NCBI RefSeq assembly: GCF_020037125.1
Contig: NZ_JAIQDG010000001.1
Location: 248,001 to 312,000, forward strand
Source: Myxococcus sp. RHSTA-1-4
Lineage (GTDB): Bacteria > Myxococcota > Myxococcia > Myxococcales > Myxococcaceae
Direction: 5' to 3'
Length of the DNA stretch: 64,000 bases
Part shown: positions 1-64,000 of the stretch, one piece after another
Position numbering within the stretch: the first letter of the stretch is position 1
Layout of the letters: every line of letters begins with the position of its first letter
Translations under genes and position numbers: made by a program
Notes under the pieces: generated by a model
Databases searched by the model: none
Told to the model about the DNA's origin: nothing
Seen by the model: only the letters and a program-made list of their open reading frames with translations

Positions 1-1769
1 ACGGCGTGGGGCTGATGATGGCGGGCACGGCCCAGGCGCCCGAGGACATTCCCCGGATGACGGAGACGGTGACGCGGGCGTACCGCGCGGTGCGCGAGTT
101 CCCCGCCCCCACCATCGCCGCCATCCGCGGCAACTGCTACGGCTGTGGGGTGGAGTTCTCGCTGCACTGCGACTACCGCGTCGCCGCGCACACGTACGAG
201 ACCCACTTCTACATGACGGAGATTGCCGAGTACCTGTTCATCCCGGCCTTCGGCAGCACGCAGGACCTGCCCCGCCTCATCGGTCTGGAGAACGCCACGG
301 ACGCGCTGCTGTGGGGCGAGCGCTGGTCCGCTCCGGAGGCGGTGCGCCGGGGACTGGTGGACGCCTGCTTCGATGACGCGGACTTCGACGGCAGCGTGCT
401 GCGCTTCGTGGACGCGCTGCTGGAATGCGGCGGCGGCAAGCGCCAGCAGGCGTCCGCTCCGGCCCGCGCGCCGGTGCCGGCGGACTTCGAGACGCGGACC
501 CGCGCCCGCATCGCGAGCCTGCCTCCCGCGTACCAGCCCGTCTATACGGAGTGCCTCGACCTGATGCTGCACGCGGCGCGGCGGGGCCGGGCGGAGGCGC
601 GGGACTACCAGCTCGAGGTGGAGGCCTGCGGGCGCGCGGTGGTGAACCCCATCGCCAAGGCCGCGCTCTCCATCTTCTTCGTGCGGAGGCTCGCGCTGCA
701 CCACAGCCTGCGCGAGCACGAGCTGCCGCCGCTCACGCACCTGGTCATCGACGCGGAGGACGCGCGGCTGGCGGCGCTGGCGGAGGACCTGCGCACCCGT
801 CGCGTGCGCGGCCTGTCGGTGGAGGTGGCTCCCCAACAGCCACCGCCGGGGGTTCCGGTGCTGCACGTCACGCGCTACGCCCCCGAGGGGGAGCCCCTGC
901 CCGAGGGCGCGGTGTCGCTGGCGGTGGACCTGGTGAGCGGCCCGCTCCGGCAGGTGTCGGACCTGGTGCTGTACGCCCCGCTGCTGGAGGCCGGCCTGCC
1001 CGTGGTGGAATTGCGCGCCGCGGAGGGCCGCCCGCCCGAGGAGGCGCGCACCCTGTTCGCCCTGCTGCACCGCGCGGGGTTCCACCCGGTGATGTCACGC
1101 GCGGCGGAGGAGCCCGTCCTCAACGCGCTGCTGGGGGCATACCTGGGGCCGCTGGTGGCCCATGTGCTCGCGGGCGGCGACGCGCGCGACGCCCTGGCCA
1201 CGGTGCGCGCGTTCGGCTTCGCGCGCTCGCCGGCGGAGCTCATCCGCGCCCTGCCGCGTCCCGCGCTGGCCCTGGCGCTGGCCCCGCACCTGCCGGCCGC
1301 GGCCTCGTTCGAGCGCGTCGAGGAGGCCCTGGAGGCACTGGCCACGGCGGAGCCCCGGGGCGCGCATGGCTCGGCTCCGCTCGCGGACGCGGTGCTCATC
1401 TCGCTGCTCGGCTTCGCCACCCGCGCGCTGGCGGACCGCACGCTGGGGCACCCCACCGTCGTGGACGTGCTGGCGCGCGAGCTCATCGACTTCCCGCTCG
1501 GCTACGGCAGCCTCTGCCGCTACCTCACGCGCGAGCGCGCCGCCCGGCTGCTCACCTCGGACGCGGTGCACGCCCTGCTCCCTGGCGAGCCCATGCAGGC
1601 GCTGGACGCGTTCGTCACCCGGGGCCGCGATTTCTATCCACAGGCCCGTCCCGCCGCCGCGCGTGCCCCGGCACAGGCCTCGCCGCCGGCCGTGGCCGCC
1701 GCGCTCCCCTCACCCGGGGCGCTCCCCGTGCCCGAGGCGCGCCCCACCCCGCGGAGCCTGCATGTCTGA
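1..1769 (+). CDS. Enoyl-CoA hydratase fused to a degenerate FadJ-like C-terminal region (5' end outside window)
   Basis: The frame is open at the left edge, so the true start lies upstream. About 590 residues are visible. The first 150 or so are a crotonase fold: the hydratase core is recognisable in APTIAAIRGNCYGCGVEFSL, followed by the CDYRVAA segment and the substrate-channel helices. The remaining 400 residues resemble the 3-hydroxyacyl-CoA dehydrogenase half of multifunctional beta-oxidation proteins only in its last part (around residues 490-535: a PTVVDVLAREL segment, then DFPLGYGSLCRYL, where FadB/FadJ have a GFP/GG motif). The Rossmann GxGxxG motif expected after the hydratase domain is absent. 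Inference: a hydratase/isomerase acting on acyl-CoA or acyl carrier chains, with a C-terminal part kept for structure or binding. It overlaps the next gene by 8 bases (ATGTCTGA), so the two are translationally coupled. The last 45 residues are Ala/Pro-rich. Confidence 0.7.
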   Translation, partial: GVGLMMAGTAQAPEDIPRMTETVTRAYRAVREFPAPTIAAIRGNCYGCGVEFSLHCDYRVAAHTYETHFYMTEIAEYLFIPAFGSTQDLPRLIGLENATDALLWGERWSAPEAVRRGLVDACFDDADFDGSVLRFVDALLECGGGKRQQASAPARAPVPADFETRTRARIASLPPAYQPVYTECLDLMLHAARRGRAEARDYQLEVEACGRAVVNPIAKAALSIFFVRRLALHHSLREHELPPLTHLVIDAEDARLAALAEDLRTRRVRGLSVEVAPQQPPPGVPVLHVTRYAPEGEPLPEGAVSLAVDLVSGPLRQVSDLVLYAPLLEAGLPVVELRAAEGRPPEEARTLFALLHRAGFHPVMSRAAEEPVLNALLGAYLGPLVAHVLAGGDARDALATVRAFGFARSPAELIRALPRPALALALAPHLPAAASFERVEEALEALATAEPRGAHGSAPLADAVLISLLGFATRALADRTLGHPTVVDVLARELIDFPLGYGSLCRYLTRERAARLLTSDAVHALLPGEPMQALDAFVTRGRDFYPQARPAAARAPAQASPPAVAAALPSPGALPVPEARPTPRSLHV

Positions 1770-2496
1770 GCCACGCGTCGCCGTCGTCACGGGGGCGGCG
1801 GGAGGCATCGGCCGCGCGGTGGTGCGGCGCCTGCTGCGCGCGGGCCTGCACGTGGTGGCGACCGACTCCGCCGAGGCGTCCCTGCGGGAGCTGGAGGAAG
1901 TCCGGGCGGACGCCCCCCGCCTGGGCCTCGAGGTCATGGACGTGGCGGACGTGGAGTCCATCCGCCGCGTCGCCGCGAGCGTGGACGCGGCCCACCACCG
2001 GGTGGACGTGCTCGTCACCTGCGCGGGCGTCTTCCAGCAGATGTCCGCGCTGAAGGACGACGCGGCCGCCGTGGAGCGCGTGCTGCGCATCAACCTCACG
2101 GGCACGCTGCACACCACCACGCACTTCGGCGCCATCATGTCGCGCACCGGGGGGCGCATCGTCCACGTCAGCTCCATCTCCGGGCTCACGGGCGCGGCGC
2201 TCGCGGGGCCCTACGCCGCGTCCAAGGCGGGCATGGTGGCGCTCACGCAGTCACACGCGCGCGAGCTGGCGGCCCACGGAATCTCCGTCAACGCCGTGCT
2301 GCCCGGCTACGTCGACACGCCCATGGCCGCCCCCATGCGGGCCACGCTGCAACAGTTCGTCATGCCCCGCGTCCCCCTGCGCCGCTTCGCGCAACCGGAC
2401 GAGGTCGCCGAGGTCATCGAGTTCCTCGCCACCTGCAAGACGCCCTACCTGACGGGGGCGGCCATTCCCATCGACGGAGGCCTGCATGTCGGCTGA
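1762..2496 (+). CDS. Short-chain dehydrogenase/reductase
   Basis: The product is 244 residues, a normal length for a classical SDR. The NAD(P)-binding glycine motif TGAAGGIG is at residues 10-17, the catalytic Ser is in VSSISG, and the YxxxK pair is in YAASKAG. The C-terminal TGAAIPIDGG is typical of FabG-like reductases. The usual NNAG motif after beta-4 reads TCAG, so the structural Asn is replaced. It probably reduces or oxidises a 3-oxo/3-hydroxyacyl intermediate made or used by the flanking hydratase and acyl-AMP ligase. The start is the ATG inside the end of the upstream gene; the gene overlaps the ligase by 11 bases, so all three form one operon. Confidence 0.85.
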   Translation: MSEPRVAVVTGAAGGIGRAVVRRLLRAGLHVVATDSAEASLRELEEVRADAPRLGLEVMDVADVESIRRVAASVDAAHHRVDVLVTCAGVFQQMSALKDDAAAVERVLRINLTGTLHTTTHFGAIMSRTGGRIVHVSSISGLTGAALAGPYAASKAGMVALTQSHARELAAHGISVNAVLPGYVDTPMAAPMRATLQQFVMPRVPLRRFAQPDEVAEVIEFLATCKTPYLTGAAIPIDGGLHVG

Positions 2497-4450
2497 GCCT
2501 GTCCACGTCGCCGCGACACCCGAGGCGGAGCATCCTCTCGCGCCGGTGTATTCCGGCCGCGCCGTCGCCACTCCGGACGCGGAGCGGAACCTCGCGCTTG
2601 CGAAGCCTGGCCTCACCACCGCGATTCCCGACGCGAAACGGAACCGCGTGCCGGTGGAGCCCGGCCTCGTTGCCACTCCAGACGCGGAGCGGAACCTCAC
2701 CAGGGAGTCTGCTTCGGCAGAGCCGGGCCTCCCGGCCGGTTCGCCCTCCGCGGCGTGGCTGCCTGACGCGGCCCTCACCTTTCCGGAGGCCTTCTCCCAG
2801 CGAATGGCGCTGACGCCCGAGCAGCCAGTGCTGCACGTGGTCAGCTTCGCCGGGCGCGAGCCCCAGGCGCGGCCCTTCACCTACGCGGCGCTCGCGAAGA
2901 GCGTGCACCAGGCGGCCGCGCTGCTGGTCCGGGCGGGAGTGGGGCCGGGGGACTCGGTGCTGCTGTGCGTGTCCCGGGCGGACGCGTTCTTCTCCTTCCT
3001 CATCGCCACGCAGGTGCTGGGCGCCATCCCCGCCCCGCTGCCGTCGATGGCCGACCTGCAGATGCAGTCGTACCAGGCCCGCCTCCGCTCGGTGGCACGC
3101 GACGCGAGGCCGCGCGCGCTGGTGGTGGACGACGCGCGGGCGCGGCAGGCCGTGGCCGGGGCGCTGGAGGACGGGACGCTCGCCGTCGTGGAGCTGGCGG
3201 AGCTGGACGGTGAGTCCGTGCCGCTGGAGCGCCCGCTGGACTGGCGGTGCCGTCCGGACGGAATCGCCTTCCTGCAGTACACGTCAGGCAGCACCGGGGA
3301 GCCGAAGGGCGTGGTGGTGCGGCATGACAACCTCGTGGCCAACCTCCGCGCCATCATCGAGGGTGGGCGGATGGACGGGCGCGACGTCGTCTATTCGTGG
3401 CTGCCGGTGTTCCACGACATGGGGCTGGTGGCCGGGCTGCTGCTGGGCGTGTACCTGGGCATCCCCGCGTGTGTCGCGCCGCTGAAGAGCTTCGTCTACC
3501 GCCCGGACTCGTGGCTGCGCGCCATCCACCGCTTCCGGGCGACGTTCAGCCCGGCGCCCAACTTCGCGTATCACCTGCTCGCGCACCGCATCCCGGAGAG
3601 CGCGCTGCGCGAGCTGGACCTGGCCTCCTGGCGGCTGGCCTTCGACGGGGCGGAGCCCATCGACCCGCTGACGGCGCAGGCATTCATCCGCCGCTTCGAG
3701 CCCGCGGGCTTCCGCGCCACCAGCTTCCGCCCCGCGTACGGACTGGCCGAGGCCACGCTGGCCGTGTCCTTTCCTCCGCCGGATGCGCCCCTGCGCTGTG
3801 ACAGCGTGGAGCGCGAGGCCCTCACGGCCCGGGGTGAGGCGCGGCCGGTGGAGCCGGGCTCGGCGGACAGCACGACGTTCATCAGCGTGGGCCGGCCGGT
3901 GCCCGGGCACCGGGTGCGCATCCTCGCGCCGGAGGACGGGCGCGAGTTGCCCGAGCGGCACCTGGGTGAGGTGGTGGTGTCGGGGCCTTCGGTGACGCCG
4001 GGCTACTTCCACGAGCTGCGCGAGGGCGGCGTGGCACGGACGGAGCTTCGTACCGGAGACCTGGGCTATCTCGCGGACGGCGAGCTGTTCATCGTCGACC
4101 GGCTCAAGGACCTGCTCGTGGTGGGCGGGCGGAAACATGCGCCGGCCGACGTGGAGCGTGTGGTGGGGGCGCTGGAGGGTGTGCGCGGTGGCGCGGTGGT
4201 GGCGTTCAGCGTGCGCGGAGAGGAGGGCACGGAGGAGGTGGTCCTCGCCGTGACTCCGGAAGCAGGCGTGGAGCCGGGGGCGCTGGAGGTGGCGGTGAAG
4301 CGGGCCGCCCAGGAGCATTTCGGCTTCCCACCACGGGTGGTGCTCGTCCGTCCCGGCGCGCTGCCCAAGACGTCCAGCGGCAAGCTGCAGCGCTCCGCCT
4401 GCCGCGCGCGGTACCTGGATGGGACGCTCCAGCGCTTCGCACGGGAGTAG
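2486..4450 (+). CDS. Fatty-acyl-AMP ligase (FAAL), AMP-dependent synthetase family
   Basis: The product is 654 residues. It adenylates a carboxylic acid, probably fatty, and typically hands it to an acyl carrier protein. The P-loop YTSGSTGEPKG begins near residue 265, followed by WLPVFHDMGLVAG, which is characteristic of FAALs. YGLAEATL, RTGDLGYL and DRLKDLLVVGGRKHAP are the adenylation core motifs, and the catalytic Lys is K633 in PKTSSGK. The first 90 residues are not part of the enzyme: they hold three or four copies of a 17-18 residue unit around ATPDAERN (see the repeat entry). The family domain begins near residue 100 (LTFPEAF), so translation could start later, but the ATG used here overlaps the SDR gene and fits coupling. 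No carrier protein is seen in the window. Confidence 0.88.
   Translation: MSAEPVHVAATPEAEHPLAPVYSGRAVATPDAERNLALAKPGLTTAIPDAKRNRVPVEPGLVATPDAERNLTRESASAEPGLPAGSPSAAWLPDAALTFPEAFSQRMALTPEQPVLHVVSFAGREPQARPFTYAALAKSVHQAAALLVRAGVGPGDSVLLCVSRADAFFSFLIATQVLGAIPAPLPSMADLQMQSYQARLRSVARDARPRALVVDDARARQAVAGALEDGTLAVVELAELDGESVPLERPLDWRCRPDGIAFLQYTSGSTGEPKGVVVRHDNLVANLRAIIEGGRMDGRDVVYSWLPVFHDMGLVAGLLLGVYLGIPACVAPLKSFVYRPDSWLRAIHRFRATFSPAPNFAYHLLAHRIPESALRELDLASWRLAFDGAEPIDPLTAQAFIRRFEPAGFRATSFRPAYGLAEATLAVSFPPPDAPLRCDSVEREALTARGEARPVEPGSADSTTFISVGRPVPGHRVRILAPEDGRELPERHLGEVVVSGPSVTPGYFHELREGGVARTELRTGDLGYLADGELFIVDRLKDLLVVGGRKHAPADVERVVGALEGVRGGAVVAFSVRGEEGTEEVVLAVTPEAGVEPGALEVAVKRAAQEHFGFPPRVVLVRPGALPKTSSGKLQRSACRARYLDGTLQRFARE
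2498..2720 (+). repeat. Tandem coding repeat, about 51-54 bases per unit, at the 5' end of the acyl-AMP ligase gene
   Basis: Three clear copies start near 2564, 2618 and 2669, spaced 54 and 51 bases. Each encodes a variant of ATPDAERNL followed by a PGL-ending linker (VATPDAERNLALAKPGL, TAIPDAKRNRVPVEPGL, VATPDAERNLTRE). A more diverged first copy (AATPEAEHPL) precedes them. Copies 1 and 3 are nearly identical in DNA, which points to recent duplication. Confidence 0.75.
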
Positions 4451-4456
4451 CGCAAC

Positions 4457-5170
4457 TCAGCGAGTCGGCAGTTCCCGGAACATCACTTCGTCCAAACCGA
4501 GCCGCTGGACCGTTTCCACGAACCGCTCCGTGGCGATGATCTTCGTCTGGAAGTTGGCGAGCCGAAAGAGGTCGCGGTCCATCGGCAGGGTTGCCGCATC
4601 CAGGAGCGGCTCCGGAGGAAAACTGAATTCCCGCCGGCCACACGTCACACACGGTGGTGGCAGAAACCGCGGCAAACAGTCCCGGTGCAGCAGTCCTCGT
4701 GGCTCCACCTGGAGTTCCAGCAACTCGGGCGCGTTCTTGTCGCGGAGCCGTAACTGAGTCTTGCAGCCTGTCAAGCCGCGCAAGCCCTCTGCCTGGAGTT
4801 GCTCCAGCGCCTCTTTGCGGATGAGCAACGTCCATGGCTGCATCAATACGAGCTGTGGGAAGGGTCCCCGCCCTCTTCCAACCAGCGGGCCGAATTCCGC
4901 GCCTGGCTCGAGGAGCGCACCGGCGGGCGCCAGTGGACGTACCGCTTCTCTCAGGCGGGTGAACTCCGTGAAATCCTCTTCCACGCGCGCCCCGAACTTC
5001 CTGCACTCCGGCAGCTCGGAAAGGTCCACGGAGGGGTATGCCTCTCCAATCCCGCCCCCGACTTCATCACAGGTAGCGCAGTGGATGCCGGGCAGACACC
5101 ACTTGTGGTCTGCCTCGATGCTCCAGGAGTACCGAGGAGAGTGCACATAAGTGAGGTGAAGCCACCGCAT
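4457..5170 (-). CDS. SitI6-family double-CxxC immunity protein
   Basis: The product is 237 residues with no signal peptide, so it acts inside the cell. Two CxxC pairs (C31/C34 in HCATC and C174/C177 in CVTCGRR) match the double-CxxC layout of SitI6 immunity proteins, which protect a myxobacterial cell from its own SitA6 toxin received from siblings by TraA/TraB outer-membrane exchange. The N-terminus has an aromatic-rich segment (WLHLTYVHSPRYSW). It lies 2 bases after the toxin gene on the same strand and ends 6 bases from the convergent ligase gene. Identification rests on recall of the family plus the pairing with the toxin lipoprotein. Confidence 0.8.
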   Translation of the reverse strand: MRWLHLTYVHSPRYSWSIEADHKWCLPGIHCATCDEVGGGIGEAYPSVDLSELPECRKFGARVEEDFTEFTRLREAVRPLAPAGALLEPGAEFGPLVGRGRGPFPQLVLMQPWTLLIRKEALEQLQAEGLRGLTGCKTQLRLRDKNAPELLELQVEPRGLLHRDCLPRFLPPPCVTCGRREFSFPPEPLLDAATLPMDRDLFRLANFQTKIIATERFVETVQRLGLDEVMFRELPTR

Positions 5171-5172
5171 GG

Positions 5173-5895
5173 TCAGTAGATGTCCTCTTCAATGATGGGG
5201 AACATGGGAAGGAGGCTCCTCTCGTAGTACGGCACTACGGGGCCCGACAGGTCGAAGCGGAAGATCATCTGCGTCGCGAAGAGATGGATGGCCTGTCGCT
5301 TCGCAAGTGGGTTGTCGTCGATATAGCGCCTCCACTCCGCGTTCCAGGGCCCCCCATTCGCCCCACGATGAATCTTCTCGTGAACCTGCTTGTCGAGCAC
5401 CAGCGTCCACTCGTGGATGTTGATGCCTTGTCGCGTGAACCACTTCTTGAACGCCTGGGGAAATACGTGGTGTCTGACCCAGGTTCGCCTGGGCAGTTCC
5501 TCCATCTCCCTCTTGAGGCGAGCCGCGTACTCAGCGCTCGTCTCATTCCAGGGAATGATGAAGATGGGCTCCGCGTCCTCCGGTAGCCCCTGCATGCTTC
5601 CCCAGTAGCGCCGGGGATTCGCGGGAGTCGGGAAGGGGCGCGCGACTCCCGGCGCCGGTGCGGGAGGCCGAATGGGCGCCACCGCCTGAGCGCGCACGAG
5701 GCGGCCCGGGTCCACGTCCTCGCAAAAGTAGAGGGCGCACGCGCCGACCCCGCAAATGAACAGGGTGCAGCGGTCCGCCCCCGGGTCGTCGCACTCTTCT
5801 GCTGCCGCCTCAGCGGCCTCCCACTGCTGCTGGGTGACGTTCGTCGAAGCGCAGGCCGTCAGCAGGGAAACCAGCAGCAGTATCCAGGCTCTCAT
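5173..5895 (-). CDS. SitA6-family polymorphic toxin lipoprotein
   Basis: The product is 240 residues. The signal peptide ends in a lipobox (LLTAC, lipidated Cys15), so the protein is an exported lipoprotein, as required for cell-to-cell transfer by outer-membrane exchange. Residues 35-60 are Cys-rich (six Cys), then a Pro-rich linker (70-95), then a C-terminal toxin-like domain from about 115. That domain has a His cluster: RHHVFPQ at 141-147, then H161, H172 and H176, and PWNAEWRRY at 183-191. The His pattern resembles HNH/AHH-type nuclease cores, but activity is inferred. The start has a strong AGGAGG six bases upstream, unlike many genes nearby. The partner immunity gene follows directly. 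Confidence 0.8.
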   Translation of the reverse strand: MRAWILLLVSLLTACASTNVTQQQWEAAEAAAEECDDPGADRCTLFICGVGACALYFCEDVDPGRLVRAQAVAPIRPPAPAPGVARPFPTPANPRRYWGSMQGLPEDAEPIFIIPWNETSAEYAARLKREMEELPRRTWVRHHVFPQAFKKWFTRQGINIHEWTLVLDKQVHEKIHRGANGGPWNAEWRRYIDDNPLAKRQAIHLFATQMIFRFDLSGPVVPYYERSLLPMFPIIEEDIY

Positions 5896-5943
5896 GGAGG
5901 ACCTCCTCTACAACGAGCCTGGAAACGCCGGCTGATACCCCAC

Positions 5944-6519
5944 TCAGCGCGCCGAAGCCACCACGCGCCGCGCCTTCTCCAGCATCCGCCGCAGCGGCGC
6001 CTCGTCCGCGCGCGCGAGCGCCTCGTCCCACGTGAGCCACTGCACGCCGGTGGACTCGGCCGGGTCATGCACCAGCGCCTCCGGGTTCTCCGCAACCAAC
6101 AGGAAGCGCACGTCCAGGTGGTGATGCTCCGGCTCGTCACGCCGGGCCGGAATGGTGTGGATGTCCACGTCCAGCGGCCGGGGCGCGGAAGGGTGCACGT
6201 GGACGCGGCAGCCCGTCTCCTCGCGCGCCTCGCGCAGGGCCGTGGCCGCCATGTCCCCTCCGTCCGCGACGTCCGCATGCCCGCCCGGCTGCAGCCAGCG
6301 CTTCAGCTTGCCGTGATGCAGCATCACCACGCGCCCGCCCTCCGGGTCCACCACCACCGCGCTGCCAGTGAAGTGGGCCGTGGCCTGCGAGCGCGAAAAC
6401 GGCTGCTCCAGCGTGACGGCGTGGTGGCGCATGCGCTCCAGGTCCTCGCGCTCCTTGTCGTCCGAGGGAGTGTGCCGCGCCAGGAGGGCCTGCAAGGAAG
6501 TCGAAGCCGGGGAGTCCAT
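5944..6519 (-). CDS. Nudix hydrolase
   Basis: The product is 191 residues from the ATG at 6519. The Nudix box is [10 protein letters not shown]...[10 protein letters not shown], two residues longer than the classical GX5EX7REUXEEXGU spacing and with Asp in place of the first Glu. This longer form is common in Nudix proteins annotated as NTP pyrophosphohydrolases. The catalytic REAREE helix is intact. It would hydrolyse a nucleoside diphosphate linked to another group; the substrate is unknown. An upstream in-frame start would add 45 Arg-rich residues and looks spurious. It is divergent from the sigma-54 activator at 6684. Confidence 0.85.
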
Positions 6520-6683
6520 GCCCGTCCACGTACCGCCCCGGATGGCTTCCGCGCCAGCGCCTTTCGCACGGCGGGCGTGCAGGCGGCCACGGCCGGTGTA
6601 GGGTGCCACCCCGGGCGTGTTCTCATGCGGACGCACCCGGCCGGCCGGTGCCACTGAAGGTGCATGGAGATTCGAGCAACACC

Positions 6684-8090
<1,407 letters not shown>

Positions 8091-8264
8091 GCCTCGAAAA
8101 TCCGTTACACCCGGACACGCCACCGTGATTTTCCACCGCCGTCCCACCCCCTCCCACTCCCACCCGGCCTCGCCAGGACTCCGGAATCGCTCGGCTTTTT
8201 CCGGCCAACCGGCGCCGGGCTGGAAGGCGGGGCTGGCATCCGCCTTGCTCAGGAAGCACCCCCG

Positions 8265-9341
8265 ATGAGCCCCCGCCTCCTCGCCCTGCTGCTGTGCCTG
8301 CTGTCCGGAGTGCCCGCCCTGGGCGCCTCCGGGCTGGAGGCCGTGCGCGGGCGGGCCCAGGCGGCACGCACGGAGGTGCGCTCGCTGCGTGGCCAGCAGC
8401 AGGCCCTCCGCGACGAGCTGAACGGGCTGGCGGCGCGAATCGAGTCGCTCAAGGCGGAGCGCCAGGGGCGGCTGACGGCGGGGACGGAGCTGGAGGCGGC
8501 GCTGCGGCGCTCGCAGGAGCTGAGCGGCTCGCTCACCGGGCTGGCGCAGTCGGTGGCGGCGGCCGAGGGCGAGTCGGAGCGCGCGCACCTGGCGCTGCAC
8601 ACCGCGCTGTCCGAGGAGCTGGCGCGGCTGCGCGCGGCGTGGGACGGGACGGCGGACCGGGGCCAGCGCGCGAAGCTGCTGGAGGCCATGCGCACGGTGC
8701 GCGCCGAGCGCGAGGCGGTCCGCGCGGCGCTGCCGGCCTCGCGCGTGCCGGCGCTGGACCGGGCGGCCCCCGCCGGGGATGACCCCGAGGATTTGCTGGA
8801 GCAGGCGGACACCCTGCGCGACACCGAGGACAAGGTGCGCGAGCGGCTCAAGGCCCTGCGCGGACGCATCACCGAGGTGCGCGAGGAGCGCGACCTGGAC
8901 CGGCGCATGAGCGACTTCCTCGGCGAGGAGTCCATGTTCGACGAGCAGGACCGCCGCCTCCGCGTCCGGCTGAGTGGCGACCGGGTGCAGGTGGAGCGCG
9001 GAACGCCCCGGGGAGGCAGCCCCTCCTTCCAGGAGGACGGGGCGGGCACGGCGGCCCCGCCGCCGACTGTGGGTACGCCCACTGATGACGGGAGCGGCAG
9101 CCCGGGGACCGTCGACGTGCCGAGAGACCCCACCCCGGTGCCCGTCACGTCGCCGTCGCCCCGCGCGAGCGACAGCCGCCCGCAGGTGGAGACGGCGCGC
9201 GCCCAGGCGCTGGCGGCCGGTGGGCCGGTGGACCTGGCGGCGATGGAGGCCGAGGCCGCGAAGCTGGAGGCCCTGGCCCGTGAGCTGGACAGCCGCGCCT
9301 CCTCGCTGGAGCGCCGGGCCCAGGAGCTGGAGAAGCCCTGA
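8265..9341 (+). CDS. Exported coiled-coil protein of unknown function
   Basis: The product is 358 residues. An N-terminal signal peptide (LLALLLCLLSGVPALGASG) is followed by long Ala/Glu/Arg/Leu heptad-like stretches at about 25-190 and 300-355, with a Pro/Thr-rich linker (about 245-300). It is probably a periplasmic, elongated coiled-coil protein. No enzymatic motif is visible. An AGGAAG nine bases upstream supports this start. It follows the sigma-54 activator by 174 bases and converges on the lipoprotein gene 12 bases away. Confidence 0.65.
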   Translation: MSPRLLALLLCLLSGVPALGASGLEAVRGRAQAARTEVRSLRGQQQALRDELNGLAARIESLKAERQGRLTAGTELEAALRRSQELSGSLTGLAQSVAAAEGESERAHLALHTALSEELARLRAAWDGTADRGQRAKLLEAMRTVRAEREAVRAALPASRVPALDRAAPAGDDPEDLLEQADTLRDTEDKVRERLKALRGRITEVREERDLDRRMSDFLGEESMFDEQDRRLRVRLSGDRVQVERGTPRGGSPSFQEDGAGTAAPPPTVGTPTDDGSGSPGTVDVPRDPTPVPVTSPSPRASDSRPQVETARAQALAAGGPVDLAAMEAEAAKLEALARELDSRASSLERRAQELEKP

Positions 9342-9353
9342 GGGGCGCTTCGG

Positions 9354-9893
9354 CTACAGCAGCCCGCCCTCCACCTCGAGCGTCACCACCGCCTGCAGGC
9401 GCACCTCGCGCTCGGGCATGACGCCGCGGCCGCGGACGATGATGCTCATGGTGGGCGCGGAGACGAAGGGCTGCAGCTCCACGTCGTCCACGTTCAGCGA
9501 GAGGACGGGGTTGGGGGTCCGGAGGTTCAGCCGGGAGATGTCCTGCCGCTGGGCGATGCGCTCCTCGCGGTCCCCGGCCCGGGCGTAGAACTCCACCGTG
9601 TCCAGGAAGGTGAAGTCCTGGTCATTGGGGCTGAGCACCTTGAGCGTCAGGGACTGCACCTTGACGGACGTCACCTCGTCCTTGGTGACACCCCGGTTCT
9701 TGAAGTCCTGGTTCTGGTCGAAGTCCATCCCCGCGAAGCTGCTGATGGCGGGAAAGGCGTTGAGGAGGGTGGTGACGCCAGGAGGGCCCGCGGGCACGGT
9801 CGACTCGCCCTTCACCTCGGTGGTGAAGGAAGCGGGAGCGCAGGCGACCAGCCCCACCAGGCCGGCCGCCGCGAATAGAGACGCGAGGCGCAT
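9354..9893 (-). CDS. Putative lipoprotein of unknown function
   Basis: The product is 179 residues. A signal peptide ends in a lipobox (GLVAC, Cys18). The mature part looks beta-rich, alternating hydrophobic and polar residues (VKVQSLTLKVL, VEFYARAGD, RLQAVVTLEVEGG), and may form a small beta-sandwich. No family recognised. A TACAAT hexamer ends six bases before the ATG with no Shine-Dalgarno, so the message may be leaderless. It is divergent from the beta-barrel gene at 10018. Confidence 0.65.
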   Translation of the reverse strand: MRLASLFAAAGLVGLVACAPASFTTEVKGESTVPAGPPGVTTLLNAFPAISSFAGMDFDQNQDFKNRGVTKDEVTSVKVQSLTLKVLSPNDQDFTFLDTVEFYARAGDREERIAQRQDISRLNLRTPNPVLSLNVDDVELQPFVSAPTMSIIVRGRGVMPEREVRLQAVVTLEVEGGLL

Positions 9894-9899
9894 GTATCA

Positions 9900-9905
9900 A
9901 TTGTA
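9900..9905 (-). promoter_or_regulatory. TACAAT hexamer before the 9893 lipoprotein gene
   Basis: It is the closest match in the window to a classical -10 box and ends six bases before the ATG on the minus strand, with no Shine-Dalgarno. Confidence 0.5.
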
Positions 9906-10017
9906 TCGGGCCGCGGGGGGCCCCGTCACCGGAACTGCCAACGGCCAGCCGGGCGGACGGGCCCGCCCTCCCGCGAGTGGGGCGTGCAGGCGCGAGGCCG
10001 GATATGGTGCGCGCGTC

Positions 10018-11085
10018 GTGGCCCGCCTCCGTCCACCCCTGCTGCTCGCCCTCGCCGTGCTCGCCGCCAGCGGTGCGCCCGCGGCCGAGTGGGAGGGTGC
10101 GCTGAAGGCCACCGGCCGTGTGCTGGTGGACACCAACGCCTCGCGGGACTTCTCCGACCCCACCAGCACCACCAGCGGCGGCCTGGACCAGGCCTTGAGC
10201 CTGCTCGGCTCCGCGGAAGGGCGCGCCACCTTCGAGCGCTCCCAGCTGGTGGGCCGCTACGAGCTGGGGCTGCGCAAGTACCTGGGCTTCACGGACGAGG
10301 ACACCCTGGTACAGGCCGGCGCGGTGGAGGGCTCCCTGGCACTGGGCGCGGAGCTGGGACTGGGCATGGAGGGGCACGCGAAGGACCGGCGGGGCGGCTC
10401 GCGGGCGTACTCGGACCTGGGGGCGAGCGCCTTCGTCGAGTACGCACCAGACGTGCGCCTGGCGCTGCGCCTGCGCGCGGGGGCCCGGCGCTTCGTGTAC
10501 CGGCCGGACGGCACCGCCAACTTCGGCGGGCCGGAGCTCGGCGTGCTGGGACGCTACCGCTTCAACCGCCGGCACAGCGTGTCCCTCTTCGGCGAATGGG
10601 GCTCGCGGGGCTATGGAATCCCAGCGCGGACGCGGCCGGCCGCCCCCGACACGCCCCCCGCCGCCTCCCCGGGCCGGCGCGAGGATGGGGCGCTCACGGC
10701 CGGCGTCTCCTACACCTACCGCGGCCCGGTGGCGCTGGGGCTGACGTACGCGTACCAGGAGGTCTCCTCCAACAGCTTCGGGGAGACGGTGCTGCGGCAC
10801 CGCGTGTCGGGCAACGCCGGGGTGCGCCTGCCCTGGCGGCTGACGCTGCTGGCCCAGGGCTCCCTGGGCTTCACCGCCTACCCGGACGGCATCTACCTGT
10901 CCCCGGAAATCATCCTCGTCGAGGAGGACGAGGGACAGAACTCCCTCTCCCTCAAGCTGTCCCGCCCGGTGTCGGAGACGGTGGACGTGGAGGTGTCCTG
11001 GGGCCTGTGGAGCACGCGGCTGCCCCGCAACGAGCTCACCTACACGCGCCAGGTGTTCGGCGTGGGCTTCACCTGGCGCGACTGA
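10018..11085 (+). CDS. Predicted outer-membrane beta-barrel protein
   Basis: The product is 355 residues from a GTG at 10018. A signal peptide (LLLALAVLAASGAPAAEWEG) precedes a chain of amphipathic beta-strands with alternating aromatic and small residues (RFVYRPDG, LGVLGRYRFNRRHSVSLFGEWGS, VALGLTYAYQEVSS). The protein ends in a barrel-like strand (RQVFGVGFTWRD). It could be a porin-like or surface barrel; substrate unknown. TATGGT ends nine bases before the GTG and no Shine-Dalgarno is seen. The open frame extends far upstream, but those residues overlap the divergent lipoprotein promoter and look non-coding. Confidence 0.65.
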   Translation: MARLRPPLLLALAVLAASGAPAAEWEGALKATGRVLVDTNASRDFSDPTSTTSGGLDQALSLLGSAEGRATFERSQLVGRYELGLRKYLGFTDEDTLVQAGAVEGSLALGAELGLGMEGHAKDRRGGSRAYSDLGASAFVEYAPDVRLALRLRAGARRFVYRPDGTANFGGPELGVLGRYRFNRRHSVSLFGEWGSRGYGIPARTRPAAPDTPPAASPGRREDGALTAGVSYTYRGPVALGLTYAYQEVSSNSFGETVLRHRVSGNAGVRLPWRLTLLAQGSLGFTAYPDGIYLSPEIILVEEDEGQNSLSLKLSRPVSETVDVEVSWGLWSTRLPRNELTYTRQVFGVGFTWRD

Positions 11086-11101
11086 GGGGCCGGCGGGGCC
11101 C

Positions 11102-11416
11102 TCACCCCAGGTCGGCGACGCGCTCGTCAATCTCCTCGGCGAGGCCGGGGTGCCCCTGGGCCAGGGCGTGCTCCTTCGCGCGGCCGAACACCTCGCGGGC
11201 CTTCTGCGTCTCCCCCGCCCCGGCCCAGGCGTCGCCCAGGGCCACCAGGGCGGCGGCATAGGCCGGGTCCAGCCGGACGGCGGCCTCCAGGCTCTGGGCG
11301 GCCTCGGCGTACCGCCTCTGCTCCAGGTACAGCTTCCCGAGGGAGAAGTGGGTCATGGGGGAATCCGGGAAGTCGGCCACCATCTTCTTGAACTGCTCCA
11401 GCCGGGCGTCGCTCAT
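11102..11416 (-). CDS. Small TPR protein
   Basis: The product is 104 residues, soluble, with no signal peptide. It holds two to three tetratricopeptide repeats: MTHFSLGKLYLEQRRYAEAA, then a DPAYAAALVALGDAWAGAG unit and a partial C-terminal helix. A longer upstream frame exists, but its residues are low-complexity readings of the Lys/Ala-rich rsfS start on the other strand. The ATG at 11416 opens with MSDARLEQF. The role is probably protein-protein interaction; partner unknown. It is divergent from rsfS. Confidence 0.7.
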   Translation of the reverse strand: MSDARLEQFKKMVADFPDSPMTHFSLGKLYLEQRRYAEAAQSLEAAVRLDPAYAAALVALGDAWAGAGETQKAREVFGRAKEHALAQGHPGLAEEIDERVADLG

Positions 11417-11462
11417 GGACAACAGCAGATAGAGGACGGCTGCCCCATTGCCAAGGGTGCGG

Positions 11463-11468
11463 TAGGGT
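11463..11468 (+). promoter_or_regulatory. TAGGGT hexamer before rsfS
   Basis: It ends nine bases before the rsfS ATG; no Shine-Dalgarno is present in the gap. Confidence 0.45.
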
Positions 11469-11477
11469 GCGCCGCAC

Positions 11478-12014
11478 ATGGCCACGAAGAAGAAGACGAG
11501 CACGAAAAAGAGCACCGGCCGGGCACCGGCGCGGAAGAAGACAGCGGGCAAGGCCCCGGCGGGCAAGGCCCCGGCGCGCAAGAAGACGGCGGGCCGGGCC
11601 CCGGCGCGCAAGAAGGCGAAGCTGCCACCCGCCCCACAACAGCAGGTGGGCCCGGCGGAGAACCCCCGGGCGAAGGCGATGGCCCAGCGCATCGCCCAGC
11701 TCCTGCTCGACAAGAAGGCCCAGGACGTCGTCATCCTCGACGTGCGCGGGATGACGTCCTACGCGGACTACTTCGTCATCGCCTCCGGCGAGAGCGACCG
11801 CCAGGTGAGCGCCATGGCGGAGAACGTCCAGGTCCAGCTCAAGACGCCGGAGGAGGGCGGCCTGCGCCCCATCGGCACCGAGGGCCTGGAGACGGGCCAG
11901 TGGGTGCTGCTGGACTACGGCGAGGTGGTGGCGCACCTGTTCCTCACGGACCTGCGCGCCCACTATGACCTCGAGGGCCTCTGGGCCGACGCGGCGCGGG
12001 AGAAGGTGGCCTGA
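11478..12014 (+). CDS. rsfS: Ribosomal silencing factor RsfS with a basic N-terminal extension
   Basis: RsfS binds ribosomal protein uL14 and blocks joining of the two subunits when nutrients are short. The family domain starts near residue 62 and includes [22 protein letters not shown] and [14 protein letters not shown]. The protein is 178 residues against the usual 105-120. The extra length is an N-terminal tail of about 50 residues made of [17 protein letters not shown]-type repeats, similar to histone H1 tails. The gene order rsfS-rlmH is conserved in many bacteria. The ATG lies nine bases after a TAGGGT hexamer, with no Shine-Dalgarno. Confidence 0.93.
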
Positions 12015-12475
12015 AGGTCCGCCTCCTCTCCATTGGCAGGGACCGCTCGGGCCTGTACGAGCCCGCGGTCCAGGAGTACGCCAGGCGTCTGGGCCACTAC
12101 ACCCGCTTCGAGCTGGTGGAGCTGTCCGAGGCCAGCGGCAAGAAGCTCAAGCCCGGAGAGGCGAAGGCCGCGGAGGCCGACGCCATCCTGGCGAAGCGCA
12201 AGCCGCAGGACTGGATTGTGGCGCTGGACGAGCGCGGCTCGCTCCTCGACTCGGTGGAGCTGAGCCGCTACGTGGGCAAGGCCCAGACGGGCGCGAAGGA
12301 TTTGCTCTTCGTCATCGGCGGTGACGAGGGGCTGGACGAGCGGGTGCGGGAGGCGGCGAACCTGACGCTGTCGCTGTCGAAGATGACGCTGCCGCACCGG
12401 CTGGCGCGCGTGGTGCTCATCGAGCAGCTCTACCGCGCCTTCACCATCCTCAAGGGCGAGCCCTACCACAAGTAG
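12011..12475 (+). CDS. rlmH: 23S rRNA (pseudouridine-1915 N3)-methyltransferase RlmH, probable CTG start
   Basis: The product is 154 residues, the family's normal length. RlmH methylates pseudouridine 1915 of 23S rRNA in the assembled 70S ribosome. The SPOUT-fold motifs [13 protein letters not shown] and [24 protein letters not shown] are present. The family N-terminus ([18 protein letters not shown]) begins at a CTG at 12011. No ATG, GTG or TTG occurs in this frame between the stop at 11966 and position 12116, and a GTG start at 12116 would delete the first strand and helix. The CTG sits in a CTGA overlap with the rsfS stop, with GGAGAAGG just upstream, which supports coupled non-canonical initiation. 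Confidence 0.9.
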
Positions 12476-12560
12476 GCAACCAGGCGGGCCGGGCCCTGAC
12501 GTGAAGGGCCTGGCCTGGAGCACCCGTCAGGGCCGGACGAGGAGTGGCGTCAGCGGGGGC

Positions 12561-13715
12561 ATGAGCACCGCCGCCGAGAATCCCGCCTCTTCCTCCGCGC
12601 CCCCCGCGCATGTCCGCGTCATCGCCTCGTCCCAATCGTGGATAGAGGGCGAGGCCGTGCGCCAGCTCGAAGCCATGGCGCGACTGCCCGGCATGCGCCT
12701 GGCGGTGGGGCTTCCGGACCTGCACCCCGGCAAGGGGGCCCCGGTGGGCGCCGCCTTCACGTCCGAGGGCTTCCTCTATCCCTACCTCGTCGGCAACGAC
12801 ATCGGCTGCGGCATGGGACTGTGGGACGTGGACCTGCCGGCGCGGAAGGCGAAGCCGGAGCGGTGGGCGGCGAAGCTGGATCTGGAAGGGCCGTGGAGCG
12901 GAGACGTCGAGGGCTTCCTGCACGAGCAGGGCGTGAAGTCCTCCGGCTTCGAGATGGCGCTGGGCACGGTGGGCGGCGGCAACCACTTCGCGGAGGTGCA
13001 GCGGGTGGACGCGGTGCACGACGCGGAGGCCTTCGCGGCGCTGGGGTTGGCGGTGGACCGGTTGCTGCTGCTGGTGCACTCGGGCTCGCGGGGCCTGGGC
13101 GAGGCGATTCTCCGGGCGCACGTGGACCGGCACGCGGCGGGCGGGCTGGTGGAGGACTCGGCGGAAGCGCGGACGTACCTCGCGCGGCATGACCACGCGG
13201 TGGCGTGGGGCCGGGCCAACCGGGCGCTGGTGGCGCGGCGGGTGCTGGACGGCATCGGCGCGCAGGGCCGGAGGGTGCTGGACGTCTGCCACAACAGCGT
13301 CACCCCCTGTCGCGCCGGAGGACGGATGCAGTGGCTGCACCGCAAGGGCGCGGCCCCCTCGGATGAAGGCCCGGTGGTGATTCCCGGCAGCCGCGGAGCA
13401 CTGAGCTACCTGGTGGCGCCGGTGGGAGACGGGACGGGCAGCGCGCACAGCCTGGCGCATGGCGCCGGCCGCAAGTGGACGCGCACCGCCGCCCGGGAGC
13501 GCATGCGCGAGCGCTTCACCGCGGAGTCCCTCACGCGCACGGCCTTCAAGAGCCACGTGGTGTGTGAGAACAAGGACCTCCTCTTCGAGGAGGCGCCGCC
13601 CGCGTACAAGGCCATCGACCGCGTGGTGACGGACCTGGTGGAAGCGGGCCTCGTGCGCGTGGTGGCCACGCTGGCGCCTGTCCTGACGTATAAGACGCGC
13701 TCCCAGGGGGAGTGA
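12561..13715 (+). CDS. RtcB-family RNA ligase, type associated with release factor H
   Basis: The product is 384 residues, shorter than canonical RtcB (about 405-480) and matching the release-factor-H-coupled subfamily. RtcB joins 2',3'-cyclic phosphate and 5'-hydroxyl RNA ends using GTP and Mn2+. The metal-binding Cys is C83 in GNDIGCGM. Other core motifs are GGGNHFAE, HSGSRGLG, VCHNSV and PGSRG, and the guanylated His is H300 in SLAHGAGR. All key residues are present. Neither prfH nor rtcA is next to it. An earlier ATG-like start at 12501 would add 20 residues; 12561 is preferred because it opens MSTAAEN and the added part looks random. Confidence 0.88.
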   Translation: MSTAAENPASSSAPPAHVRVIASSQSWIEGEAVRQLEAMARLPGMRLAVGLPDLHPGKGAPVGAAFTSEGFLYPYLVGNDIGCGMGLWDVDLPARKAKPERWAAKLDLEGPWSGDVEGFLHEQGVKSSGFEMALGTVGGGNHFAEVQRVDAVHDAEAFAALGLAVDRLLLLVHSGSRGLGEAILRAHVDRHAAGGLVEDSAEARTYLARHDHAVAWGRANRALVARRVLDGIGAQGRRVLDVCHNSVTPCRAGGRMQWLHRKGAAPSDEGPVVIPGSRGALSYLVAPVGDGTGSAHSLAHGAGRKWTRTAARERMRERFTAESLTRTAFKSHVVCENKDLLFEEAPPAYKAIDRVVTDLVEAGLVRVVATLAPVLTYKTRSQGE

Positions 13716-13780
13716 CGGCCTTCCGGTAGCCAGGGTGAGGGGCTGACGCTTTTGTACTCTCCGCCCGGCGCCCGCGTGGT

Positions 13781-13786
13781 TAGGGT
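13781..13786 (+). promoter_or_regulatory. TAGGGT hexamer before gpmI, candidate -10 box of a leaderless message
   Basis: TAGGGT ends six bases before the gpmI ATG, with no Shine-Dalgarno. Initiation the usual six to seven bases after a -10 box would fall on the ATG. No convincing -35 at normal spacing. Confidence 0.5.
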
Positions 13787-13792
13787 TCGGCC

Positions 13793-15334
13793 ATGACTCC
13801 CACGCACAAGGTTCTGCTCTGCATCCTGGATGGCTGGGGCATCCGCCAGGAGCGCGATGCGAATGCCATCCTCCTGGCCGGCACCCCACACCTCGACAAG
13901 CTGGCGAGCCCCTACCCCTTCACCGAGCTGCAAACGGCCGGACTGGCCGTGGGCCTGCCCGAGGGGCAGATGGGCAACTCGGAGGTGGGCCACACCAACA
14001 TCGGCGCGGGCCGCATCGTCTACCAGGACCTGGTGCGCATCAACCGCGCCGCCGAGTCCGGCGAGCTGGCGCAGAACCCCGTGCTGCGCGCGGCCATGGA
14101 CGGCGTGAAGGCCGACGGCAAGGCGCTACACCTGCTGGGGCTGGTGTCACCGGGCGGTGTGCACTCGTCCATGGAGCACCTGTACGCACTGCTGCGCGCC
14201 GCGCGCGACAGGAACGTGCCCCACGTCTACGTGCACGCCTTCCTGGACGGGCGCGACACCCCGCCGCAGAGCGCGCTGGGCTACGTGGAGGAGCTGGAGC
14301 GCTTCCTCCACAAGAACCAGGCCGGCCGCATCGCCACGGTGAGCGGGCGCTACTACGCCATGGACCGCGACAAGCGGTGGGACCGGGTGCACCAGGCCTA
14401 CGAGGCGATGGTGTTCGGCCGCGGCCCGAAGGCGCCGGACGCGCTGAGCGCCATCCGTGCCTCGTACGCGGAGAAGGTGACGGACGAGTTCGTGAAGCCC
14501 ACCGTGCTGGCCAGCGGTGACGGCACCCCGGTGGGCCGCATCCAGGACGGCGACACCATCATCTTCTTCAACTTCCGCGCGGACCGGGCGCGGGAGATGA
14601 CGCAGGCGCTGGCGTACCCGGACTTCAAGGAGTTCGACCGGGGCGGGCTGCGGCTGGGCCGCTACGTGTGCATGACCCGGTACGACGAGACGTTCGACCT
14701 GCCGGTGGCCTTCGGGCCGGACCAGCCGCAGGACATCTTCCCGGAGCTGCTGTCGCACCAGGGCCTGCGCCAGTTCCGCACGGCGGAGACGGAGAAGTAC
14801 GCGCACGTGACGTTCTTCTTCAACGGCGGCCGCGAGGTGGTGTACCCGGGCGAGGACCGGCACCTGGTGCCCAGCCCGCGCGACGTGAAGACGTATGACT
14901 TGAAGCCGGAGATGTCCGCGCGCGAGGTGACGGCGGAGCTGGTGCGGCGGCTCGACTCGGGGGTGTACGACTTCGCGCTGGTGAACTTCGCCAACCCGGA
15001 CATGGTGGGCCACAGCGGCCGGCTGGACGCGGCGATGCAGGCGGTGCGGGTGGTGGACGAGTGCCTCGGCGTGCTGGGCAAGGCGTGCGAGCGCAACGGC
15101 TGGGTGATGGCCATCTCCGCCGACCACGGCAACTGCGAGCAGATGGTGGACCCGGTGACGGGCGAGCCGCACACCGCGCACACCCTCAACCCGGTGCCCT
15201 TCCACCTCATCCACCCGGACTTCCGCGGGCAGAAGCTGCGCCCCGGCATCCTCGCGGACATCGCCCCCACGCTGTGCAAGGTGATGGGGCTGCCGCAGTC
15301 GAAGGAGATGAACCGGCAGGGCCTGCTGCCGTGA
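13793..15334 (+). CDS. gpmI: 2,3-bisphosphoglycerate-independent phosphoglycerate mutase
   Basis: The product is 513 residues, the normal length. It interconverts 3- and 2-phosphoglycerate in glycolysis through a phosphoserine intermediate and two Mn2+ ions. The metal-binding D13 is in ILDGWG, the catalytic Ser is S63 in MGNSEVGHTNIGAGR, the substrate loop is HAFLDGRDTPP, and the second metal cluster is in NPDMVGHSG and SADHGNCEQM. Start ATG 13793 is six bases after a TAGGGT hexamer with no Shine-Dalgarno. It is followed 19 bases later by comF. Confidence 0.97.
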   Translation: MTPTHKVLLCILDGWGIRQERDANAILLAGTPHLDKLASPYPFTELQTAGLAVGLPEGQMGNSEVGHTNIGAGRIVYQDLVRINRAAESGELAQNPVLRAAMDGVKADGKALHLLGLVSPGGVHSSMEHLYALLRAARDRNVPHVYVHAFLDGRDTPPQSALGYVEELERFLHKNQAGRIATVSGRYYAMDRDKRWDRVHQAYEAMVFGRGPKAPDALSAIRASYAEKVTDEFVKPTVLASGDGTPVGRIQDGDTIIFFNFRADRAREMTQALAYPDFKEFDRGGLRLGRYVCMTRYDETFDLPVAFGPDQPQDIFPELLSHQGLRQFRTAETEKYAHVTFFFNGGREVVYPGEDRHLVPSPRDVKTYDLKPEMSAREVTAELVRRLDSGVYDFALVNFANPDMVGHSGRLDAAMQAVRVVDECLGVLGKACERNGWVMAISADHGNCEQMVDPVTGEPHTAHTLNPVPFHLIHPDFRGQKLRPGILADIAPTLCKVMGLPQSKEMNRQGLLP

Positions 15335-15353
15335 CGGGCCGGGGGCCGCACCG

Positions 15354-16055
15354 GTGCTGAAGGCGCTGCTGGACCTGCTCTACCCGCCGGCGTGCATCGC
15401 CTGCGCGAAGGTGCTGCCGGGCCCCGGCAGCTTCTTCTGCGAGACGTGCGACACGGCGGTGGAGCGGCTGCCTCCGGCGTGCTGCCGCACCTGCGCGGAG
15501 CCCGGGACGTTTCCCGGCGGCGCCTGTCCCCGCTGCCGCGCGGCGCCGCCCCCGTTCTCCCGCGCCTGGGCGCCCTTCGCCCATGAGGGGCCCCTGGCGC
15601 GCGCCATCCACCGGTTCAAGTACGAGGACCACCCGGAGCTGGCCGCGCCGCTGGCGGAGTTGCTCGCGGACGAGGCCCGAGACTTCCTGGGCCGGGCGCC
15701 CGCGTGCGTGGTGGCACTGCCGCTGCACACGCGCCGCTATCACGCGCGCAAGTACGACCAGGCGCAGCTCCTCGCGGGAGTGCTGGCGAAGCGCACCGGC
15801 CGCGAGGCTCCCGTGGGCTGGCTCTCGCGCACCCGCGAGACACAGCGGCAGGTGGGGCTGAACGAGGCCGAGCGCGCGCGCAACGTGGCCAGCGCCTTCA
15901 CCGCCGCCGCCCATGTGAAGGGGCGCGAGGTGCTGCTGGTGGATGACGTCTTCACCACCGGGGCCACCGCCCGCGCCGCCGCCACCGCGCTGCGCGAAGC
16001 CGGGGCCGTGCGGGTGGAGGTGCTGACGCTGGCGCGGGCCTTCAGCCTCACCTGA
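15354..16055 (+). CDS. ComF-family phosphoribosyltransferase-like protein
   Basis: The product is 233 residues from a GTG. The N-terminal zinc-binding region has CxxC pairs (CIAC, CETC, CRTC, CPRC in residues 14-60). The C-terminal PRTase-fold motif is VLLVDDVFTTGATA. ComF proteins are linked to DNA uptake and also found in non-competent species; in myxobacteria the role is not established. It is co-directional with gpmI and probably co-transcribed. Confidence 0.9.
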   Translation: MLKALLDLLYPPACIACAKVLPGPGSFFCETCDTAVERLPPACCRTCAEPGTFPGGACPRCRAAPPPFSRAWAPFAHEGPLARAIHRFKYEDHPELAAPLAELLADEARDFLGRAPACVVALPLHTRRYHARKYDQAQLLAGVLAKRTGREAPVGWLSRTRETQRQVGLNEAERARNVASAFTAAAHVKGREVLLVDDVFTTGATARAAATALREAGAVRVEVLTLARAFSLT

Positions 16056-16174
16056 GCCACACGCTTCGCCCCGGATTCCTCACGGCGTGGCTCTCGCCCG
16101 GTAAGACTTCACCCATCTCTCTTGGCAGTCTGGTTTTACCCACTACCGTTTCCGCCACTGCTGTGCTTTTGCAA

Positions 16175-16200
16175 CGACTCCCCATCCGCGAATGGAGTCG
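16175..16200 (+). promoter_or_regulatory. Hairpin covering the ribosome binding site of the beta-propeller gene
   Basis: CGACTCC (16175-16181) pairs with GGAGTCG (16194-16200), a 7-bp stem with a 12-base loop. The GGAG at 16194-16197 is the best Shine-Dalgarno for the ATG at 16205, so the stem would sequester it. Confidence 0.45.
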
Positions 16201-16204
16201 ACAG

Positions 16205-17476
16205 ATGAAGAAGTCCCTGTGGAGCATGTTCGGTCTGGCGGGCGTCATGACGGCCCTGGGTGCGCCGCTTTCCGCCTCGGCGCAGGTTCCTCCTCCCGCC
16301 TGGGTGCAGCAGCTCGGGTCGAACCTGGACGAGCAGGCCCAGGCCGTGGCCGTCTCGGGCAGCAGCGTCTACGTGGTGGGCCACACCACCGGCCAGCTCG
16401 GCTCGCAGCCGGCGGCGGGCGGCCAGGACGTCTTCGTCGCGAAGTACGACACCGCGGGCGCGCTGCAGTGGGTGCGCCAGCTCGGCACGAGCCAGAGTGA
16501 CCGCGCCATGGCGGTGGCCACCGACGCGGCCGGCAACGTGTACCTCGCCGGCCATACCTTCGGCGGCTTCGACTTCTACGTGAATGCGGGCGGCCTCGAC
16601 TTCTACGTCGCCAAGTACGACACACAGGGCAACCGCCTGTGGCTGCGCCAGCGCGGCACCGCCATGGACGACTTCGCCACGGACATCGCCCTGGGCGCGG
16701 AGGACACGCTCTACGTCACGGGCTACACGGGGGGCAGCTTCGCCAACGGTGGCAACCCCAACAACTACGACGTGATGGTGGCCCTGTATGACACGGACGG
16801 CGCCCCGTACTGGCTGCAGCAGTACGGCACCAGCCGCAGCGACGTGGCGCAGTCCATCGCGGTGACGCCCAACCACGAGGTCTACGTGACGGGCCAGACC
16901 TTCGGCAGCATGGACGGCACCACCACCCCGGTGGGCACCGACATCTTCCTGATGCGGCTCAACATCCTGGGCATCCAGCAGTGGGTGCGCCAGGTGGGCG
17001 CCGCCGACCTCGACTACGGCACCGGCGTGGCCGTGAGCACGGACGGCGGCGTGTACCTGACGGGCTACAGCTTCGGGACGCTGGATGGGAATCCCCAGTC
17101 GGGCCTGGTGGACGCGCTGCTCGCGCGCTACGACAACCAGGGCAACCGCCAGTGGAGCCGCATGCTGGGCAGCGTCCAGGTGGACCAGGCCCATGGCGTC
17201 GCGGTCGCCGCGGACGGCACCGTGCAGGTGACGGGCTTCACCGCAGGCGCGCTGGACGGGAATGCCTACGCCGGGCTGAACGACCTGTTCCTCACGCGGT
17301 ACGACGCGCTGGGCAACAAGCTCGGCACGCGCGTGGTGGGCAGCGGCTTCTCCGACGTCGGCCGGGGCGTGGCGGTGGACGCCAGCGGCAACGCGTACGT
17401 GACGGGCTCCACGTACGGCGGCCTCGGCGGCAACACCAGCGCGGGCGGGTACGACGCCTTCCTCATCCGCTTCTGA
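16205..17476 (+). CDS. Exported SBBP-repeat beta-propeller protein
   Basis: The product is 423 residues. A signal peptide (MKKSLWSMFGLAGV...ASAQ) is followed by about seven repeats of roughly 50 residues, each carrying a form of W-x-R-Q-x-G-(T/S), then V-A-(V/T)-D-x-x-G-N-V-Y-x-x-G-x-T-x-G and a D-x-F-x-x-(K/R)-Y-D end. This is the seven-bladed beta-propeller (SBBP) pattern found in secreted and surface proteins of myxobacteria. Ligand unknown. GGAG seven bases before the ATG is the ribosome binding site, and it lies inside a hairpin (see separate entry). Confidence 0.85.
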   Translation: MKKSLWSMFGLAGVMTALGAPLSASAQVPPPAWVQQLGSNLDEQAQAVAVSGSSVYVVGHTTGQLGSQPAAGGQDVFVAKYDTAGALQWVRQLGTSQSDRAMAVATDAAGNVYLAGHTFGGFDFYVNAGGLDFYVAKYDTQGNRLWLRQRGTAMDDFATDIALGAEDTLYVTGYTGGSFANGGNPNNYDVMVALYDTDGAPYWLQQYGTSRSDVAQSIAVTPNHEVYVTGQTFGSMDGTTTPVGTDIFLMRLNILGIQQWVRQVGAADLDYGTGVAVSTDGGVYLTGYSFGTLDGNPQSGLVDALLARYDNQGNRQWSRMLGSVQVDQAHGVAVAADGTVQVTGFTAGALDGNAYAGLNDLFLTRYDALGNKLGTRVVGSGFSDVGRGVAVDASGNAYVTGSTYGGLGGNTSAGGYDAFLIRF

Positions 17477-17503
17477 CGCCGAGGAGCGAATACGGGGAGT
17501 GAG

Positions 17504-17522
17504 GCGTGAGCGTCACTCACGC
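17504..17522 (+). terminator. Hairpin after the beta-propeller gene, terminator-like
   Basis: GCGTGAG (17504-17510) and CTCACGC (17516-17522) form a perfect 7-bp stem with a 5-base loop, 27 bases after the stop at 17476. No T-tract follows. Confidence 0.4.
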
Positions 17523-17596
17523 ACACGAGGAGGCGGGGCTGGATGGCGGATGCCCCCCTCTCCCGCCCTCCTGCTCCACGCCTCGGGAAGGCGGGA

Positions 17597-17602
17597 TAGC
17601 CT
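17597..17602 (+). promoter_or_regulatory. TAGCCT hexamer before the M1 peptidase gene
   Basis: It ends six bases before the ATG at 17609; no Shine-Dalgarno is seen. Confidence 0.4.
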
Positions 17603-17608
17603 CGCGCC

Positions 17609-20332
17609 ATGCGCCGGCCCCTCCCCCTCCTCCTCGCGTTCCTCGCCCTCCACTGCGCCCACGCTCCCGAGCCGCCGCCCCCCACCGCCGGGGCCGTGGC
17701 GGCGGCGCCCCGATGGCCCGAGCCCCAGCCTCCCGCGCTGCGGCTGCCCGACACCGTCCGGCCCGTGCGCTACGAGCTGGACCTGAAGCTCCTCCCCGCC
17801 GAGCCTGGCTTCTCCGGCTCCGTCGCCATCGTCGTGGAGGTCCGCGAGCCCGTCCACCAGGTGTGGCTGCATGGCCAGGACCTGGAGGTGACGCGCGCCC
17901 GCGTCGAGACGGGCTCGCGCACGCTGGAGGCCCGCGCCGTCACCGCCAGCGAGGGCCGGCTCGGCCTGCTGCTGCCCGAGCCGCTCGCGGCGGGAAAGGC
18001 CCGCCTCCACCTGGACTTCACGGGCCACGTGGACCGGGAGCGCAGCCGCGGCATCTACGGCGTGGACGAGGGCGGCGAGCCCTACCTCTACACCTTCTTC
18101 GAGCCCGTGGACGCGCGCCGCGCCTTCCCCTGCTTCGACGAGCCGGGCTTCAAGGTGCCGTGGCGGCTGCGCTTCACCGTGAAGGCCGGGCACGTGGCGC
18201 TGGCCAACCACGCCATCGTCTCGCGCGAGCCGCTGCCGGAGGGACTCGAGCGCGTCACCTTCGCGGAGAGCCGCCCCATGCCGAGCTACCTCGTGGCCTT
18301 CATGGTGGGCCCCTTCGACGTGGTGGACGCGGGCACCGCCGGGCGCAACGCCGTGCCGCTGCGCTTCATCGTCCCCAGGGGCCGGGGCCCGGAGACGGCG
18401 TACGCGGCCAGCGTCACCCCGCGCATCGTGTCGCTGCTGGAGGACTTCTTCGACCAGCCGTACCCGTACGAGAAGCTCGACGTGGCGGTGGTGCCCCGCT
18501 ACTGGGGCACCATGGAGCACCCGGGCCTGGTGGCGCTCGGGCAGCCCCTCACCCTCATCCGCCCCGGTGAGGAGACGCTGGCGCGCCGCAAGTGGTACGT
18601 CACCATCGCCAACCACGAGCTGGGCCACTACTGGTTCGGCAACATCGTCACCTGCAAGTGGTGGGACGACATCTGGCTCAACGAGTCCCTCACCTCGTGG
18701 CTGGACAGGAAGACGGTGGACCCGTTCGACCCGAGCTGGGGCTTCGCGCGGGAGGCCAGCATGAACGCGCTGTCCTTCGCCCTCGACGCGGATGCGCTCG
18801 CCGCCGCGCTCCCCGTGCGCAAGCCGGCGGACACGCATGACGACGTGCTCGGCTCCTTCGACAATGGCACCACCTACGCCAAGGGCTCGTCCGTCATCGC
18901 CATGTTCGAGGCGTGGCTCGGCCCGGAGCGCATGCGCGACCTCCTGCGCACGCACGTGCGCAAGCACGCCTGGGGCGTGGCGACGTCCGAGGACTTCGCC
19001 ACCACGCTCTCCGAGTCCGCGGGCCCGGACGTCGCCCGCGCCTTCCGGAGCTTCATCGACCAGCCGGGCGCCCCGCGCATCTCCGCCGGGCTTCAATGCG
19101 GGCCCGGCACGCCGGCGCGCCTGAAGCTGTCCCAGGAGCGCTACCTCCCGGCGGGCTCCACCGCCAGCGCCGCCCAGACGTGGCCGGTGCCGGTGTGCGT
19201 GCGCGTGGGGACGCGCGGCGGCGGCTCGCACCGGGTCTGCACCCTGCTCACCGAGGCCACGGGCGAGCTGCCGGTGCCCATGCGCACCTGCCCGGAGTGG
19301 GTGCTGCTCAACGCGGGCGGCACGGGTTACTACCGCGCCGGCTACACGCGCGAGCAGCTCGCGACGTTGCTGGCCGCGCCTCCGGCGGCGCTGACGGTGG
19401 AGGAGCGGCTGGCGCTGCTGGCCGACGTGGAGGCTGAGGTGCGCCGGGGAGACCTGCCGCTCGGCGAGGCGCTGCGGCTCGTCCCCACCACGGCGGCCGA
19501 CAAGGACCGGAACATCGTCCAGCGGGGCGCTCGGCTGCTCCAGCTCGTGAACGAGGATGGGCTGCCGGAGGCGGACCGCGCGCGCTTCCGGAAGTGGGTG
19601 GGCGAGGTCTACGGTCCCCGGGCCCGGGAGCTGGGCTGGGAGCCGAAGCAGGGCGACAGCGACGACGTGAAGCAGGCGCGCTCACGGCTCCTGGAGCTGG
19701 CGACGACGCGCGGAGAGGACCCCTTGCTGGTGCGCGAGGCGGGCCGGCTCGCCCGGGCATGGCTGGCGGACCGGAAGGCCGTGCACCCGGAGGCGGTGCC
19801 CCTGGTGCTGGCGGTGGCGGCGCGCAATGGGGACCGGGCCCTCTTCGACGCCCTGCTCGCGGAGGCGCGCAAGGCGGAGGACCGGAACGAGCGCGTCCGC
19901 ATGCTCACCGCGCTGTCCAGCTTCCGCGAGCCGGCGCTCGTGCGCGAGGCGCTCGCCCTGGTGGCGGGCAGCGAGCTGGACATGCGCGACACGCGGCCCA
20001 TCCTCATCGGCGCCTTCTCCATGCCCGAGACGCGCGGGCTGGCCTGGGCGTTCTACCGGGAGCACTTCGACACGCTCGCGGGAAGGCTCCGCTCCGACGA
20101 GCTGAGCGGGTTCATCGGACTGGTGGGAAGCCTCTGCGACGAGCAGCGGCTCGCGGAGGTGGAAGATTTCCTCGGCCCCCGCGTCTCCAGGCTGGAGAAC
20201 GCGCCTCGCGCGCTGGCCCGGGCCCGGGAGTCCATCCGGCTGTGCGCCGAGTCCGACCGCCTCCACCGGCAGGGCGTGCAGTCCTTCCTGCGCGCGCCGC
20301 CGGGAGTGCCCGCGCCGGCCCGGACGCGCTGA
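17609..20332 (+). CDS. M1-family zinc metallopeptidase (aminopeptidase N-like), exported
   Basis: The product is 907 residues. The N-terminus is a hydrophobic export signal with a possible atypical lipobox (LALHC). The zinc site is complete: H336-E-L-G-H340 plus E359 (HEXXH-X18-E). The exopeptidase motif GxMEN reads GTMEHPG near residue 301, so the N-terminal-amine-binding Asn is His here. The C-terminal ERAP1-like helical domain follows from about 560. It cleaves N-terminal residues from peptides, probably in the periplasm or at the outer membrane. Start ATG is six bases after TAGCCT, without a Shine-Dalgarno. Confidence 0.92.
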   Translation: MRRPLPLLLAFLALHCAHAPEPPPPTAGAVAAAPRWPEPQPPALRLPDTVRPVRYELDLKLLPAEPGFSGSVAIVVEVREPVHQVWLHGQDLEVTRARVETGSRTLEARAVTASEGRLGLLLPEPLAAGKARLHLDFTGHVDRERSRGIYGVDEGGEPYLYTFFEPVDARRAFPCFDEPGFKVPWRLRFTVKAGHVALANHAIVSREPLPEGLERVTFAESRPMPSYLVAFMVGPFDVVDAGTAGRNAVPLRFIVPRGRGPETAYAASVTPRIVSLLEDFFDQPYPYEKLDVAVVPRYWGTMEHPGLVALGQPLTLIRPGEETLARRKWYVTIANHELGHYWFGNIVTCKWWDDIWLNESLTSWLDRKTVDPFDPSWGFAREASMNALSFALDADALAAALPVRKPADTHDDVLGSFDNGTTYAKGSSVIAMFEAWLGPERMRDLLRTHVRKHAWGVATSEDFATTLSESAGPDVARAFRSFIDQPGAPRISAGLQCGPGTPARLKLSQERYLPAGSTASAAQTWPVPVCVRVGTRGGGSHRVCTLLTEATGELPVPMRTCPEWVLLNAGGTGYYRAGYTREQLATLLAAPPAALTVEERLALLADVEAEVRRGDLPLGEALRLVPTTAADKDRNIVQRGARLLQLVNEDGLPEADRARFRKWVGEVYGPRARELGWEPKQGDSDDVKQARSRLLELATTRGEDPLLVREAGRLARAWLADRKAVHPEAVPLVLAVAARNGDRALFDALLAEARKAEDRNERVRMLTALSSFREPALVREALALVAGSELDMRDTRPILIGAFSMPETRGLAWAFYREHFDTLAGRLRSDELSGFIGLVGSLCDEQRLAEVEDFLGPRVSRLENAPRALARARESIRLCAESDRLHRQGVQSFLRAPPGVPAPARTR

Positions 20333-20451
20333 CGGGGGACGGGACGCAAGACACCCCGCCGCGGAGTGGCCCCTTGTCATCCTCCCGGTGAAGCGGTACG
20401 CCTCCGCCACCTGATTCCGGATTCAACGAAAGCCACCTCGGAACCGACCTC

Positions 20452-20976
20452 ATGATGAACGCCGGCACACAGGGGAGAGCCGAGCCGTACCTCCACTTCG
20501 TCGTGGGGGGCGAGCACTACGCAGCGCCCACCGCGCGAGTGGCCGAGGTGGTGCCCGAGGCCCGCCTGGAGCCCGTGAAGGACGCGCCGCCCCACGTGCG
20601 CGGGGTGCTCGTCCAGGACGGGCAGGCCGTGCCGGTGGTGGACCTGTCCCGCGTGCTGGGCCAGGCGCTGCGGACGGTGAAGGCGCGGCCCACGGTGGTG
20701 GTGGCGCAGGTGAATTGCGGTGGCGAGCCGCAGCGGCTGGGGCTCGCGGTGGACGGCGTGGGCGGCCCGCTGGAGCTGTCCTCGCGGGACGTGGTGCCGG
20801 CCCCCTCTTTCGGCGCCGCCATGCCGGTGGACTTCCTGGTGGGCATGGGCCGGCACGGCGATGGGCTGGTGCTGCTGATGGACGTCGAGCGCCTCCTCTC
20901 CGAGCCCCAGCTCCTCACCGCCCTGAAGCTGACGTCCGGCACCGCGGCCCCCGGCCCGGCGCACCGCCGGAGCTGA
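20452..20976 (+). CDS. CheW-like scaffold protein
   Basis: The product is 174 residues with one CheW domain (two SH3-like lobes): YLHFVVGGEHYAAPTARVAEVVP at the start, then VRGVLVQDGQAVPVVDLSRVLG, then LGLAVDGVGGPLEL. CheW couples receptors to CheA in chemosensory arrays. No cheA or receptor gene is nearby, so it may serve a remote chemosensory system, of which myxobacteria have many. The C-terminal 15 residues are Ala/Pro-rich. Two ATG codons are adjacent at the start. Confidence 0.87.
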   Translation: MMNAGTQGRAEPYLHFVVGGEHYAAPTARVAEVVPEARLEPVKDAPPHVRGVLVQDGQAVPVVDLSRVLGQALRTVKARPTVVVAQVNCGGEPQRLGLAVDGVGGPLELSSRDVVPAPSFGAAMPVDFLVGMGRHGDGLVLLMDVERLLSEPQLLTALKLTSGTAAPGPAHRRS

Positions 20977-21149
20977 CCTACCCGCTCCCACCTCGTCCCC
21001 TACCGTACCCTCGTGACGTTTTCGGTTGCCTGCCCGCCGCCCGGGGCCCCATGCAGGGGAAGGCCCTGAAAGGGTCACCTGTTCATCGGCGTCGGCGCCC
21101 TGCTTCCGGGCTCGGTGCCACCACCGTCAGACGTCAACGAGGAGAACGG

Positions 21150-24100
21150 ATGTCCCGCTTCACATGGCTGGCCGCGGTTTTCGTGCTCACCTGCCCGCTC
21201 TGGGCCCAGGCGAGACCGGCGGCGGACGAGACGGCCCGCGCCTACGCGGCCGAGGCGCTGAAGCAGGCCTCCTCCCCCCGGGGCGCCGCCACGCTGCTGC
21301 GGATGCACGACCTGGTGGACGACGTGGAGGACCTGACGCCGCTGCTCAGCACCTATGCCCAGGTGGCCTCGCGGCGCTCGTCGGACCCGAACACGCGCGC
21401 CACCGCGCAGCTGCTGCTGCTGGACACCGAGCGTGCCCGCGGCCGGCTGGTGCGGGCCAACGAGGTGCGGCAGTGGCTGGGCTTCGTCGGCGACTACTAC
21501 GTCGTCGGCGGCTTCGACAACGAGGGCAAGGCCGGGTGTGACACGGACTTCGGCCCCGAGGCCGCCAACCTGGACCTGTCCGCCACCTTCCCGGGCGCCA
21601 AGGGCCGCGAGGTGTCCTGGCGCAGGCTGACGGCCTCGCCGGCGGACGGCTACGTGGACCTGGCCACCGCGGTGCGGCCCAACCGCGAGTCGGTGGCCTA
21701 CGCCGTGACGTGGCTGGAGGCGCCCCAGGAGACGCGCGTGGCCATGGGCGTGGGCACCTCCGGCGCGTTCCGCCTGTGGGTGAACGGGCAGCTCGCCGCG
21801 AAGGAGGACCGCTACAACCTGCCGCGCCCGGACCAGTCCCGCGTGTCCGTGAAGCTGCGCAAGGGCCTCAACCGCGTCCTCCTCAAGGTGTGCCAGGAGA
21901 CCGGGCCGCTGGGCTTCTACCTGCGCCAGGAGTCCCCCTCCGTGCGCGCGTCGCTGCCGCCGAAGGCGCCCGCCCTGGAGCGCGGCACCGCCCCCGCGCC
22001 CCAGCCGCTGCCCACCCTCACCTCCGCGCTGCGCGCCCAGGTGGAGAAGAACCCCGGCGACGCGGAGCTGCGCGCGGACTACGCCCGCGTGCTGGGCTTC
22101 TTCCGCGCCTATGACGAGCGCGAGCACACCGCCACCGTGGAGGCCACTCGCGCGGCCGAGGCCGCACCGGGCAACGCGCGCCTGCAGCTGCTCGCCGCCG
22201 GCCTGCAGCGCGACGACCTCAACGAGCGCCGCCGCTTCCTGGAGGCCGCGCTGAAGGCGGACCCGGACTCGGCGGAGGCCCGCGTGGCGCTGGCGGACCA
22301 CGAGCTGGACCGCGGCCACCCCGAGCGCGTGCCGGAGCTGGTGGCTCCCGTGCTGGAGAAGGACCCGGACTCGGTGCGGGCCCGGCTGATGCTGGCCCGC
22401 GCGCTGGAGGCGCTGGGTGAGCGCCCGCGGGCCCACGCCCTGGTGGAGGAGGCCTTCCGCCGTCAGCCCCGCGTGCCCCGCGCGGTGCGGGCCGCGGCGC
22501 AGGCGTCCCGGCAGCTCGGCCGCAACCGCGAGGCCGTGGACCGGATGCGCGTGGTGCTGGCGCTGCGCTTCGACGACACCGGCACGCGCCGCACGCTCGC
22601 CTCCCTGCTGGCGGACGCCGGCAAGGTGGAGGAGGCACAGCGCGAGTACGCGCAGCTCGTGACGCTCAACCCCTTCGACAACGGCGCGCGCGTGCGGCTG
22701 GCGGAGCTGAAGGCCAACAACGGCGCGGTGGATGAGGCGGTGGCCCTCTTCGGCGAGGCCCGCGCGCTGTCCCCGGACGAGCCGGAGGTGTACGAGCGCG
22801 AGGGCCGCGCCCTGCTGGCCGCCGGCCGCCGCGAGCCGGCGCTGGCCGCCTTCGAGCGCTCGCTGGCGCTGCGCCCGCAGAACCCGGGCCTGAAGGAGGC
22901 CCTGCGCGCCCTCAAGGGCGAGAGCACCGGCGCCGGCATGCAGTACCTGGTGGACTCCAAGGGACTGGACCGGGAGGGCGAGGCCTACGTCCACGAGGAC
23001 GCCATCTACCTGGTGGACAGCACCTACGTGCGCGTCCAGAAGAGCGGCCTTTCCAGCCGCCTGCACCAGATGGTGGTGAAGGTGCTCAACCAGCGCGGCG
23101 TGGACTCGTTCCGCATGACGCCCGTCACCTACTCGCCGGACCGCCAGGAAGTGCGAGTGCTGAAGGCCCGCGTGGTGAAGGCGGACGGCTCCGTGGTGGA
23201 GAGCTACGGGGAGAACGACCGCAACATCAACGAGCCGTGGACGGGCATGTACTACGACGCCCGCGCCAAGGTGCTGTCCTTCCCCTCGCTGGCCCCCGGC
23301 GACACGCTGGAGCTGACGTACCGGATTGACGACACCGCGCAGGAGAACCTCCTGTCGGACTACTGGGGTGACGTGGAGAGCGTGCAGGGCGTCTACCCGA
23401 AGGTGCGCTTCCAGTACCTGGTGGACATGCCGAAGGAGCGGCCCCTGTACTGGAACAAGAGCAAGCTGACCGGCGTGCAGAGCGAGCAGGAGCCGCTGGA
23501 CGGCGGGCGCGTGCTCTACAAGTGGAGCGCGAAGCACGTGGCCAAGGTGGTGCCGGAGCCGGGCATGCCGGGCTGGGCCGAGGTGGCGCAGAACCTCCAC
23601 GTCTCCACGTACCAGACGTGGGAGCAGGTGGGCCGCTACTGGTGGGGGCTCGTCAGGGACCAGCTCCAGCCCAACGCGGAGCTGCGGCAGACGGTGGACC
23701 AGGTGCTCCAGGGCGTGGACCGCAAGGACGAGCTGGCGGTGGTGCGCGCCATCTACAACTTCGTGGTGACCAACACCCGCTACGTGGCGCTGGAGTTCGG
23801 CATCCACGGCTACAAGCCGTACCGGGTGGACCGGGTGCTGGCGCGCCGCTTCGGTGACTGCAAGGACAAGGCGAGCCTCATCCACTCCATGCTGCGCGTG
23901 GCGGGCGTGGACAGCCGGCTGGTGCTGCTGCGCATGCGCAACCTGGGCTCCATCGGCGAGGAGCCGGCGAGCCTCGCGGCCTTCAACCACGCCATCGCCT
24001 ACGTGCCGAAGTACGACCTGTACCTGGACGGCACGGCGGAGTTCCACGGCGCGAAGGAACTGCCCAGCGCGGACCGGGTGGCCAACGTGCTGGTGGTGGA

Positions 24101-24809
24101 GCCGGACGGCCGGAGCACCTTCCTCACCACGCCGGAGGCGAAGGCGGAGGACAACGCCACGCGGCTGACGCTGGACGTGGACCTGCGCGCGGACGGCAGC
24201 GCGGAGGTGGCGGGCGCCAGCACGGTGAGCGGCCAGACGGCGCCGGACTACCGCCGGGCGTACCGGCCGGAGGCCACGCGCAAGTCCACCTTCGAGCGCG
24301 CCTGGGCGCAGAGCTTCCCCGGCCTGACGGTGCGCGAGGTGAAGCTGAGCGACACCACGCGGCTGGACGACGACGTGGCGCTGGACTTCAAGATGAACAT
24401 CCCCCGCTACGCGGAGGTGCTGCCCGGCGCCATGCGCTTCCTGCCCTTCGGCACGGGCCGCACGTACCAGCAGGCGTACGCGTCGCTGGCGGAGCGCCGC
24501 TTCGACCTGGTGATGCAGGGCCCGTGGCTGAACAGCTTCACGCTGCGCTACACGCTGCCCGCCGGGTGGACGGTGAAGGAGCTGCCGCAGGCGGTGGAGG
24601 AGACCACGAAGTTCGGCTACGTGAAGCTGAGCTACCGGGTGGAGGGCGGCAAGCTGGTGGCCGAGGGCGAGATGGCCCTCACCGCCGCGCGCGTGAAGGC
24701 GGATGACTACGCCGCGTTCCGCGAGTTCCTCGGCCGGGTGGACCGGGCCTTCATGCGCCGGGTGCTCATCCAGGCCCCCGGCAGCCGCACCGCGTCCGCG
24801 GCGCAGTAG
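21150..24809 (+). CDS. Large exported TPR, DUF3857 and transglutaminase-like protein
   Basis: The product is 1219 residues. After a signal peptide (WLAAVFVLTCPLWAQA) come a region with a lectin-like or jelly-roll look (about 90-260), a TPR superhelix (about 300-590), a DUF3857 domain (about 620-820) and a transglutaminase core. The catalytic triad is visible as C904 (FGDCKDKASL), H947 (FNHAIAYVP) and D960 (YLDGTA). A C-terminal beta-rich domain follows. Proteins of this layout sit in the periplasm and are often annotated as DUF3857 transglutaminases; the substrate is unknown, with cross-linking or proteolysis of a surface protein possible. The start is fixed by GGAG upstream of ATG 21150. The gene ends 3 bases from the convergent trehalose gene. 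Confidence 0.87.
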   Translation: MSRFTWLAAVFVLTCPLWAQARPAADETARAYAAEALKQASSPRGAATLLRMHDLVDDVEDLTPLLSTYAQVASRRSSDPNTRATAQLLLLDTERARGRLVRANEVRQWLGFVGDYYVVGGFDNEGKAGCDTDFGPEAANLDLSATFPGAKGREVSWRRLTASPADGYVDLATAVRPNRESVAYAVTWLEAPQETRVAMGVGTSGAFRLWVNGQLAAKEDRYNLPRPDQSRVSVKLRKGLNRVLLKVCQETGPLGFYLRQESPSVRASLPPKAPALERGTAPAPQPLPTLTSALRAQVEKNPGDAELRADYARVLGFFRAYDEREHTATVEATRAAEAAPGNARLQLLAAGLQRDDLNERRRFLEAALKADPDSAEARVALADHELDRGHPERVPELVAPVLEKDPDSVRARLMLARALEALGERPRAHALVEEAFRRQPRVPRAVRAAAQASRQLGRNREAVDRMRVVLALRFDDTGTRRTLASLLADAGKVEEAQREYAQLVTLNPFDNGARVRLAELKANNGAVDEAVALFGEARALSPDEPEVYEREGRALLAAGRREPALAAFERSLALRPQNPGLKEALRALKGESTGAGMQYLVDSKGLDREGEAYVHEDAIYLVDSTYVRVQKSGLSSRLHQMVVKVLNQRGVDSFRMTPVTYSPDRQEVRVLKARVVKADGSVVESYGENDRNINEPWTGMYYDARAKVLSFPSLAPGDTLELTYRIDDTAQENLLSDYWGDVESVQGVYPKVRFQYLVDMPKERPLYWNKSKLTGVQSEQEPLDGGRVLYKWSAKHVAKVVPEPGMPGWAEVAQNLHVSTYQTWEQVGRYWWGLVRDQLQPNAELRQTVDQVLQGVDRKDELAVVRAIYNFVVTNTRYVALEFGIHGYKPYRVDRVLARRFGDCKDKASLIHSMLRVAGVDSRLVLLRMRNLGSIGEEPASLAAFNHAIAYVPKYDLYLDGTAEFHGAKELPSADRVANVLVVEPDGRSTFLTTPEAKAEDNATRLTLDVDLRADGSAEVAGASTVSGQTAPDYRRAYRPEATRKSTFERAWAQSFPGLTVREVKLSDTTRLDDDVALDFKMNIPRYAEVLPGAMRFLPFGTGRTYQQAYASLAERRFDLVMQGPWLNSFTLRYTLPAGWTVKELPQAVEETTKFGYVKLSYRVEGGKLVAEGEMALTAARVKADDYAAFREFLGRVDRAFMRRVLIQAPGSRTASAAQ

Positions 24810-24812
24810 CCC

Positions 24813-26981
<2,169 letters not shown>

Positions 26982-26994
26982 AGGCCCCTGACCC

Positions 26995-28143
26995 TTATTC
27001 ATTCCCTCCCGGAATGGCCATGGCCGAAACGGGCCGCGTGCCGGATGGTGGACCCTCGACTCCGCCCGAAGGGCTCCAGCCCAGCCGGGACAGCAGCGCC
27101 GGCTCGCGGCCCGGCTTCCAGACAAAGGCATCCAGGACGTAGTGCGTGGCCTGAGGCAGCGCCAGCAGCGGCACCACCAGCGCGAGGACGTCCGCCGGCA
27201 ACTCCAGCGTGCTCGGCCCGAAGAGGGTGGAGCGCTCGTGCCAGATGAGCCAGTCCCAGAGCAGCTCCTCCGCCAGGGCCAGCGCCGCCAGGAACAGCAG
27301 GAAGCCCGGCAGCCCCGCGCGCAGGAGGGCACCGCCCACCCCATAACCTCCCTCCGCCCGCCGCCCCCGGGCGTAGCGGAACAGCAGCGCGAAGTACGGC
27401 ACCCCGTGAAGCAGGACGTTCATCACCGTGAAGGCGAAGTCATCCCGCGCCACGACGATGCCGCCGAACCATGCCACCCACGTGGCAGCGACCAGCAACA
27501 CCTTGCCCGCCTGCACGCCCTCGCCCCGCGCCACCCGCGCGGCCTGGAAACCGGCCCACGCCGCGAGCACGGCGGCATGGACGGCCAGCGCCACCGTGCC
27601 GGCCTCACGGGGCAGGCCGGAGAGGAAGTCCCCTTCCACGAACCACCAGAAGTCGCGGGGGAGGTTCGCGTGCCACCAGACGACGGGCCCCAGGGTGGCG
27701 GCGTAGACGGCGGCGGCGTCCAGGCGGCGCTCGGCGGGGGAGGCGCGGGCCTTTCGGCAGTAGAGGGCCACCCAGCCGTACTGCTGGCGGACGAAGTGCG
27801 TCAGCGCCACGTACGCGAACAGCGTCCAGAAGGCCTTGGGAGAGACGAGGTAGGCCCCCACGCCCGCGACATAGGCGGCGAGCGGCGCGCCCAGGTAGAG
27901 CCCCGGACGGCGGCGCAACTCGTCCGCGTCCAGATACGTGCGGAACAGCGTGGACCAGACGTGCGCCACGTCCACGCAGACGACGAAGAGGACCCAGGCC
28001 CACAGCGGCGTGTCCCCCACCGCGCCCAGCCACGGCGCGGCGAGCACGAAGAGCACGGAGATGAGCGCGCTGCCGGCGAAGACGGTCAGGTCCACTCCCG
28101 GGCCGAACAACCAGCCCTGGGAGGGGGCGAGAAGACGAGACAT
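26995..28143 (-). CDS. Multi-pass membrane protein with conserved-looking intramembrane histidines
   Basis: The product is 382 residues with about eight to nine hydrophobic segments. Histidines stand at the edges of these segments in distinctive contexts: H61 (DVAHVWSTLFRTY), H116 (LTHFVRQQYGW), H246 (LLHGVPYFALLFRY) and H334 (QATHYVLDAFVWK). This spacing recalls membrane di-iron or haem enzymes but I cannot assign a family. The last 40 residues are soluble and Pro/Gly-rich. TAGCCT ends ten bases before the ATG. The fused trehalose gene follows 13 bases downstream, so a link to trehalose or stress is possible. Confidence 0.75.
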   Translation of the reverse strand: MSRLLAPSQGWLFGPGVDLTVFAGSALISVLFVLAAPWLGAVGDTPLWAWVLFVVCVDVAHVWSTLFRTYLDADELRRRPGLYLGAPLAAYVAGVGAYLVSPKAFWTLFAYVALTHFVRQQYGWVALYCRKARASPAERRLDAAAVYAATLGPVVWWHANLPRDFWWFVEGDFLSGLPREAGTVALAVHAAVLAAWAGFQAARVARGEGVQAGKVLLVAATWVAWFGGIVVARDDFAFTVMNVLLHGVPYFALLFRYARGRRAEGGYGVGGALLRAGLPGFLLFLAALALAEELLWDWLIWHERSTLFGPSTLELPADVLALVVPLLALPQATHYVLDAFVWKPGREPALLSRLGWSPSGGVEGPPSGTRPVSAMAIPGGNE

Positions 28144-28183
28144 CGGAAGCCCCAGGCTATCAGCTTCGGAGCCCGCACCCGAG

Positions 28184-28207
28184 CCCTCCGGCTGCCCGCC
28201 CGGAGGG
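28184..28207 (-). terminator. Hairpin after leuS, terminator-like without a U-tract
   Basis: CCCTCCGG (28184-28191) and CCGGAGGG (28200-28207) form a perfect 8-bp stem with an 8-base loop, 20 bases after the leuS stop. No run of T follows on the minus strand, so it may be a weak terminator or an RNA-stabilising hairpin between leuS and the membrane-protein gene. Confidence 0.4.
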
Positions 28208-28227
28208 TTCGGCTCGCGCTGCCCGTG

Positions 28228-30747
28228 CTACCGCACCACGATGTTGACCACCTTGTCGGGGACGACGATGACCTTGCCCACCGTCTTCCCGCCCTCGAGC
28301 TGCCGGACGACGTTGGGCAGCGCCAGGGCCCGCTCACGCACCTCGGCCTCCGGCGTGCCGCGCTCCACCTCCAGGCTGCCGCGCAGCTTGCCGTTCACCT
28401 GGACGGCGTACGTCACCTGCGCATCCACCGTGAGCGCCACGTCGAACGGGGGCCAGTCCTGCTCCAGCAGGAAACCCGTGCCGCCGAGCCGCTCCCACGC
28501 CTCGTCCCCCAGGTGGGGCGCGAAGGGGCCCACCAGCTTGACGAGCGTGGTGAGGTCCTCTCGCGTGCTCCCCTTCGAGACCAGCTCGTTGGTGTACGTC
28601 ATCAGCGCGGCGATGGCGGTGTTGAACTGGAGGCGCTCCAGGTCCGCCGTCACGCGCTGAGTCGTCTTGTGGCGCAGCCGCAGGTGCGGGTCGCCCTCGG
28701 GGGCGCGGGCCGTCCCGTGCTCCTCGACGAGGCGCCACACGCGGCGCAGGAAGCGGCCGCAGCCCTCGATGGCGCGCGGGTCCCACGGCTTGGACAGCTC
28801 GAACTCGCCCATGAAGAGCTCGTACAGACGGAGCACGTCCGCGCCGTGTTCGGCCACCACGCTGTCCGGGTTGACGCCGTTCAGCTTGGACTTCGCCATC
28901 TTCTCGACCTGGACCTTGAGCTTCTCGCCCGTGGCGCGCAGGAAGGCGTCCTCACCGCGCAGCTCCACCTCGGACAGCTCGTGGTAGTGGGCCGCCGCGT
29001 CCACGTACGTGTACGCCAGCACCGTGCCCTGGTGGCGCAGCTTCTTGAAGGGCTCCTTCGTGGTGACGTGGCCCAAATCAAAGAGCACCTTGTGCCAGAA
29101 GCGCGCGTAGAGCAGGTGGAGCACCGCGTGCTCGGCGCCGCCCACGTACAGGTCCACGTTCATCCACTGCCGCTCGGCCTCCTTCGACCAGGGCTCCTTG
29201 TCGTTGGCCGGGTCGAGGTAGCGCAGGTAGTACCAGCACGAACCGGCCCACTGCGGCATGGTGTTCGTCTCGCGACGGCCCGGGCCTCCGCACTGGGGGC
29301 AGTGCGTCTCCAGCCACTCGGGAATGGTGGCCAGGGGTGACTCGCCGGTGCCGGACGGCTCGTAGCGCTCCACCTCGGGCAGGGTGACGGGGAGCTGGTC
29401 CTCGGGCACCGGCACGGCGCCGCACTTCGCGCAGTGGATGATGGGGATGGGCTCGCCCCAGTAGCGCTGGCGCGAGAAAATCCAGTCGCGCAGGCGGTAG
29501 CTCACCGTGCGCCGGCCCTGGCCCCGCGCCTCCAGCGTGGCCACCACCCGCTGCTTCACCTCCGCGGTGGGCAGGCCGTCCAGCTCGCCCGAGTTCACCG
29601 CGGTGCCCGCCTCCGTGAAGGCCTTGCCGGGCTCGGGCGGTGCTCCGTCCACCGGGCGCACCACCTGCCGGATGGGCAGCCCGAACTTCACGGCGAAGTC
29701 ATGGTCTCTCTGGTCATGCGCCGGCACGGCCATGATGGCGCCGGTGCCGTAGGTGGCCAGGACGTAGTCGGCAATCCAGATGGGGATGCGCTCGCCGTTG
29801 ATGGGATTGACGGCGTGGCTGCCCGTGAAGGCGCCCGTCTTCTCCTTCGCCAGCTCCGTGCGCTCCAGGTCGCTCTTGAGCCGCGCGGCGGACTGGTAGT
29901 CCGTCACCGCGGTCCGCTGCTCCGGCGCCGTCAGGGACTCCACGAGGCCGTGCTCGGGAGACAGCACCAGGTACGTGGCCCCGTGCAGCGTGTCCGGGCG
30001 GGTGGTGAACACACGAAGCTCCGCGCCAGCGGCCGGGCCGTCCGCCACGCGGAACACCACCTCCGCGCCCTCGGAGCGGCCAATCCAGTTGCGCTGCATC
30101 GCCAGCGTGGACTCGGGCCAGTCCACCTCGGACAGGTCCTCCAGCAGACGGTCCGCGTAGGCGGTGATGCGCAGCATCCACTGGCGCAGGTCCTTGCGCT
30201 CCACCTGGGTGCCGCAGCGGTCACACCGGCCGCCGGCGGCCTCCTCGTTGGCCAGCCCCGTCTTGCAGGACGGGCACCAGTTGATGGGCATCACGCTCTC
30301 GTACGCGAGCCCCTTCTTGAACAACTGGAGGAAGATCCACTGGGTCCACTTGTAGTAGCGCGGGTCGGTGGTGTTGACCTCGCGCTCCCAGTCGTAGGCG
30401 AAGCCCACGGAGTCAATCTGCCTGCGGAAGTTGGAGATGGCCTGCTCGGTGGTGACACGCGGGTGGATGCCCGTCTTGATGGCGTAGTTCTCGGCGGGCA
30501 GGCCGAAGGCGTCCCAGCCCATGGGGTGGAGCACGTTCCAGCCCTGCATCCGCTTCCACCGCGTGAGCACATCCGTGGCCGTGTAGCCCTCGCAGTGCCC
30601 GACGTGTAGCCCCGCTCCGGAGGGGTACGGGAACATGTCGAGCGCGTAGAACTTCGGCTTCTTCGGGTCGAACGTCGTCCGATGCAGGCGGGCCTCGCGC
30701 CAGCGCGCCTGCCACTTCGGCTCTACCTCACGGGGGTCAAAGGGCAT
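28228..30747 (-). CDS. leuS: Leucyl-tRNA synthetase
   Basis: The product is 839 residues, normal for bacterial LeuRS. It charges tRNA-Leu. The class I HIGH motif reads HVGH (YPSGAGLHVGHCEGYT), the editing domain is seen in TTRPDTLHGATYLVLSP, and two zinc-like Cys pairs are present (CPSC and CDRC near residue 160; CAKC and CPQC further on). The KMSKS loop reads KMAKS (EKMAKSKLNGVNPD), a Ser-to-Ala change. The start at 30747 has AAGGA four bases upstream and gives the expected MPFDPREVEPKWQ. An upstream open frame on the same strand is a shadow of the divergent kinase gene. Confidence 0.97.
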   Translation of the reverse strand: MPFDPREVEPKWQARWREARLHRTTFDPKKPKFYALDMFPYPSGAGLHVGHCEGYTATDVLTRWKRMQGWNVLHPMGWDAFGLPAENYAIKTGIHPRVTTEQAISNFRRQIDSVGFAYDWEREVNTTDPRYYKWTQWIFLQLFKKGLAYESVMPINWCPSCKTGLANEEAAGGRCDRCGTQVERKDLRQWMLRITAYADRLLEDLSEVDWPESTLAMQRNWIGRSEGAEVVFRVADGPAAGAELRVFTTRPDTLHGATYLVLSPEHGLVESLTAPEQRTAVTDYQSAARLKSDLERTELAKEKTGAFTGSHAVNPINGERIPIWIADYVLATYGTGAIMAVPAHDQRDHDFAVKFGLPIRQVVRPVDGAPPEPGKAFTEAGTAVNSGELDGLPTAEVKQRVVATLEARGQGRRTVSYRLRDWIFSRQRYWGEPIPIIHCAKCGAVPVPEDQLPVTLPEVERYEPSGTGESPLATIPEWLETHCPQCGGPGRRETNTMPQWAGSCWYYLRYLDPANDKEPWSKEAERQWMNVDLYVGGAEHAVLHLLYARFWHKVLFDLGHVTTKEPFKKLRHQGTVLAYTYVDAAAHYHELSEVELRGEDAFLRATGEKLKVQVEKMAKSKLNGVNPDSVVAEHGADVLRLYELFMGEFELSKPWDPRAIEGCGRFLRRVWRLVEEHGTARAPEGDPHLRLRHKTTQRVTADLERLQFNTAIAALMTYTNELVSKGSTREDLTTLVKLVGPFAPHLGDEAWERLGGTGFLLEQDWPPFDVALTVDAQVTYAVQVNGKLRGSLEVERGTPEAEVRERALALPNVVRQLEGGKTVGKVIVVPDKVVNIVVR

Positions 30748-30825
30748 GGTTCCTTTTAGTACGCCCGTGGCGCGGAATTCCTGACCTGACCCGCGGGGTG
30801 GGTGTCGCGATATGAACCCCGAATC

Positions 30826-32120
30826 ATGCGTGGCTCCCCGCCCCTTCCGGCGCCCCCCGAGGCTCCTGCACCACCCCCGCCGGCGGCCGGGACAGCTCCC
30901 GGTAGCACGCAGGGCGCCCCCTCGCCTCCCCCGCCCCGCTTCCGCCGCAAGCTGCTCGCGGTGATGCTGCTCGCGGGCCTCGTCCCCCTGGTCTTGCTCG
31001 GCGTGCTGGCGCAGGGCGCGCTGGAGCGGGTGCTGTCCGTCTCCATCGCCCCTGTGGAGGGCGTGCTGGACGGCGTCTCCGCGGACCTGGAGCGCCGGGG
31101 CCTCCCCCAGGACGCGCTGAACGAGGCGCGGCTCAACCTCGCCCAGGCGGAGCTGGCGCGGCGGGCCCTGGTGCGCCGCGTGCCCGCGTTCATCGCCGGA
31201 CTGGTGCTCGTCTCCGGCGCGGTGCTGGCCCTCGCCGCGGTGCTGCTCGGCCGTGCCCTCACCCGCCCCGTCGCCACCCTCACCGAGGGCATGTGGGCCT
31301 ATGCGCGCGGAGACCTCACCGTGCGTCTCGCCACCCCGGAGCCCCCACGCGACGAGCTCCAGTTCCTCCTGGGCCAGTTCAACCGCATGGGCCAGGAGCT
31401 GCTCGCCCAGCGCGAGCGCCTCAAGGCCGCGGAGCAGATCGCCGCATGGCAGGACGTGGCCCGCGCCCTCGCTCACGAGCTGAAGAACCCGCTCACCGCA
31501 ATGAAGCTCTCGCTCGCGCGTCTGTCCCGCACGGATGCGAGCACGCCCCCCGACACCACCCGCATCACCGAGGCCGTCGCCCTCCTCCAAGAGGAGGTGG
31601 ACCTGCTCATGCGGATGACCCAGAGCTTCTCCACCTTCGCGCGGCTGCCCGCTCCGCGCTTCCAGGACGTGGCCCTGCGCCCACTGCTGGCCGAGGTGTG
31701 CTCCCTCTACGCGGGCACCTCCCCCGTCCCCGTGGAGCTTGCCCCCGGTCCCGACACCGCGCTGCGAGCGGACCCGGACGGCCTGCGCCGCCTCTTCGGC
31801 AACCTGGTGAAGAACGCCACCGAGGCCTCCCCCGTCGGCGCCCCACCCGTGCGCGTCGCGCTGGAGCCCCTGTCCTCGGGCGCCGTGCGGGTCACCGTGA
31901 CGGACGGTGGCAGCGGCGTCCCCACCGTGCTGGAAGGCCCCGCCCTCACGCGCGGGCTCTTCAGCACCAAGCCGGAGGGCAGCGGCCTGGGGCTGCCCAT
32001 CGCCCAGAAAATCGTCCACGAGCACGGCGGCACCCTGCGCCTGGAGCCGGCGCCCGGGGGCGGTACGCTGGCGCGCGTGGACCTGCCCCTCGTCCCTCCC
32101 GCCTCCGCCCCGGTCACCGC

Positions 32121-32124
<4 letters not shown>
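30826..32124 (+). CDS. Membrane sensor histidine kinase with HAMP domain
   Basis: The product is 432 residues from ATG 30826. A Pro-rich cytoplasmic N-terminus (about 1-35) is followed by two membrane segments (about 40-60 and 118-142) with a short 55-residue sensor loop, then a HAMP domain (about 142-195). The HisKA phospho-acceptor is H217 (ALAHELKNPLTAMK), and the HATPase boxes are NLVKNATEAS, VTDGGSG and STKPEGSGLGL. It overlaps the response regulator by 4 bases (ATGA), so the two are a cognate pair. A GTG at 30802 would add eight residues. It is divergent from leuS. Confidence 0.93.
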
Positions 32125-33470
<1,346 letters not shown>

Positions 33471-33544
33471 ACCCTCGCAATCGAAGTAGGCGCCCCCACA
33501 TGGAGGCCTGATGCGGTCTACCCCAGGCAAGCACCGGCGCGTGG

Positions 33545-33583
33545 CGGATGTCGTTGCCACATCACGGCTCGACATCCGGATGT
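33545..33583. promoter_or_regulatory. Nested inverted repeats, candidate operator or hairpin
   Basis: ACATCCGGATGT (33572-33583) is a perfect 12-bp palindrome. Its left half is also part of a longer 9-bp inverted repeat: CGGATGTCG (33545-33553) and CGACATCCG (33570-33578), with a 16-base spacer. The same half-site therefore occurs three times in 39 bases, in the 206-base gap between the regulator gene and the Omp85-like gene. This looks like a dimer-binding operator or a switchable hairpin. Confidence 0.45.
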
Positions 33584-33676
33584 GCCCATGACATCGACAC
33601 GTCTGCCCGCCCCTCGTCCTTTCAAGCACTTGCCTGACACCGCCGGCTGGAACGGCACGTGCTCTCCCGTCCGGAC

Positions 33677-36046
33677 ATGAACCGCTTCGCACTCCTTCTC
33701 TGTCTCCTCAGCATGACCGCGGCGGCGCAGCCGGCCCCGGATGCCGGCGCTCCCGCCTCACCCACCACGCCCCCCGAACCCGGGCCCCGCGAAGAAGCCC
33801 GCGCCGAGGCCTCGGAGGACGAATGGGGAAAGTGCCCCGAGGACTTCGAGGACTTCGAGGACGAGGACGAGCACGAAGCGTCCGTCCTCGCCCCGCTCCA
33901 GCTCAGCCTGGACGGGCACCCGCTCACGCCCACGCGCATGGAGCTCCACGGCCTCCGGCAGCTCACGGACACGCAGGTGCGCGCGCTCATCGGTGACTCC
34001 CTCACGGGCGCCGAGGGCGAGACTCCGCTGACCGCGGAGCGGGCGCAGACCCTCCTCCGCCGCCTCGCGCGCACGGGCCTCTTCGCCCGCGTGGAGCCGC
34101 GGCTCCGAGTCCCCGAGCAGGGCCCCGTGGTGATGGAGGTCCACCTGGAGGAGCACCCCATCGTCACCTCCGTGGAGCTGGAGGGCCTCCAGGACCTCCA
34201 GGCCTCCGAGCTGCTCGAGGAGCTGCTCCGCCTGCCCCACCGTTCCTCCGGCAAGGACAAGGATGATGACGAGGACGACGATGACGTCATCGCCACGCTG
34301 CGCATCGACTCCCGGCGAGGGACGCTGTCCGTCGTCCGCCATTGCCCTCCGCCACATCCTCCGCTCGAGTGGCTGGCCCGCCTGGAGGACGACACGTTCC
34401 GGTCCGGCGTCATCCTGGGCGGCGTGGCGCGGGCGCTGGAGCGCACGCTGGAGGACCTGCGGGGCGACGGCTATCTCCTGGCGAGCCTCACCGCCACGCT
34501 GCACCCGGACGGCCGGCTGGTGGTGACGGTGGACGAGGGCCGGCTGGAGGCCGTGGACGTGGAGGGCGTCCCCCCGGAGATGGCGGCGCGGGTGCGCGAG
34601 GCGCTCGCCCTGAAGCCCGGCGACGTCTTCCTCCGCAGCGACGCGAGGCGCGCCGTGGAGCGCCTGGAGTCGCGGCTGCCCTTCCTGGTGGCCGCGGACG
34701 TGGACGATGAGGACAACGGGCTGCGCCGGAAGGCGCGCATCGTCGAGGTGCGCGAGGCCGACGGCACGCGCAACTACCGGACGGAGGAGGCCCCCCGCAA
34801 GAAGCGCCGCCGTGAGCAGGTGGAGTTCGAGCTGAACTGGCGGGAGCTCGTCGAGTGGTGGGAGAGCGAGCGGGACGGCGAGGGCTTCACCCTCGAAGAG
34901 AAGCGCCTGGTGGTGCACGTGCGCCCGCGCCGGCCGGACCTGGACCTGGACCTGCTGCCGGTCCACACGCAGGTGACGGGCTTCGCCCCGGGCGTGGCGG
35001 GCCACCTGCGCATCTGGGACCCGGGGGATCGGGCCCACCTCACGCTGGACGCGGCCTTCTTCATCCCGCTGCGCCTCGGCGGCCAGCACCTGCCGGACGA
35101 CCCGGAGGGGACGCGGGAGCAGCGGCAGGTGAACCTGCTGGGCGGGGCGAAGGCGCAAGTGCCGGCCGCGAGGCTCGCGGAGGTGGGCGTCCAGGGCCAC
35201 GACTTCACCGACACGCTGGACCGCTGGCGGCTGAGCGACATCGACTCGTACATCTACTCGGCCCTCATCAACCGTCCGGACCGCGAGTACTTCCGCCGCA
35301 AGGGCTTCACGGCCTTCGCCACCTGGCGTTGGATGGAGGAGTGGCTCGCGGGCGTCGAGTACCGCGCCGACCGCTACGAGTCGATGCGCAGCTTCACCCC
35401 GCCCCTCAGCCTCTTCCGCCGCGACTCGCCCCCCTTCCCCAACGCCCCGGTCAGCGAGGGCCACTTCCGCTCTCTCGTGCTCCGGCTGGAGTACGCCAGC
35501 GACGCGCCGCCCGGCGCGAACGTGGGCTCGCTCTTCCGCACGCCGGAGACGTCCCTCTTCAGGCGGAACGGCGACTGGAACGCGCGCGCCTCCCTGCGCG
35601 GGCTGCTCACGCTGGAGGTGGGCGACGGCCCCGGGGCCTCCGGCGCGGACACGCGCTTCTGGAAGCTGGTGAGCGACCTGGCGCTGGACGTGCCCACCGG
35701 CATGAACTCCGGAGTGCGCCTGCGCGTGCGCACCGCCGGCGGTGAGGACCTGCCCGAGCAGAAGCGCGAGGCGCTGGGTGGCTGGAGCGCGCTGCGCGGG
35801 TTTGGCTTCAAGGAGCTCCGTGGCGACGTGTCGCTGCTGACCACCGCGGAGTACCGCTGGCACGTGCTCGGCATCTTCGCGGACGTGGGCTCGGTGCGCA
35901 TGGACGACGCGTGGACGGAGGCGCGGCTGGGTGTGGGCGGCAGCTTCCACTTCGGCGACGACGTGCGGTTCGACGTCGCCTGGCGCACGGACCAGGAGGC
36001 CACGGCCACGCCCGAGGCCCGGCTGCTCTTCGTGCGGACCTTCTGA
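33677..36046 (+). CDS. Omp85/BamA-like outer membrane protein with POTRA domains
   Basis: The product is 789 residues. After a signal peptide (FALLLCLLSMTAAAQ) come a Glu/Asp-rich stretch (about 40-70), POTRA-like beta-alpha-alpha-beta-beta modules (about 75-170 and 215-350), and a C-terminal barrel of about 430 residues ending in Phe (LLFVRTF), the usual barrel-assembly signal. The barrel contains a LRGFGFKEL segment equivalent to the conserved RGF lid-lock motif of Omp85 proteins. An acidic insert (KDKDDDEDDDDV) lies near residue 195. Role: probably insertion or translocation of outer-membrane or surface proteins; TamA-like is as likely as BamA-like. The downstream small exported protein starts 6 bases later and may be a partner. 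Confidence 0.75.
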   Translation: MNRFALLLCLLSMTAAAQPAPDAGAPASPTTPPEPGPREEARAEASEDEWGKCPEDFEDFEDEDEHEASVLAPLQLSLDGHPLTPTRMELHGLRQLTDTQVRALIGDSLTGAEGETPLTAERAQTLLRRLARTGLFARVEPRLRVPEQGPVVMEVHLEEHPIVTSVELEGLQDLQASELLEELLRLPHRSSGKDKDDDEDDDDVIATLRIDSRRGTLSVVRHCPPPHPPLEWLARLEDDTFRSGVILGGVARALERTLEDLRGDGYLLASLTATLHPDGRLVVTVDEGRLEAVDVEGVPPEMAARVREALALKPGDVFLRSDARRAVERLESRLPFLVAADVDDEDNGLRRKARIVEVREADGTRNYRTEEAPRKKRRREQVEFELNWRELVEWWESERDGEGFTLEEKRLVVHVRPRRPDLDLDLLPVHTQVTGFAPGVAGHLRIWDPGDRAHLTLDAAFFIPLRLGGQHLPDDPEGTREQRQVNLLGGAKAQVPAARLAEVGVQGHDFTDTLDRWRLSDIDSYIYSALINRPDREYFRRKGFTAFATWRWMEEWLAGVEYRADRYESMRSFTPPLSLFRRDSPPFPNAPVSEGHFRSLVLRLEYASDAPPGANVGSLFRTPETSLFRRNGDWNARASLRGLLTLEVGDGPGASGADTRFWKLVSDLALDVPTGMNSGVRLRVRTAGGEDLPEQKREALGGWSALRGFGFKELRGDVSLLTTAEYRWHVLGIFADVGSVRMDDAWTEARLGVGGSFHFGDDVRFDVAWRTDQEATATPEARLLFVRTF

Positions 36047-36052
36047 CGGCGC

Positions 36053-36658
36053 ATGGGACGGCATGACACACGGTGGGGGCGGAGGCTCGGCGCGGCGCTG
36101 GTGGCCGCGGCGGGACTTCTCGCGCCCCGGGCCCACGCGGAGGAGCCACGCGCCGCCTGCACCGCCACCCTCTCCGGGCGGCGCGTGGTGGCAAGGGTGG
36201 AGGCGCTCTCGTTCGTCTCGCCGGAGCTGGACCGGCTGGTGCGGCTGGGGCTGGCGGGGAAGCTGGAGGTGGAGCTGACGCTGTGGAAGCGCCGCGCCCT
36301 GTGGTTCGACGCGCGGGTGGACGGCGCGCGGCTGACCCAGGTGCTCGCCTTCACGCGCGGCGGCTACGTGCTGGATGGAAGGCCCCTGCCGGCGGGCCCC
36401 GGAGCGATTGAATCGGAGCGCGTGGCCTGGACGTTGGACGAGCGCCCCGAGGCGGAGGAACGCTTCGTCGTCCAGGTGGAGGTGCGGCTGCAGGTGGTGA
36501 CCGCCGCGAGCCTGGGCCGGGTGGCGTCGTGGCTCACGCAGGAGAAGACAACTCCCGCCGAGGAGCGCTCCGCGCTCACCGGCACGCTGCTGCGCTCGGT
36601 GGCCGAGGACCTCTCCCGGGGCGCCTCGGCCCGCTGTGAAGTCTCACGCCCTCCCTGA
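36053..36658 (+). CDS. Small exported protein, possibly DUF4390-like
   Basis: The product is 201 residues. A basic N-terminus and hydrophobic segment (LGAALVAAAGLLAPRAHA) form a signal peptide. The mature part looks beta-rich, with a central LEVELTLWKRRALWFDARV segment of the kind seen in DUF4390 proteins, and a single late Cys. It begins 6 bases after the Omp85-like gene, so the two probably form one transcription unit and may work together at the envelope. The family assignment is tentative. Confidence 0.6.
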   Translation: MGRHDTRWGRRLGAALVAAAGLLAPRAHAEEPRAACTATLSGRRVVARVEALSFVSPELDRLVRLGLAGKLEVELTLWKRRALWFDARVDGARLTQVLAFTRGGYVLDGRPLPAGPGAIESERVAWTLDERPEAEERFVVQVEVRLQVVTAASLGRVASWLTQEKTTPAEERSALTGTLLRSVAEDLSRGASARCEVSRPP

Positions 36659-36809
36659 GTCACGGCGGGATGGCGACGAAAGGGTGAAGGGCCACTGGCC
36701 GGAGCGGCCCGCCACCCGGCAACGACTGTCTGGAACACCGCCCGTGCCAGCGCGGGCGCATGGACTCATGGACTGCCCGGCCACCTGGCCGAGGCGGGAG
36801 GACACCCTC

Positions 36810-37202
36810 ATGCGCTGTTGGATGCCCCTGCTTCTCGTCGTGACCTCGGCGTGCGGCGCCCTGCCCGAGCCGCTGTCTCGCGCACTCTGCTCCGCCTCCT
36901 TCACCGCGGAGCCCGTGGCGCGAGCGCAGCGCACCGTGCACGTCTACGTCCCTCCCGATGTCGAGGACGTGGGCGCCCGGGCTCCGCTGCTCTACCTGGG
37001 AGACGGCGAGGCCCGCTTCTTCCCCGGAGGCGCGGGAGAGGCCTCGCACTCCGTGGAGCCCGGGCCGAGCGAGCTGGTGACACTGCTGCGGCGCCCGGAC
37101 ATCGTCATCATCGCGGTGGACCGGGAACCCGGCTCCATCGCCCACGCTCCCGGGGAGCAGACGCACTACGTCACCCACGGGATTCCCCGCCCGCCGACAT
37201 GA
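36810..37202 (+). pseudogene. Truncated lipoprotein esterase, N-terminal remnant
   Basis: The frame encodes 130 residues: a lipoprotein signal (LLLVVTSACG), then a segment resembling the start of putative esterases of the EstD/PF00756 type (TVHVYVPPDVE, APLLYLGDGEARF, PDIVIIAVDREPGS). It stops at TGA before the GxSxGG nucleophile elbow and the Asp/His of the triad. Only 72 bases separate it from the next gene, so the catalytic two thirds have been deleted rather than frameshifted. GGGAGG upstream of the ATG is intact, so a short exported product may still be made. Confidence 0.5.
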
Positions 37203-37274
37203 GGGGCGAGTCGCGGAGGACGTGCGGGGAGCATGGCTGGAAACCCGTGCCCCGTCCTTCATAGGCTCCCGGCC

Positions 37275-38468
37275 ATGACGAGCCCACACCCCCTCCCCGC
37301 CGAAGCGACTCCCGAACCCTCCGCGCACCCGCTGCTGGCCATGGCCGGAGAGCTGTTCCCGCGCCTGTCCGCGCGCTCGGACGAAATCGAGAGCGCCCGC
37401 CGGCTCCCACCGGACCTGGCCGCGGAGCTGGCCCGGGACGGCTTCTTCCGCATGATGATTCCCGAGTCCCTGGGCGGCCTGGAGCTGCATCCGGCCGTAT
37501 CCTTCCAGGTCATCGAGTCGGTCGCGAGGGCGGACGGGTCCACGGGCTGGTGCGTGATGATTGGCGCCGCCACCGCGCTGACCTCCGCGTTCCTGTTCGA
37601 GCCGGCGGCCCGCGCCATCTTCAGCCGCCCGGACATCATCACCGGCGGCGTCGCGGCCCCCATCGGCCGCGCCGAGCGTGTCGACGGGGGCTACCGCCTC
37701 ACCGGCCGCTGGCCGTGGGCGAGCGGCTCACAGCACTGCCAATGGCTGGTGGGAGGAGGCGTGGTGACGGAGGGCGGCAAGCCCCGCATGGTGCGCGAGG
37801 GCGTCCCGGAGACGCGCCTGTTCTTCTTCCCCGCGGAGCGCGCGGTGCTGCACGACACGTGGTTCGCCTCGGGCCTGTGCGGCACGGGCAGCGGCGACAT
37901 GGAGGTGAAGGACCTCTTCGTGCCGGACGAGTACTCCTTCTCACTCGTCGGCCAGCGCCCGCGCATCGACAGGCCGCTCTATGGCTATCCCTTCGGCCTG
38001 CTGGGGCTGGGAATCCCCGCGGTGGCGCTGGGCATCGCCCGCCGTGCCATCGACGAGCTGATGGCGTTGTCGCGGCAGAAGACGCTGATGCTGGAGCGCC
38101 GCCTGCTGGCCGCGCGTCCCGCCGCGCAGGAGGCCGTCGCCGACGCCGAGGCCACCGTGCGCTCCGCGCGCGCCTTCGTCCTCGAAGCCATCAACAACAT
38201 CCACGCCGAGTCCACGCGCGGCCCCGTCTCCGTGCGTTCCCGCGCCGAACTGCGGCTGGCCATGACGCACGCCACCCGGAGCGCGGCGCGCGCCGTGGAC
38301 CGCATGTACGAGGCGGCGGGCGGCACCGCCGTCTTCCGCTCCAGCCCGTTGCAGCGCTGCTTCCGGGACGTCCACACCGCCACCCAGCACGCCATGGTGG
38401 CGCCGCCCACGCTGGAGCTCACCGGCGGCCTGCTGCTGGGACAGGAGCTGCCCACCTTCACGCTGTAG
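37275..38468 (+). CDS. Acyl-CoA dehydrogenase-fold flavin-dependent monooxygenase or dehydrogenase
   Basis: The product is 397 residues with the acyl-CoA dehydrogenase fold: an N-terminal helical domain (FFRMMIPESLGGLELHP), a mid beta-domain (YRLTGRWPWASGSQHC, SGLCGTGSGDMEVKDLFVP) and a C-terminal helical bundle (YEAAGGTAVFRSSPLQRCFRDVHTATQHAMV). The WPWASGSQHC and RDVHTATQH segments are characteristic of the group-D flavin monooxygenase branch (HsaA, DszC and relatives) rather than beta-oxidation dehydrogenases. It would use reduced flavin and O2 on an aromatic or heteroatom substrate; substrate unknown, and no flavin reductase is adjacent. TAGGCT ends seven bases before the ATG. Confidence 0.8.
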   Translation: MTSPHPLPAEATPEPSAHPLLAMAGELFPRLSARSDEIESARRLPPDLAAELARDGFFRMMIPESLGGLELHPAVSFQVIESVARADGSTGWCVMIGAATALTSAFLFEPAARAIFSRPDIITGGVAAPIGRAERVDGGYRLTGRWPWASGSQHCQWLVGGGVVTEGGKPRMVREGVPETRLFFFPAERAVLHDTWFASGLCGTGSGDMEVKDLFVPDEYSFSLVGQRPRIDRPLYGYPFGLLGLGIPAVALGIARRAIDELMALSRQKTLMLERRLLAARPAAQEAVADAEATVRSARAFVLEAINNIHAESTRGPVSVRSRAELRLAMTHATRSAARAVDRMYEAAGGTAVFRSSPLQRCFRDVHTATQHAMVAPPTLELTGGLLLGQELPTFTL

Positions 38469-38549
38469 CTCGCGCCTCGACGGCGAAGGCCCGGCCCCAC
38501 CTGGGGGACAGGTGGAAACCGGGCCTCGCGGGACGGCGGCGTCACGGGC

Positions 38550-40364
38550 TCAGTAGCAGGTGCCGCTGCCCTTATCGAAGATGGCCGTGAAGTTGGCGCC
38601 GTTGTTGTAGACCTGCAGCTTGCGCAGCCCGTAGCCCATGTTCGCCTCGTTGTTGTAGATGGCCTGGTACGCGCCCATGCCGCCATTCACATAGACGTGG
38701 GGCGCGCAGCCGCTGGCGTCATTCGCGGTGTAGGCGAAGCGCGGCGGGCTCTGGGTGGCGTCCGCGACGATGTTGTCCACGTGCAGGCCCTGGGCCGGCA
38801 GCGAGGCAATCTCCGACTCCGCGTACGTCTCCGTCGCGCCGTAGCGCAGCCAGCGCGTGTTGGTGTCGTAGTTGGTGAACAGCACCGCGTAGTACTGCAC
38901 GCCGCCCTCGCGGTAGGGGAAGAAGTCCTCCACGCGCCAGCCCGAGTTCACCACGTAGGTGGTGTAGAGCGAGTCCAGGGCCGCCTGCGTCAGCCGGTGC
39001 TCGAAGCGCGTCTGCTCGTTGGTTCGCAGCTTGCCGAAGATGGCGCTGAAGAGGGCCTGGCCGCCGGAGTTGATGCGGACGCGCGTCTCTCGCGGCACGT
39101 AGCCCGACAGGGCCCACTGGTCCACCACGGTGTTGAAGCTCGCGCTGGTCAGCCCCGCCTGCACGCCCCAGCTCTTGTCCGTGGAGTACTGGTACGAGCC
39201 CGCCACGCGCAGCGTGCCGTTCACCTCGTAGAAGCTGAGCGTCTTCGGGCGGTAGCTCATGCCGCTGTAGTACTCGGGCAGCTCGACGAAGGTGTCCCAG
39301 GTGACGTTGTGGAAGTCCGGGTAGTGGGGCATCCACAGGCGCGGGTAGTACGTGGGCTGGAAGCCGTCGTAGCAGCCGGTGGAGACCTTCTCGTAGACGC
39401 CGTACGGGTCCACCTCCACGGCCACCTTCGGGTCCGTGGGCGTGGGCGCGCCGATGTACACGTGCAGGTGGTTGTTGGCGTGGTTGCTGGCGGGCTTGCC
39501 GTCCTCGGCGAGCGTGCCCGTGGACATCGTGTTGCCCGACTTCGCGATTTTCTGCCCCTGCGTCACCCACTGGCCCAGCGTGACGGGGATGGTGTCGCTG
39601 TCGGTGCCCCAGGACGGGTGGTACGGGTAGTTCTTCGCCATCAACTGGTAGCGCGCGCACCAGTCATTGCCCACGGGACAGGTCATCGCCTTGACGGCGG
39701 CCACGTCGTTGGCGCGGCCGTTCCGCAGGTGCATGTAGAAGCTGTAGAGCTTCTTCCCGTTGGCGCCGGTGTGCTCGAGGACCACCGTGTTGCCGCCACC
39801 GCCGGCCGGGCCGTCGAAGTAGATGCCGATGACCTTGCCATCCGCGATGGCCAGCACGTCGAAGCTGGGGTCCTGGTCGGCCGGCGTGCCGGAGCGGCTG
39901 ATGTCCAGCCCACGGTGGATGCCGCCGCCGTTGTAGCGCCAGCCGTGTCCCAGCCGCACCTCGGTGCCGGAGATGTACGGCGAGTTGGAGGTGAAGGGAA
40001 GCCGCAGCGGCAGCGGCGTGCGCAGGTTGCGCAGGAAGCTCTGGGCATCGGCCGTGGTGGCGAAGGCCGAGTACGGACTCTTCAGGTGGGTGAGCATCCG
40101 GTTCTGAAGGTCCGTCTTCAGCGCGGACGCCGGCAGGGCGTCGACGGCCTCGCGCCACTCGTCCAGCTCGCCACCGGCGGCCGTCTCCAGCGACTCGTAG
40201 CCGGAGGGGTCCGGGGTGATGCACGTCTCGGCGAGGGTGTCGACCAGCTCGGGCTGTTCCTGCTCGCCCAGGCCCATGGGCTGCGTGTCGTCGATGGGAC
40301 CGCCACACGCGGTGAGGGCGAGTGGGAGCAGCGCCGCGGAAAGGTATCGGTTCTTGATTTTCAT
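38550..40364 (-). CDS. M23 metallopeptidase lipoprotein with C-terminal tandem-repeat domains
   Basis: The product is 604 residues. The lipobox is LALTAC (Cys20). The LytM/M23 zinc site is present: HRGLDIS (first His and Asp) and NHLHVYIG (HxH), so it may cleave peptidoglycan cross-bridges or other peptides in the envelope. Residues about 370-600 hold three or so repeats resembling bacterial tandem repeat domain 1 (YEVNGTLRVAGSYQY, INSGGQALFSAIFGK, NNGANFTAIFDKGSG). A 60-residue insertion separates the two halves of the M23 core. The ribosome binding site lies in a short hairpin directly before the ATG. Confidence 0.85.
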   Translation of the reverse strand: MKIKNRYLSAALLPLALTACGGPIDDTQPMGLGEQEQPELVDTLAETCITPDPSGYESLETAAGGELDEWREAVDALPASALKTDLQNRMLTHLKSPYSAFATTADAQSFLRNLRTPLPLRLPFTSNSPYISGTEVRLGHGWRYNGGGIHRGLDISRSGTPADQDPSFDVLAIADGKVIGIYFDGPAGGGGNTVVLEHTGANGKKLYSFYMHLRNGRANDVAAVKAMTCPVGNDWCARYQLMAKNYPYHPSWGTDSDTIPVTLGQWVTQGQKIAKSGNTMSTGTLAEDGKPASNHANNHLHVYIGAPTPTDPKVAVEVDPYGVYEKVSTGCYDGFQPTYYPRLWMPHYPDFHNVTWDTFVELPEYYSGMSYRPKTLSFYEVNGTLRVAGSYQYSTDKSWGVQAGLTSASFNTVVDQWALSGYVPRETRVRINSGGQALFSAIFGKLRTNEQTRFEHRLTQAALDSLYTTYVVNSGWRVEDFFPYREGGVQYYAVLFTNYDTNTRWLRYGATETYAESEIASLPAQGLHVDNIVADATQSPPRFAYTANDASGCAPHVYVNGGMGAYQAIYNNEANMGYGLRKLQVYNNGANFTAIFDKGSGTCY

Positions 40365-40365
40365 A

Positions 40366-40380
40366 CCCCCTCAACGGGGG
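40366..40380 (-). promoter_or_regulatory. Hairpin covering the ribosome binding site of the M23 lipoprotein gene
   Basis: CCCCC (40366-40370) and GGGGG (40376-40380) flank a five-base loop directly next to the ATG at 40362-40364. On the minus strand, the GAGGGGG that would serve as Shine-Dalgarno forms the 3' arm of the stem, so the fold would hide the ribosome binding site. Confidence 0.45.
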
Positions 40381-40461
40381 GTTACCGGAATCTTCCCGCG
40401 GCTCCTCCGCGGCAGGTCGTCGGAGGAAACCGTTCAGCGTCGGGCACCCGGGCGACGCACG

Positions 40462-41232
40462 TCAATCCCAGAGCTTGCGCCACGCTTCAGCCGAGAACGT
40501 GATGCGACCGCCCTTCCTCGCGGTGGAGGGCACATGCAGGTAGTCCCGCTCCGTCTCCAACCCCTTGTGCTCGGCCAGCCGCACCAACGCGAGCCCCTCC
40601 ACGCAGAGATTGCCCTCAGTGGCGGACTCCTCCTCCATGAGCGCTCCGCTCTCGTTCAACTCCGCCATCAGGTCGCCGCGCTCCGAGAGGAAGAGTGCGA
40701 GTGACGCGTTGAAGCCGTCCGCGTCATCATCGAGCAGCGCCTTGCAGACGGCCAACCTCGAGTCCTCCGAGCCCTGGAGGGCGGCCTCGTAGCGTTCGAG
40801 CATGTCCGCGCCGGCCCGGGGCGTGGCGCCGAGGAAGAGTTGCTGCATCAGGAACTCGGCGAAGAGGAAGTCCTCCTCGTACTCCTCGCCCTGGGCCCAC
40901 GAGCGGCGCGAGCTCCGGGCGATGAGCGCGGCGCCATCGAAATCCCCCGAAGCCACCGCATCGAAGAAGGGCAGCGCCTTGCTCGTCAGCGTCGTGCGCG
41001 GATCCGCATAGCCCAGGAAGTGCGCATAGGCCCGTCCGCTGTGGTGGAGCATCTGACGGAACACCTTGGGGGCGCTGCCCAGGAAGAGCGCTCCGATGCC
41101 CGCCGTGCGGAAGTTCTGGCAGAACTCGAGGATGGCCGAGAAGTCGGCCCGGCCCTCCACCACGTCCGGCAGCAGCTCCTCGTTGTCCTCCAGTGCGTTC
41201 TGGACGAAGACGGGCAGGAATTGGGAAGTCAT
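40462..41232 (-). CDS. Imm49-like immunity protein
   Basis: The product is 256 residues, mostly alpha-helical, soluble, with acidic patches. The overall look (helical repeats, AYAHFLGYADPRTTLTSKALPFFDAVASGDF, LETERDYLHVPSTARKGGRITF near the end) fits the immunity 49 family found in polymorphic-toxin operons. It is the last gene of the seven-gene type VI cargo operon and overlaps the gene before it by 4 bases (ATGA). Its cognate toxin is not obvious: the nuclease in this operon already has an adjacent Imm11-type partner. Family assignment is moderate. Confidence 0.6.
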   Translation of the reverse strand: MTSQFLPVFVQNALEDNEELLPDVVEGRADFSAILEFCQNFRTAGIGALFLGSAPKVFRQMLHHSGRAYAHFLGYADPRTTLTSKALPFFDAVASGDFDGAALIARSSRRSWAQGEEYEEDFLFAEFLMQQLFLGATPRAGADMLERYEAALQGSEDSRLAVCKALLDDDADGFNASLALFLSERGDLMAELNESGALMEEESATEGNLCVEGLALVRLAEHKGLETERDYLHVPSTARKGGRITFSAEAWRKLWD

Positions 41233-42356
41233 CTCGACACCTCCTTGCGCAGCAATGGTGAGCGCACCGGCGCGTCCAATCCCTGGACCGCCATGCACCC
41301 CACGGCCCCCTCGTCGGAGGCGGACACCACGAGCGCCACCCGCGAGCGGGCATGCCCCCAGGCCAGTCCGTAGGAGGCCATGCAGAGCCCCAGCGCCGCG
41401 CTGGCGCTCCCCGTGTCCCCCACGGAGGAAGCCACGGTGTGGACCCGAGCGTCCGCCAGCACCGGGCGCAGCCTCGCCAGGGCGCCACCCCAGAGCCGGG
41501 AGCGCCAGGACTCCCCGTTGAGGTCGACGTGGAAGTCCCCGTCGAAGGGCAGTGTCACCGAGGCACGCTCCAGGGCCTCCCGCACACACTCCGCCAGGGC
41601 AATGCCAGGGAAGTGGCGGCGCCCCGGCTCGGCCGACGTTTCCTGCCCTGTCGCCGCGGCGATGACACGCACGAGGGGCACGGCCTCGCGGCGGCGCGCT
41701 TCCGCTTCGCGCTCCAGCAGGAAGCACACCCCCGCTTCGCCCGGCATCAGCCCCACCGGTTGCATGTCTGTCTTCAGCCGCCGCTCCCGTGCCAGGCGCG
41801 TCAGGGGCAGCGGCGTGAGGTAGGAGTCCACGGCCACGACGAGCAATCGGTCCACCGCTCTCTCCGCGAGCAACCGGAGTCCGCGCTCCAGGGCCACCAT
41901 CAATCCGGCGTGTCCCACCGCCACCACCTGCATGAGGTTCGCCGGAACGGCGAGGTCCAGCTCATCTCGCAGGGGCCGGAGGGTGAGGTCGACGAGCGGG
42001 GCGACCGCGTCTTCATCCATGGGCAGCAGGTCCCCCGGGACAGGCAGCACGCCCGCCAGCTCCGTGCGTGCCCAGAAGCGGGAGTCGTCAGCCCGGGGAA
42101 CTCCGGGCGTGCCGAGCAACTCTTCCGCGCAGCCAAGCGCCAGACGCTGCCAGCGCCCCACGAGGCTGAAGCCCTCCGTGTAGCCCTTGAGGGGATGGCC
42201 CATGAGCCCCACCTCCTCCTGGGACTCCTCGTCGAGAACGCGGAAGTAACCCAGCTTCCGGGGCCGGCTGATGCGCGCACGGATGGCGGCACAGGCGGCG
42301 AGAGCGCCGCGCCCGACGGAGGTCACCGCGCCCATCCCCGTGATGACGGCCGTCAT
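41229..42356 (-). CDS. Catalytically degenerate beta-ketoacyl synthase-like protein of a type VI cargo operon
   Basis: The product is 375 residues with the thiolase/ketosynthase fold. It opens MTAVITGMGAVTSVG as ketosynthases do, has a DRLLVVAVDSYLTP segment, and the glycine-rich end SSVGDTGSASAALGL. All three catalytic residues are missing: the nucleophile region reads MQVVAVGHAG with no Cys, the first His motif (HGTGT in active enzymes) reads NGESWRS, and the second (GH in the GHTxGAAG region) reads GDTGSA. It therefore cannot condense acyl chains by the known mechanism. In this context it is probably a structural adaptor or effector chaperone. It overlaps both neighbours by 4 bases. Confidence 0.75.
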   Translation of the reverse strand: MTAVITGMGAVTSVGRGALAACAAIRARISRPRKLGYFRVLDEESQEEVGLMGHPLKGYTEGFSLVGRWQRLALGCAEELLGTPGVPRADDSRFWARTELAGVLPVPGDLLPMDEDAVAPLVDLTLRPLRDELDLAVPANLMQVVAVGHAGLMVALERGLRLLAERAVDRLLVVAVDSYLTPLPLTRLARERRLKTDMQPVGLMPGEAGVCFLLEREAEARRREAVPLVRVIAAATGQETSAEPGRRHFPGIALAECVREALERASVTLPFDGDFHVDLNGESWRSRLWGGALARLRPVLADARVHTVASSVGDTGSASAALGLCMASYGLAWGHARSRVALVVSASDEGAVGCMAVQGLDAPVRSPLLRKEVSR

Positions 42357-43681
42357 GCGCTCATGAACCGGGCAAAGGGGCCCGCCTGGAAACGGGGAGC
42401 GTGCCGGGCCGCCGTCCCGAGCACCCCGCGCTGCTCCCAGCTCCAGGCCCGGGGCTCCACCTGGATGGAGCCTCGCGTCCTCACCGCCAGCTCCCATGCC
42501 AGGCCCGGGCGCCACGGCCCGGGCGCCTCTTCCAGGGCGGTGAGCAGCGACTCCAGCGACCACGGCCGCCCGCACAGATAGCGGCCCCCGGTGGGGAGCC
42601 GGGCCCCCGCGACCTTCCACCAGGTCTCGATGGCCTGGAGGAGCACGGTTCCCTTCATCATCACCGGGCCGGGCAGGGCGGCTCCGCTCTCGGGCTCGTC
42701 CTCAGCCGGCGCGTCCTCTTGCTGCCCGGAGGGCACCATCAGCTTCTCCACGGACAGCCCGCTCACGAGCGCCAGGGGGGCCGCCGCGGCCGGCTCGCCC
42801 GCACGCAGCCAAGTCAGCAGCGACTCGATGGCCGCGAGCCTCCCGGCAAACCCCAACGCCCAGAGGGCCTCGTCACGCAGGTCCGAACGGGAGAGAAGTT
42901 CCTGGAGCATCGAAAGGTCCCTTGCTTCGCCCCCCATGGCCAGCGCCATGAGGGCTTGACGAGGAAAGGGCTCGGTCTGCTCCACGATGCGGCGGCAGCG
43001 CAGCCACGCCTCCCGATGGCCGAAGATGCACCCGGTCACGAGGGCCGCATCCCTCACCAGGGGATGTCCATGCGCGAGGCCTCGTCCCACCAGCGCCAGC
43101 GTCGTGTCAGGGTGGGTGAAGCGAGCCGCCCGAAGCGCCGCCGCGACGACCGCGGGCTCGTCGCGGGTGCGCGTGGACTCCAGGAGCGCTCCGGGGTCCG
43201 CGCGGCGGAAGGCGAGGACGTCCAGCACCTGAGCCTGGAAGGGTGTCTCCAGCGCCGGAAAGCACTCCCGGAGCGCGGGCTCCACCGCCCCTGGGCAAAG
43301 CGCGAGCCCCGCCAGCAGGGCGGCGGGCTGCTCCGTCTCGGGAAGCGTGGAGAGCACGGCCCCGCTCCAGTCCCGGTCCTCCGAGGCCAGCAGACAGAGG
43401 GCCGCCACCGCCACTTCACCTGGCAGCCCCTCTCTCAGTGCGGGCAGCAGCAGCCGCTCCGCTGCACGTGGCCCCGCGTGCAGCAGTCCTTCCAGATGCG
43501 CCACGAGCCGGTACTCGTCTCCCTCCGCGACGTCGGCCAGGGACTGGTCCGGCGCGCGCAAGGAGCGCTCCCGCTGCGTCCAGAGGAAGTCCGCCTCCTG
43601 GAAGTGCTCTTCGACGACATCCCAGAGAATGACGGGAGGCGCGGACGACTCGGGAGGGCTTGGCGAAGGGGCCAGGGACAC
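42353..43681 (-). CDS. TIGR02270-like HEAT-repeat protein associated with type VI cargo
   Basis: The product is 442 residues from a GTG. Helical HEAT-like repeats fill about residues 60-300, recognisable as repeats of about 30 residues with ALxALG-type turns (DEPAVVAAALRAARF, HPLVRDAALVTGCIF, LRDEALWALGFAG). The C-terminal part (LCGRPWSLESLLTALE, RPGLAWELAVRTRG) matches my recall of the TIGR02270 family seen next to PAAR, DUF4150 and DUF6484 genes in myxobacteria. Role unknown, with a scaffold or chaperone for loading cargo on the spike likely. It starts 7 bases after Imm11. Confidence 0.7.
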   Translation of the reverse strand: MSLAPSPSPPESSAPPVILWDVVEEHFQEADFLWTQRERSLRAPDQSLADVAEGDEYRLVAHLEGLLHAGPRAAERLLLPALREGLPGEVAVAALCLLASEDRDWSGAVLSTLPETEQPAALLAGLALCPGAVEPALRECFPALETPFQAQVLDVLAFRRADPGALLESTRTRDEPAVVAAALRAARFTHPDTTLALVGRGLAHGHPLVRDAALVTGCIFGHREAWLRCRRIVEQTEPFPRQALMALAMGGEARDLSMLQELLSRSDLRDEALWALGFAGRLAAIESLLTWLRAGEPAAAAPLALVSGLSVEKLMVPSGQQEDAPAEDEPESGAALPGPVMMKGTVLLQAIETWWKVAGARLPTGGRYLCGRPWSLESLLTALEEAPGPWRPGLAWELAVRTRGSIQVEPRAWSWEQRGVLGTAARHAPRFQAGPFARFMSA

Positions 43682-43688
43682 GTTCCAC

Positions 43689-44288
43689 TCACTTGCCGCC
43701 GCTGAGAGGCAGCTCCGCCCAGAAGATGTTGCTGAAGTTCCGGGCCTTGAATTCGCGAGCCAGCTCCAACCCCACCACGTAGTGGGCCGGGTCCCTGTCG
43801 ATGCGGAAGAACTGGGGCGCGTCCTTCACCTTCTTCCGGTCCAGCACATGCTCCTTGATGGCGATGATTTCCTCGGGGTTCTCGTCATCCCACTTGATGA
43901 CGCTCTCCTTCATGTCGAGACAATCAAAGGTGCCTATCGGGTTGATGATGAAGTAATCCCGGCTGTGGACCCGCTTGCGGTGGTCGTAGAGCGTGAACGG
44001 CAGGTACTCAATCTCGTTCTTGCAATGCTTCTCGATGGCTTCCTTGAAATCGCGGGAACCCAGAATCATGTTCCGGGTGGTGCCGAGCAGGGGCGACAGT
44101 TTGATGCCCGGGTTCTCCGGATTCATGAAAATCTTCGCGTCCTTCGGGTAGTCCTTTCCGAAACGCTTACCCATGCCGGCGCGATAGGATAAAGGCTCGA
44201 TTCCATCCACGAAGTTGTCAATGAAGCAGAGACTGTCGTCGTCCGGATCTCCAAGGCAGTCCAGTTCGAAGAATCGTAGGTCTTTCAT
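43689..44288 (-). CDS. Imm11-family (DUF1629-like) immunity protein
   Basis: The product is 199 residues from ATG 44288, chosen because GGTGGA lies eight bases upstream; a GTG at 44300 is the alternative. The pattern (an N-terminal Phe/Leu-Asp strand, MILGSRDFKEAIEKH, YFIINPIGTFDCLD, VVGLELAREFKARNFSNIFW near the end) matches the Imm11/DUF1629 immunity family. It lies 27 bases after the AHH nuclease gene and would neutralise that toxin in the producing cell. Base composition is distinctly lower in GC than the genes after it. Confidence 0.75.
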   Translation of the reverse strand: MKDLRFFELDCLGDPDDDSLCFIDNFVDGIEPLSYRAGMGKRFGKDYPKDAKIFMNPENPGIKLSPLLGTTRNMILGSRDFKEAIEKHCKNEIEYLPFTLYDHRKRVHSRDYFIINPIGTFDCLDMKESVIKWDDENPEEIIAIKEHVLDRKKVKDAPQFFRIDRDPAHYVVGLELAREFKARNFSNIFWAELPLSGGK

Positions 44289-44315
44289 TCGATTTTCCAC
44301 CGGGAATGAGGAAGC

Positions 44316-45164
44316 TCAGAGACTTCCGTAGTCGGCCTTCTTCGACGCCTTCTTCACGAAGCTGGAGGCGGGCATGTCATCAATCGACTGACTGCGGCCT
44401 TTTTCCTTCATCTTCACGCCGGCCCCTTTGATCTCCGAGTACAAGTCCTCGGAAACCTCCTCAATCTGTCTCCGGCACTTCCTGTACCTTGGCAACCTGC
44501 CCTTGCACTCATCGACCTTGTCCTTGAGTGGATGGAAGATGTCGTCAAGCCGCTTCCGGACATGCTTGCTGTAACCCTTGTGGGAGCGCGTCCTCCGGGT
44601 CTTCCGGTGCCGGGGGAGCCCCAATGCCAGGGACACCCTCTTGTCCATGGGCAGGATGATCATGTTCAGCGTGCCATTGAGGTTGTAGCCCTCCCCCATC
44701 AGCCCGCCGCGAACCATCAGGATGATGGGGCCTTCCAGCCTGTGCCCCCTACCCACGCTGAGGATGGCGCCGCGCAGCACGCTGTTGGGCACGATGTGAT
44801 GCGCCTCGTGCCAGTACGGCGTGCTGGCGTTGGTCCGGAAGTTCTTCATCGTCTTCTTCTTCCGGTTCTTGAACTCGTACGAGAGGTCCCACTCCCCCTT
44901 CTCGGGAGGGCGCGTGGTCCTCGAAATGAACCAGAAGGTCTCCATGAAGAAGCTTCTCTTCCGGACCTTGACGCTCAATGACTCATACGCGGGCCAATTG
45001 TAGACGTCCGGGTCGGACAGGGCCTTCTGATATCCCTGCCACTGGTGGCTGCACGGGGCACTCTCCTTGTACCCCTGGTGCCGGTTGAGGCATCCCTTCC
45101 CGCCCTCGGAGAAGTGCTTCCCGGGGAGGTTCTTGATGTCCCAGGTATGCTGGGCGTCCGACAT
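44316..45164 (-). CDS. AHH-type nuclease toxin, type VI effector candidate
   Basis: The product is 282 residues, with no signal peptide. The centre carries WHEAHHIVPNSVL (AHH motif, about residues 119-131) and, 35 residues on, YNLNGTLNMIILP and a basic stretch with RSHKGYSKHVRKRLDDI. This is the arrangement of the AHH family in the HNH/endonuclease VII superfamily, toxins that cut DNA. The N-terminus has a Cys/His cluster (C25, H29, C38, H40) that could bind zinc. The C-terminus is Lys-rich. There is no built-in spike or Rhs domain, so delivery would depend on the PAAR-like and DUF6484 proteins encoded just upstream. Immunity is the adjacent Imm11. Confidence 0.8.
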   Translation of the reverse strand: MSDAQHTWDIKNLPGKHFSEGGKGCLNRHQGYKESAPCSHQWQGYQKALSDPDVYNWPAYESLSVKVRKRSFFMETFWFISRTTRPPEKGEWDLSYEFKNRKKKTMKNFRTNASTPYWHEAHHIVPNSVLRGAILSVGRGHRLEGPIILMVRGGLMGEGYNLNGTLNMIILPMDKRVSLALGLPRHRKTRRTRSHKGYSKHVRKRLDDIFHPLKDKVDECKGRLPRYRKCRRQIEEVSEDLYSEIKGAGVKMKEKGRSQSIDDMPASSFVKKASKKADYGSL

Positions 45165-45187
45165 GGGAACCTCGTCTCAATCCACGC

Positions 45188-45700
45188 TCAGTTGATCTGC
45201 ACCTTGCCGCCCTTGAGGCGCTGCACCTCTTCGGCCTCGGTGCGGATGTTGACCCCGCGCAGCAGCACCTGCCCGTCCCGGCGCAGCGTCAGCGTCGCCT
45301 TCCCGCATCGGAGCACCACCTCGTCACGCCCCTCGATGACCACCTTCCTGCCGTCCACCCGCGCCTCTTTCGGAACGTCTTCCAGCGAACGCTCGAGCGC
45401 CGCGTCGATGAGCGGCGTACTGCCCGGCGCCTGGAGCAACCCCACCAGCAGCGGCAAGGACGGGTCTCCGTTCTCGAACAGGAGGATGGCCCCCTGCCGT
45501 TCATTGGCCGCGCGTGCGAGCCCCCCTGGCTCCAGCGCCAGGGAACTCCGTGCAGGCAAAGGACCCGCGACATTGCCGGTGAAGTCCACCAGTGCCGAGC
45601 CATCCGCCGTGGTCCCCACCACCCACCCAACCCTCGGCTCCACGATGCGCTCCCCCGGCAGCGGTCGCGCCAGCTTGCCTCTTGAGGCGGAGGAATCCAT
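45188..45700 (-). CDS. DUF6484-domain protein of the type VI cargo operon
   Basis: The product is 170 residues. An OB-like beta-rich domain (VGWVVGTTADGSALVDFTGN, LPARSSLAL, GAILLFENGDPSLPLLVGLL) fits DUF6484, found in operons with PAAR and type VI effectors. The C-terminal RCGKATLTLRRDGQVLLRGVNI resembles the extended beta-ladder of spike (VgrG gp5-like) proteins. Inference: an adaptor that attaches the toxin to the spike. It lies 33 bases after the PAAR-like gene and 23 before the toxin gene. Confidence 0.7.
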   Translation of the reverse strand: MDSSASRGKLARPLPGERIVEPRVGWVVGTTADGSALVDFTGNVAGPLPARSSLALEPGGLARAANERQGAILLFENGDPSLPLLVGLLQAPGSTPLIDAALERSLEDVPKEARVDGRKVVIEGRDEVVLRCGKATLTLRRDGQVLLRGVNIRTEAEEVQRLKGGKVQIN

Positions 45701-45733
45701 GGGTTCTCCCGGGCGCTCGATGGAGCAACGTGC

Positions 45734-46195
45734 CTAGCGCGGCTCTCCGCAGCAGTCGCACTCATCCTTCGCGGCCTTCCCCATGGCGATGACGGGAGGC
45801 TGCATCACGGGCGTGGGCGGCGTATTCTTGTCGTTGTGCAGCATCAGGTCGAACGCCCGCGCGACGTGCTTGCCTTCAATCATCACGTCGAACGAGTAGT
45901 TGACGAACTCCGCCTTCCCCTTCGTCTTCCCCGAGGCCACGCCACCCCCCGCCGTCCCGGCCTCATCTCCCGTGCTGGTGCTGAAGTTCGAATCCTCCAG
46001 ACACAGGGGTTTACCGTCCGCCGTCACCGTCCTGCTGCCCTTCGCGGTGTCCGACGACTTCGCGATATTGGGGTAGGGAATGGGTATGGGACCGCCCGGG
46101 CTGGGCGTCTTGCACACGTCGGGAAACGCGACGGTGATGCCGTTGCTGTCCTCCTTGACCACCGACAGCTTGTTGACGCCCACGGTATTCGGCAT
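45734..46195 (-). CDS. PAAR-like protein (DUF4150 type)
   Basis: The product is 153 residues from ATG 46195 (MPNTVGVNKLSVV). The DUF4150 pattern is clear: FPDVCKTPSPGGPIPIPYPNIA, then TADGKPLCLEDSNFSTSTGDEAGTAGGG, then FDVMIEGKHVARAFDLMLHND. DUF4150 proteins are PAAR-like tips that sharpen the type VI spike and carry effectors. The C-terminus is Cys-rich (DECDCCGEPR), possibly a metal-binding tail. It is the first gene of the seven-gene operon; a longer start at 46219 is possible. Confidence 0.82.
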   Translation of the reverse strand: MPNTVGVNKLSVVKEDSNGITVAFPDVCKTPSPGGPIPIPYPNIAKSSDTAKGSRTVTADGKPLCLEDSNFSTSTGDEAGTAGGGVASGKTKGKAEFVNYSFDVMIEGKHVARAFDLMLHNDKNTPPTPVMQPPVIAMGKAAKDECDCCGEPR

Positions 46196-46207
46196 GACGC
46201 CCCCCGC

Positions 46208-46224
46208 CCGGCAATACATGCCGG
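46208..46224. promoter_or_regulatory. Inverted repeat before the PAAR-like gene
   Basis: CCGGCA (46208-46213) and TGCCGG (46219-46224) form a perfect 6-bp inverted repeat with a 5-base centre, 12 bases upstream of the ATG at 46195. Possible operator or 5'-leader hairpin for the type VI cargo operon. Confidence 0.35.
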
Positions 46225-46286
46225 CAACGAGGAGGGTCCTCCAACCCGCGGCCCTTTCGCAAACCCGCGCTGTTCACCAACACACG

Positions 46287-47921
46287 CTACAGCCAGCTCG
46301 CCTCGCGCCGGCCCAGCTCCGCCAGCACGCGCTCCGCGGCCTTCACGCCGAACCAGTTGGCCTCCTCGAAGAGGGCCATGCCGCCCAGGTCCGTGTGCGC
46401 GAAGTGCAGGCTCCGGCCCAGGCTCTCCTGCGCGGCCTTCTTCGCCGCGCCCCACATGAAGCCCGGCGAGGGCCGCACCATGGCGTGCCCCCAGCGCTGC
46501 ACCTCCAGCCGCTGCGCCTGCTCGGCGATGCCCGGGTGCGCCGGCACGAGGTCCGCCATGACGAGCGCCTCCCAGTCCGTGTAGCTCGCGGAGAGCGCCT
46601 TCTCCCGCTCCGCCTTCACGTCCGCGCCGGACATGGGCAGGTACCAGGTGAGCACCGTGGGGCCCCGCTCGTCCTGGCGGAGGAGCTGGTGCGTGGCCAC
46701 CACATAGCCCAGGCTGCGGCTCTCATAGAAGACGTTGTCCCAGGCCAGCGGGAAGCCCCGCGAGCGCGGCGGCGAGGACAGCGTCAGGTTGGCCACCACC
46801 CACGGGCCATACGAGAAGGCGCCCAGCCACTCCGGCCGCTGCTGGCGCCACGGCGCCACCACGTGCGCCGCCACGAAGCGCGGGCAGGCCAGCACCACCT
46901 GCCGGGCCTGGAAGGCCCTCGGCTTGCCCGTGCCCGCCTCCAGCGCGTCCACCCGGCAGCCACCCTCGACGGGCTCCACCGTGTGCACCAGCACGTTGCG
47001 CTGAACCGCCCCGGGCGGCAGCGCGGAGGACAACTGGCGCACCAACCGGCCGTTGCCCTCGGGCCAGCTCAGGAAGCCCTCGCTGCGCTCCCCCTTCCCA
47101 TTCTGCCGCGCGGCGAAGTACCAGATGCCCGCCCACGCGGACACGTGCTCGGACGTGGTGCCGTAGTCATCGCGGCAGGCGTAGTCCACCACCCACTTCA
47201 GCCGCGCCGAGCGGAAGCCCTCGCGCTCCAGCCACGCCGCCATGCTCAGCGCGTCCAGCGCCGTCCACTCCGCGTCGTCGCTGGACAGCCCCGAGGGCAC
47301 CGCGAAGGCCTTGCGCCCCTTCGCGTCGCGCGCGGCGGCGAAGGCATTCATCCGCGCCTCGAAGCGCTCGAATTCCGCCAGGTCCTCCGTGCTCGCTCCG
47401 GCGCGCAGGTAGAGGCCCTCGTACCAGTGGCCCCGGTAATAGAGGCGCTCCTCCGGCTCGTGGATGAGCAGCGTCTCCTCGAAGGTGGGGGCTCCTTCCG
47501 CGTCCACGCCGGTGACGGCGCCCATCTCCCGCAGCAGCCGCACCACCGGGCCCCGGTCCTCCAGCGGCGCCGGCAGGTAGTGCGCGCCCCACGGGTACGC
47601 GGACACGGCGTTGTGCCCGGAGCGGGACGTGCCACCCACGTCCGCTTCGAGCTCCAGCACCCGCACGCCCTTCACGCCCGCGCCCGCCAGCCGCCACGCC
47701 GCGGACAGGCCCGCCACGCCCGCGCCCACCACCAACACGTCCACGGGCTCCAGCACGTCGGCGCGGGGAAGCGGCCCGCCACGCAGCTTGTGGCCCACCT
47801 CCACCGCGCGGTCGACGATGGCGCCCGGCACGGGCTGCCGGGGCCGCGAGCGCTGGCACGCACTGGCCGCCACCGCCGAGCCGAGGAACGCGGCGATGAG
47901 CTCCCGCCGCGTCAGGTGCAT
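46287..47921 (-). CDS. Exported FAD-dependent oxidoreductase (amine-oxidase-like)
   Basis: The product is 544 residues. The N-terminus carries a twin-Arg-like lipoprotein signal (LTRRELIAAFLGSAVAASAC), so a folded flavoprotein is probably exported by Tat and anchored to a membrane. The Rossmann FAD motif is VLVVGAGVAGLSAAWRLAGAG, followed by LELEADVGGTSRSGHN, the pattern of flavin amine oxidases and phytoene-desaturase-like enzymes. It is the last gene of the speD/DUF4178/DUF350/spermidine-synthase operon, which suggests that it oxidises an amine product made by the cluster. Substrate not shown by sequence. Confidence 0.82.
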   Translation of the reverse strand: MHLTRRELIAAFLGSAVAASACQRSRPRQPVPGAIVDRAVEVGHKLRGGPLPRADVLEPVDVLVVGAGVAGLSAAWRLAGAGVKGVRVLELEADVGGTSRSGHNAVSAYPWGAHYLPAPLEDRGPVVRLLREMGAVTGVDAEGAPTFEETLLIHEPEERLYYRGHWYEGLYLRAGASTEDLAEFERFEARMNAFAAARDAKGRKAFAVPSGLSSDDAEWTALDALSMAAWLEREGFRSARLKWVVDYACRDDYGTTSEHVSAWAGIWYFAARQNGKGERSEGFLSWPEGNGRLVRQLSSALPPGAVQRNVLVHTVEPVEGGCRVDALEAGTGKPRAFQARQVVLACPRFVAAHVVAPWRQQRPEWLGAFSYGPWVVANLTLSSPPRSRGFPLAWDNVFYESRSLGYVVATHQLLRQDERGPTVLTWYLPMSGADVKAEREKALSASYTDWEALVMADLVPAHPGIAEQAQRLEVQRWGHAMVRPSPGFMWGAAKKAAQESLGRSLHFAHTDLGGMALFEEANWFGVKAAERVLAELGRREASWL

Positions 47922-47970
47922 CGCCGCCCCGCCTCGCAGCAGGCGAGCGCCGCGCCAGGCTCCCGCCGCG

Positions 47971-49467
47971 TCAGTTCCACCGCCGCCACTCCTCCTCGTA
48001 GTAGTGCACCAGCACCTGGTTGTTCAGCCGGTTCACCTCCGCGGGCAGGGGCCCCATGTCCGGAGGGAAGCGCGTGAGCGACTCCAGCGTGGGCTCGTCC
48101 AGGAAGGCCAGCCCCTCCGGCAGCGGGCGGTGCCGGCCCGGCGCGTCGTGCGCCACCAGCACGTAGCCCCACTCGCCGAAGGAGGGCACCAGCGCGTGGT
48201 ACGGCTCCGTCCAGTAGCCCGCCGCCTTCAGCGTCGCCGCCACGCACCAGAAGGAGCGCCGCGCGAACAGCGGGCTGGTGCTCTGCACCACCGCCACCCC
48301 GTCCGGCGCCAGCCGCTTCTTCAGCAGCTTGTAGAAACCGGTGGTGTACAGCTTCCCCAGCGCGAAGTTGTTCGGGTCCGGGAAGTCCACCACCACCACG
48401 TCGTACAGCTCCTCCCCTTCCGTGAGGAACTGCATCGCGTCCGCGTTCACCACCCGCATCCGCGAATCGGACAGCGAGCGCCCGTTGAGCTTCACCAGCT
48501 CCTCGTAGCCCGTCGCCAGCCCGGTAATCGCCGGGTCCAGGTCCACCAGCGTGACGGAGCGCACGGCCGGATAGCGCAGCACCTCGCGCGCGGCCAGCCC
48601 GTCCCCGCCGCCGAGGATGAGCACCCGCTCCACCTTTCCCGCGCGCACCATGGCCGGGTGCACCAGCGACTCGTGGTAGCGGTACTCGTCGATGCTGGCG
48701 AACTGGAGGTTGCCGTTGAGGAACAGCGAGAAGCCCCGCTTGCCCCGCGTCAGGACGATGCGCTGGTAGGGCGAGCTGGACGCGTGCACCACGTCATCCG
48801 CGTAGAGCTGGTCCTCGTAGAAGGTGGTGAGCCGGTCACCCAGCACGAAGCCCACCAGCAGCAACACCGTCAGCACCACCGCCTTGATGCGCAGCCGCAG
48901 CGGGTTGCCCAGCAACGGCGCCAGCAGCCACGTGCTCCACAGGCCCACGCCCGCGTTCAGCACGCCGAACAGCAGCGAGGTGCGCACCAGCCCCAGCTTG
49001 GGCACCAGCAGCAGCGGAAAGGCGAGGCTCGCCGCCAGCGCGCCCAGGTAGTCCAGCGACAGCACCTGGCTGACCAGGTCCTTGAACTTGAGCTGGTCCT
49101 TGAGGATGCGCAACAGGAGGGGAATCTCCAACCCCACCAGCGTGCCGATGCCAATGACGCTGCCGTACAGCGCCACCCGGAACAGGTCCGTCAGGGTGAA
49201 GGTGAGGAACAGCAGCGGCGCGCACAGGCCACCCAGCAGCGCCACCGCCAGCTCCACCTCCACGAAGCGCTGCGCCACCCCGCGCTCGATGTAGCGCGAC
49301 AGGTAGCTGCCGATGCCCATGGCGAAGAGGTAACCGCCGATGACGGTGGAGAACTGGGTGATGGAGTCCCCGAGCAGGTAGCTCGCGAGCGCCCCGACGA
49401 CGAGCTCGTAGATGAGCCCGCACGTCGCGATGACGAGGACGGTGACGTACAGCAGCGTCTTGTTCAA
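47971..49467 (-). CDS. Membrane-fused spermidine-synthase-like aminopropyltransferase
   Basis: The product is 498 residues from a TTG start (no ATG nearby). Residues 1-210 form about six to seven membrane segments; residues about 220-498 are the spermidine synthase fold, with SPYQRIVLTRG, LNGNLQFASIDEYRYHESLVHP, the SAM-type LILGGGDGLAAREVL and VVVDFPDPNNFALGKLYT. In ordinary SpeE the catalytic region is DSSDP; here it is DFPDP. It would transfer an aminopropyl group from decarboxylated SAM, supplied by the SpeD of this operon, to an acceptor at the membrane. The acceptor is unknown. The FAD oxidase gene follows after 49 bases. Confidence 0.88.
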   Translation of the reverse strand: MNKTLLYVTVLVIATCGLIYELVVGALASYLLGDSITQFSTVIGGYLFAMGIGSYLSRYIERGVAQRFVEVELAVALLGGLCAPLLFLTFTLTDLFRVALYGSVIGIGTLVGLEIPLLLRILKDQLKFKDLVSQVLSLDYLGALAASLAFPLLLVPKLGLVRTSLLFGVLNAGVGLWSTWLLAPLLGNPLRLRIKAVVLTVLLLVGFVLGDRLTTFYEDQLYADDVVHASSSPYQRIVLTRGKRGFSLFLNGNLQFASIDEYRYHESLVHPAMVRAGKVERVLILGGGDGLAAREVLRYPAVRSVTLVDLDPAITGLATGYEELVKLNGRSLSDSRMRVVNADAMQFLTEGEELYDVVVVDFPDPNNFALGKLYTTGFYKLLKKRLAPDGVAVVQSTSPLFARRSFWCVAATLKAAGYWTEPYHALVPSFGEWGYVLVAHDAPGRHRPLPEGLAFLDEPTLESLTRFPPDMGPLPAEVNRLNNQVLVHYYEEEWRRWN

Positions 49468-49503
49468 GTCGTCACTTCACTTCACGCATGGGCGGCGCGC
49501 CGC

Positions 49504-49731
49504 TCATCCACTGATGGCGGCGGCCACGATGATGGCCAGACCGATGATGAAGGAGCCGATGACGACGCCGACCGCGGTGTTCTGGTCGGCCTCCAGCTCC
49601 TTGTGCACGTCGAACGGCAGGATGAGGCGGATGACGTAGAAGCCCGCCACGAATACCGCCAGGCCGATGAGCGAGTAGATGACGCTCGCCAGCACTCCCT
49701 GCACGCTTACGACGACGCCGAGTAACAACAT
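49504..49731 (-). CDS. DUF350 membrane protein, half-length
   Basis: The product is 75 residues with two membrane segments (about 8-36 and 51-73) joined by a short polar loop (DVHKELEADQNTA). This is a single DUF350 unit; many DUF350 proteins have two units (four membrane segments) and about 130 residues. Such proteins are small inner-membrane components of unknown function, often near polyamine- or amidoligase-type genes. The ATG shares one base with the stop of the 53-residue gene (TGATG). Confidence 0.85.
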   Translation of the reverse strand: MLLLGVVVSVQGVLASVIYSLIGLAVFVAGFYVIRLILPFDVHKELEADQNTAVGVVIGSFIIGLAIIVAAAISG

Positions 49732-49892
49732 CACTTCCCTCCCTGGTAGCCACCGGTCCACAGCAGGATGCCGCCCGGCGAGCGACGCACGTTGCCGGGC
49801 ACCTGGTCCTTCTGCTCGCTGCTGAAGGGCGACCACCCGGACATCGTCAACAGGGCGTAGCCCAGCAGCACCAACCCACCGAAGAACTTCAT
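49731..49892 (-). CDS. 53-residue membrane protein between DUF4178 and DUF350 genes
   Basis: Found by reading the minus strand; it is too short for usual gene-length cut-offs. It begins MKFFGGLVLLGYALLTMSGW (one membrane segment or signal anchor), then SPFSSEQKDQVPGNVRRSPGG and a second hydrophobic patch ILLWTGGYQGGK. Its stop overlaps the DUF350 ATG by one base (TGATG), and it starts 24 bases after the DUF4178 stop, so tight coupling supports it being a real gene. Possibly the small DUF4247-like or spacer component of this cluster; family not recognised. Confidence 0.7.
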   Translation of the reverse strand: MKFFGGLVLLGYALLTMSGWSPFSSEQKDQVPGNVRRSPGGILLWTGGYQGGK

Positions 49893-49916
49893 GCCGTGCC
49901 TCCGTGAGTCATGGAA

Positions 49917-51818
49917 CTAGTCCGCGAAGTTGCTCTCCGCCCAGCGCTGCGTCTCGAAGCCGTGCGAGCGGAACCACACCCACGCGGGGCCCAACAACAT
50001 CAGGATGAAGGCGCAGCAGAACCAGCTCCCGTTGGGCGTGTCGTGGGTCAGCTTCACGTTGAAGGAGCGGGGCCCGCTCACCGCCGGGTCGAACGCCGCC
50101 GTGGTGCGCAGCACGTACGTGCCGGGCGGCAGCGCGGACAGGTGCGTGCTCGCCGAGGTGGAGCCCTCGCTCCAGGAGCCGTCGCTGTCCTGCCCGCTGT
50201 AGTAGCTCAGCTCCTCGGAGAAGCCCACCACCGCGCCCGTGTCCTGGTTCACCAGGTCGCCCTGGATGCCCAGCCACGTGTTGTTGAGCTGGCCGGTGGC
50301 GACCTCCACCTTCATGTTGCCCTTCTTCTCCAGCACGAAGGGCTCGCTGAACTTCATCGCCGAGGGCGTGCCGGACTGGGCGTCCGCGGGCACCACCACC
50401 GGCTGCTCCAGCACCACCCTGTTCTCCGCGCGGATGGCGAAGATGCCTGACAGCACGAACAGGCCCACCAGCCAGATGGCCGTCCACACGAAGGTGGAGC
50501 GCAGCCCCTCCTTGTGCGGGTTGGGCTGGTTGGGGGCGATGCCGTGCGGCTCCGGCAGCGGGTCCTTCAGCCGGAAGGCCTCCTTCACCACCTCGGGCTT
50601 CAGGTACTCGCCGAGGGTGTACGACACCTCGTCCTCGGTGGCGTCCACATTCACGGAGTACGGCGGCGCCACGTACTCCGTCGCCCGGGCCGTCTCTCCC
50701 GCCGTCACCTCCCAGTAGAACTCGCCCTGCACCGACTCGGTGACGGCGGTGACGTGCTGGAAGGCCTTGTAGCGCCGGTCCTCGTGGAAGGCCGCCACCA
50801 TGGGTGACAGCGACACGTCACCGGCGGGCAGCGGCTTGAGGAACGTCCAGTGGCCGTTGGAGTGCATCAGCCACGTGAAGCCGCGCTCCCGGTTGTAGAG
50901 CAGGTACTCCGCCCACGGGTAGCGCACGCCCTCCACGGTGCACGAGCGCACGAGGTAGCCGATGCACACCCAGTCCGCCCCGTCGAGCGTCCCCTTCGTC
51001 CCCAGGGGGATGAGGGGCGCGTCGTCGGGCTTCTCCAGCAGGCGGAGGAAGGACAGCTTCCCCTGGCTGACGTCCAGCAGCGCGCCGCAGTAGGGGCACG
51101 CCACGCGCAACGACTTGTCCGGCGCGCGCAGCTCCAGCGGGCCATTGCAGTTGGTGCAGCGCGCCTGCTTCAGCTCCACCCGGCGCGCGCGGGGGCGGAG
51201 CTGGCCGGCCGGAATCCCGAGCTGCTCCAGCTTGAGCGCCTCGCCGGTGAAGACCTCCGGGTCATGCCCGCGGGTGCCGAAGTCCAGCGTGAGGAAGCTG
51301 CCCTTGGGCCCGGTGGCGTCCACGTACCAGGCGTCCTGCGTGGGGTCCACGTCGCTGGGGAGCTGCCCCTCGGCAGACACCACCCGGCCGTGGCCGCGCT
51401 CCTCGATGACCCACGCCTTGTTCCGCAGGCGCAGCCGCTCGCCGGGGTGCAGGTCCTCCAGCGCGAGCCCTTCCTCGAGGCCCGCGTCGAAGAGCAGGTG
51501 GAAGGCCCCCTCGGACTCGCTGATCCACCCGGTGCGGCCGTCGTCGAACTCCACGTACCACTCGTCCCACGGGCCGGCGCCGTGGTCCTTCTGGAGGTGG
51601 CCGACGATGCGGTAGCCCTTGCGCGCGAAGCGGCCCTCCGCGCCGAGCTGCAGCGGGGAGTCGGTGGGGACGATGCGGCCAATCTTCCCGTGGTCCTCGA
51701 AGTTGGCGCCGCTGCGCGCCACCACCGTGCTGCAGTGGGAGCACACCACCACCTGCGCCGAGCCGGCGGTGAACTCGATTGCCGCGCCGCACGCCGGACA
51801 CTGGCCCTGCTGCGTCAC
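49917..51818 (-). CDS. DUF4178 zinc-ribbon membrane protein
   Basis: The product is 633 residues from a GTG. Two zinc ribbons are visible: C7/C10 with C26/C29 at the N-terminus, and CTNC...CPYC near residues 218-242. Two DUF4178 units follow them (GYRIVGHLQKDHG with WDEWYVEFDDGRTGWISE, and WVCIGYLVRSC with WAEYLLYNRERGFTWL). The C-terminal third has two membrane segments (TAIWLVGLFVLSGIFAI and FCCAFILMLLGPAWVWF) bracketing a domain of about 110 residues predicted outside the cytoplasm. It is coupled to SpeD by a 4-base overlap (GTGA). Inference: the scaffold that holds a modified substrate at the membrane. Confidence 0.85.
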   Translation of the reverse strand: MTQQGQCPACGAAIEFTAGSAQVVVCSHCSTVVARSGANFEDHGKIGRIVPTDSPLQLGAEGRFARKGYRIVGHLQKDHGAGPWDEWYVEFDDGRTGWISESEGAFHLLFDAGLEEGLALEDLHPGERLRLRNKAWVIEERGHGRVVSAEGQLPSDVDPTQDAWYVDATGPKGSFLTLDFGTRGHDPEVFTGEALKLEQLGIPAGQLRPRARRVELKQARCTNCNGPLELRAPDKSLRVACPYCGALLDVSQGKLSFLRLLEKPDDAPLIPLGTKGTLDGADWVCIGYLVRSCTVEGVRYPWAEYLLYNRERGFTWLMHSNGHWTFLKPLPAGDVSLSPMVAAFHEDRRYKAFQHVTAVTESVQGEFYWEVTAGETARATEYVAPPYSVNVDATEDEVSYTLGEYLKPEVVKEAFRLKDPLPEPHGIAPNQPNPHKEGLRSTFVWTAIWLVGLFVLSGIFAIRAENRVVLEQPVVVPADAQSGTPSAMKFSEPFVLEKKGNMKVEVATGQLNNTWLGIQGDLVNQDTGAVVGFSEELSYYSGQDSDGSWSEGSTSASTHLSALPPGTYVLRTTAAFDPAVSGPRSFNVKLTHDTPNGSWFCCAFILMLLGPAWVWFRSHGFETQRWAESNFAD

Positions 51819-52201
51819 GCCGTCACCCCCCGCTTCAGCTCACGCACATGGCAGGACGCCGCGCCCAGGTGCCGGGCCAGCAGCGACTCGAAGTCCGGCC
51901 GCGCGCGGGTGCGGCAGCAGTAGACGTTGAGCGCGGCGAAGCCGTGCTCGGGGAAGGTGTGGATGGTCAGGTGGCTCTCCGCCAGCAGCGTCAGGCCGGT
52001 GATGCCCCCGGGCTCCGGGAACACGTGCCACTGGGGCTGTCCGACGACCTTCAGGTCCAGCAAGACGATGAACTCCTCGAAGAGCGCCGCGAGCGCCGCC
52101 GCGTCCTTGAGCCGCTCGGGCGCGCAGCCACTCGCGTCAACCAGCCACTCCTGTCCCGTGGTCAGCGTCGAACTCCCTCCTGCGTGGGGGCTTCTTATCA
52201 T
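51815..52201 (-). CDS. S-adenosylmethionine decarboxylase, prokaryotic pyruvoyl type
   Basis: The product is 128 residues, normal for the bacterial proenzyme (SpeD/SpeH). Self-cleavage at the Glu-Ser bond in LLAESHLTIHTFPEHG creates the pyruvoyl group; NVYCC after it matches the conserved region with the catalytic Cys. It makes decarboxylated SAM, the aminopropyl donor for the spermidine-synthase-like enzyme in the same operon. ATG 52201 has GGAGG upstream. A CTG nine bases after an internal AGGAGGG is a second possible start. It is divergent from the hydrolase gene at 52301. Confidence 0.93.
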   Translation of the reverse strand: MIRSPHAGGSSTLTTGQEWLVDASGCAPERLKDAAALAALFEEFIVLLDLKVVGQPQWHVFPEPGGITGLTLLAESHLTIHTFPEHGFAALNVYCCRTRARPDFESLLARHLGAASCHVRELKRGVTA

Positions 52202-52300
52202 GGGCTCCGCCTCCGGGGGCGACCCCGGAAGGGCCACCCGGGCGGGCATGGCCGGTGGGTTGGCGCCCCCCGTCACCTTCCCGGTACGCTGCGGGGTGAG

Positions 52301-53305
52301 ATGACGCAGTCGCTTCCCGACGTTCCCCCTCCGCCGCTCCCGAGCCCCACCCCCACACCCGCGCCGGCCCGCGAGGCCAGCGCCATTGCCCGGCTGTCCC
52401 GCTCGCTCCGGGGCCTGCCGGCCGCGGACCGCTGGTGGGGCCCCGGCTGCGGAGGCCTGGCCGGCTGGCTGAAGGCCGCCGCGGGGGCGCCCCCGCAGGA
52501 GGACCTCACCCCGCGCTTCCGGGCGCTGCTGGCGCGCGTGCGCGAGGGCGAGCCGGTGCTGCCGGACGCGGCGAAGCGGCACCAGTACCTGCTGGTGCGC
52601 GGCATGCTGGGCGATGAATTGCCCGGCTACCTGCTGGACAACGTGCAGCGGCTGGAGCGCCGGGGCCTGGACGTGCTCGAGGTGCCGGTGGACACGGAGG
52701 GGCTGCTGACGGACAACGTGGCGGTGCTGCGCGAGGCGCTGCTGGACGCGGAGTACTTCGGCCGCTCGGTGGTGATGGTGGGCCACAGCAAGGGCGGCGT
52801 GGAGTGCACGGCCACGCTGGCCCTGTACCCGGAGCTGCGGCGGGTGGTGCGCGCCGTGGTGACGCTGCAGGCGCCCTATGGCGGCTCGTCCATCGCCCAT
52901 GACCTGGCCACCGCGCCGGAGATGCGGCGGCTCATCGACTTCGCCTTCCCACTGCTGTTCCATGGCGTGTCCCGGTCCGTGGAGGAGCTTTCCTATACAA
53001 GTCGGATGGAGTTCATCCGAAAGCACCCCTACCCGGCGGCCGTCATCCCCACCGTGTCCCTGGCCACCTCGCGCCTGTCACGCCTGTCCAGCCTGTACCC
53101 CCTGCAGCGGTATCTGTATGACAGGTACGGCTACGCGTCGGACGGCATGGTGACGGCCGTGGACGCGGAGGTGCCGGGCGCGGGCGTGGTGCGCCTGGAC
53201 GACATGGACCACGCGGAGGCCGCGATGCGGGGCCTGCCCGGCTTCGCCCGCTACCACCCCGGTGACGTCACCGAGGTGATGGTGGCCCTGGCCCTGGGGG
53301 GGTAA
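52301..53305 (+). CDS. Alpha/beta hydrolase, lipase-like
   Basis: The product is 334 residues. A Pro-rich N-terminus (about 1-25) precedes the hydrolase core. The nucleophile elbow is GHSKGG, with LLVRGMLGDELPGYL as the oxyanion region (about residue 95) and a late DDMDHAEA supplying Asp/His. The HSKGG variant and the helical cap resemble secreted lipases and esterases such as those acting on polyhydroxyalkanoates or triacylglycerols. No signal peptide. TACGCT ends ten bases before the ATG. Confidence 0.8.
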   Translation: MTQSLPDVPPPPLPSPTPTPAPAREASAIARLSRSLRGLPAADRWWGPGCGGLAGWLKAAAGAPPQEDLTPRFRALLARVREGEPVLPDAAKRHQYLLVRGMLGDELPGYLLDNVQRLERRGLDVLEVPVDTEGLLTDNVAVLREALLDAEYFGRSVVMVGHSKGGVECTATLALYPELRRVVRAVVTLQAPYGGSSIAHDLATAPEMRRLIDFAFPLLFHGVSRSVEELSYTSRMEFIRKHPYPAAVIPTVSLATSRLSRLSSLYPLQRYLYDRYGYASDGMVTAVDAEVPGAGVVRLDDMDHAEAAMRGLPGFARYHPGDVTEVMVALALGG

Positions 53306-53308
53306 GGT
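53303..53308 (+). promoter_or_regulatory. TAAGGT hexamer before the cyclophilin gene
   Basis: It overlaps the hydrolase stop codon (TAA) and ends nine bases before the ATG at 53318, so the cyclophilin operon may have its own start. Confidence 0.35.
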
Positions 53309-53317
53309 TCGCCCGCC

Positions 53318-54064
53318 ATGCGGACCCGAATCCTGACGACTGTCCTCCTCTGCCTCTCCCTCGCCGCCTGTACCAAGGACTCCGAGAAGAAGGAGCCCTC
53401 GGGGAGCGGTTCCACCGCCACGAGCCCGGCCACGCCTCCCGCCCAGCCCGCCAGGCCGCCTCTGCCCCCGGCCACCGAGGCAGCCGCCACGGCCGCCTCG
53501 GGCGAGTGGACGAAGAAGGTCCAGGCCGGCCAGGAGGTCTACGCCACCCTGAGCACCAACCAGGGCGACATCGTCCTGCGCCTGTTCTCCAAGGACGCGC
53601 CGAAGACGGTGGCCAACTTCGTGGGCCTGGCCACGGGCGAGAAGCCGTGGACGGACCCCGGCAGCGGCCAGCGCGTGGAGGGCCGCCCGCTGTACCAGGG
53701 CGTCATCTTCCACCGCGTGATTCCGGGCTTCATGATTCAGGGCGGCGACCCCACGGGCACCGGCCGCGGCGACCCGGGCTACCGCTTCGAGGACGAGTTC
53801 CAGAGCGGCCGCACCTTCAACAAGCCGGGCCTGCTGGCCATGGCCAACGCGGGCCCCAACACCAACGGCAGCCAGTTCTTCATCACCACCTCCACGCCGG
53901 ACTACCTCAACAACCGCCACACCATCTTCGGTGAGGTGGTGAAGGGTTACGAGGTGGTGGAGAAGATCTCCAACGTCGAGCGCGACCCGCGCGACAGGCC
54001 GCTGCAGCCGGTGGTCATCCAGAAGGTGTCGATGAGCGACCAGGCTCCGGCGGGCGCGAAGTGA
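53318..54064 (+). CDS. Cyclophilin-type peptidyl-prolyl isomerase lipoprotein
   Basis: The product is 248 residues. The lipobox is LSLAACTK (Cys18). A Ser/Pro/Ala-rich linker of about 50 residues leads to a bacterial cyclophilin domain (FSKDAPKTVANFVGLATGEK, VIFHRVIPGFMIQGGDPTGTG, LLAMANAGPNTNGSQFFIT). The catalytic Arg is in FHRVIPG. It would speed proline isomerisation during folding of envelope proteins. TAAGGT ends nine bases before the ATG. It overlaps the next gene by 4 bases (ATGA). Confidence 0.92.
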   Translation: MRTRILTTVLLCLSLAACTKDSEKKEPSGSGSTATSPATPPAQPARPPLPPATEAAATAASGEWTKKVQAGQEVYATLSTNQGDIVLRLFSKDAPKTVANFVGLATGEKPWTDPGSGQRVEGRPLYQGVIFHRVIPGFMIQGGDPTGTGRGDPGYRFEDEFQSGRTFNKPGLLAMANAGPNTNGSQFFITTSTPDYLNNRHTIFGEVVKGYEVVEKISNVERDPRDRPLQPVVIQKVSMSDQAPAGAK

Positions 54065-54813
54065 TGGGTGGCCGTACCGCGCGGCGCATCACCACGCGCC
54101 TGGGTGAGCTGGACTGCAACGTCGTGGACGCGCTCCCCGAGGGCGCGGCCCCCGAGCTGGCCGTCGTCCTCTGCCACGGCTTCGGCGCTCCGGCCACCGA
54201 CCTGGTGCCGCTGGCGCCGGAGCTGATGTCGCTGGAGTCGTCGCTGGCCGAGCGCGTGCGCTTCGTGTTTCCCGGCGCCCCGCTGACGCTGGCGGAGTGG
54301 GGCATGCCCTCCGGACGCGCCTGGTTCCACCTGCCCGAGGCCGTCATGCGCGGGCAGATGCGGGACTGGGACGTGTTCGCCCGCGAGGTGCCTCCGGGCC
54401 TGCCGGCCGCGCGCCGGGCGGTGATGAGCGTGGTGGACGCGCTGTCCGCGTCCACGAAGCTGCCCTATGGGCGCATCGTCCTGGGCGGCTTCAGCCAGGG
54501 CGGCATGGTGACGACGGACGTGGCGCTGCGGCTGGAGGAGGCGCCCGCCGGCCTGTGCATCATGTCCGGCACGCTCACCTCGGAGGCGGAGTGGCGGCAG
54601 AAGGCGTCCGCCCGGAAGGGGCTGCCGGTGTTCCAGGCCCACGGGCGCGAGGACACCGTGCTGCCCTTCTTCGCCGCCGAGCGCCTGCGCGACGTGCTGA
54701 CGGAGTCCGGGCTGTCGGTGGACTTCCTCCCCTTCGACGGGCCGCACACCATTGCTCCCGAGGAGATGGAGCGGATGGCGGCGTTCCTCGCGGCGCGGCT
54801 GGGAGGCCGCTGA
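54061..54813 (+). CDS. Phospholipase/carboxylesterase family hydrolase
   Basis: The product is 250 residues of the carboxylesterase (PF02230) type. LCHGFGAPATDLVPL forms the oxyanion hole, GGFSQGGMV the nucleophile elbow, FQAHGREDTVLPF the acid and PFDGPHTI the catalytic His. It hydrolyses short acyl esters or lysophospholipids. It is translationally coupled to the cyclophilin gene and 4 bases before the YjbQ gene. Confidence 0.9.
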   Translation: MMGGRTARRITTRLGELDCNVVDALPEGAAPELAVVLCHGFGAPATDLVPLAPELMSLESSLAERVRFVFPGAPLTLAEWGMPSGRAWFHLPEAVMRGQMRDWDVFAREVPPGLPAARRAVMSVVDALSASTKLPYGRIVLGGFSQGGMVTTDVALRLEEAPAGLCIMSGTLTSEAEWRQKASARKGLPVFQAHGREDTVLPFFAAERLRDVLTESGLSVDFLPFDGPHTIAPEEMERMAAFLAARLGGR

Positions 54814-54817
54814 GGGC

Positions 54818-55231
54818 ATGTACCACGCGAAGGAGCTGACGGTGTCCACGCGCGGGCGCGGCTTCACGGACATCACCGGCGACGTGCGCCGGGCGGTGAC
54901 GGAGAGCGGCGCCCGGCAGGGGCTGTGCACCGTGTTCCTGCACCACACGAGCGCGTCCCTGCTGCTGTGCGAGAACGCGGACCCGGACGTGCGCAGGGAT
55001 TTGGAGTCCTTCTTCGCCCGGCTGGTGAAGGACGGCGACCCGCTCTTCGTGCACGACGCGGAGGGGCCGGACGACATGCCCGCGCACGTGCGCACGGTGC
55101 TCACGCAGAACTCGCTGAGCATCCCCGTGAAGGACGGCGACGTGGACCTGGGGACGTGGCAGGGCGTCTACGTGTGGGAGCACCGCACGTCGCCGCACCG
55201 CCGCCGCGTCACCGTGTCCGTGGTGGGGTGA
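54818..55231 (+). CDS. YjbQ/UPF0047 family protein
   Basis: The product is 137 residues, the family's usual length. The motifs FLHHTSASLLLCENADPDVRRDLE and GTWQGVYVWEHR are diagnostic. Members have weak thiamine-phosphate synthase activity reported in some species, but the physiological role is uncertain. It begins 4 bases after the esterase stop. Confidence 0.93.
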   Translation: MYHAKELTVSTRGRGFTDITGDVRRAVTESGARQGLCTVFLHHTSASLLLCENADPDVRRDLESFFARLVKDGDPLFVHDAEGPDDMPAHVRTVLTQNSLSIPVKDGDVDLGTWQGVYVWEHRTSPHRRRVTVSVVG

Positions 55232-55248
55232 CGGCGGGATGCATCCCG

Positions 55249-57039
55249 TCACCGCCCGCGCCGAGCGGTCGCCGCGACGGTGACCTTCCGTTCGGGGCCC
55301 CTGACTCGCGCCTTGCCGCGGATGCGCACCCAGGAGCCGGGGGCGTCCGGTGTCGCGTGGACCATGGACCAGCCGGTGGGCACCTCGGGCTCGGCCCAGG
55401 AATACAGGGCCCGCGCGTCCCTCGGTGCCAGGTTGATGCAGCCATGGCTCATCGGCTCGCCGAAGCGGTCATGCCAGTAGGCCGTGTGCAGCGCGTAGTC
55501 GTCCTGGAAGAACATGGTCCACGGCACCGTGGCCACGCGGTAGGTGTCACCCCGGACGGTGCCGTTGCCCGTCATGTCCGCCTCCGCGAACTTCACCCAG
55601 ATGCGGAAGAGCCCCTCCGGCGTGTCCGTCCCTGGCTTCCCGGAGGAGATGAGCGTCGCGTACACCGGCCGCTCGCCCTCGTAGGCCACCAGCACCTGCG
55701 CCTCCAGGTCCACGTCCAGCCACCGCTCGCCGGGCCCCACCTCGGGCGGCGCGGGCCTGAACCAGGCCACGTGCAGGTCGTCTCTCGCCACCCAGTGGTT
55801 CTCCGCGATGAGCACCCAGCGCCCGTCCACGGACAACTCCCGCACGGCCACCAGCGTGCGCGGCGGCAGCACCGTCTCCCGCGCCGCCTCCGCGTCCGGC
55901 GCCCCCCTCACCTCCACGAGGGCATCCGGCCGGGTGCGAGACTGCGCCCAGGCGAAGGGCGCCGGCAATTCCGCGAGCATCTCCGCGCCCACCCCCTCGA
56001 AGGGGGACGGCCGGTACTCGCGGAGCACCCTCGCCTCCAGGTACTGGCCGTCGGTGGTGCGCCAGAAGGTGCGGCGGCCCACGCGCACCTGTCCCCGGAG
56101 CTGCACCGTCACCGAGCCCTTCAGCAGCACGCCCTTCTTCCGCTTCCGCGCCAGGGCGAGGCTCGGGTATGCGCGCACGCGCTTGCCCACCACGCGCGCG
56201 TAGGTGCCCGGAGTCAGCTCCCCCTCGCGCAGCTTCGGCAGGTCGCGCACGCGGGGCTCGCGGAAGTTGGGCTCCAGGTAGCGCTCGCAGACCCAGCCGC
56301 GAGGCTCGATTTCCACCCACGCATCGCAGTCCGGCCCGCGCATGGCCGTTTCGCCCTTCCAGCGTACGCGCATGTCCTGGGCCACCGTGCCCAGCGGCGG
56401 CGCGTCCCGGCGAGGCTCCTGGCGGACCGCGATGGAGCGCTTCACCCGCAGCGAGCCCGCGTCCGGCGCGTAGGGAATGGCGTACGTCCCGGCGTCCGCG
56501 CCGCCCTCGGGCTCGAGACCGGGCTCGAACTCCTCGGGGTCCAGCGTCGGGTCGATGTCGTCGAGCACCAGGCTGGTGTCTTCCAGCGGCTCGCCGTCGG
56601 GGCCGAGCACCAGCTCCGCGCTCGGGTCCTTCCGGTCCGGGATGACGACGAGCTGCTCGACGAGGGGAGGCTCGGCGTCCTCCTTCCTGTCTCCGCGAGG
56701 CTCGGGCCTGGGCATGGCGCTCAGCGCCGGGTCGTTGGCGAGCGCGGGCACGTGGGCGTGGGAGTCCTCGGCCTCCGGCGGGGAGGCCACGGCGGGCCCC
56801 GTCCTCGCGCCGGCGGAGAGGTCCTGCACGGAGGCCGCGCCACCGTCCGTGCCCTCGGGGGCGGAGGTCCGCTGCCAGGCGGCGAGCAGTGCGCCCTGGG
56901 AGGCCCGCGCCGAATCGTCATGGCCGGTGAGCTGTCCGCCCGCGCTGATACCTCCATCCAGGGGCGGCTCCTCCGGCCTGGAAGGCGGAACGCAGGCGAT
57001 TCCCGGCAGGAGCAGGACGAGCGGAAGCCATCGAGGCAT
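55249..57039 (-). CDS. L,D-transpeptidase (YkuD) lipoprotein
   Basis: The product is 596 residues. The N-terminus is an export signal ending in LLPGIAC, a probable though imperfect lipobox. A 160-residue acidic and Pro-rich region is followed by SH3-like domains (AIPYAPDAGSLRVKRSIAVR, YARVVGKRVRAYPSLALA) and a C-terminal YkuD domain with the catalytic HxxCxxN-type motif MSHGCINLAPRDA. It would cross-link peptidoglycan or attach lipoproteins. TACCGT ends nine bases before the ATG. Confidence 0.87.
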   Translation of the reverse strand: MPRWLPLVLLLPGIACVPPSRPEEPPLDGGISAGGQLTGHDDSARASQGALLAAWQRTSAPEGTDGGAASVQDLSAGARTGPAVASPPEAEDSHAHVPALANDPALSAMPRPEPRGDRKEDAEPPLVEQLVVIPDRKDPSAELVLGPDGEPLEDTSLVLDDIDPTLDPEEFEPGLEPEGGADAGTYAIPYAPDAGSLRVKRSIAVRQEPRRDAPPLGTVAQDMRVRWKGETAMRGPDCDAWVEIEPRGWVCERYLEPNFREPRVRDLPKLREGELTPGTYARVVGKRVRAYPSLALARKRKKGVLLKGSVTVQLRGQVRVGRRTFWRTTDGQYLEARVLREYRPSPFEGVGAEMLAELPAPFAWAQSRTRPDALVEVRGAPDAEAARETVLPPRTLVAVRELSVDGRWVLIAENHWVARDDLHVAWFRPAPPEVGPGERWLDVDLEAQVLVAYEGERPVYATLISSGKPGTDTPEGLFRIWVKFAEADMTGNGTVRGDTYRVATVPWTMFFQDDYALHTAYWHDRFGEPMSHGCINLAPRDARALYSWAEPEVPTGWSMVHATPDAPGSWVRIRGKARVRGPERKVTVAATARRGR

Positions 57040-57136
57040 GGATGCCACACGGTACGAAGGCGCCCGCCCAGGCTCAACGTCGTCCGAGGTGAGATCGCCT
57101 GCGCGGGGCCCCGCGCGGGTGCGCATTCCGTGCGAC

Positions 57137-57152
57137 GACAACGGCGGTTGTC
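57137..57152 (-). terminator. Small hairpin after the methyltransferase gene
   Basis: GACAAC (57137-57142) and GTTGTC (57147-57152) form a 6-bp stem with a GGCG loop, 27 bases after the methyltransferase stop at 57179 on the minus strand and before the L,D-transpeptidase start. No T-tract. Confidence 0.3.
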
Positions 57153-57178
57153 ACATGCAACGGAAATGGAGACCTGGC

Positions 57179-58027
57179 CTACCTCCGTGTGCCCACCGTG
57201 AGGTAGGCGTTGAACGCGCAGACCTGGGGTCCGGCGCCCACTTCCGTCGTCACCTTCTCCAGCAGGGCCCGCTCCACGGCGCCCCACCTCTCACCGAGCG
57301 CCTTGCGCGCCAGCACGACGGGAGCGCTCGACCGCACCATCGCGTCCACCAGCGCGGCCGTCGAGGCGTACTCGGCATGGGCTGTCACCTCGTGCACGGA
57401 GACGCCGGCGAAGCCGGCCCCGGCCATCTCCCGCTGGCAGGTCTCCGGGTCCGACAGCGGCATCATCCCGTCGCGCGGCGCCCCGCCCCCTCCTCCGCCC
57501 GCCGACATCAGCTCGGCGAAGCTCTTGTAGACCGCGTTCATCACCGGGGAGCGCTCCATCGGCACCCAGCTCGACACGACGGCGCGGCCACCCGGCGCGA
57601 GCACCCGGTGGAGCTCGCGGAAGCCCCTCGGGCGGTCCGGGAAGAACATCAGCCCGAACATCGAGAACCCCGCGTCGAACGCCCGGTCCGGCAGTGTCAT
57701 CGCCGTTCCATCCCCGACGAGCGCCTCGACCTCGAGCCCCTCCGCCGTCACGCGCTCCCGCAGCGCGGCAATCATCCGGGGCGCGAAGTCCACCGCCGTC
57801 ACCCGCGCGCCCAATCGCGCCGCGAGCAGCGAGAGCGTCCCGGGGCCGGCCGCGACGTCCACCACGCGAGAGCCCCGCTCGACGCGCGCGCGAGCGAGCG
57901 CCTCCCGGGAGAAGGTCTCGAAGACGGGCATCAGCTCGCGCACGTACTCCGGCGCGACGAGGTCCCAGGGCTCCGGCACGGAGAGCGGCGAAGGGGTCGA
58001 CACGTGAGATTCCTCTCTTGAAAACAT
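57179..58027 (-). CDS. SAM-dependent class I methyltransferase
   Basis: The product is 282 residues. The SAM-binding motif I is VVDVAAGPGTLSLLAA, with post-I AVDFAPRMI and motif III LAPGGRAVVSSW. This is the UbiE/Coq5-like small-molecule branch; the substrate is not evident. The ATG directly follows the stop of the C39-like gene (TAG then ATG). A GTG at 58003, with GAGGA seven bases upstream, is a good alternative start giving MSTPSPLSVPEP. Confidence 0.82.
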   Translation of the reverse strand: MFSREESHVSTPSPLSVPEPWDLVAPEYVRELMPVFETFSREALARARVERGSRVVDVAAGPGTLSLLAARLGARVTAVDFAPRMIAALRERVTAEGLEVEALVGDGTAMTLPDRAFDAGFSMFGLMFFPDRPRGFRELHRVLAPGGRAVVSSWVPMERSPVMNAVYKSFAELMSAGGGGGGAPRDGMMPLSDPETCQREMAGAGFAGVSVHEVTAHAEYASTAALVDAMVRSSAPVVLARKALGERWGAVERALLEKVTTEVGAGPQVCAFNAYLTVGTRR

Positions 58028-59248
58028 CTACCTCAGCAGCTCCACCAGGCCGGCCGGCAGCGAGGTGCCCGCCGGCCAGAGCACGTACGTGGCGCCGCGC
58101 GAGTGCCGCCACGCCTTCCAGAGCTGCTCGCGCTGGTAGGTCACCTCCACCGTCTCATCCGTCTTGAAGGCGGGGTCGTTGCACACCACGTCCCCTTCCG
58201 GCGTGAAGCCCTTCACCACGATGAGGTGCCCGTCCGAGCGGCGCACCGGTGAGCCCTCCAGCGTTCCCTCCTCGTACGCGATGCTGATGCTGACCGGGAT
58301 GCCCGCCGCGATGAGCCGCTCCACCTGGTGGAAGCCGTCGAGCCGCATCACCATGCCGTGCAGCGCCCCGCCGCCCATGGCCGAGGCATAGGCGGTGTTG
58401 AAGGTCCAGTTGCCCGTTCCCTCGTAGGTCCGGTCATGGATGCGGTCCGCCGACGCGGGCACCGTGGTGAGCAGCTCGGGCCGGTCCAGCTTCCGGCTCC
58501 AGTAGCCGAGCAGCATCGTGGTGGACGTGGGCGAGCACCACACCGGCCCCTTCTCCGGGTAGAGCATCTGCGAGTAGCCCGGCACGTCCAGCACCGTTCC
58601 CCAGGCCGTCCGCTCCGGCGCGCCGTCCTCGGGCAGGCCGTGCCGGTCGCTCACCGCCGCCGCCAGCGCGCGGACCCGCGGCGTCGCGTCCGGGCGGGAG
58701 GAATAGAGCCACACCTTCATCCGCAGCGCGTCCGCCCGGCGCTTGAGGTTGAGCGTGTCCGTGGACACCGCCCCGTCCTCATCCTGCTGGCCGTTCACAC
58801 TGTGACGCGCCACGGGCTCCGTGTCATAGGCCCACACGCCCAGCTCATAGTCCCGGGTCCACGTGCCATCGATGCGCGCGGCGAGCGTCACCCTCAGCCA
58901 CGTCCCCGGCGGCGTGAGCGCGTCGAAGGACGGCACCACGCTGGTGAATCCTCCCGGCACGAGCTGCGTGTCGGAGACCGCCACTCCATAGCGATGCTCC
59001 CCGCTGTAGTACGGCGTGCCGCTGCCCATCGGGGCCGCCGCGTCCAGCTCCAGCGCCCCATCCGCCGCGAGCGTCGCTCCCTCGCGGGTGAACCGCTCGA
59101 AGTCCCGCTCCGCCGCGCTCCGGCGCCACAGCCGGGCCGGAGGCCCCACCTCCGCGGGCGCCTCCTCGGGGCTTCGCGGCTGCGAGACACAAGCCGCCAG
59201 GTTGGAGGCCACGACGAGGGCGAGCGTTGGCAGGGTGCGGGCGTTCAC
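58028..59248 (-). CDS. C39-like peptidase lipoprotein
   Basis: The product is 406 residues from a GTG. The lipobox is SNLAAC (Cys20). The first half is a beta-sandwich-like domain (PPGTWLRVTLAARIDGTW). The C-terminal half is a papain-like C39_2 domain: GPVWCSPTSTTMLLGYW holds the catalytic Cys, and SDGHLIVVKGFTPEGDVVCNDPA the His and Asp. It is probably a periplasmic or outer-membrane cysteine peptidase. It is followed directly by the methyltransferase gene. Confidence 0.82.
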   Translation of the reverse strand: MNARTLPTLALVVASNLAACVSQPRSPEEAPAEVGPPARLWRRSAAERDFERFTREGATLAADGALELDAAAPMGSGTPYYSGEHRYGVAVSDTQLVPGGFTSVVPSFDALTPPGTWLRVTLAARIDGTWTRDYELGVWAYDTEPVARHSVNGQQDEDGAVSTDTLNLKRRADALRMKVWLYSSRPDATPRVRALAAAVSDRHGLPEDGAPERTAWGTVLDVPGYSQMLYPEKGPVWCSPTSTTMLLGYWSRKLDRPELLTTVPASADRIHDRTYEGTGNWTFNTAYASAMGGGALHGMVMRLDGFHQVERLIAAGIPVSISIAYEEGTLEGSPVRRSDGHLIVVKGFTPEGDVVCNDPAFKTDETVEVTYQREQLWKAWRHSRGATYVLWPAGTSLPAGLVELLR

Positions 59249-59298
59249 GCCGCGAAGTCTGGAGGCCCCGGCCTTCGCCACACAAGGAGCATTCCACG

Positions 59299-59319
59299 CG
59301 CCTGTCCGGTTGACAGGCG
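59299..59319 (-). terminator. Hairpin between the PAS kinase and the C39-like gene
   Basis: CGCCTGTC (59299-59306) and GACAGGCG (59312-59319) form a perfect 8-bp stem with a 5-base loop (CGGTT), 23 bases after the kinase stop. It also lies 51 bases before the C39-like start, so it could act as terminator or attenuator. No T-tract. Confidence 0.45.
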
Positions 59320-59342
59320 TCACCCGAGGCACGCCCCCGGCT

Positions 59343-61844
59343 TCAGCGCGGGACATCTCGGGGCAGCGTGGCCCTGAACACCGTGCCCGTCTCCGGGGTG
59401 GACGTCACCTGGATGCGGCCACCATGCGCGGTGACGATTTCGTGCACGATGAAGAGGCCCAGCCCCACGCCCTTCAGCGAGTCGCCGCCGGCATCCGCCC
59501 GGGTGAAGGGCTCGAAGATGCGGGGCAGCAGCGCGGGGGGAATCGGGTTGCCCGCGTTGGCCACCTCCAGCACCACCTCGGGGCCCTCGCCATCCGCCCG
59601 CACCTCCACGGGGACGCCCTGGGCGCCGTGCGTGAAGGCGTTGCCGACCAGGTTGCCCAGCAGTTGCACCAGCCGGTCCAGGTCCCAGCAGCCCGTCAGG
59701 TCGCCGCGCAGCGCCAGGTGGATGTCACGCTCCGGATACGCGGTCAGCAGCTCGTCCACGGCGGCGCGGCAGGCCTCCGCAAGGCTCCCCCGCCGGCGTT
59801 GGATGGGGAGTGTGCCTCCCTGGCTCACGCGCGCGAAGTCCATCAGGTCACGGATGAGGTGGTCCATCCGCCGGACGCTGGTGAGGATGCGGGCCGCGCG
59901 CCGGTGCTGGGGCGAGTCCGGTGCGCTGTCGCGCAGCAGCAACGTGCTGGAGGTGGCGATGGCCTGCAGCGGGTTGCGCAGGTCATGCCCCACGATGCCC
60001 ATCAGCCTGTCCCGCACCTCCGTCTCGCGGCGCAGGGCCTCCCGCATCTCGTGGTGCGCGGTGACGTCGGTGGACACCGCCACGCCCGCCAGCACGCGCC
60101 CCTCCGCGTCCTGCACCCGCGTGGAGCTGACCTCGATGTGCCGCGCGCTGCCGTCCTTCATGCGCAGCCGCACCGGCTCGCGCAGCACCGTCTCGCCATG
60201 CGTCAGCGAGCGCGCGAGCGGCCACTCGTGGGGCTCGTACTTCGTGCCGTCCGGCCGGTACCCCTGGTAGGCCACGTACGCGGGGATGTCCTCCGAGGCC
60301 ACGAAGGGATGGCCCCAGGCAGCCTCCAGCGCCGGGTTGCCGCGCACGAGCCGGCCCTCGGGCTCGGCGATGACGACGCCCACCGGGAGCTGGTCCAGGA
60401 TGGCCTCCAGCAGGCTCCGCTCCCTGGCCAGCCCGTCTCTCAATCCCTCGGCCTCCTCGCGGGCCCGGCGCTCGGCGTCGTACAGGCGCGCGCGCTCCAG
60501 GGCCAGGGCGCACTGCCGGCCGAGCGACTCCATGAACTGGAGCATCTCCGGCTCGAAGGACTGCTCGTGCGCGAAGGTGAAGCCGAAGGCGCCGAGGACG
60601 CGCCCGTCCACCGTCAACGGCAGCGCGGCGAAGGCCCGTCCCGGCGCGGCGGGCGAGTCCTTCAGCGCCGGGTAGTCGCGATGAAGGGCTTCCAGGTCCG
60701 AGCACAGCACCGGCCTCCCCATGCGCACGGCGTCCCGGTACATGATGGGCGTGTCAGCGGGGAAGCGCCGCCACGACGCCAGGGCCTCCTCGGGAATGCC
60801 GTACGCGGCGCCCAGCTCGAACGCGGTGCCATCCTCACTCAGCAGCACCAGCGAAGCGGAGACGGCCTCCAGCGCCGCCGCGCCCTCTCGCACCACCACT
60901 TCGGACAGCGCCTCCGGCAACAGCACCCGGGACAGCGAGGAGGACACCGCCGCCAGCCGGTCCGCGCGGAGGCGGGCCCGCCGGGCCGCGGTGATGTCCT
61001 GCAGGGTCCCGATGAAACGCAGGGGCCGCCGCCGCGCATCGAAGTGCACCTGTCCGTGCGCCACCACCCAGCGCTCTCGCGGCACCCGGGGGCCGACCAC
61101 ACGGAACTCGATGCGGAGGAGGCCGTCACCCGCCGGGTCGAGGGCCGCGCTCCGCGCCGCGTTCAGGCGAGGGAGGTCCTCGGGGTGCACGCACCGGTCC
61201 GGGAATCCTTCATCGAGATGGCTGCCCGGCGGCATGCCCAGCAGTTCCAGACACCGGTCGCTGTAGTTCCTCCTGCCCGTCGAGTAGTCCCGGTCCCAGG
61301 TGCCCAGGTCCGCGGCCTCCAGGGCCAGGCGCAGCCGGTCCTCGCTCTCGCGCAGCTTGCGGGCGATGCGCTCGGCCTCCTCGCCGTGGCGCAACTCGGT
61401 GATGTCCGCGATCATCGCCACGAAGCCGGCGATGTGGCCGTGGGTGTCGACATGGGGCAGGTAGTCCGCCCGCACCACGCGAGTGCCGCCCTCGCGGTAG
61501 GGAATGGCGCTCTCGAACCGGACCCTGCGTCCGGACAGGGCGTCCCTCACATGCTCGCGGATGGCCTCGTACCCGGCGTCCCCCACCACCTGGCGCACGC
61601 TCCGGCCGATGACCTGCTCGCGGGGCGTACCGAACCAGCGCTCGTAGCCCTGGTTACAGAAACGGTAGCGCTCCTCGGTGTCCACGTACGAGAGGAGCAC
61701 CGGCGCGGCGTCCGCCGTCACCAGCAGCTTCTCGATGAGCCCGCGGTCGTCCAGCGGCGCCCCCTCCTGGAGCGGTTCCCGGTCCAGCACCAGGAGCTGC
61801 TCGATGACCTGACGGAGGTGGGGGTCGGAAGAAGCAGGGGTCAT
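59343..61844 (-). CDS. Soluble histidine kinase with PAS-PAS-GAF-PAS sensor domains
   Basis: The product is 833 residues with no membrane segment. In order: PAS (about 40-160, ending in a DITELRHGEEAERIARKL linker), PAS/PAC (about 170-300), GAF (about 310-470), PAS (about 480-610), HisKA with H620 (GIVGHDLRNPLQ) and HATPase (NLVGNAFTHG, GVGLGLFIVHEIV). It should autophosphorylate in response to cytoplasmic cues bound by PAS or GAF. It lacks a receiver domain. The nearest regulator is the NtrC-type protein 175 bases upstream on the same strand, which has its own kinase. Confidence 0.92.
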   Translation of the reverse strand: MTPASSDPHLRQVIEQLLVLDREPLQEGAPLDDRGLIEKLLVTADAAPVLLSYVDTEERYRFCNQGYERWFGTPREQVIGRSVRQVVGDAGYEAIREHVRDALSGRRVRFESAIPYREGGTRVVRADYLPHVDTHGHIAGFVAMIADITELRHGEEAERIARKLRESEDRLRLALEAADLGTWDRDYSTGRRNYSDRCLELLGMPPGSHLDEGFPDRCVHPEDLPRLNAARSAALDPAGDGLLRIEFRVVGPRVPRERWVVAHGQVHFDARRRPLRFIGTLQDITAARRARLRADRLAAVSSSLSRVLLPEALSEVVVREGAAALEAVSASLVLLSEDGTAFELGAAYGIPEEALASWRRFPADTPIMYRDAVRMGRPVLCSDLEALHRDYPALKDSPAAPGRAFAALPLTVDGRVLGAFGFTFAHEQSFEPEMLQFMESLGRQCALALERARLYDAERRAREEAEGLRDGLARERSLLEAILDQLPVGVVIAEPEGRLVRGNPALEAAWGHPFVASEDIPAYVAYQGYRPDGTKYEPHEWPLARSLTHGETVLREPVRLRMKDGSARHIEVSSTRVQDAEGRVLAGVAVSTDVTAHHEMREALRRETEVRDRLMGIVGHDLRNPLQAIATSSTLLLRDSAPDSPQHRRAARILTSVRRMDHLIRDLMDFARVSQGGTLPIQRRRGSLAEACRAAVDELLTAYPERDIHLALRGDLTGCWDLDRLVQLLGNLVGNAFTHGAQGVPVEVRADGEGPEVVLEVANAGNPIPPALLPRIFEPFTRADAGGDSLKGVGLGLFIVHEIVTAHGGRIQVTSTPETGTVFRATLPRDVPR

Positions 61845-62019
61845 GATTGGGAGGCTCAAAACTGAACGGCGCGTGGACTCAACGCACTCCACCCAGATGG
61901 GATAGTCAGGCTGACTGGCACCTGGAAGGGCAATCCACGAGGCCCGCCAACGTCTTCCGTTCACCAGTCGGGCAGGCAGGAGCCAGCTCCGTAGCCGGAC
62001 CTCGGCCTCGCGCGGGGCG

Positions 62020-63366
62020 CTACGACTCCGCCTCCGTCCCGTGCGCCTCCAGCAGCTTGTAGAGCGTCTTGCGGTCCACGTCGAGCAGCCGCGCCGCCTC
62101 GCTCTTGTTGCCTCCCACGTGCTGGAGCACGTGCGCCGCGTACCGGCGTGACAGCTCCGCGAGGCTGGGCATGTCTCCCGCCAGCCCCGACAGCTTCGGC
62201 GTCGCCTCGCCAATGGGCTCCGGGAAGTCCTGCGGCCCCAGCACGCCCGTCACGTTCAGCGCCAGCGCCCGCGCCACCACGTTCTCCAGCTGCCGCACGT
62301 TGCCCGGCCAGTCGTAGCCCGTCAGCCGGGCCATCGCCTCGGGCGTCACCACCGGCCTCGCTCCGCCCCGCGCGTGCCTCGCCGCGAAGTGCTCCACCAG
62401 CGCCGGCACGTCCTCGCGCCGCTCCCGCAGCGGCGGCAGGTGCAGGTGCACCACGTCCAGCCGGTACAGCAGGTCCTCGCGGAACAGCCCCTCCTCCACC
62501 CGCTCCTTCAGGTCCTTGTTCGTCGCCGCCACCACCCGCACGTCCACCTTCACCGGCACGCTCTCGCCCACGCGGCGAATCTCGCCCTCCTGCAGCACGC
62601 GCAGCAGCTGCGACTGCACCTTCATCCCCACGTCGCCAATCTCGTCCAGGAAGAGCGTGCCGCCGCTCGCCTCCTCGAAGACGCCCCGCCGCGCGCCCGA
62701 GGCGCCCGTGAAGCTGCCCTTCGCGTGACCGAACAGCTCGCTCTCCATCAGCGACTCCGTAATCGCCCCGCAGTCCACCGGGATGAACGGCCCCGCCGCC
62801 CTCGGCGAGCGCTTGTGCAGCGCCCTCGCCACCATCTCCTTGCCCGTCCCCGTCTCGCCCGTAATCAGCACCGGCACGTTGCTCGCCGCCGCCCGCGCCA
62901 CCTGCTTGTAGACCTCCAGCAGCGCGGGGCTGCGCCCCACCAGCACCAGCGAGGTGCGCTCCACCTGCTGCCGCAGCGAGCGGTTCTCCTCCACCAGCCG
63001 CTTCTGCTCCAGCGCCCGCTTCGCCACCCGCAGAATCGCGTCCACGTCGAACGGCTTCGCCAGGTAGTCGAAGGCGCCCTGCTGGATGCTGTCCAGCGCG
63101 CCCTCGATGTTGCCGAACGCCGTCACCACGATGACGGGTGTGTCCGGCAGGTGCGTCTTCACCGCCTGGAGGACCTTCAGCCCGTCCCCCGGCTCGGGCA
63201 TGGCCATGTCCGTCATCACCAGGTCGAACGACCCCTCCGCCAGCCGCTCCGCCGCGCGCTTCGGGTCCGGCGCCTGCGTCACCGTCCCCAGCACGCCCAG
63301 CAGCCGCTGGAGCAAATCTCGAGCCTGGGGGTCATCGTCCACGACGAGGATGCGGGCTGTGCTCAT
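62020..63366 (-). CDS. NtrC-family sigma-54 response regulator
   Basis: The product is 448 residues. The receiver has D10/D11/D12 and D53 (MTDMAMPEPGDG). The AAA+ domain has GETGTGKE and [13 protein letters not shown]. The sigma-54 contact loop reads GSFTGA instead of GAFTGA. The Fis-type helix-turn-helix (EAARLLDVDRKTLYKLLEAHG) ends the protein. Its ATG overlaps the stop of the kinase upstream by 4 bases (ATGA), so they form a cognate pair. Confidence 0.95.
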   Translation of the reverse strand: MSTARILVVDDDPQARDLLQRLLGVLGTVTQAPDPKRAAERLAEGSFDLVMTDMAMPEPGDGLKVLQAVKTHLPDTPVIVVTAFGNIEGALDSIQQGAFDYLAKPFDVDAILRVAKRALEQKRLVEENRSLRQQVERTSLVLVGRSPALLEVYKQVARAAASNVPVLITGETGTGKEMVARALHKRSPRAAGPFIPVDCGAITESLMESELFGHAKGSFTGASGARRGVFEEASGGTLFLDEIGDVGMKVQSQLLRVLQEGEIRRVGESVPVKVDVRVVAATNKDLKERVEEGLFREDLLYRLDVVHLHLPPLRERREDVPALVEHFAARHARGGARPVVTPEAMARLTGYDWPGNVRQLENVVARALALNVTGVLGPQDFPEPIGEATPKLSGLAGDMPSLAELSRRYAAHVLQHVGGNKSEAARLLDVDRKTLYKLLEAHGTEAES

Positions 63367-64000
63367 GTGCCGACCTTGCGCATTCCGGAGGCGGCGGGGG
63401 AAGTCCGTGCGTCACCGGCGCCACCCGCCGCCACCGGGCGCACCACGCGAGGAAAGCGCACCACCACCCGCGTGCCCTTCCCCTCTTCCGAGCGAACCAC
63501 CAGCGTGCCTCCGTGCGCCTCCACCACCCGCTTCGTGGTGACCAGCCCCAGGCCATGGCCCGGAAGGCCCCGCACCTCGGCCGCGCGGAAGAAGGGCTGG
63601 AACAGCGAGGCCAGCGTCACCTGCGACATGCCGATGCCGTTGTCCTCCACCTCCAGCACCGCCTCGCCGCCCTCCGACGCCACCCGCACCCTCACCTTCG
63701 GCTCCGGCCGGCCCGCCGTGTACTTCACCGCGTTGGTCAGCAGGTTGCGCGCGCTCACCTGCAGGAGCTGGCCCGGGCAGTCCACCGCCACGCCGGGCTC
63801 CAGCTCCCGCTCCAGCGCCACGCCCTGTGACGCCGCCGTCTGCGCCACCTCCAGCAGCACCGTGGTGACGGCCGTGTCCAGCTCCGCCACCGTCTTCTCC
63901 CCGCGCGTGCCCGCCCGGCAGAAGCGCAGCAGCGCCTCAATCAGCTCGCCCATCCGCACCGCGCTGGACTCGCACTGCGCCAGCATCTCCAGCGCCCCCG
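63363..64000 (-). CDS. Sensor histidine kinase, C-terminal part (5' end outside window)
   Basis: The frame is open at the right edge; only the end of the dimerisation helix and the ATPase domain are visible, about 210 residues. Boxes are ARNLLTNAVKYTAG (N), VEDNGIGMS (G1), FFRAAEVRGLPGHGLGL (F/G2). The C-terminal 30 residues are Ala/Gly-rich. It is coupled to the NtrC-type regulator by a 4-base overlap and is its likely partner. The sensor region cannot be described. Confidence 0.9.
   Translation of the reverse strand, partial: GALEMLAQCESSAVRMGELIEALLRFCRAGTRGEKTVAELDTAVTTVLLEVAQTAASQGVALERELEPGVAVDCPGQLLQVSARNLLTNAVKYTAGRPEPKVRVRVASEGGEAVLEVEDNGIGMSQVTLASLFQPFFRAAEVRGLPGHGLGLVTTKRVVEAHGGTLVVRSEEGKGTRVVVRFPRVVRPVAAGGAGDARTSPAASGMRKVGT

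Follow-up and report, generated by a model that had tools for sequence, protein, structure and literature searches.

Translation of rlmH in the myxobacterial genome analysed here very probably begins at a CTG codon that overlaps the stop codon of the upstream gene rsfS, by re-initiation coupled to the translation of rsfS and with the CTG being tolerated as a start. Comparison with relatives places the N-terminus of RlmH at CTG 12011 and shows that the codon is CTG in many of them; beyond this, we infer re-initiation, the use of fMet-tRNA and a low demand for RlmH.

The window (the whole stretch of 64,000 nucleotides that was analysed, from an 11.2-Mb genome in 134 contigs) carries both genes on the forward strand. 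The product of rsfS (11478..12014, 178 amino acids), a ribosome silencing factor, was matched in profile searches by PF02410 (E 5.8e-31) and TIGR00090 (E 1e-33), both past cut-off. Downstream, rlmH (12011..12475, 154 amino acids) encodes a probable 23S rRNA pseudouridine-1915 N3-methyltransferase of the SPOUT type, as judged from PF02590 and solved RlmH chains. The CTG at 12011-12013 overlaps the TGA of rsfS at 12012-12014, so that the junction, read from the sequence and from homologous junctions, is a -4 stop-start overlap in which the shared NTGA is CTGA (12011..12014); it departs in this from the usual definition of such overlaps, in which the start is ATG, GTG or TTG. A preliminary description of this DNA had placed the start of rlmH inside this overlap, and the frame reading bears it out. 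The rlmH frame opens at 11969, right after a TGA at 11966-11968, and contains no ATG, GTG or TTG before the GTG at 12116..12118, which is codon 36 and would, as had been claimed, drop the first 35 residues. A second in-frame CTG lies at 11981, within rsfS. The ORF lister gave for this frame the 119-aa form (12116-12475) only and, since rlmH appears to start at CTG inside an overlap, gene finders limited to ATG, GTG and TTG would likewise shorten this protein by 35 amino acids, and others of its kind.

When translated from CTG 12011, RlmH matched PF02590 (SPOUT_MTase) with 166.4 bits (gathering threshold 27; E 6.2e-49), residues 1-153 covering positions 1-154 of the 154 in the profile. Both E. 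coli YbeA/RlmH (1ns5), over 1-154 on 1-154, and S. aureus RlmH (4fak) aligned from residue 1, and six of the ten matched solved RlmH sequences aligned from residue 1 or 2. The remaining four matched, in their best stretch, only from residue 79 or 80, and their entry names suggest joined constructs. The RlmH of the window shares 98% identity with its counterpart in Pyxidicoccus fallax. None of the nine NCBIfam matches, all of them RlmH models, reached its cut-off (best 138.9 bits versus 207; TIGR00246, 121.9 bits against 149.7); therefore, the name RlmH rests on Pfam, the full-length structure alignment and the rsfS neighbour. The family N-terminus falls at CTG 12011, as had been proposed. Two objections had been foreseen in the preliminary description, namely that homologues might lack the first 35 residues and that the CTG might be a sequencing error. 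Homologues carry these residues (Pfam and E. coli 1ns5), and an error at 12011 is excluded because the same position holds CTG in 50 genomes, each of a different species.

To place this codon in its order, 145 genomes were searched; RlmH was found in 138, and its start was read in all 138. The codon at the RlmH N-terminus was CTG in 50, GTG in 62, ATG in 22, TTG in three and ATC in one. In the family of the window, Myxococcaceae (96 genomes searched, 92 with an RlmH match and four without), CTG was the commonest codon, being present in 45 of the 92 genomes and in 14 of the 24 genera, followed by GTG (40), ATG (6) and TTG (1); it is thus a conserved non-canonical codon, and probable start, at the family N-terminus. 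The CTG species include Pyxidicoccus fallax, P. caerfyrddinensis, Myxococcus qinghaiensis, M. eversor, M. dinghuensis, Hyalangium versicolor, Archangium violaceum and A. lansinium, and GTG was read in M. xanthus, M. vastator, Citreicoccus inhibens and Corallococcus loci. Outside this family, all 46 starts were read (GTG 22, ATG 16, CTG 5, TTG 2, ATC 1), the single ATC having an ATG directly before it. The five CTG starts were all in -4 overlaps and all in one other family, in five of its 12 genomes, and one genus there has both GTGA and CTGA.

Over the order, 64 rsfS/rlmH junctions were -4 overlaps (CTGA 49, GTGA 11, ATGA 2, TTGA 2), and 44 of the 45 CTG starts of the window's family sit in one. 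In this tally, four overlaps missed by the motif filter (L188, L189, L190 and L193) were assigned by eye from translations, no rsfS stop was recognised in four genomes of the family (L200, L204, L206 and L208), and a further family (f5), in which no rsfS was seen next to rlmH in any of its 23 genomes, was counted as non-overlapping. The preliminary description had set ATGA in place of CTGA in related myxobacteria as a confirming result. Other NTG codons were indeed found in the same overlap, but not ATGA in near relatives: ATGA junctions were confined to one other family of the order, and near relatives had CTGA or a GTG a few bases on. In a small genome of the window's family (G110), the CTG of rlmH lies 93 nt past the rsfS stop, behind AAGGAG, and another genome of that genus (G111) has TTG at the same place.

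The absence of any ATG, GTG or TTG between the upstream stop and the CTG was common to 35 of the 45 CTG genomes of the family. The other 10 had such a codon in the open frame before the CTG, at codon -10, at -37 or beyond -200, and 12 of the 45 had GTG or TTG at codon 5 or 8; alternative starts are therefore possible in some of these genomes. The last sense codon of rsfS in the overlapping CTG genomes was GCC, TCC, ACC, GTC or CCC. In the GTG genomes of the main clade, TGA, TAG or TAA is followed by one, four or six bases and then by the GTG (spacer-GTG genomes). On an unrooted tree of 63 main-clade genomes (L191 was left out for its two extra codons), CTG and GTG interchange three times. We take CTG as the probable older state in this clade, since it is also found in eight genera outside it. 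One database entry of the set, BNCN01000002.1 (L052), is titled Comamonas sp. KCTC 72670 and has a Myxococcus-like rlmH locus, identical to that of G024, of the same genus, over the stretch running from 60 bases upstream of the start through the stop; the title looks wrong.

A run just upstream of the CTG had been pointed out, and it was compared with the 3' end of the genome's own 16S rRNA, GGATCACCTCCTTTCT. The best pairing within CGGGAGAAGG was CGGGAGA (11997..12003), a Shine-Dalgarno-like site within rsfS, 7 nt before the CTG, with a duplex energy of about -7.4 kcal/mol. The CGG codon of this site is kept in 62 of the 63 main-clade genomes, even though the genome of the window uses CGC for arginine more often than CGG (0.55 against 0.30). 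Over the 44 CTG overlaps of the family, the median energy was -7.4 kcal/mol and only three sites were weaker than -5 (-2.9 to -4.2 kcal/mol), whereas the eight GTG overlaps of the family had a median of -0.95 kcal/mol, all eight being weaker than -5. Comparison of CTG with the rest over 29 genus-by-type groups gave p ~0.006, a value not corrected for phylogeny. In the second family, three of the five CTG genomes reached -7.1 kcal/mol and two only -3.2 and -3.8, its three GTG overlaps stood at -5.3 kcal/mol, and the spacer-GTG genomes had a median of -7.4 kcal/mol, equal to that of the CTG overlaps. Compensation of CTG by a Shine-Dalgarno site is not universal. A hairpin of 73 nt masking the site (-32.5 kcal/mol) was also considered; it was no better than shuffled sequence (z -0.02) and was therefore not counted as evidence for coupling, and it folds differently in the relatives compared.

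In a sample of 464 kb around the window (about 4% of the genome, with a crude coding score), 52 TGA stops had a coding -4 frame downstream (GTGA 21, ATGA 17, CTGA 11, TTGA 3). Ten of the 11 CTGA cases had an ATG, GTG or TTG within 13 codons, in four of them immediately, as CTGATG, and rlmH was the only one without. The idea that CTG starts are numerous in this genome was therefore dropped for the sample. A relaxed initiator tRNA was likewise rejected as a candidate, as the anticodon stem is of the usual GGG/CCC type in both initiator tRNA genes found.

The anatomy of the junction suggests that translation of rlmH depends on termination of rsfS. A ribosome ending rsfS at its TGA would stay on the mRNA or, alternatively, a 30S subunit would be held by the Shine-Dalgarno site inside rsfS, and initiation would then occur at the overlapping CUG with fMet-tRNA. 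Because the start takes its first base from the third position of the final rsfS sense codon, the NTGA forms would be interchangeable without a change in RsfS, and synonymous drift in a GC-rich genome could swap ATGA, GTGA, TTGA and CTGA. Coupling, mostly together with a strong Shine-Dalgarno site, would keep initiation sufficient, and we propose that CTG is tolerated because enough initiation is left for an enzyme that is presumably required at low levels. In other lineages, a GTG just past the rsfS stop would serve as the start. The homologous junctions suggest that, in overlapping genes, synonymous drift upstream can rewrite the start of the gene downstream, and the natural series of ATGA, GTGA, TTGA, CTGA and spacer-GTG junctions could serve as a gauge of how far coupling and a Shine-Dalgarno site replace a proper start.

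Other placements of the start were weighed by the evolution of the surrounding codons. In 36 main-clade CTG genomes (L191 included, compared without gaps over the codons on either side of the start codon), pN/pS was 0.21 for codons 2-35 in the rlmH frame, against 2.28 and 1.90 in the other two frames, and 0.40 for codons 36-150. For the 14 codons before the CTG, the value was 8.8 when they were read in frame with rlmH and 0.25 in frame with rsfS. Therefore, codons 2-35 evolve as protein in the frame of rlmH and the 14 upstream do not. This makes it very improbable that translation starts at GTG 12116, with the 119-aa form as the real protein and the conserved part upstream untranslated or serving otherwise. 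That GTG is the first canonical start in frame, codon 36 holds the same rank in 16 of the 45 CTG genomes of the family, and Pfam still matches the fragment (E 2.5e-39), but over profile positions 44-154 only, where most solved RlmH sequences align from their very beginning. Across the 45 genomes, moreover, the first canonical codon is number 5, 8, 15, 20, 27, 35, 36, 38, 57, 65, 70 or 82, so that they share no common internal start. Initiation further upstream in rsfS, at CTG 11981 or, in a few relatives, at a GTG, giving an extended RlmH, is less credible still. Four of the 45 genomes (L028, L030, L196 and L199) do have a GTG at codon -10, but the upstream codons lack protein constraint in this frame, a stop at codon -15 in 28 of the 36 main-clade CTG genomes leaves no usable start beyond it in those 28, and the rlmH frame of the spacer-GTG genomes is offset relative to rsfS, so that the upstream residues are not homologous. 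Just as little probability is given to an RsfS-RlmH fusion made by a -1 frameshift before the rsfS stop, with the CTG being no start. At the junction the two frames are offset by exactly one base, as such a fusion would need, but no slippery heptamer was seen by eye (GTG GCC TGA, GTG TCC TGA, CTG TCC TGA), in many relatives at least one base lies between the genes and the same N-terminus carries ATG or GTG, and the frame offset of some cannot be joined by a -1 shift.

That the CTG has been selected as a deliberately weak start, perhaps sensitive to IF3, rather than merely tolerated, is unlikely, although several observations favour it. The third position of the final rsfS sense codon, which is the first base of the start, changed once among 52 overlapping pairs from the family, less than any of 104 other four-fold sites, and never in 35 main-clade CTG genomes, where eight of 95 other sites were equally unchanged. 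It is C in all 63 main-clade genomes of the tree, those starting at GTG using the GTG downstream of the stop, and both IF3 genes of the genome appear to lack canonical starts. The authors of the work on FIB rep, a plasmid gene starting at CTG, infer that this codon, combined with a good ribosome-binding site, allows just enough expression (PMC11983097). Against selection, the same C showed no change in the 28 spacer-GTG genomes either, where it is not the start base (22 of 97 other sites were also unchanged), and C precedes 123 of the 226 TGA stops of coding ORFs in the 464-kb sample. Constraint on this C as part of a start, apparently strong over all overlaps, is by that control reduced to a weak hint, and its persistence may reflect stop context. 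Since the C is unchanged in the spacer-GTG genomes and usual before TGA here, we prefer toleration of the CTG to its active retention. Helix 69, methylated by RlmH, is contacted when ribosomes terminate and are recycled. As a further reading, which we regard as rather improbable, the CTGA overlap would be a regulatory start: re-initiation would let the CUG work, its weakness would make RlmH output sensitive to IF3 and recycling, and a methyl feedback would be possible, as ribosomes without the methyl group could, given these contacts of helix 69, re-initiate differently at the CUG and so adjust the supply of RlmH.

Tolerance of a CTG start has to be set against what is reported of this codon. 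CUG gave 0.86% of AUG expression in E. coli and makes up 0.024% of bacterial starts (PMC11497404), switches to CUG were four among about 69,000 reconstructed starts (PMC5622118), and a selection in mycobacteria, with a Shine-Dalgarno site in place, did not enrich CTG (0.03%; PMC4633059). Its weakness in E. coli and lack of enrichment in mycobacteria were counted against the CTG start of rlmH. This poor codon (under 1% of AUG) is apparently kept here in a conserved gene, through 14 genera and in a second family. Weak starts are reported to accompany strong Shine-Dalgarno sites (PMC5622118), and re-initiation is both increased by such a site and rendered less sensitive to inhibition by IF3 (PMC2268962).

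The nearest known case, rep of the FIB replicon, has like rlmH a CTG start that occurs naturally, lies behind a good ribosome-binding site and is conserved in related replicons, and most annotations place it 14 codons downstream, at a GTG, the same error as predicted for rlmH; unlike rlmH, it is carried by a plasmid, a stop-start overlap is not described in the part of the paper available, and its CTG was proven by N-terminal analysis and a CTC mutant, where that of rlmH is supported by comparison (PMC11983097). CTG starts are also cited for Deinococcus deserti rpsL and E. coli ano, but in single organisms and, in the available text, with no CTGA overlap described (PMC5960689). Known -4 overlaps with termination-reinitiation have stop and start sharing four bases, as at rsfS/rlmH (PMC10666635, PMC7246954), where the homologous ATGA, GTGA and TTGA are present too. 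Those of one study are ATGA or GTGA, with CTG and CUG absent from its main text (PMC10666635), and the other notes that, with any base but A in front of UGA, the start would be one of the less favoured UUG, GUG and CUG (PMC7246954); unlike the present junction, a real CTGA case is not named in the available parts of either. Streptomyces sigR resembles rlmH in its conserved non-canonical start (32 of 34 genomes of the genus), its conserved strong ribosome-binding site and its coupled neighbour, but it starts at GTC, is the upstream partner and is repressed through IF3, a control that for rlmH may only be suspected (PMC5472188). In infC (IF3), ATT or ATC is a non-canonical start in a translation gene, as in rlmH; unlike CTG, these differ from ATG in the third and not the first base, and the gene is autoregulated by IF3 (PMC5472188). 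Among the matches listed, judged by titles, abstracts and term counts, none dealt with CTG as the start of rlmH or of a myxobacterial gene, and no paper was found on Myxococcus with a CUG start codon or on rlmH and rsfS with a start codon. As far as could be found, the retention of a CTG start in several genera, within a CTGA overlap, is new.

Some further features of the genome were recorded. It has two infC paralogues, L243 (G000:C39, frame 1444-2214) and L244 (G000:C50, frame 1132-2187), and both appear to lack canonical starts and to use ATC. One frame is without ATG, GTG or TTG before the family N-terminus and offers only an ATC behind GGAGG, and the other has ATC/ATT behind AAGGAG, its nearest GTG being 19 codons upstream. 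IF3 of M. xanthus (dsg) reportedly starts at AUC. In the window, the N-terminus of RsfS is extended by a lysine/arginine-rich stretch containing APARKK-type repeats (11478-11640), with 19 K or R among the first 62 residues and the Pfam domain beginning only at residue 71. Downstream of rlmH lies a gene for an RtcB-family RNA ligase (12501-13715; NF007153, PF01139), at a distance of about 25 bases if the listed GTG is its start.
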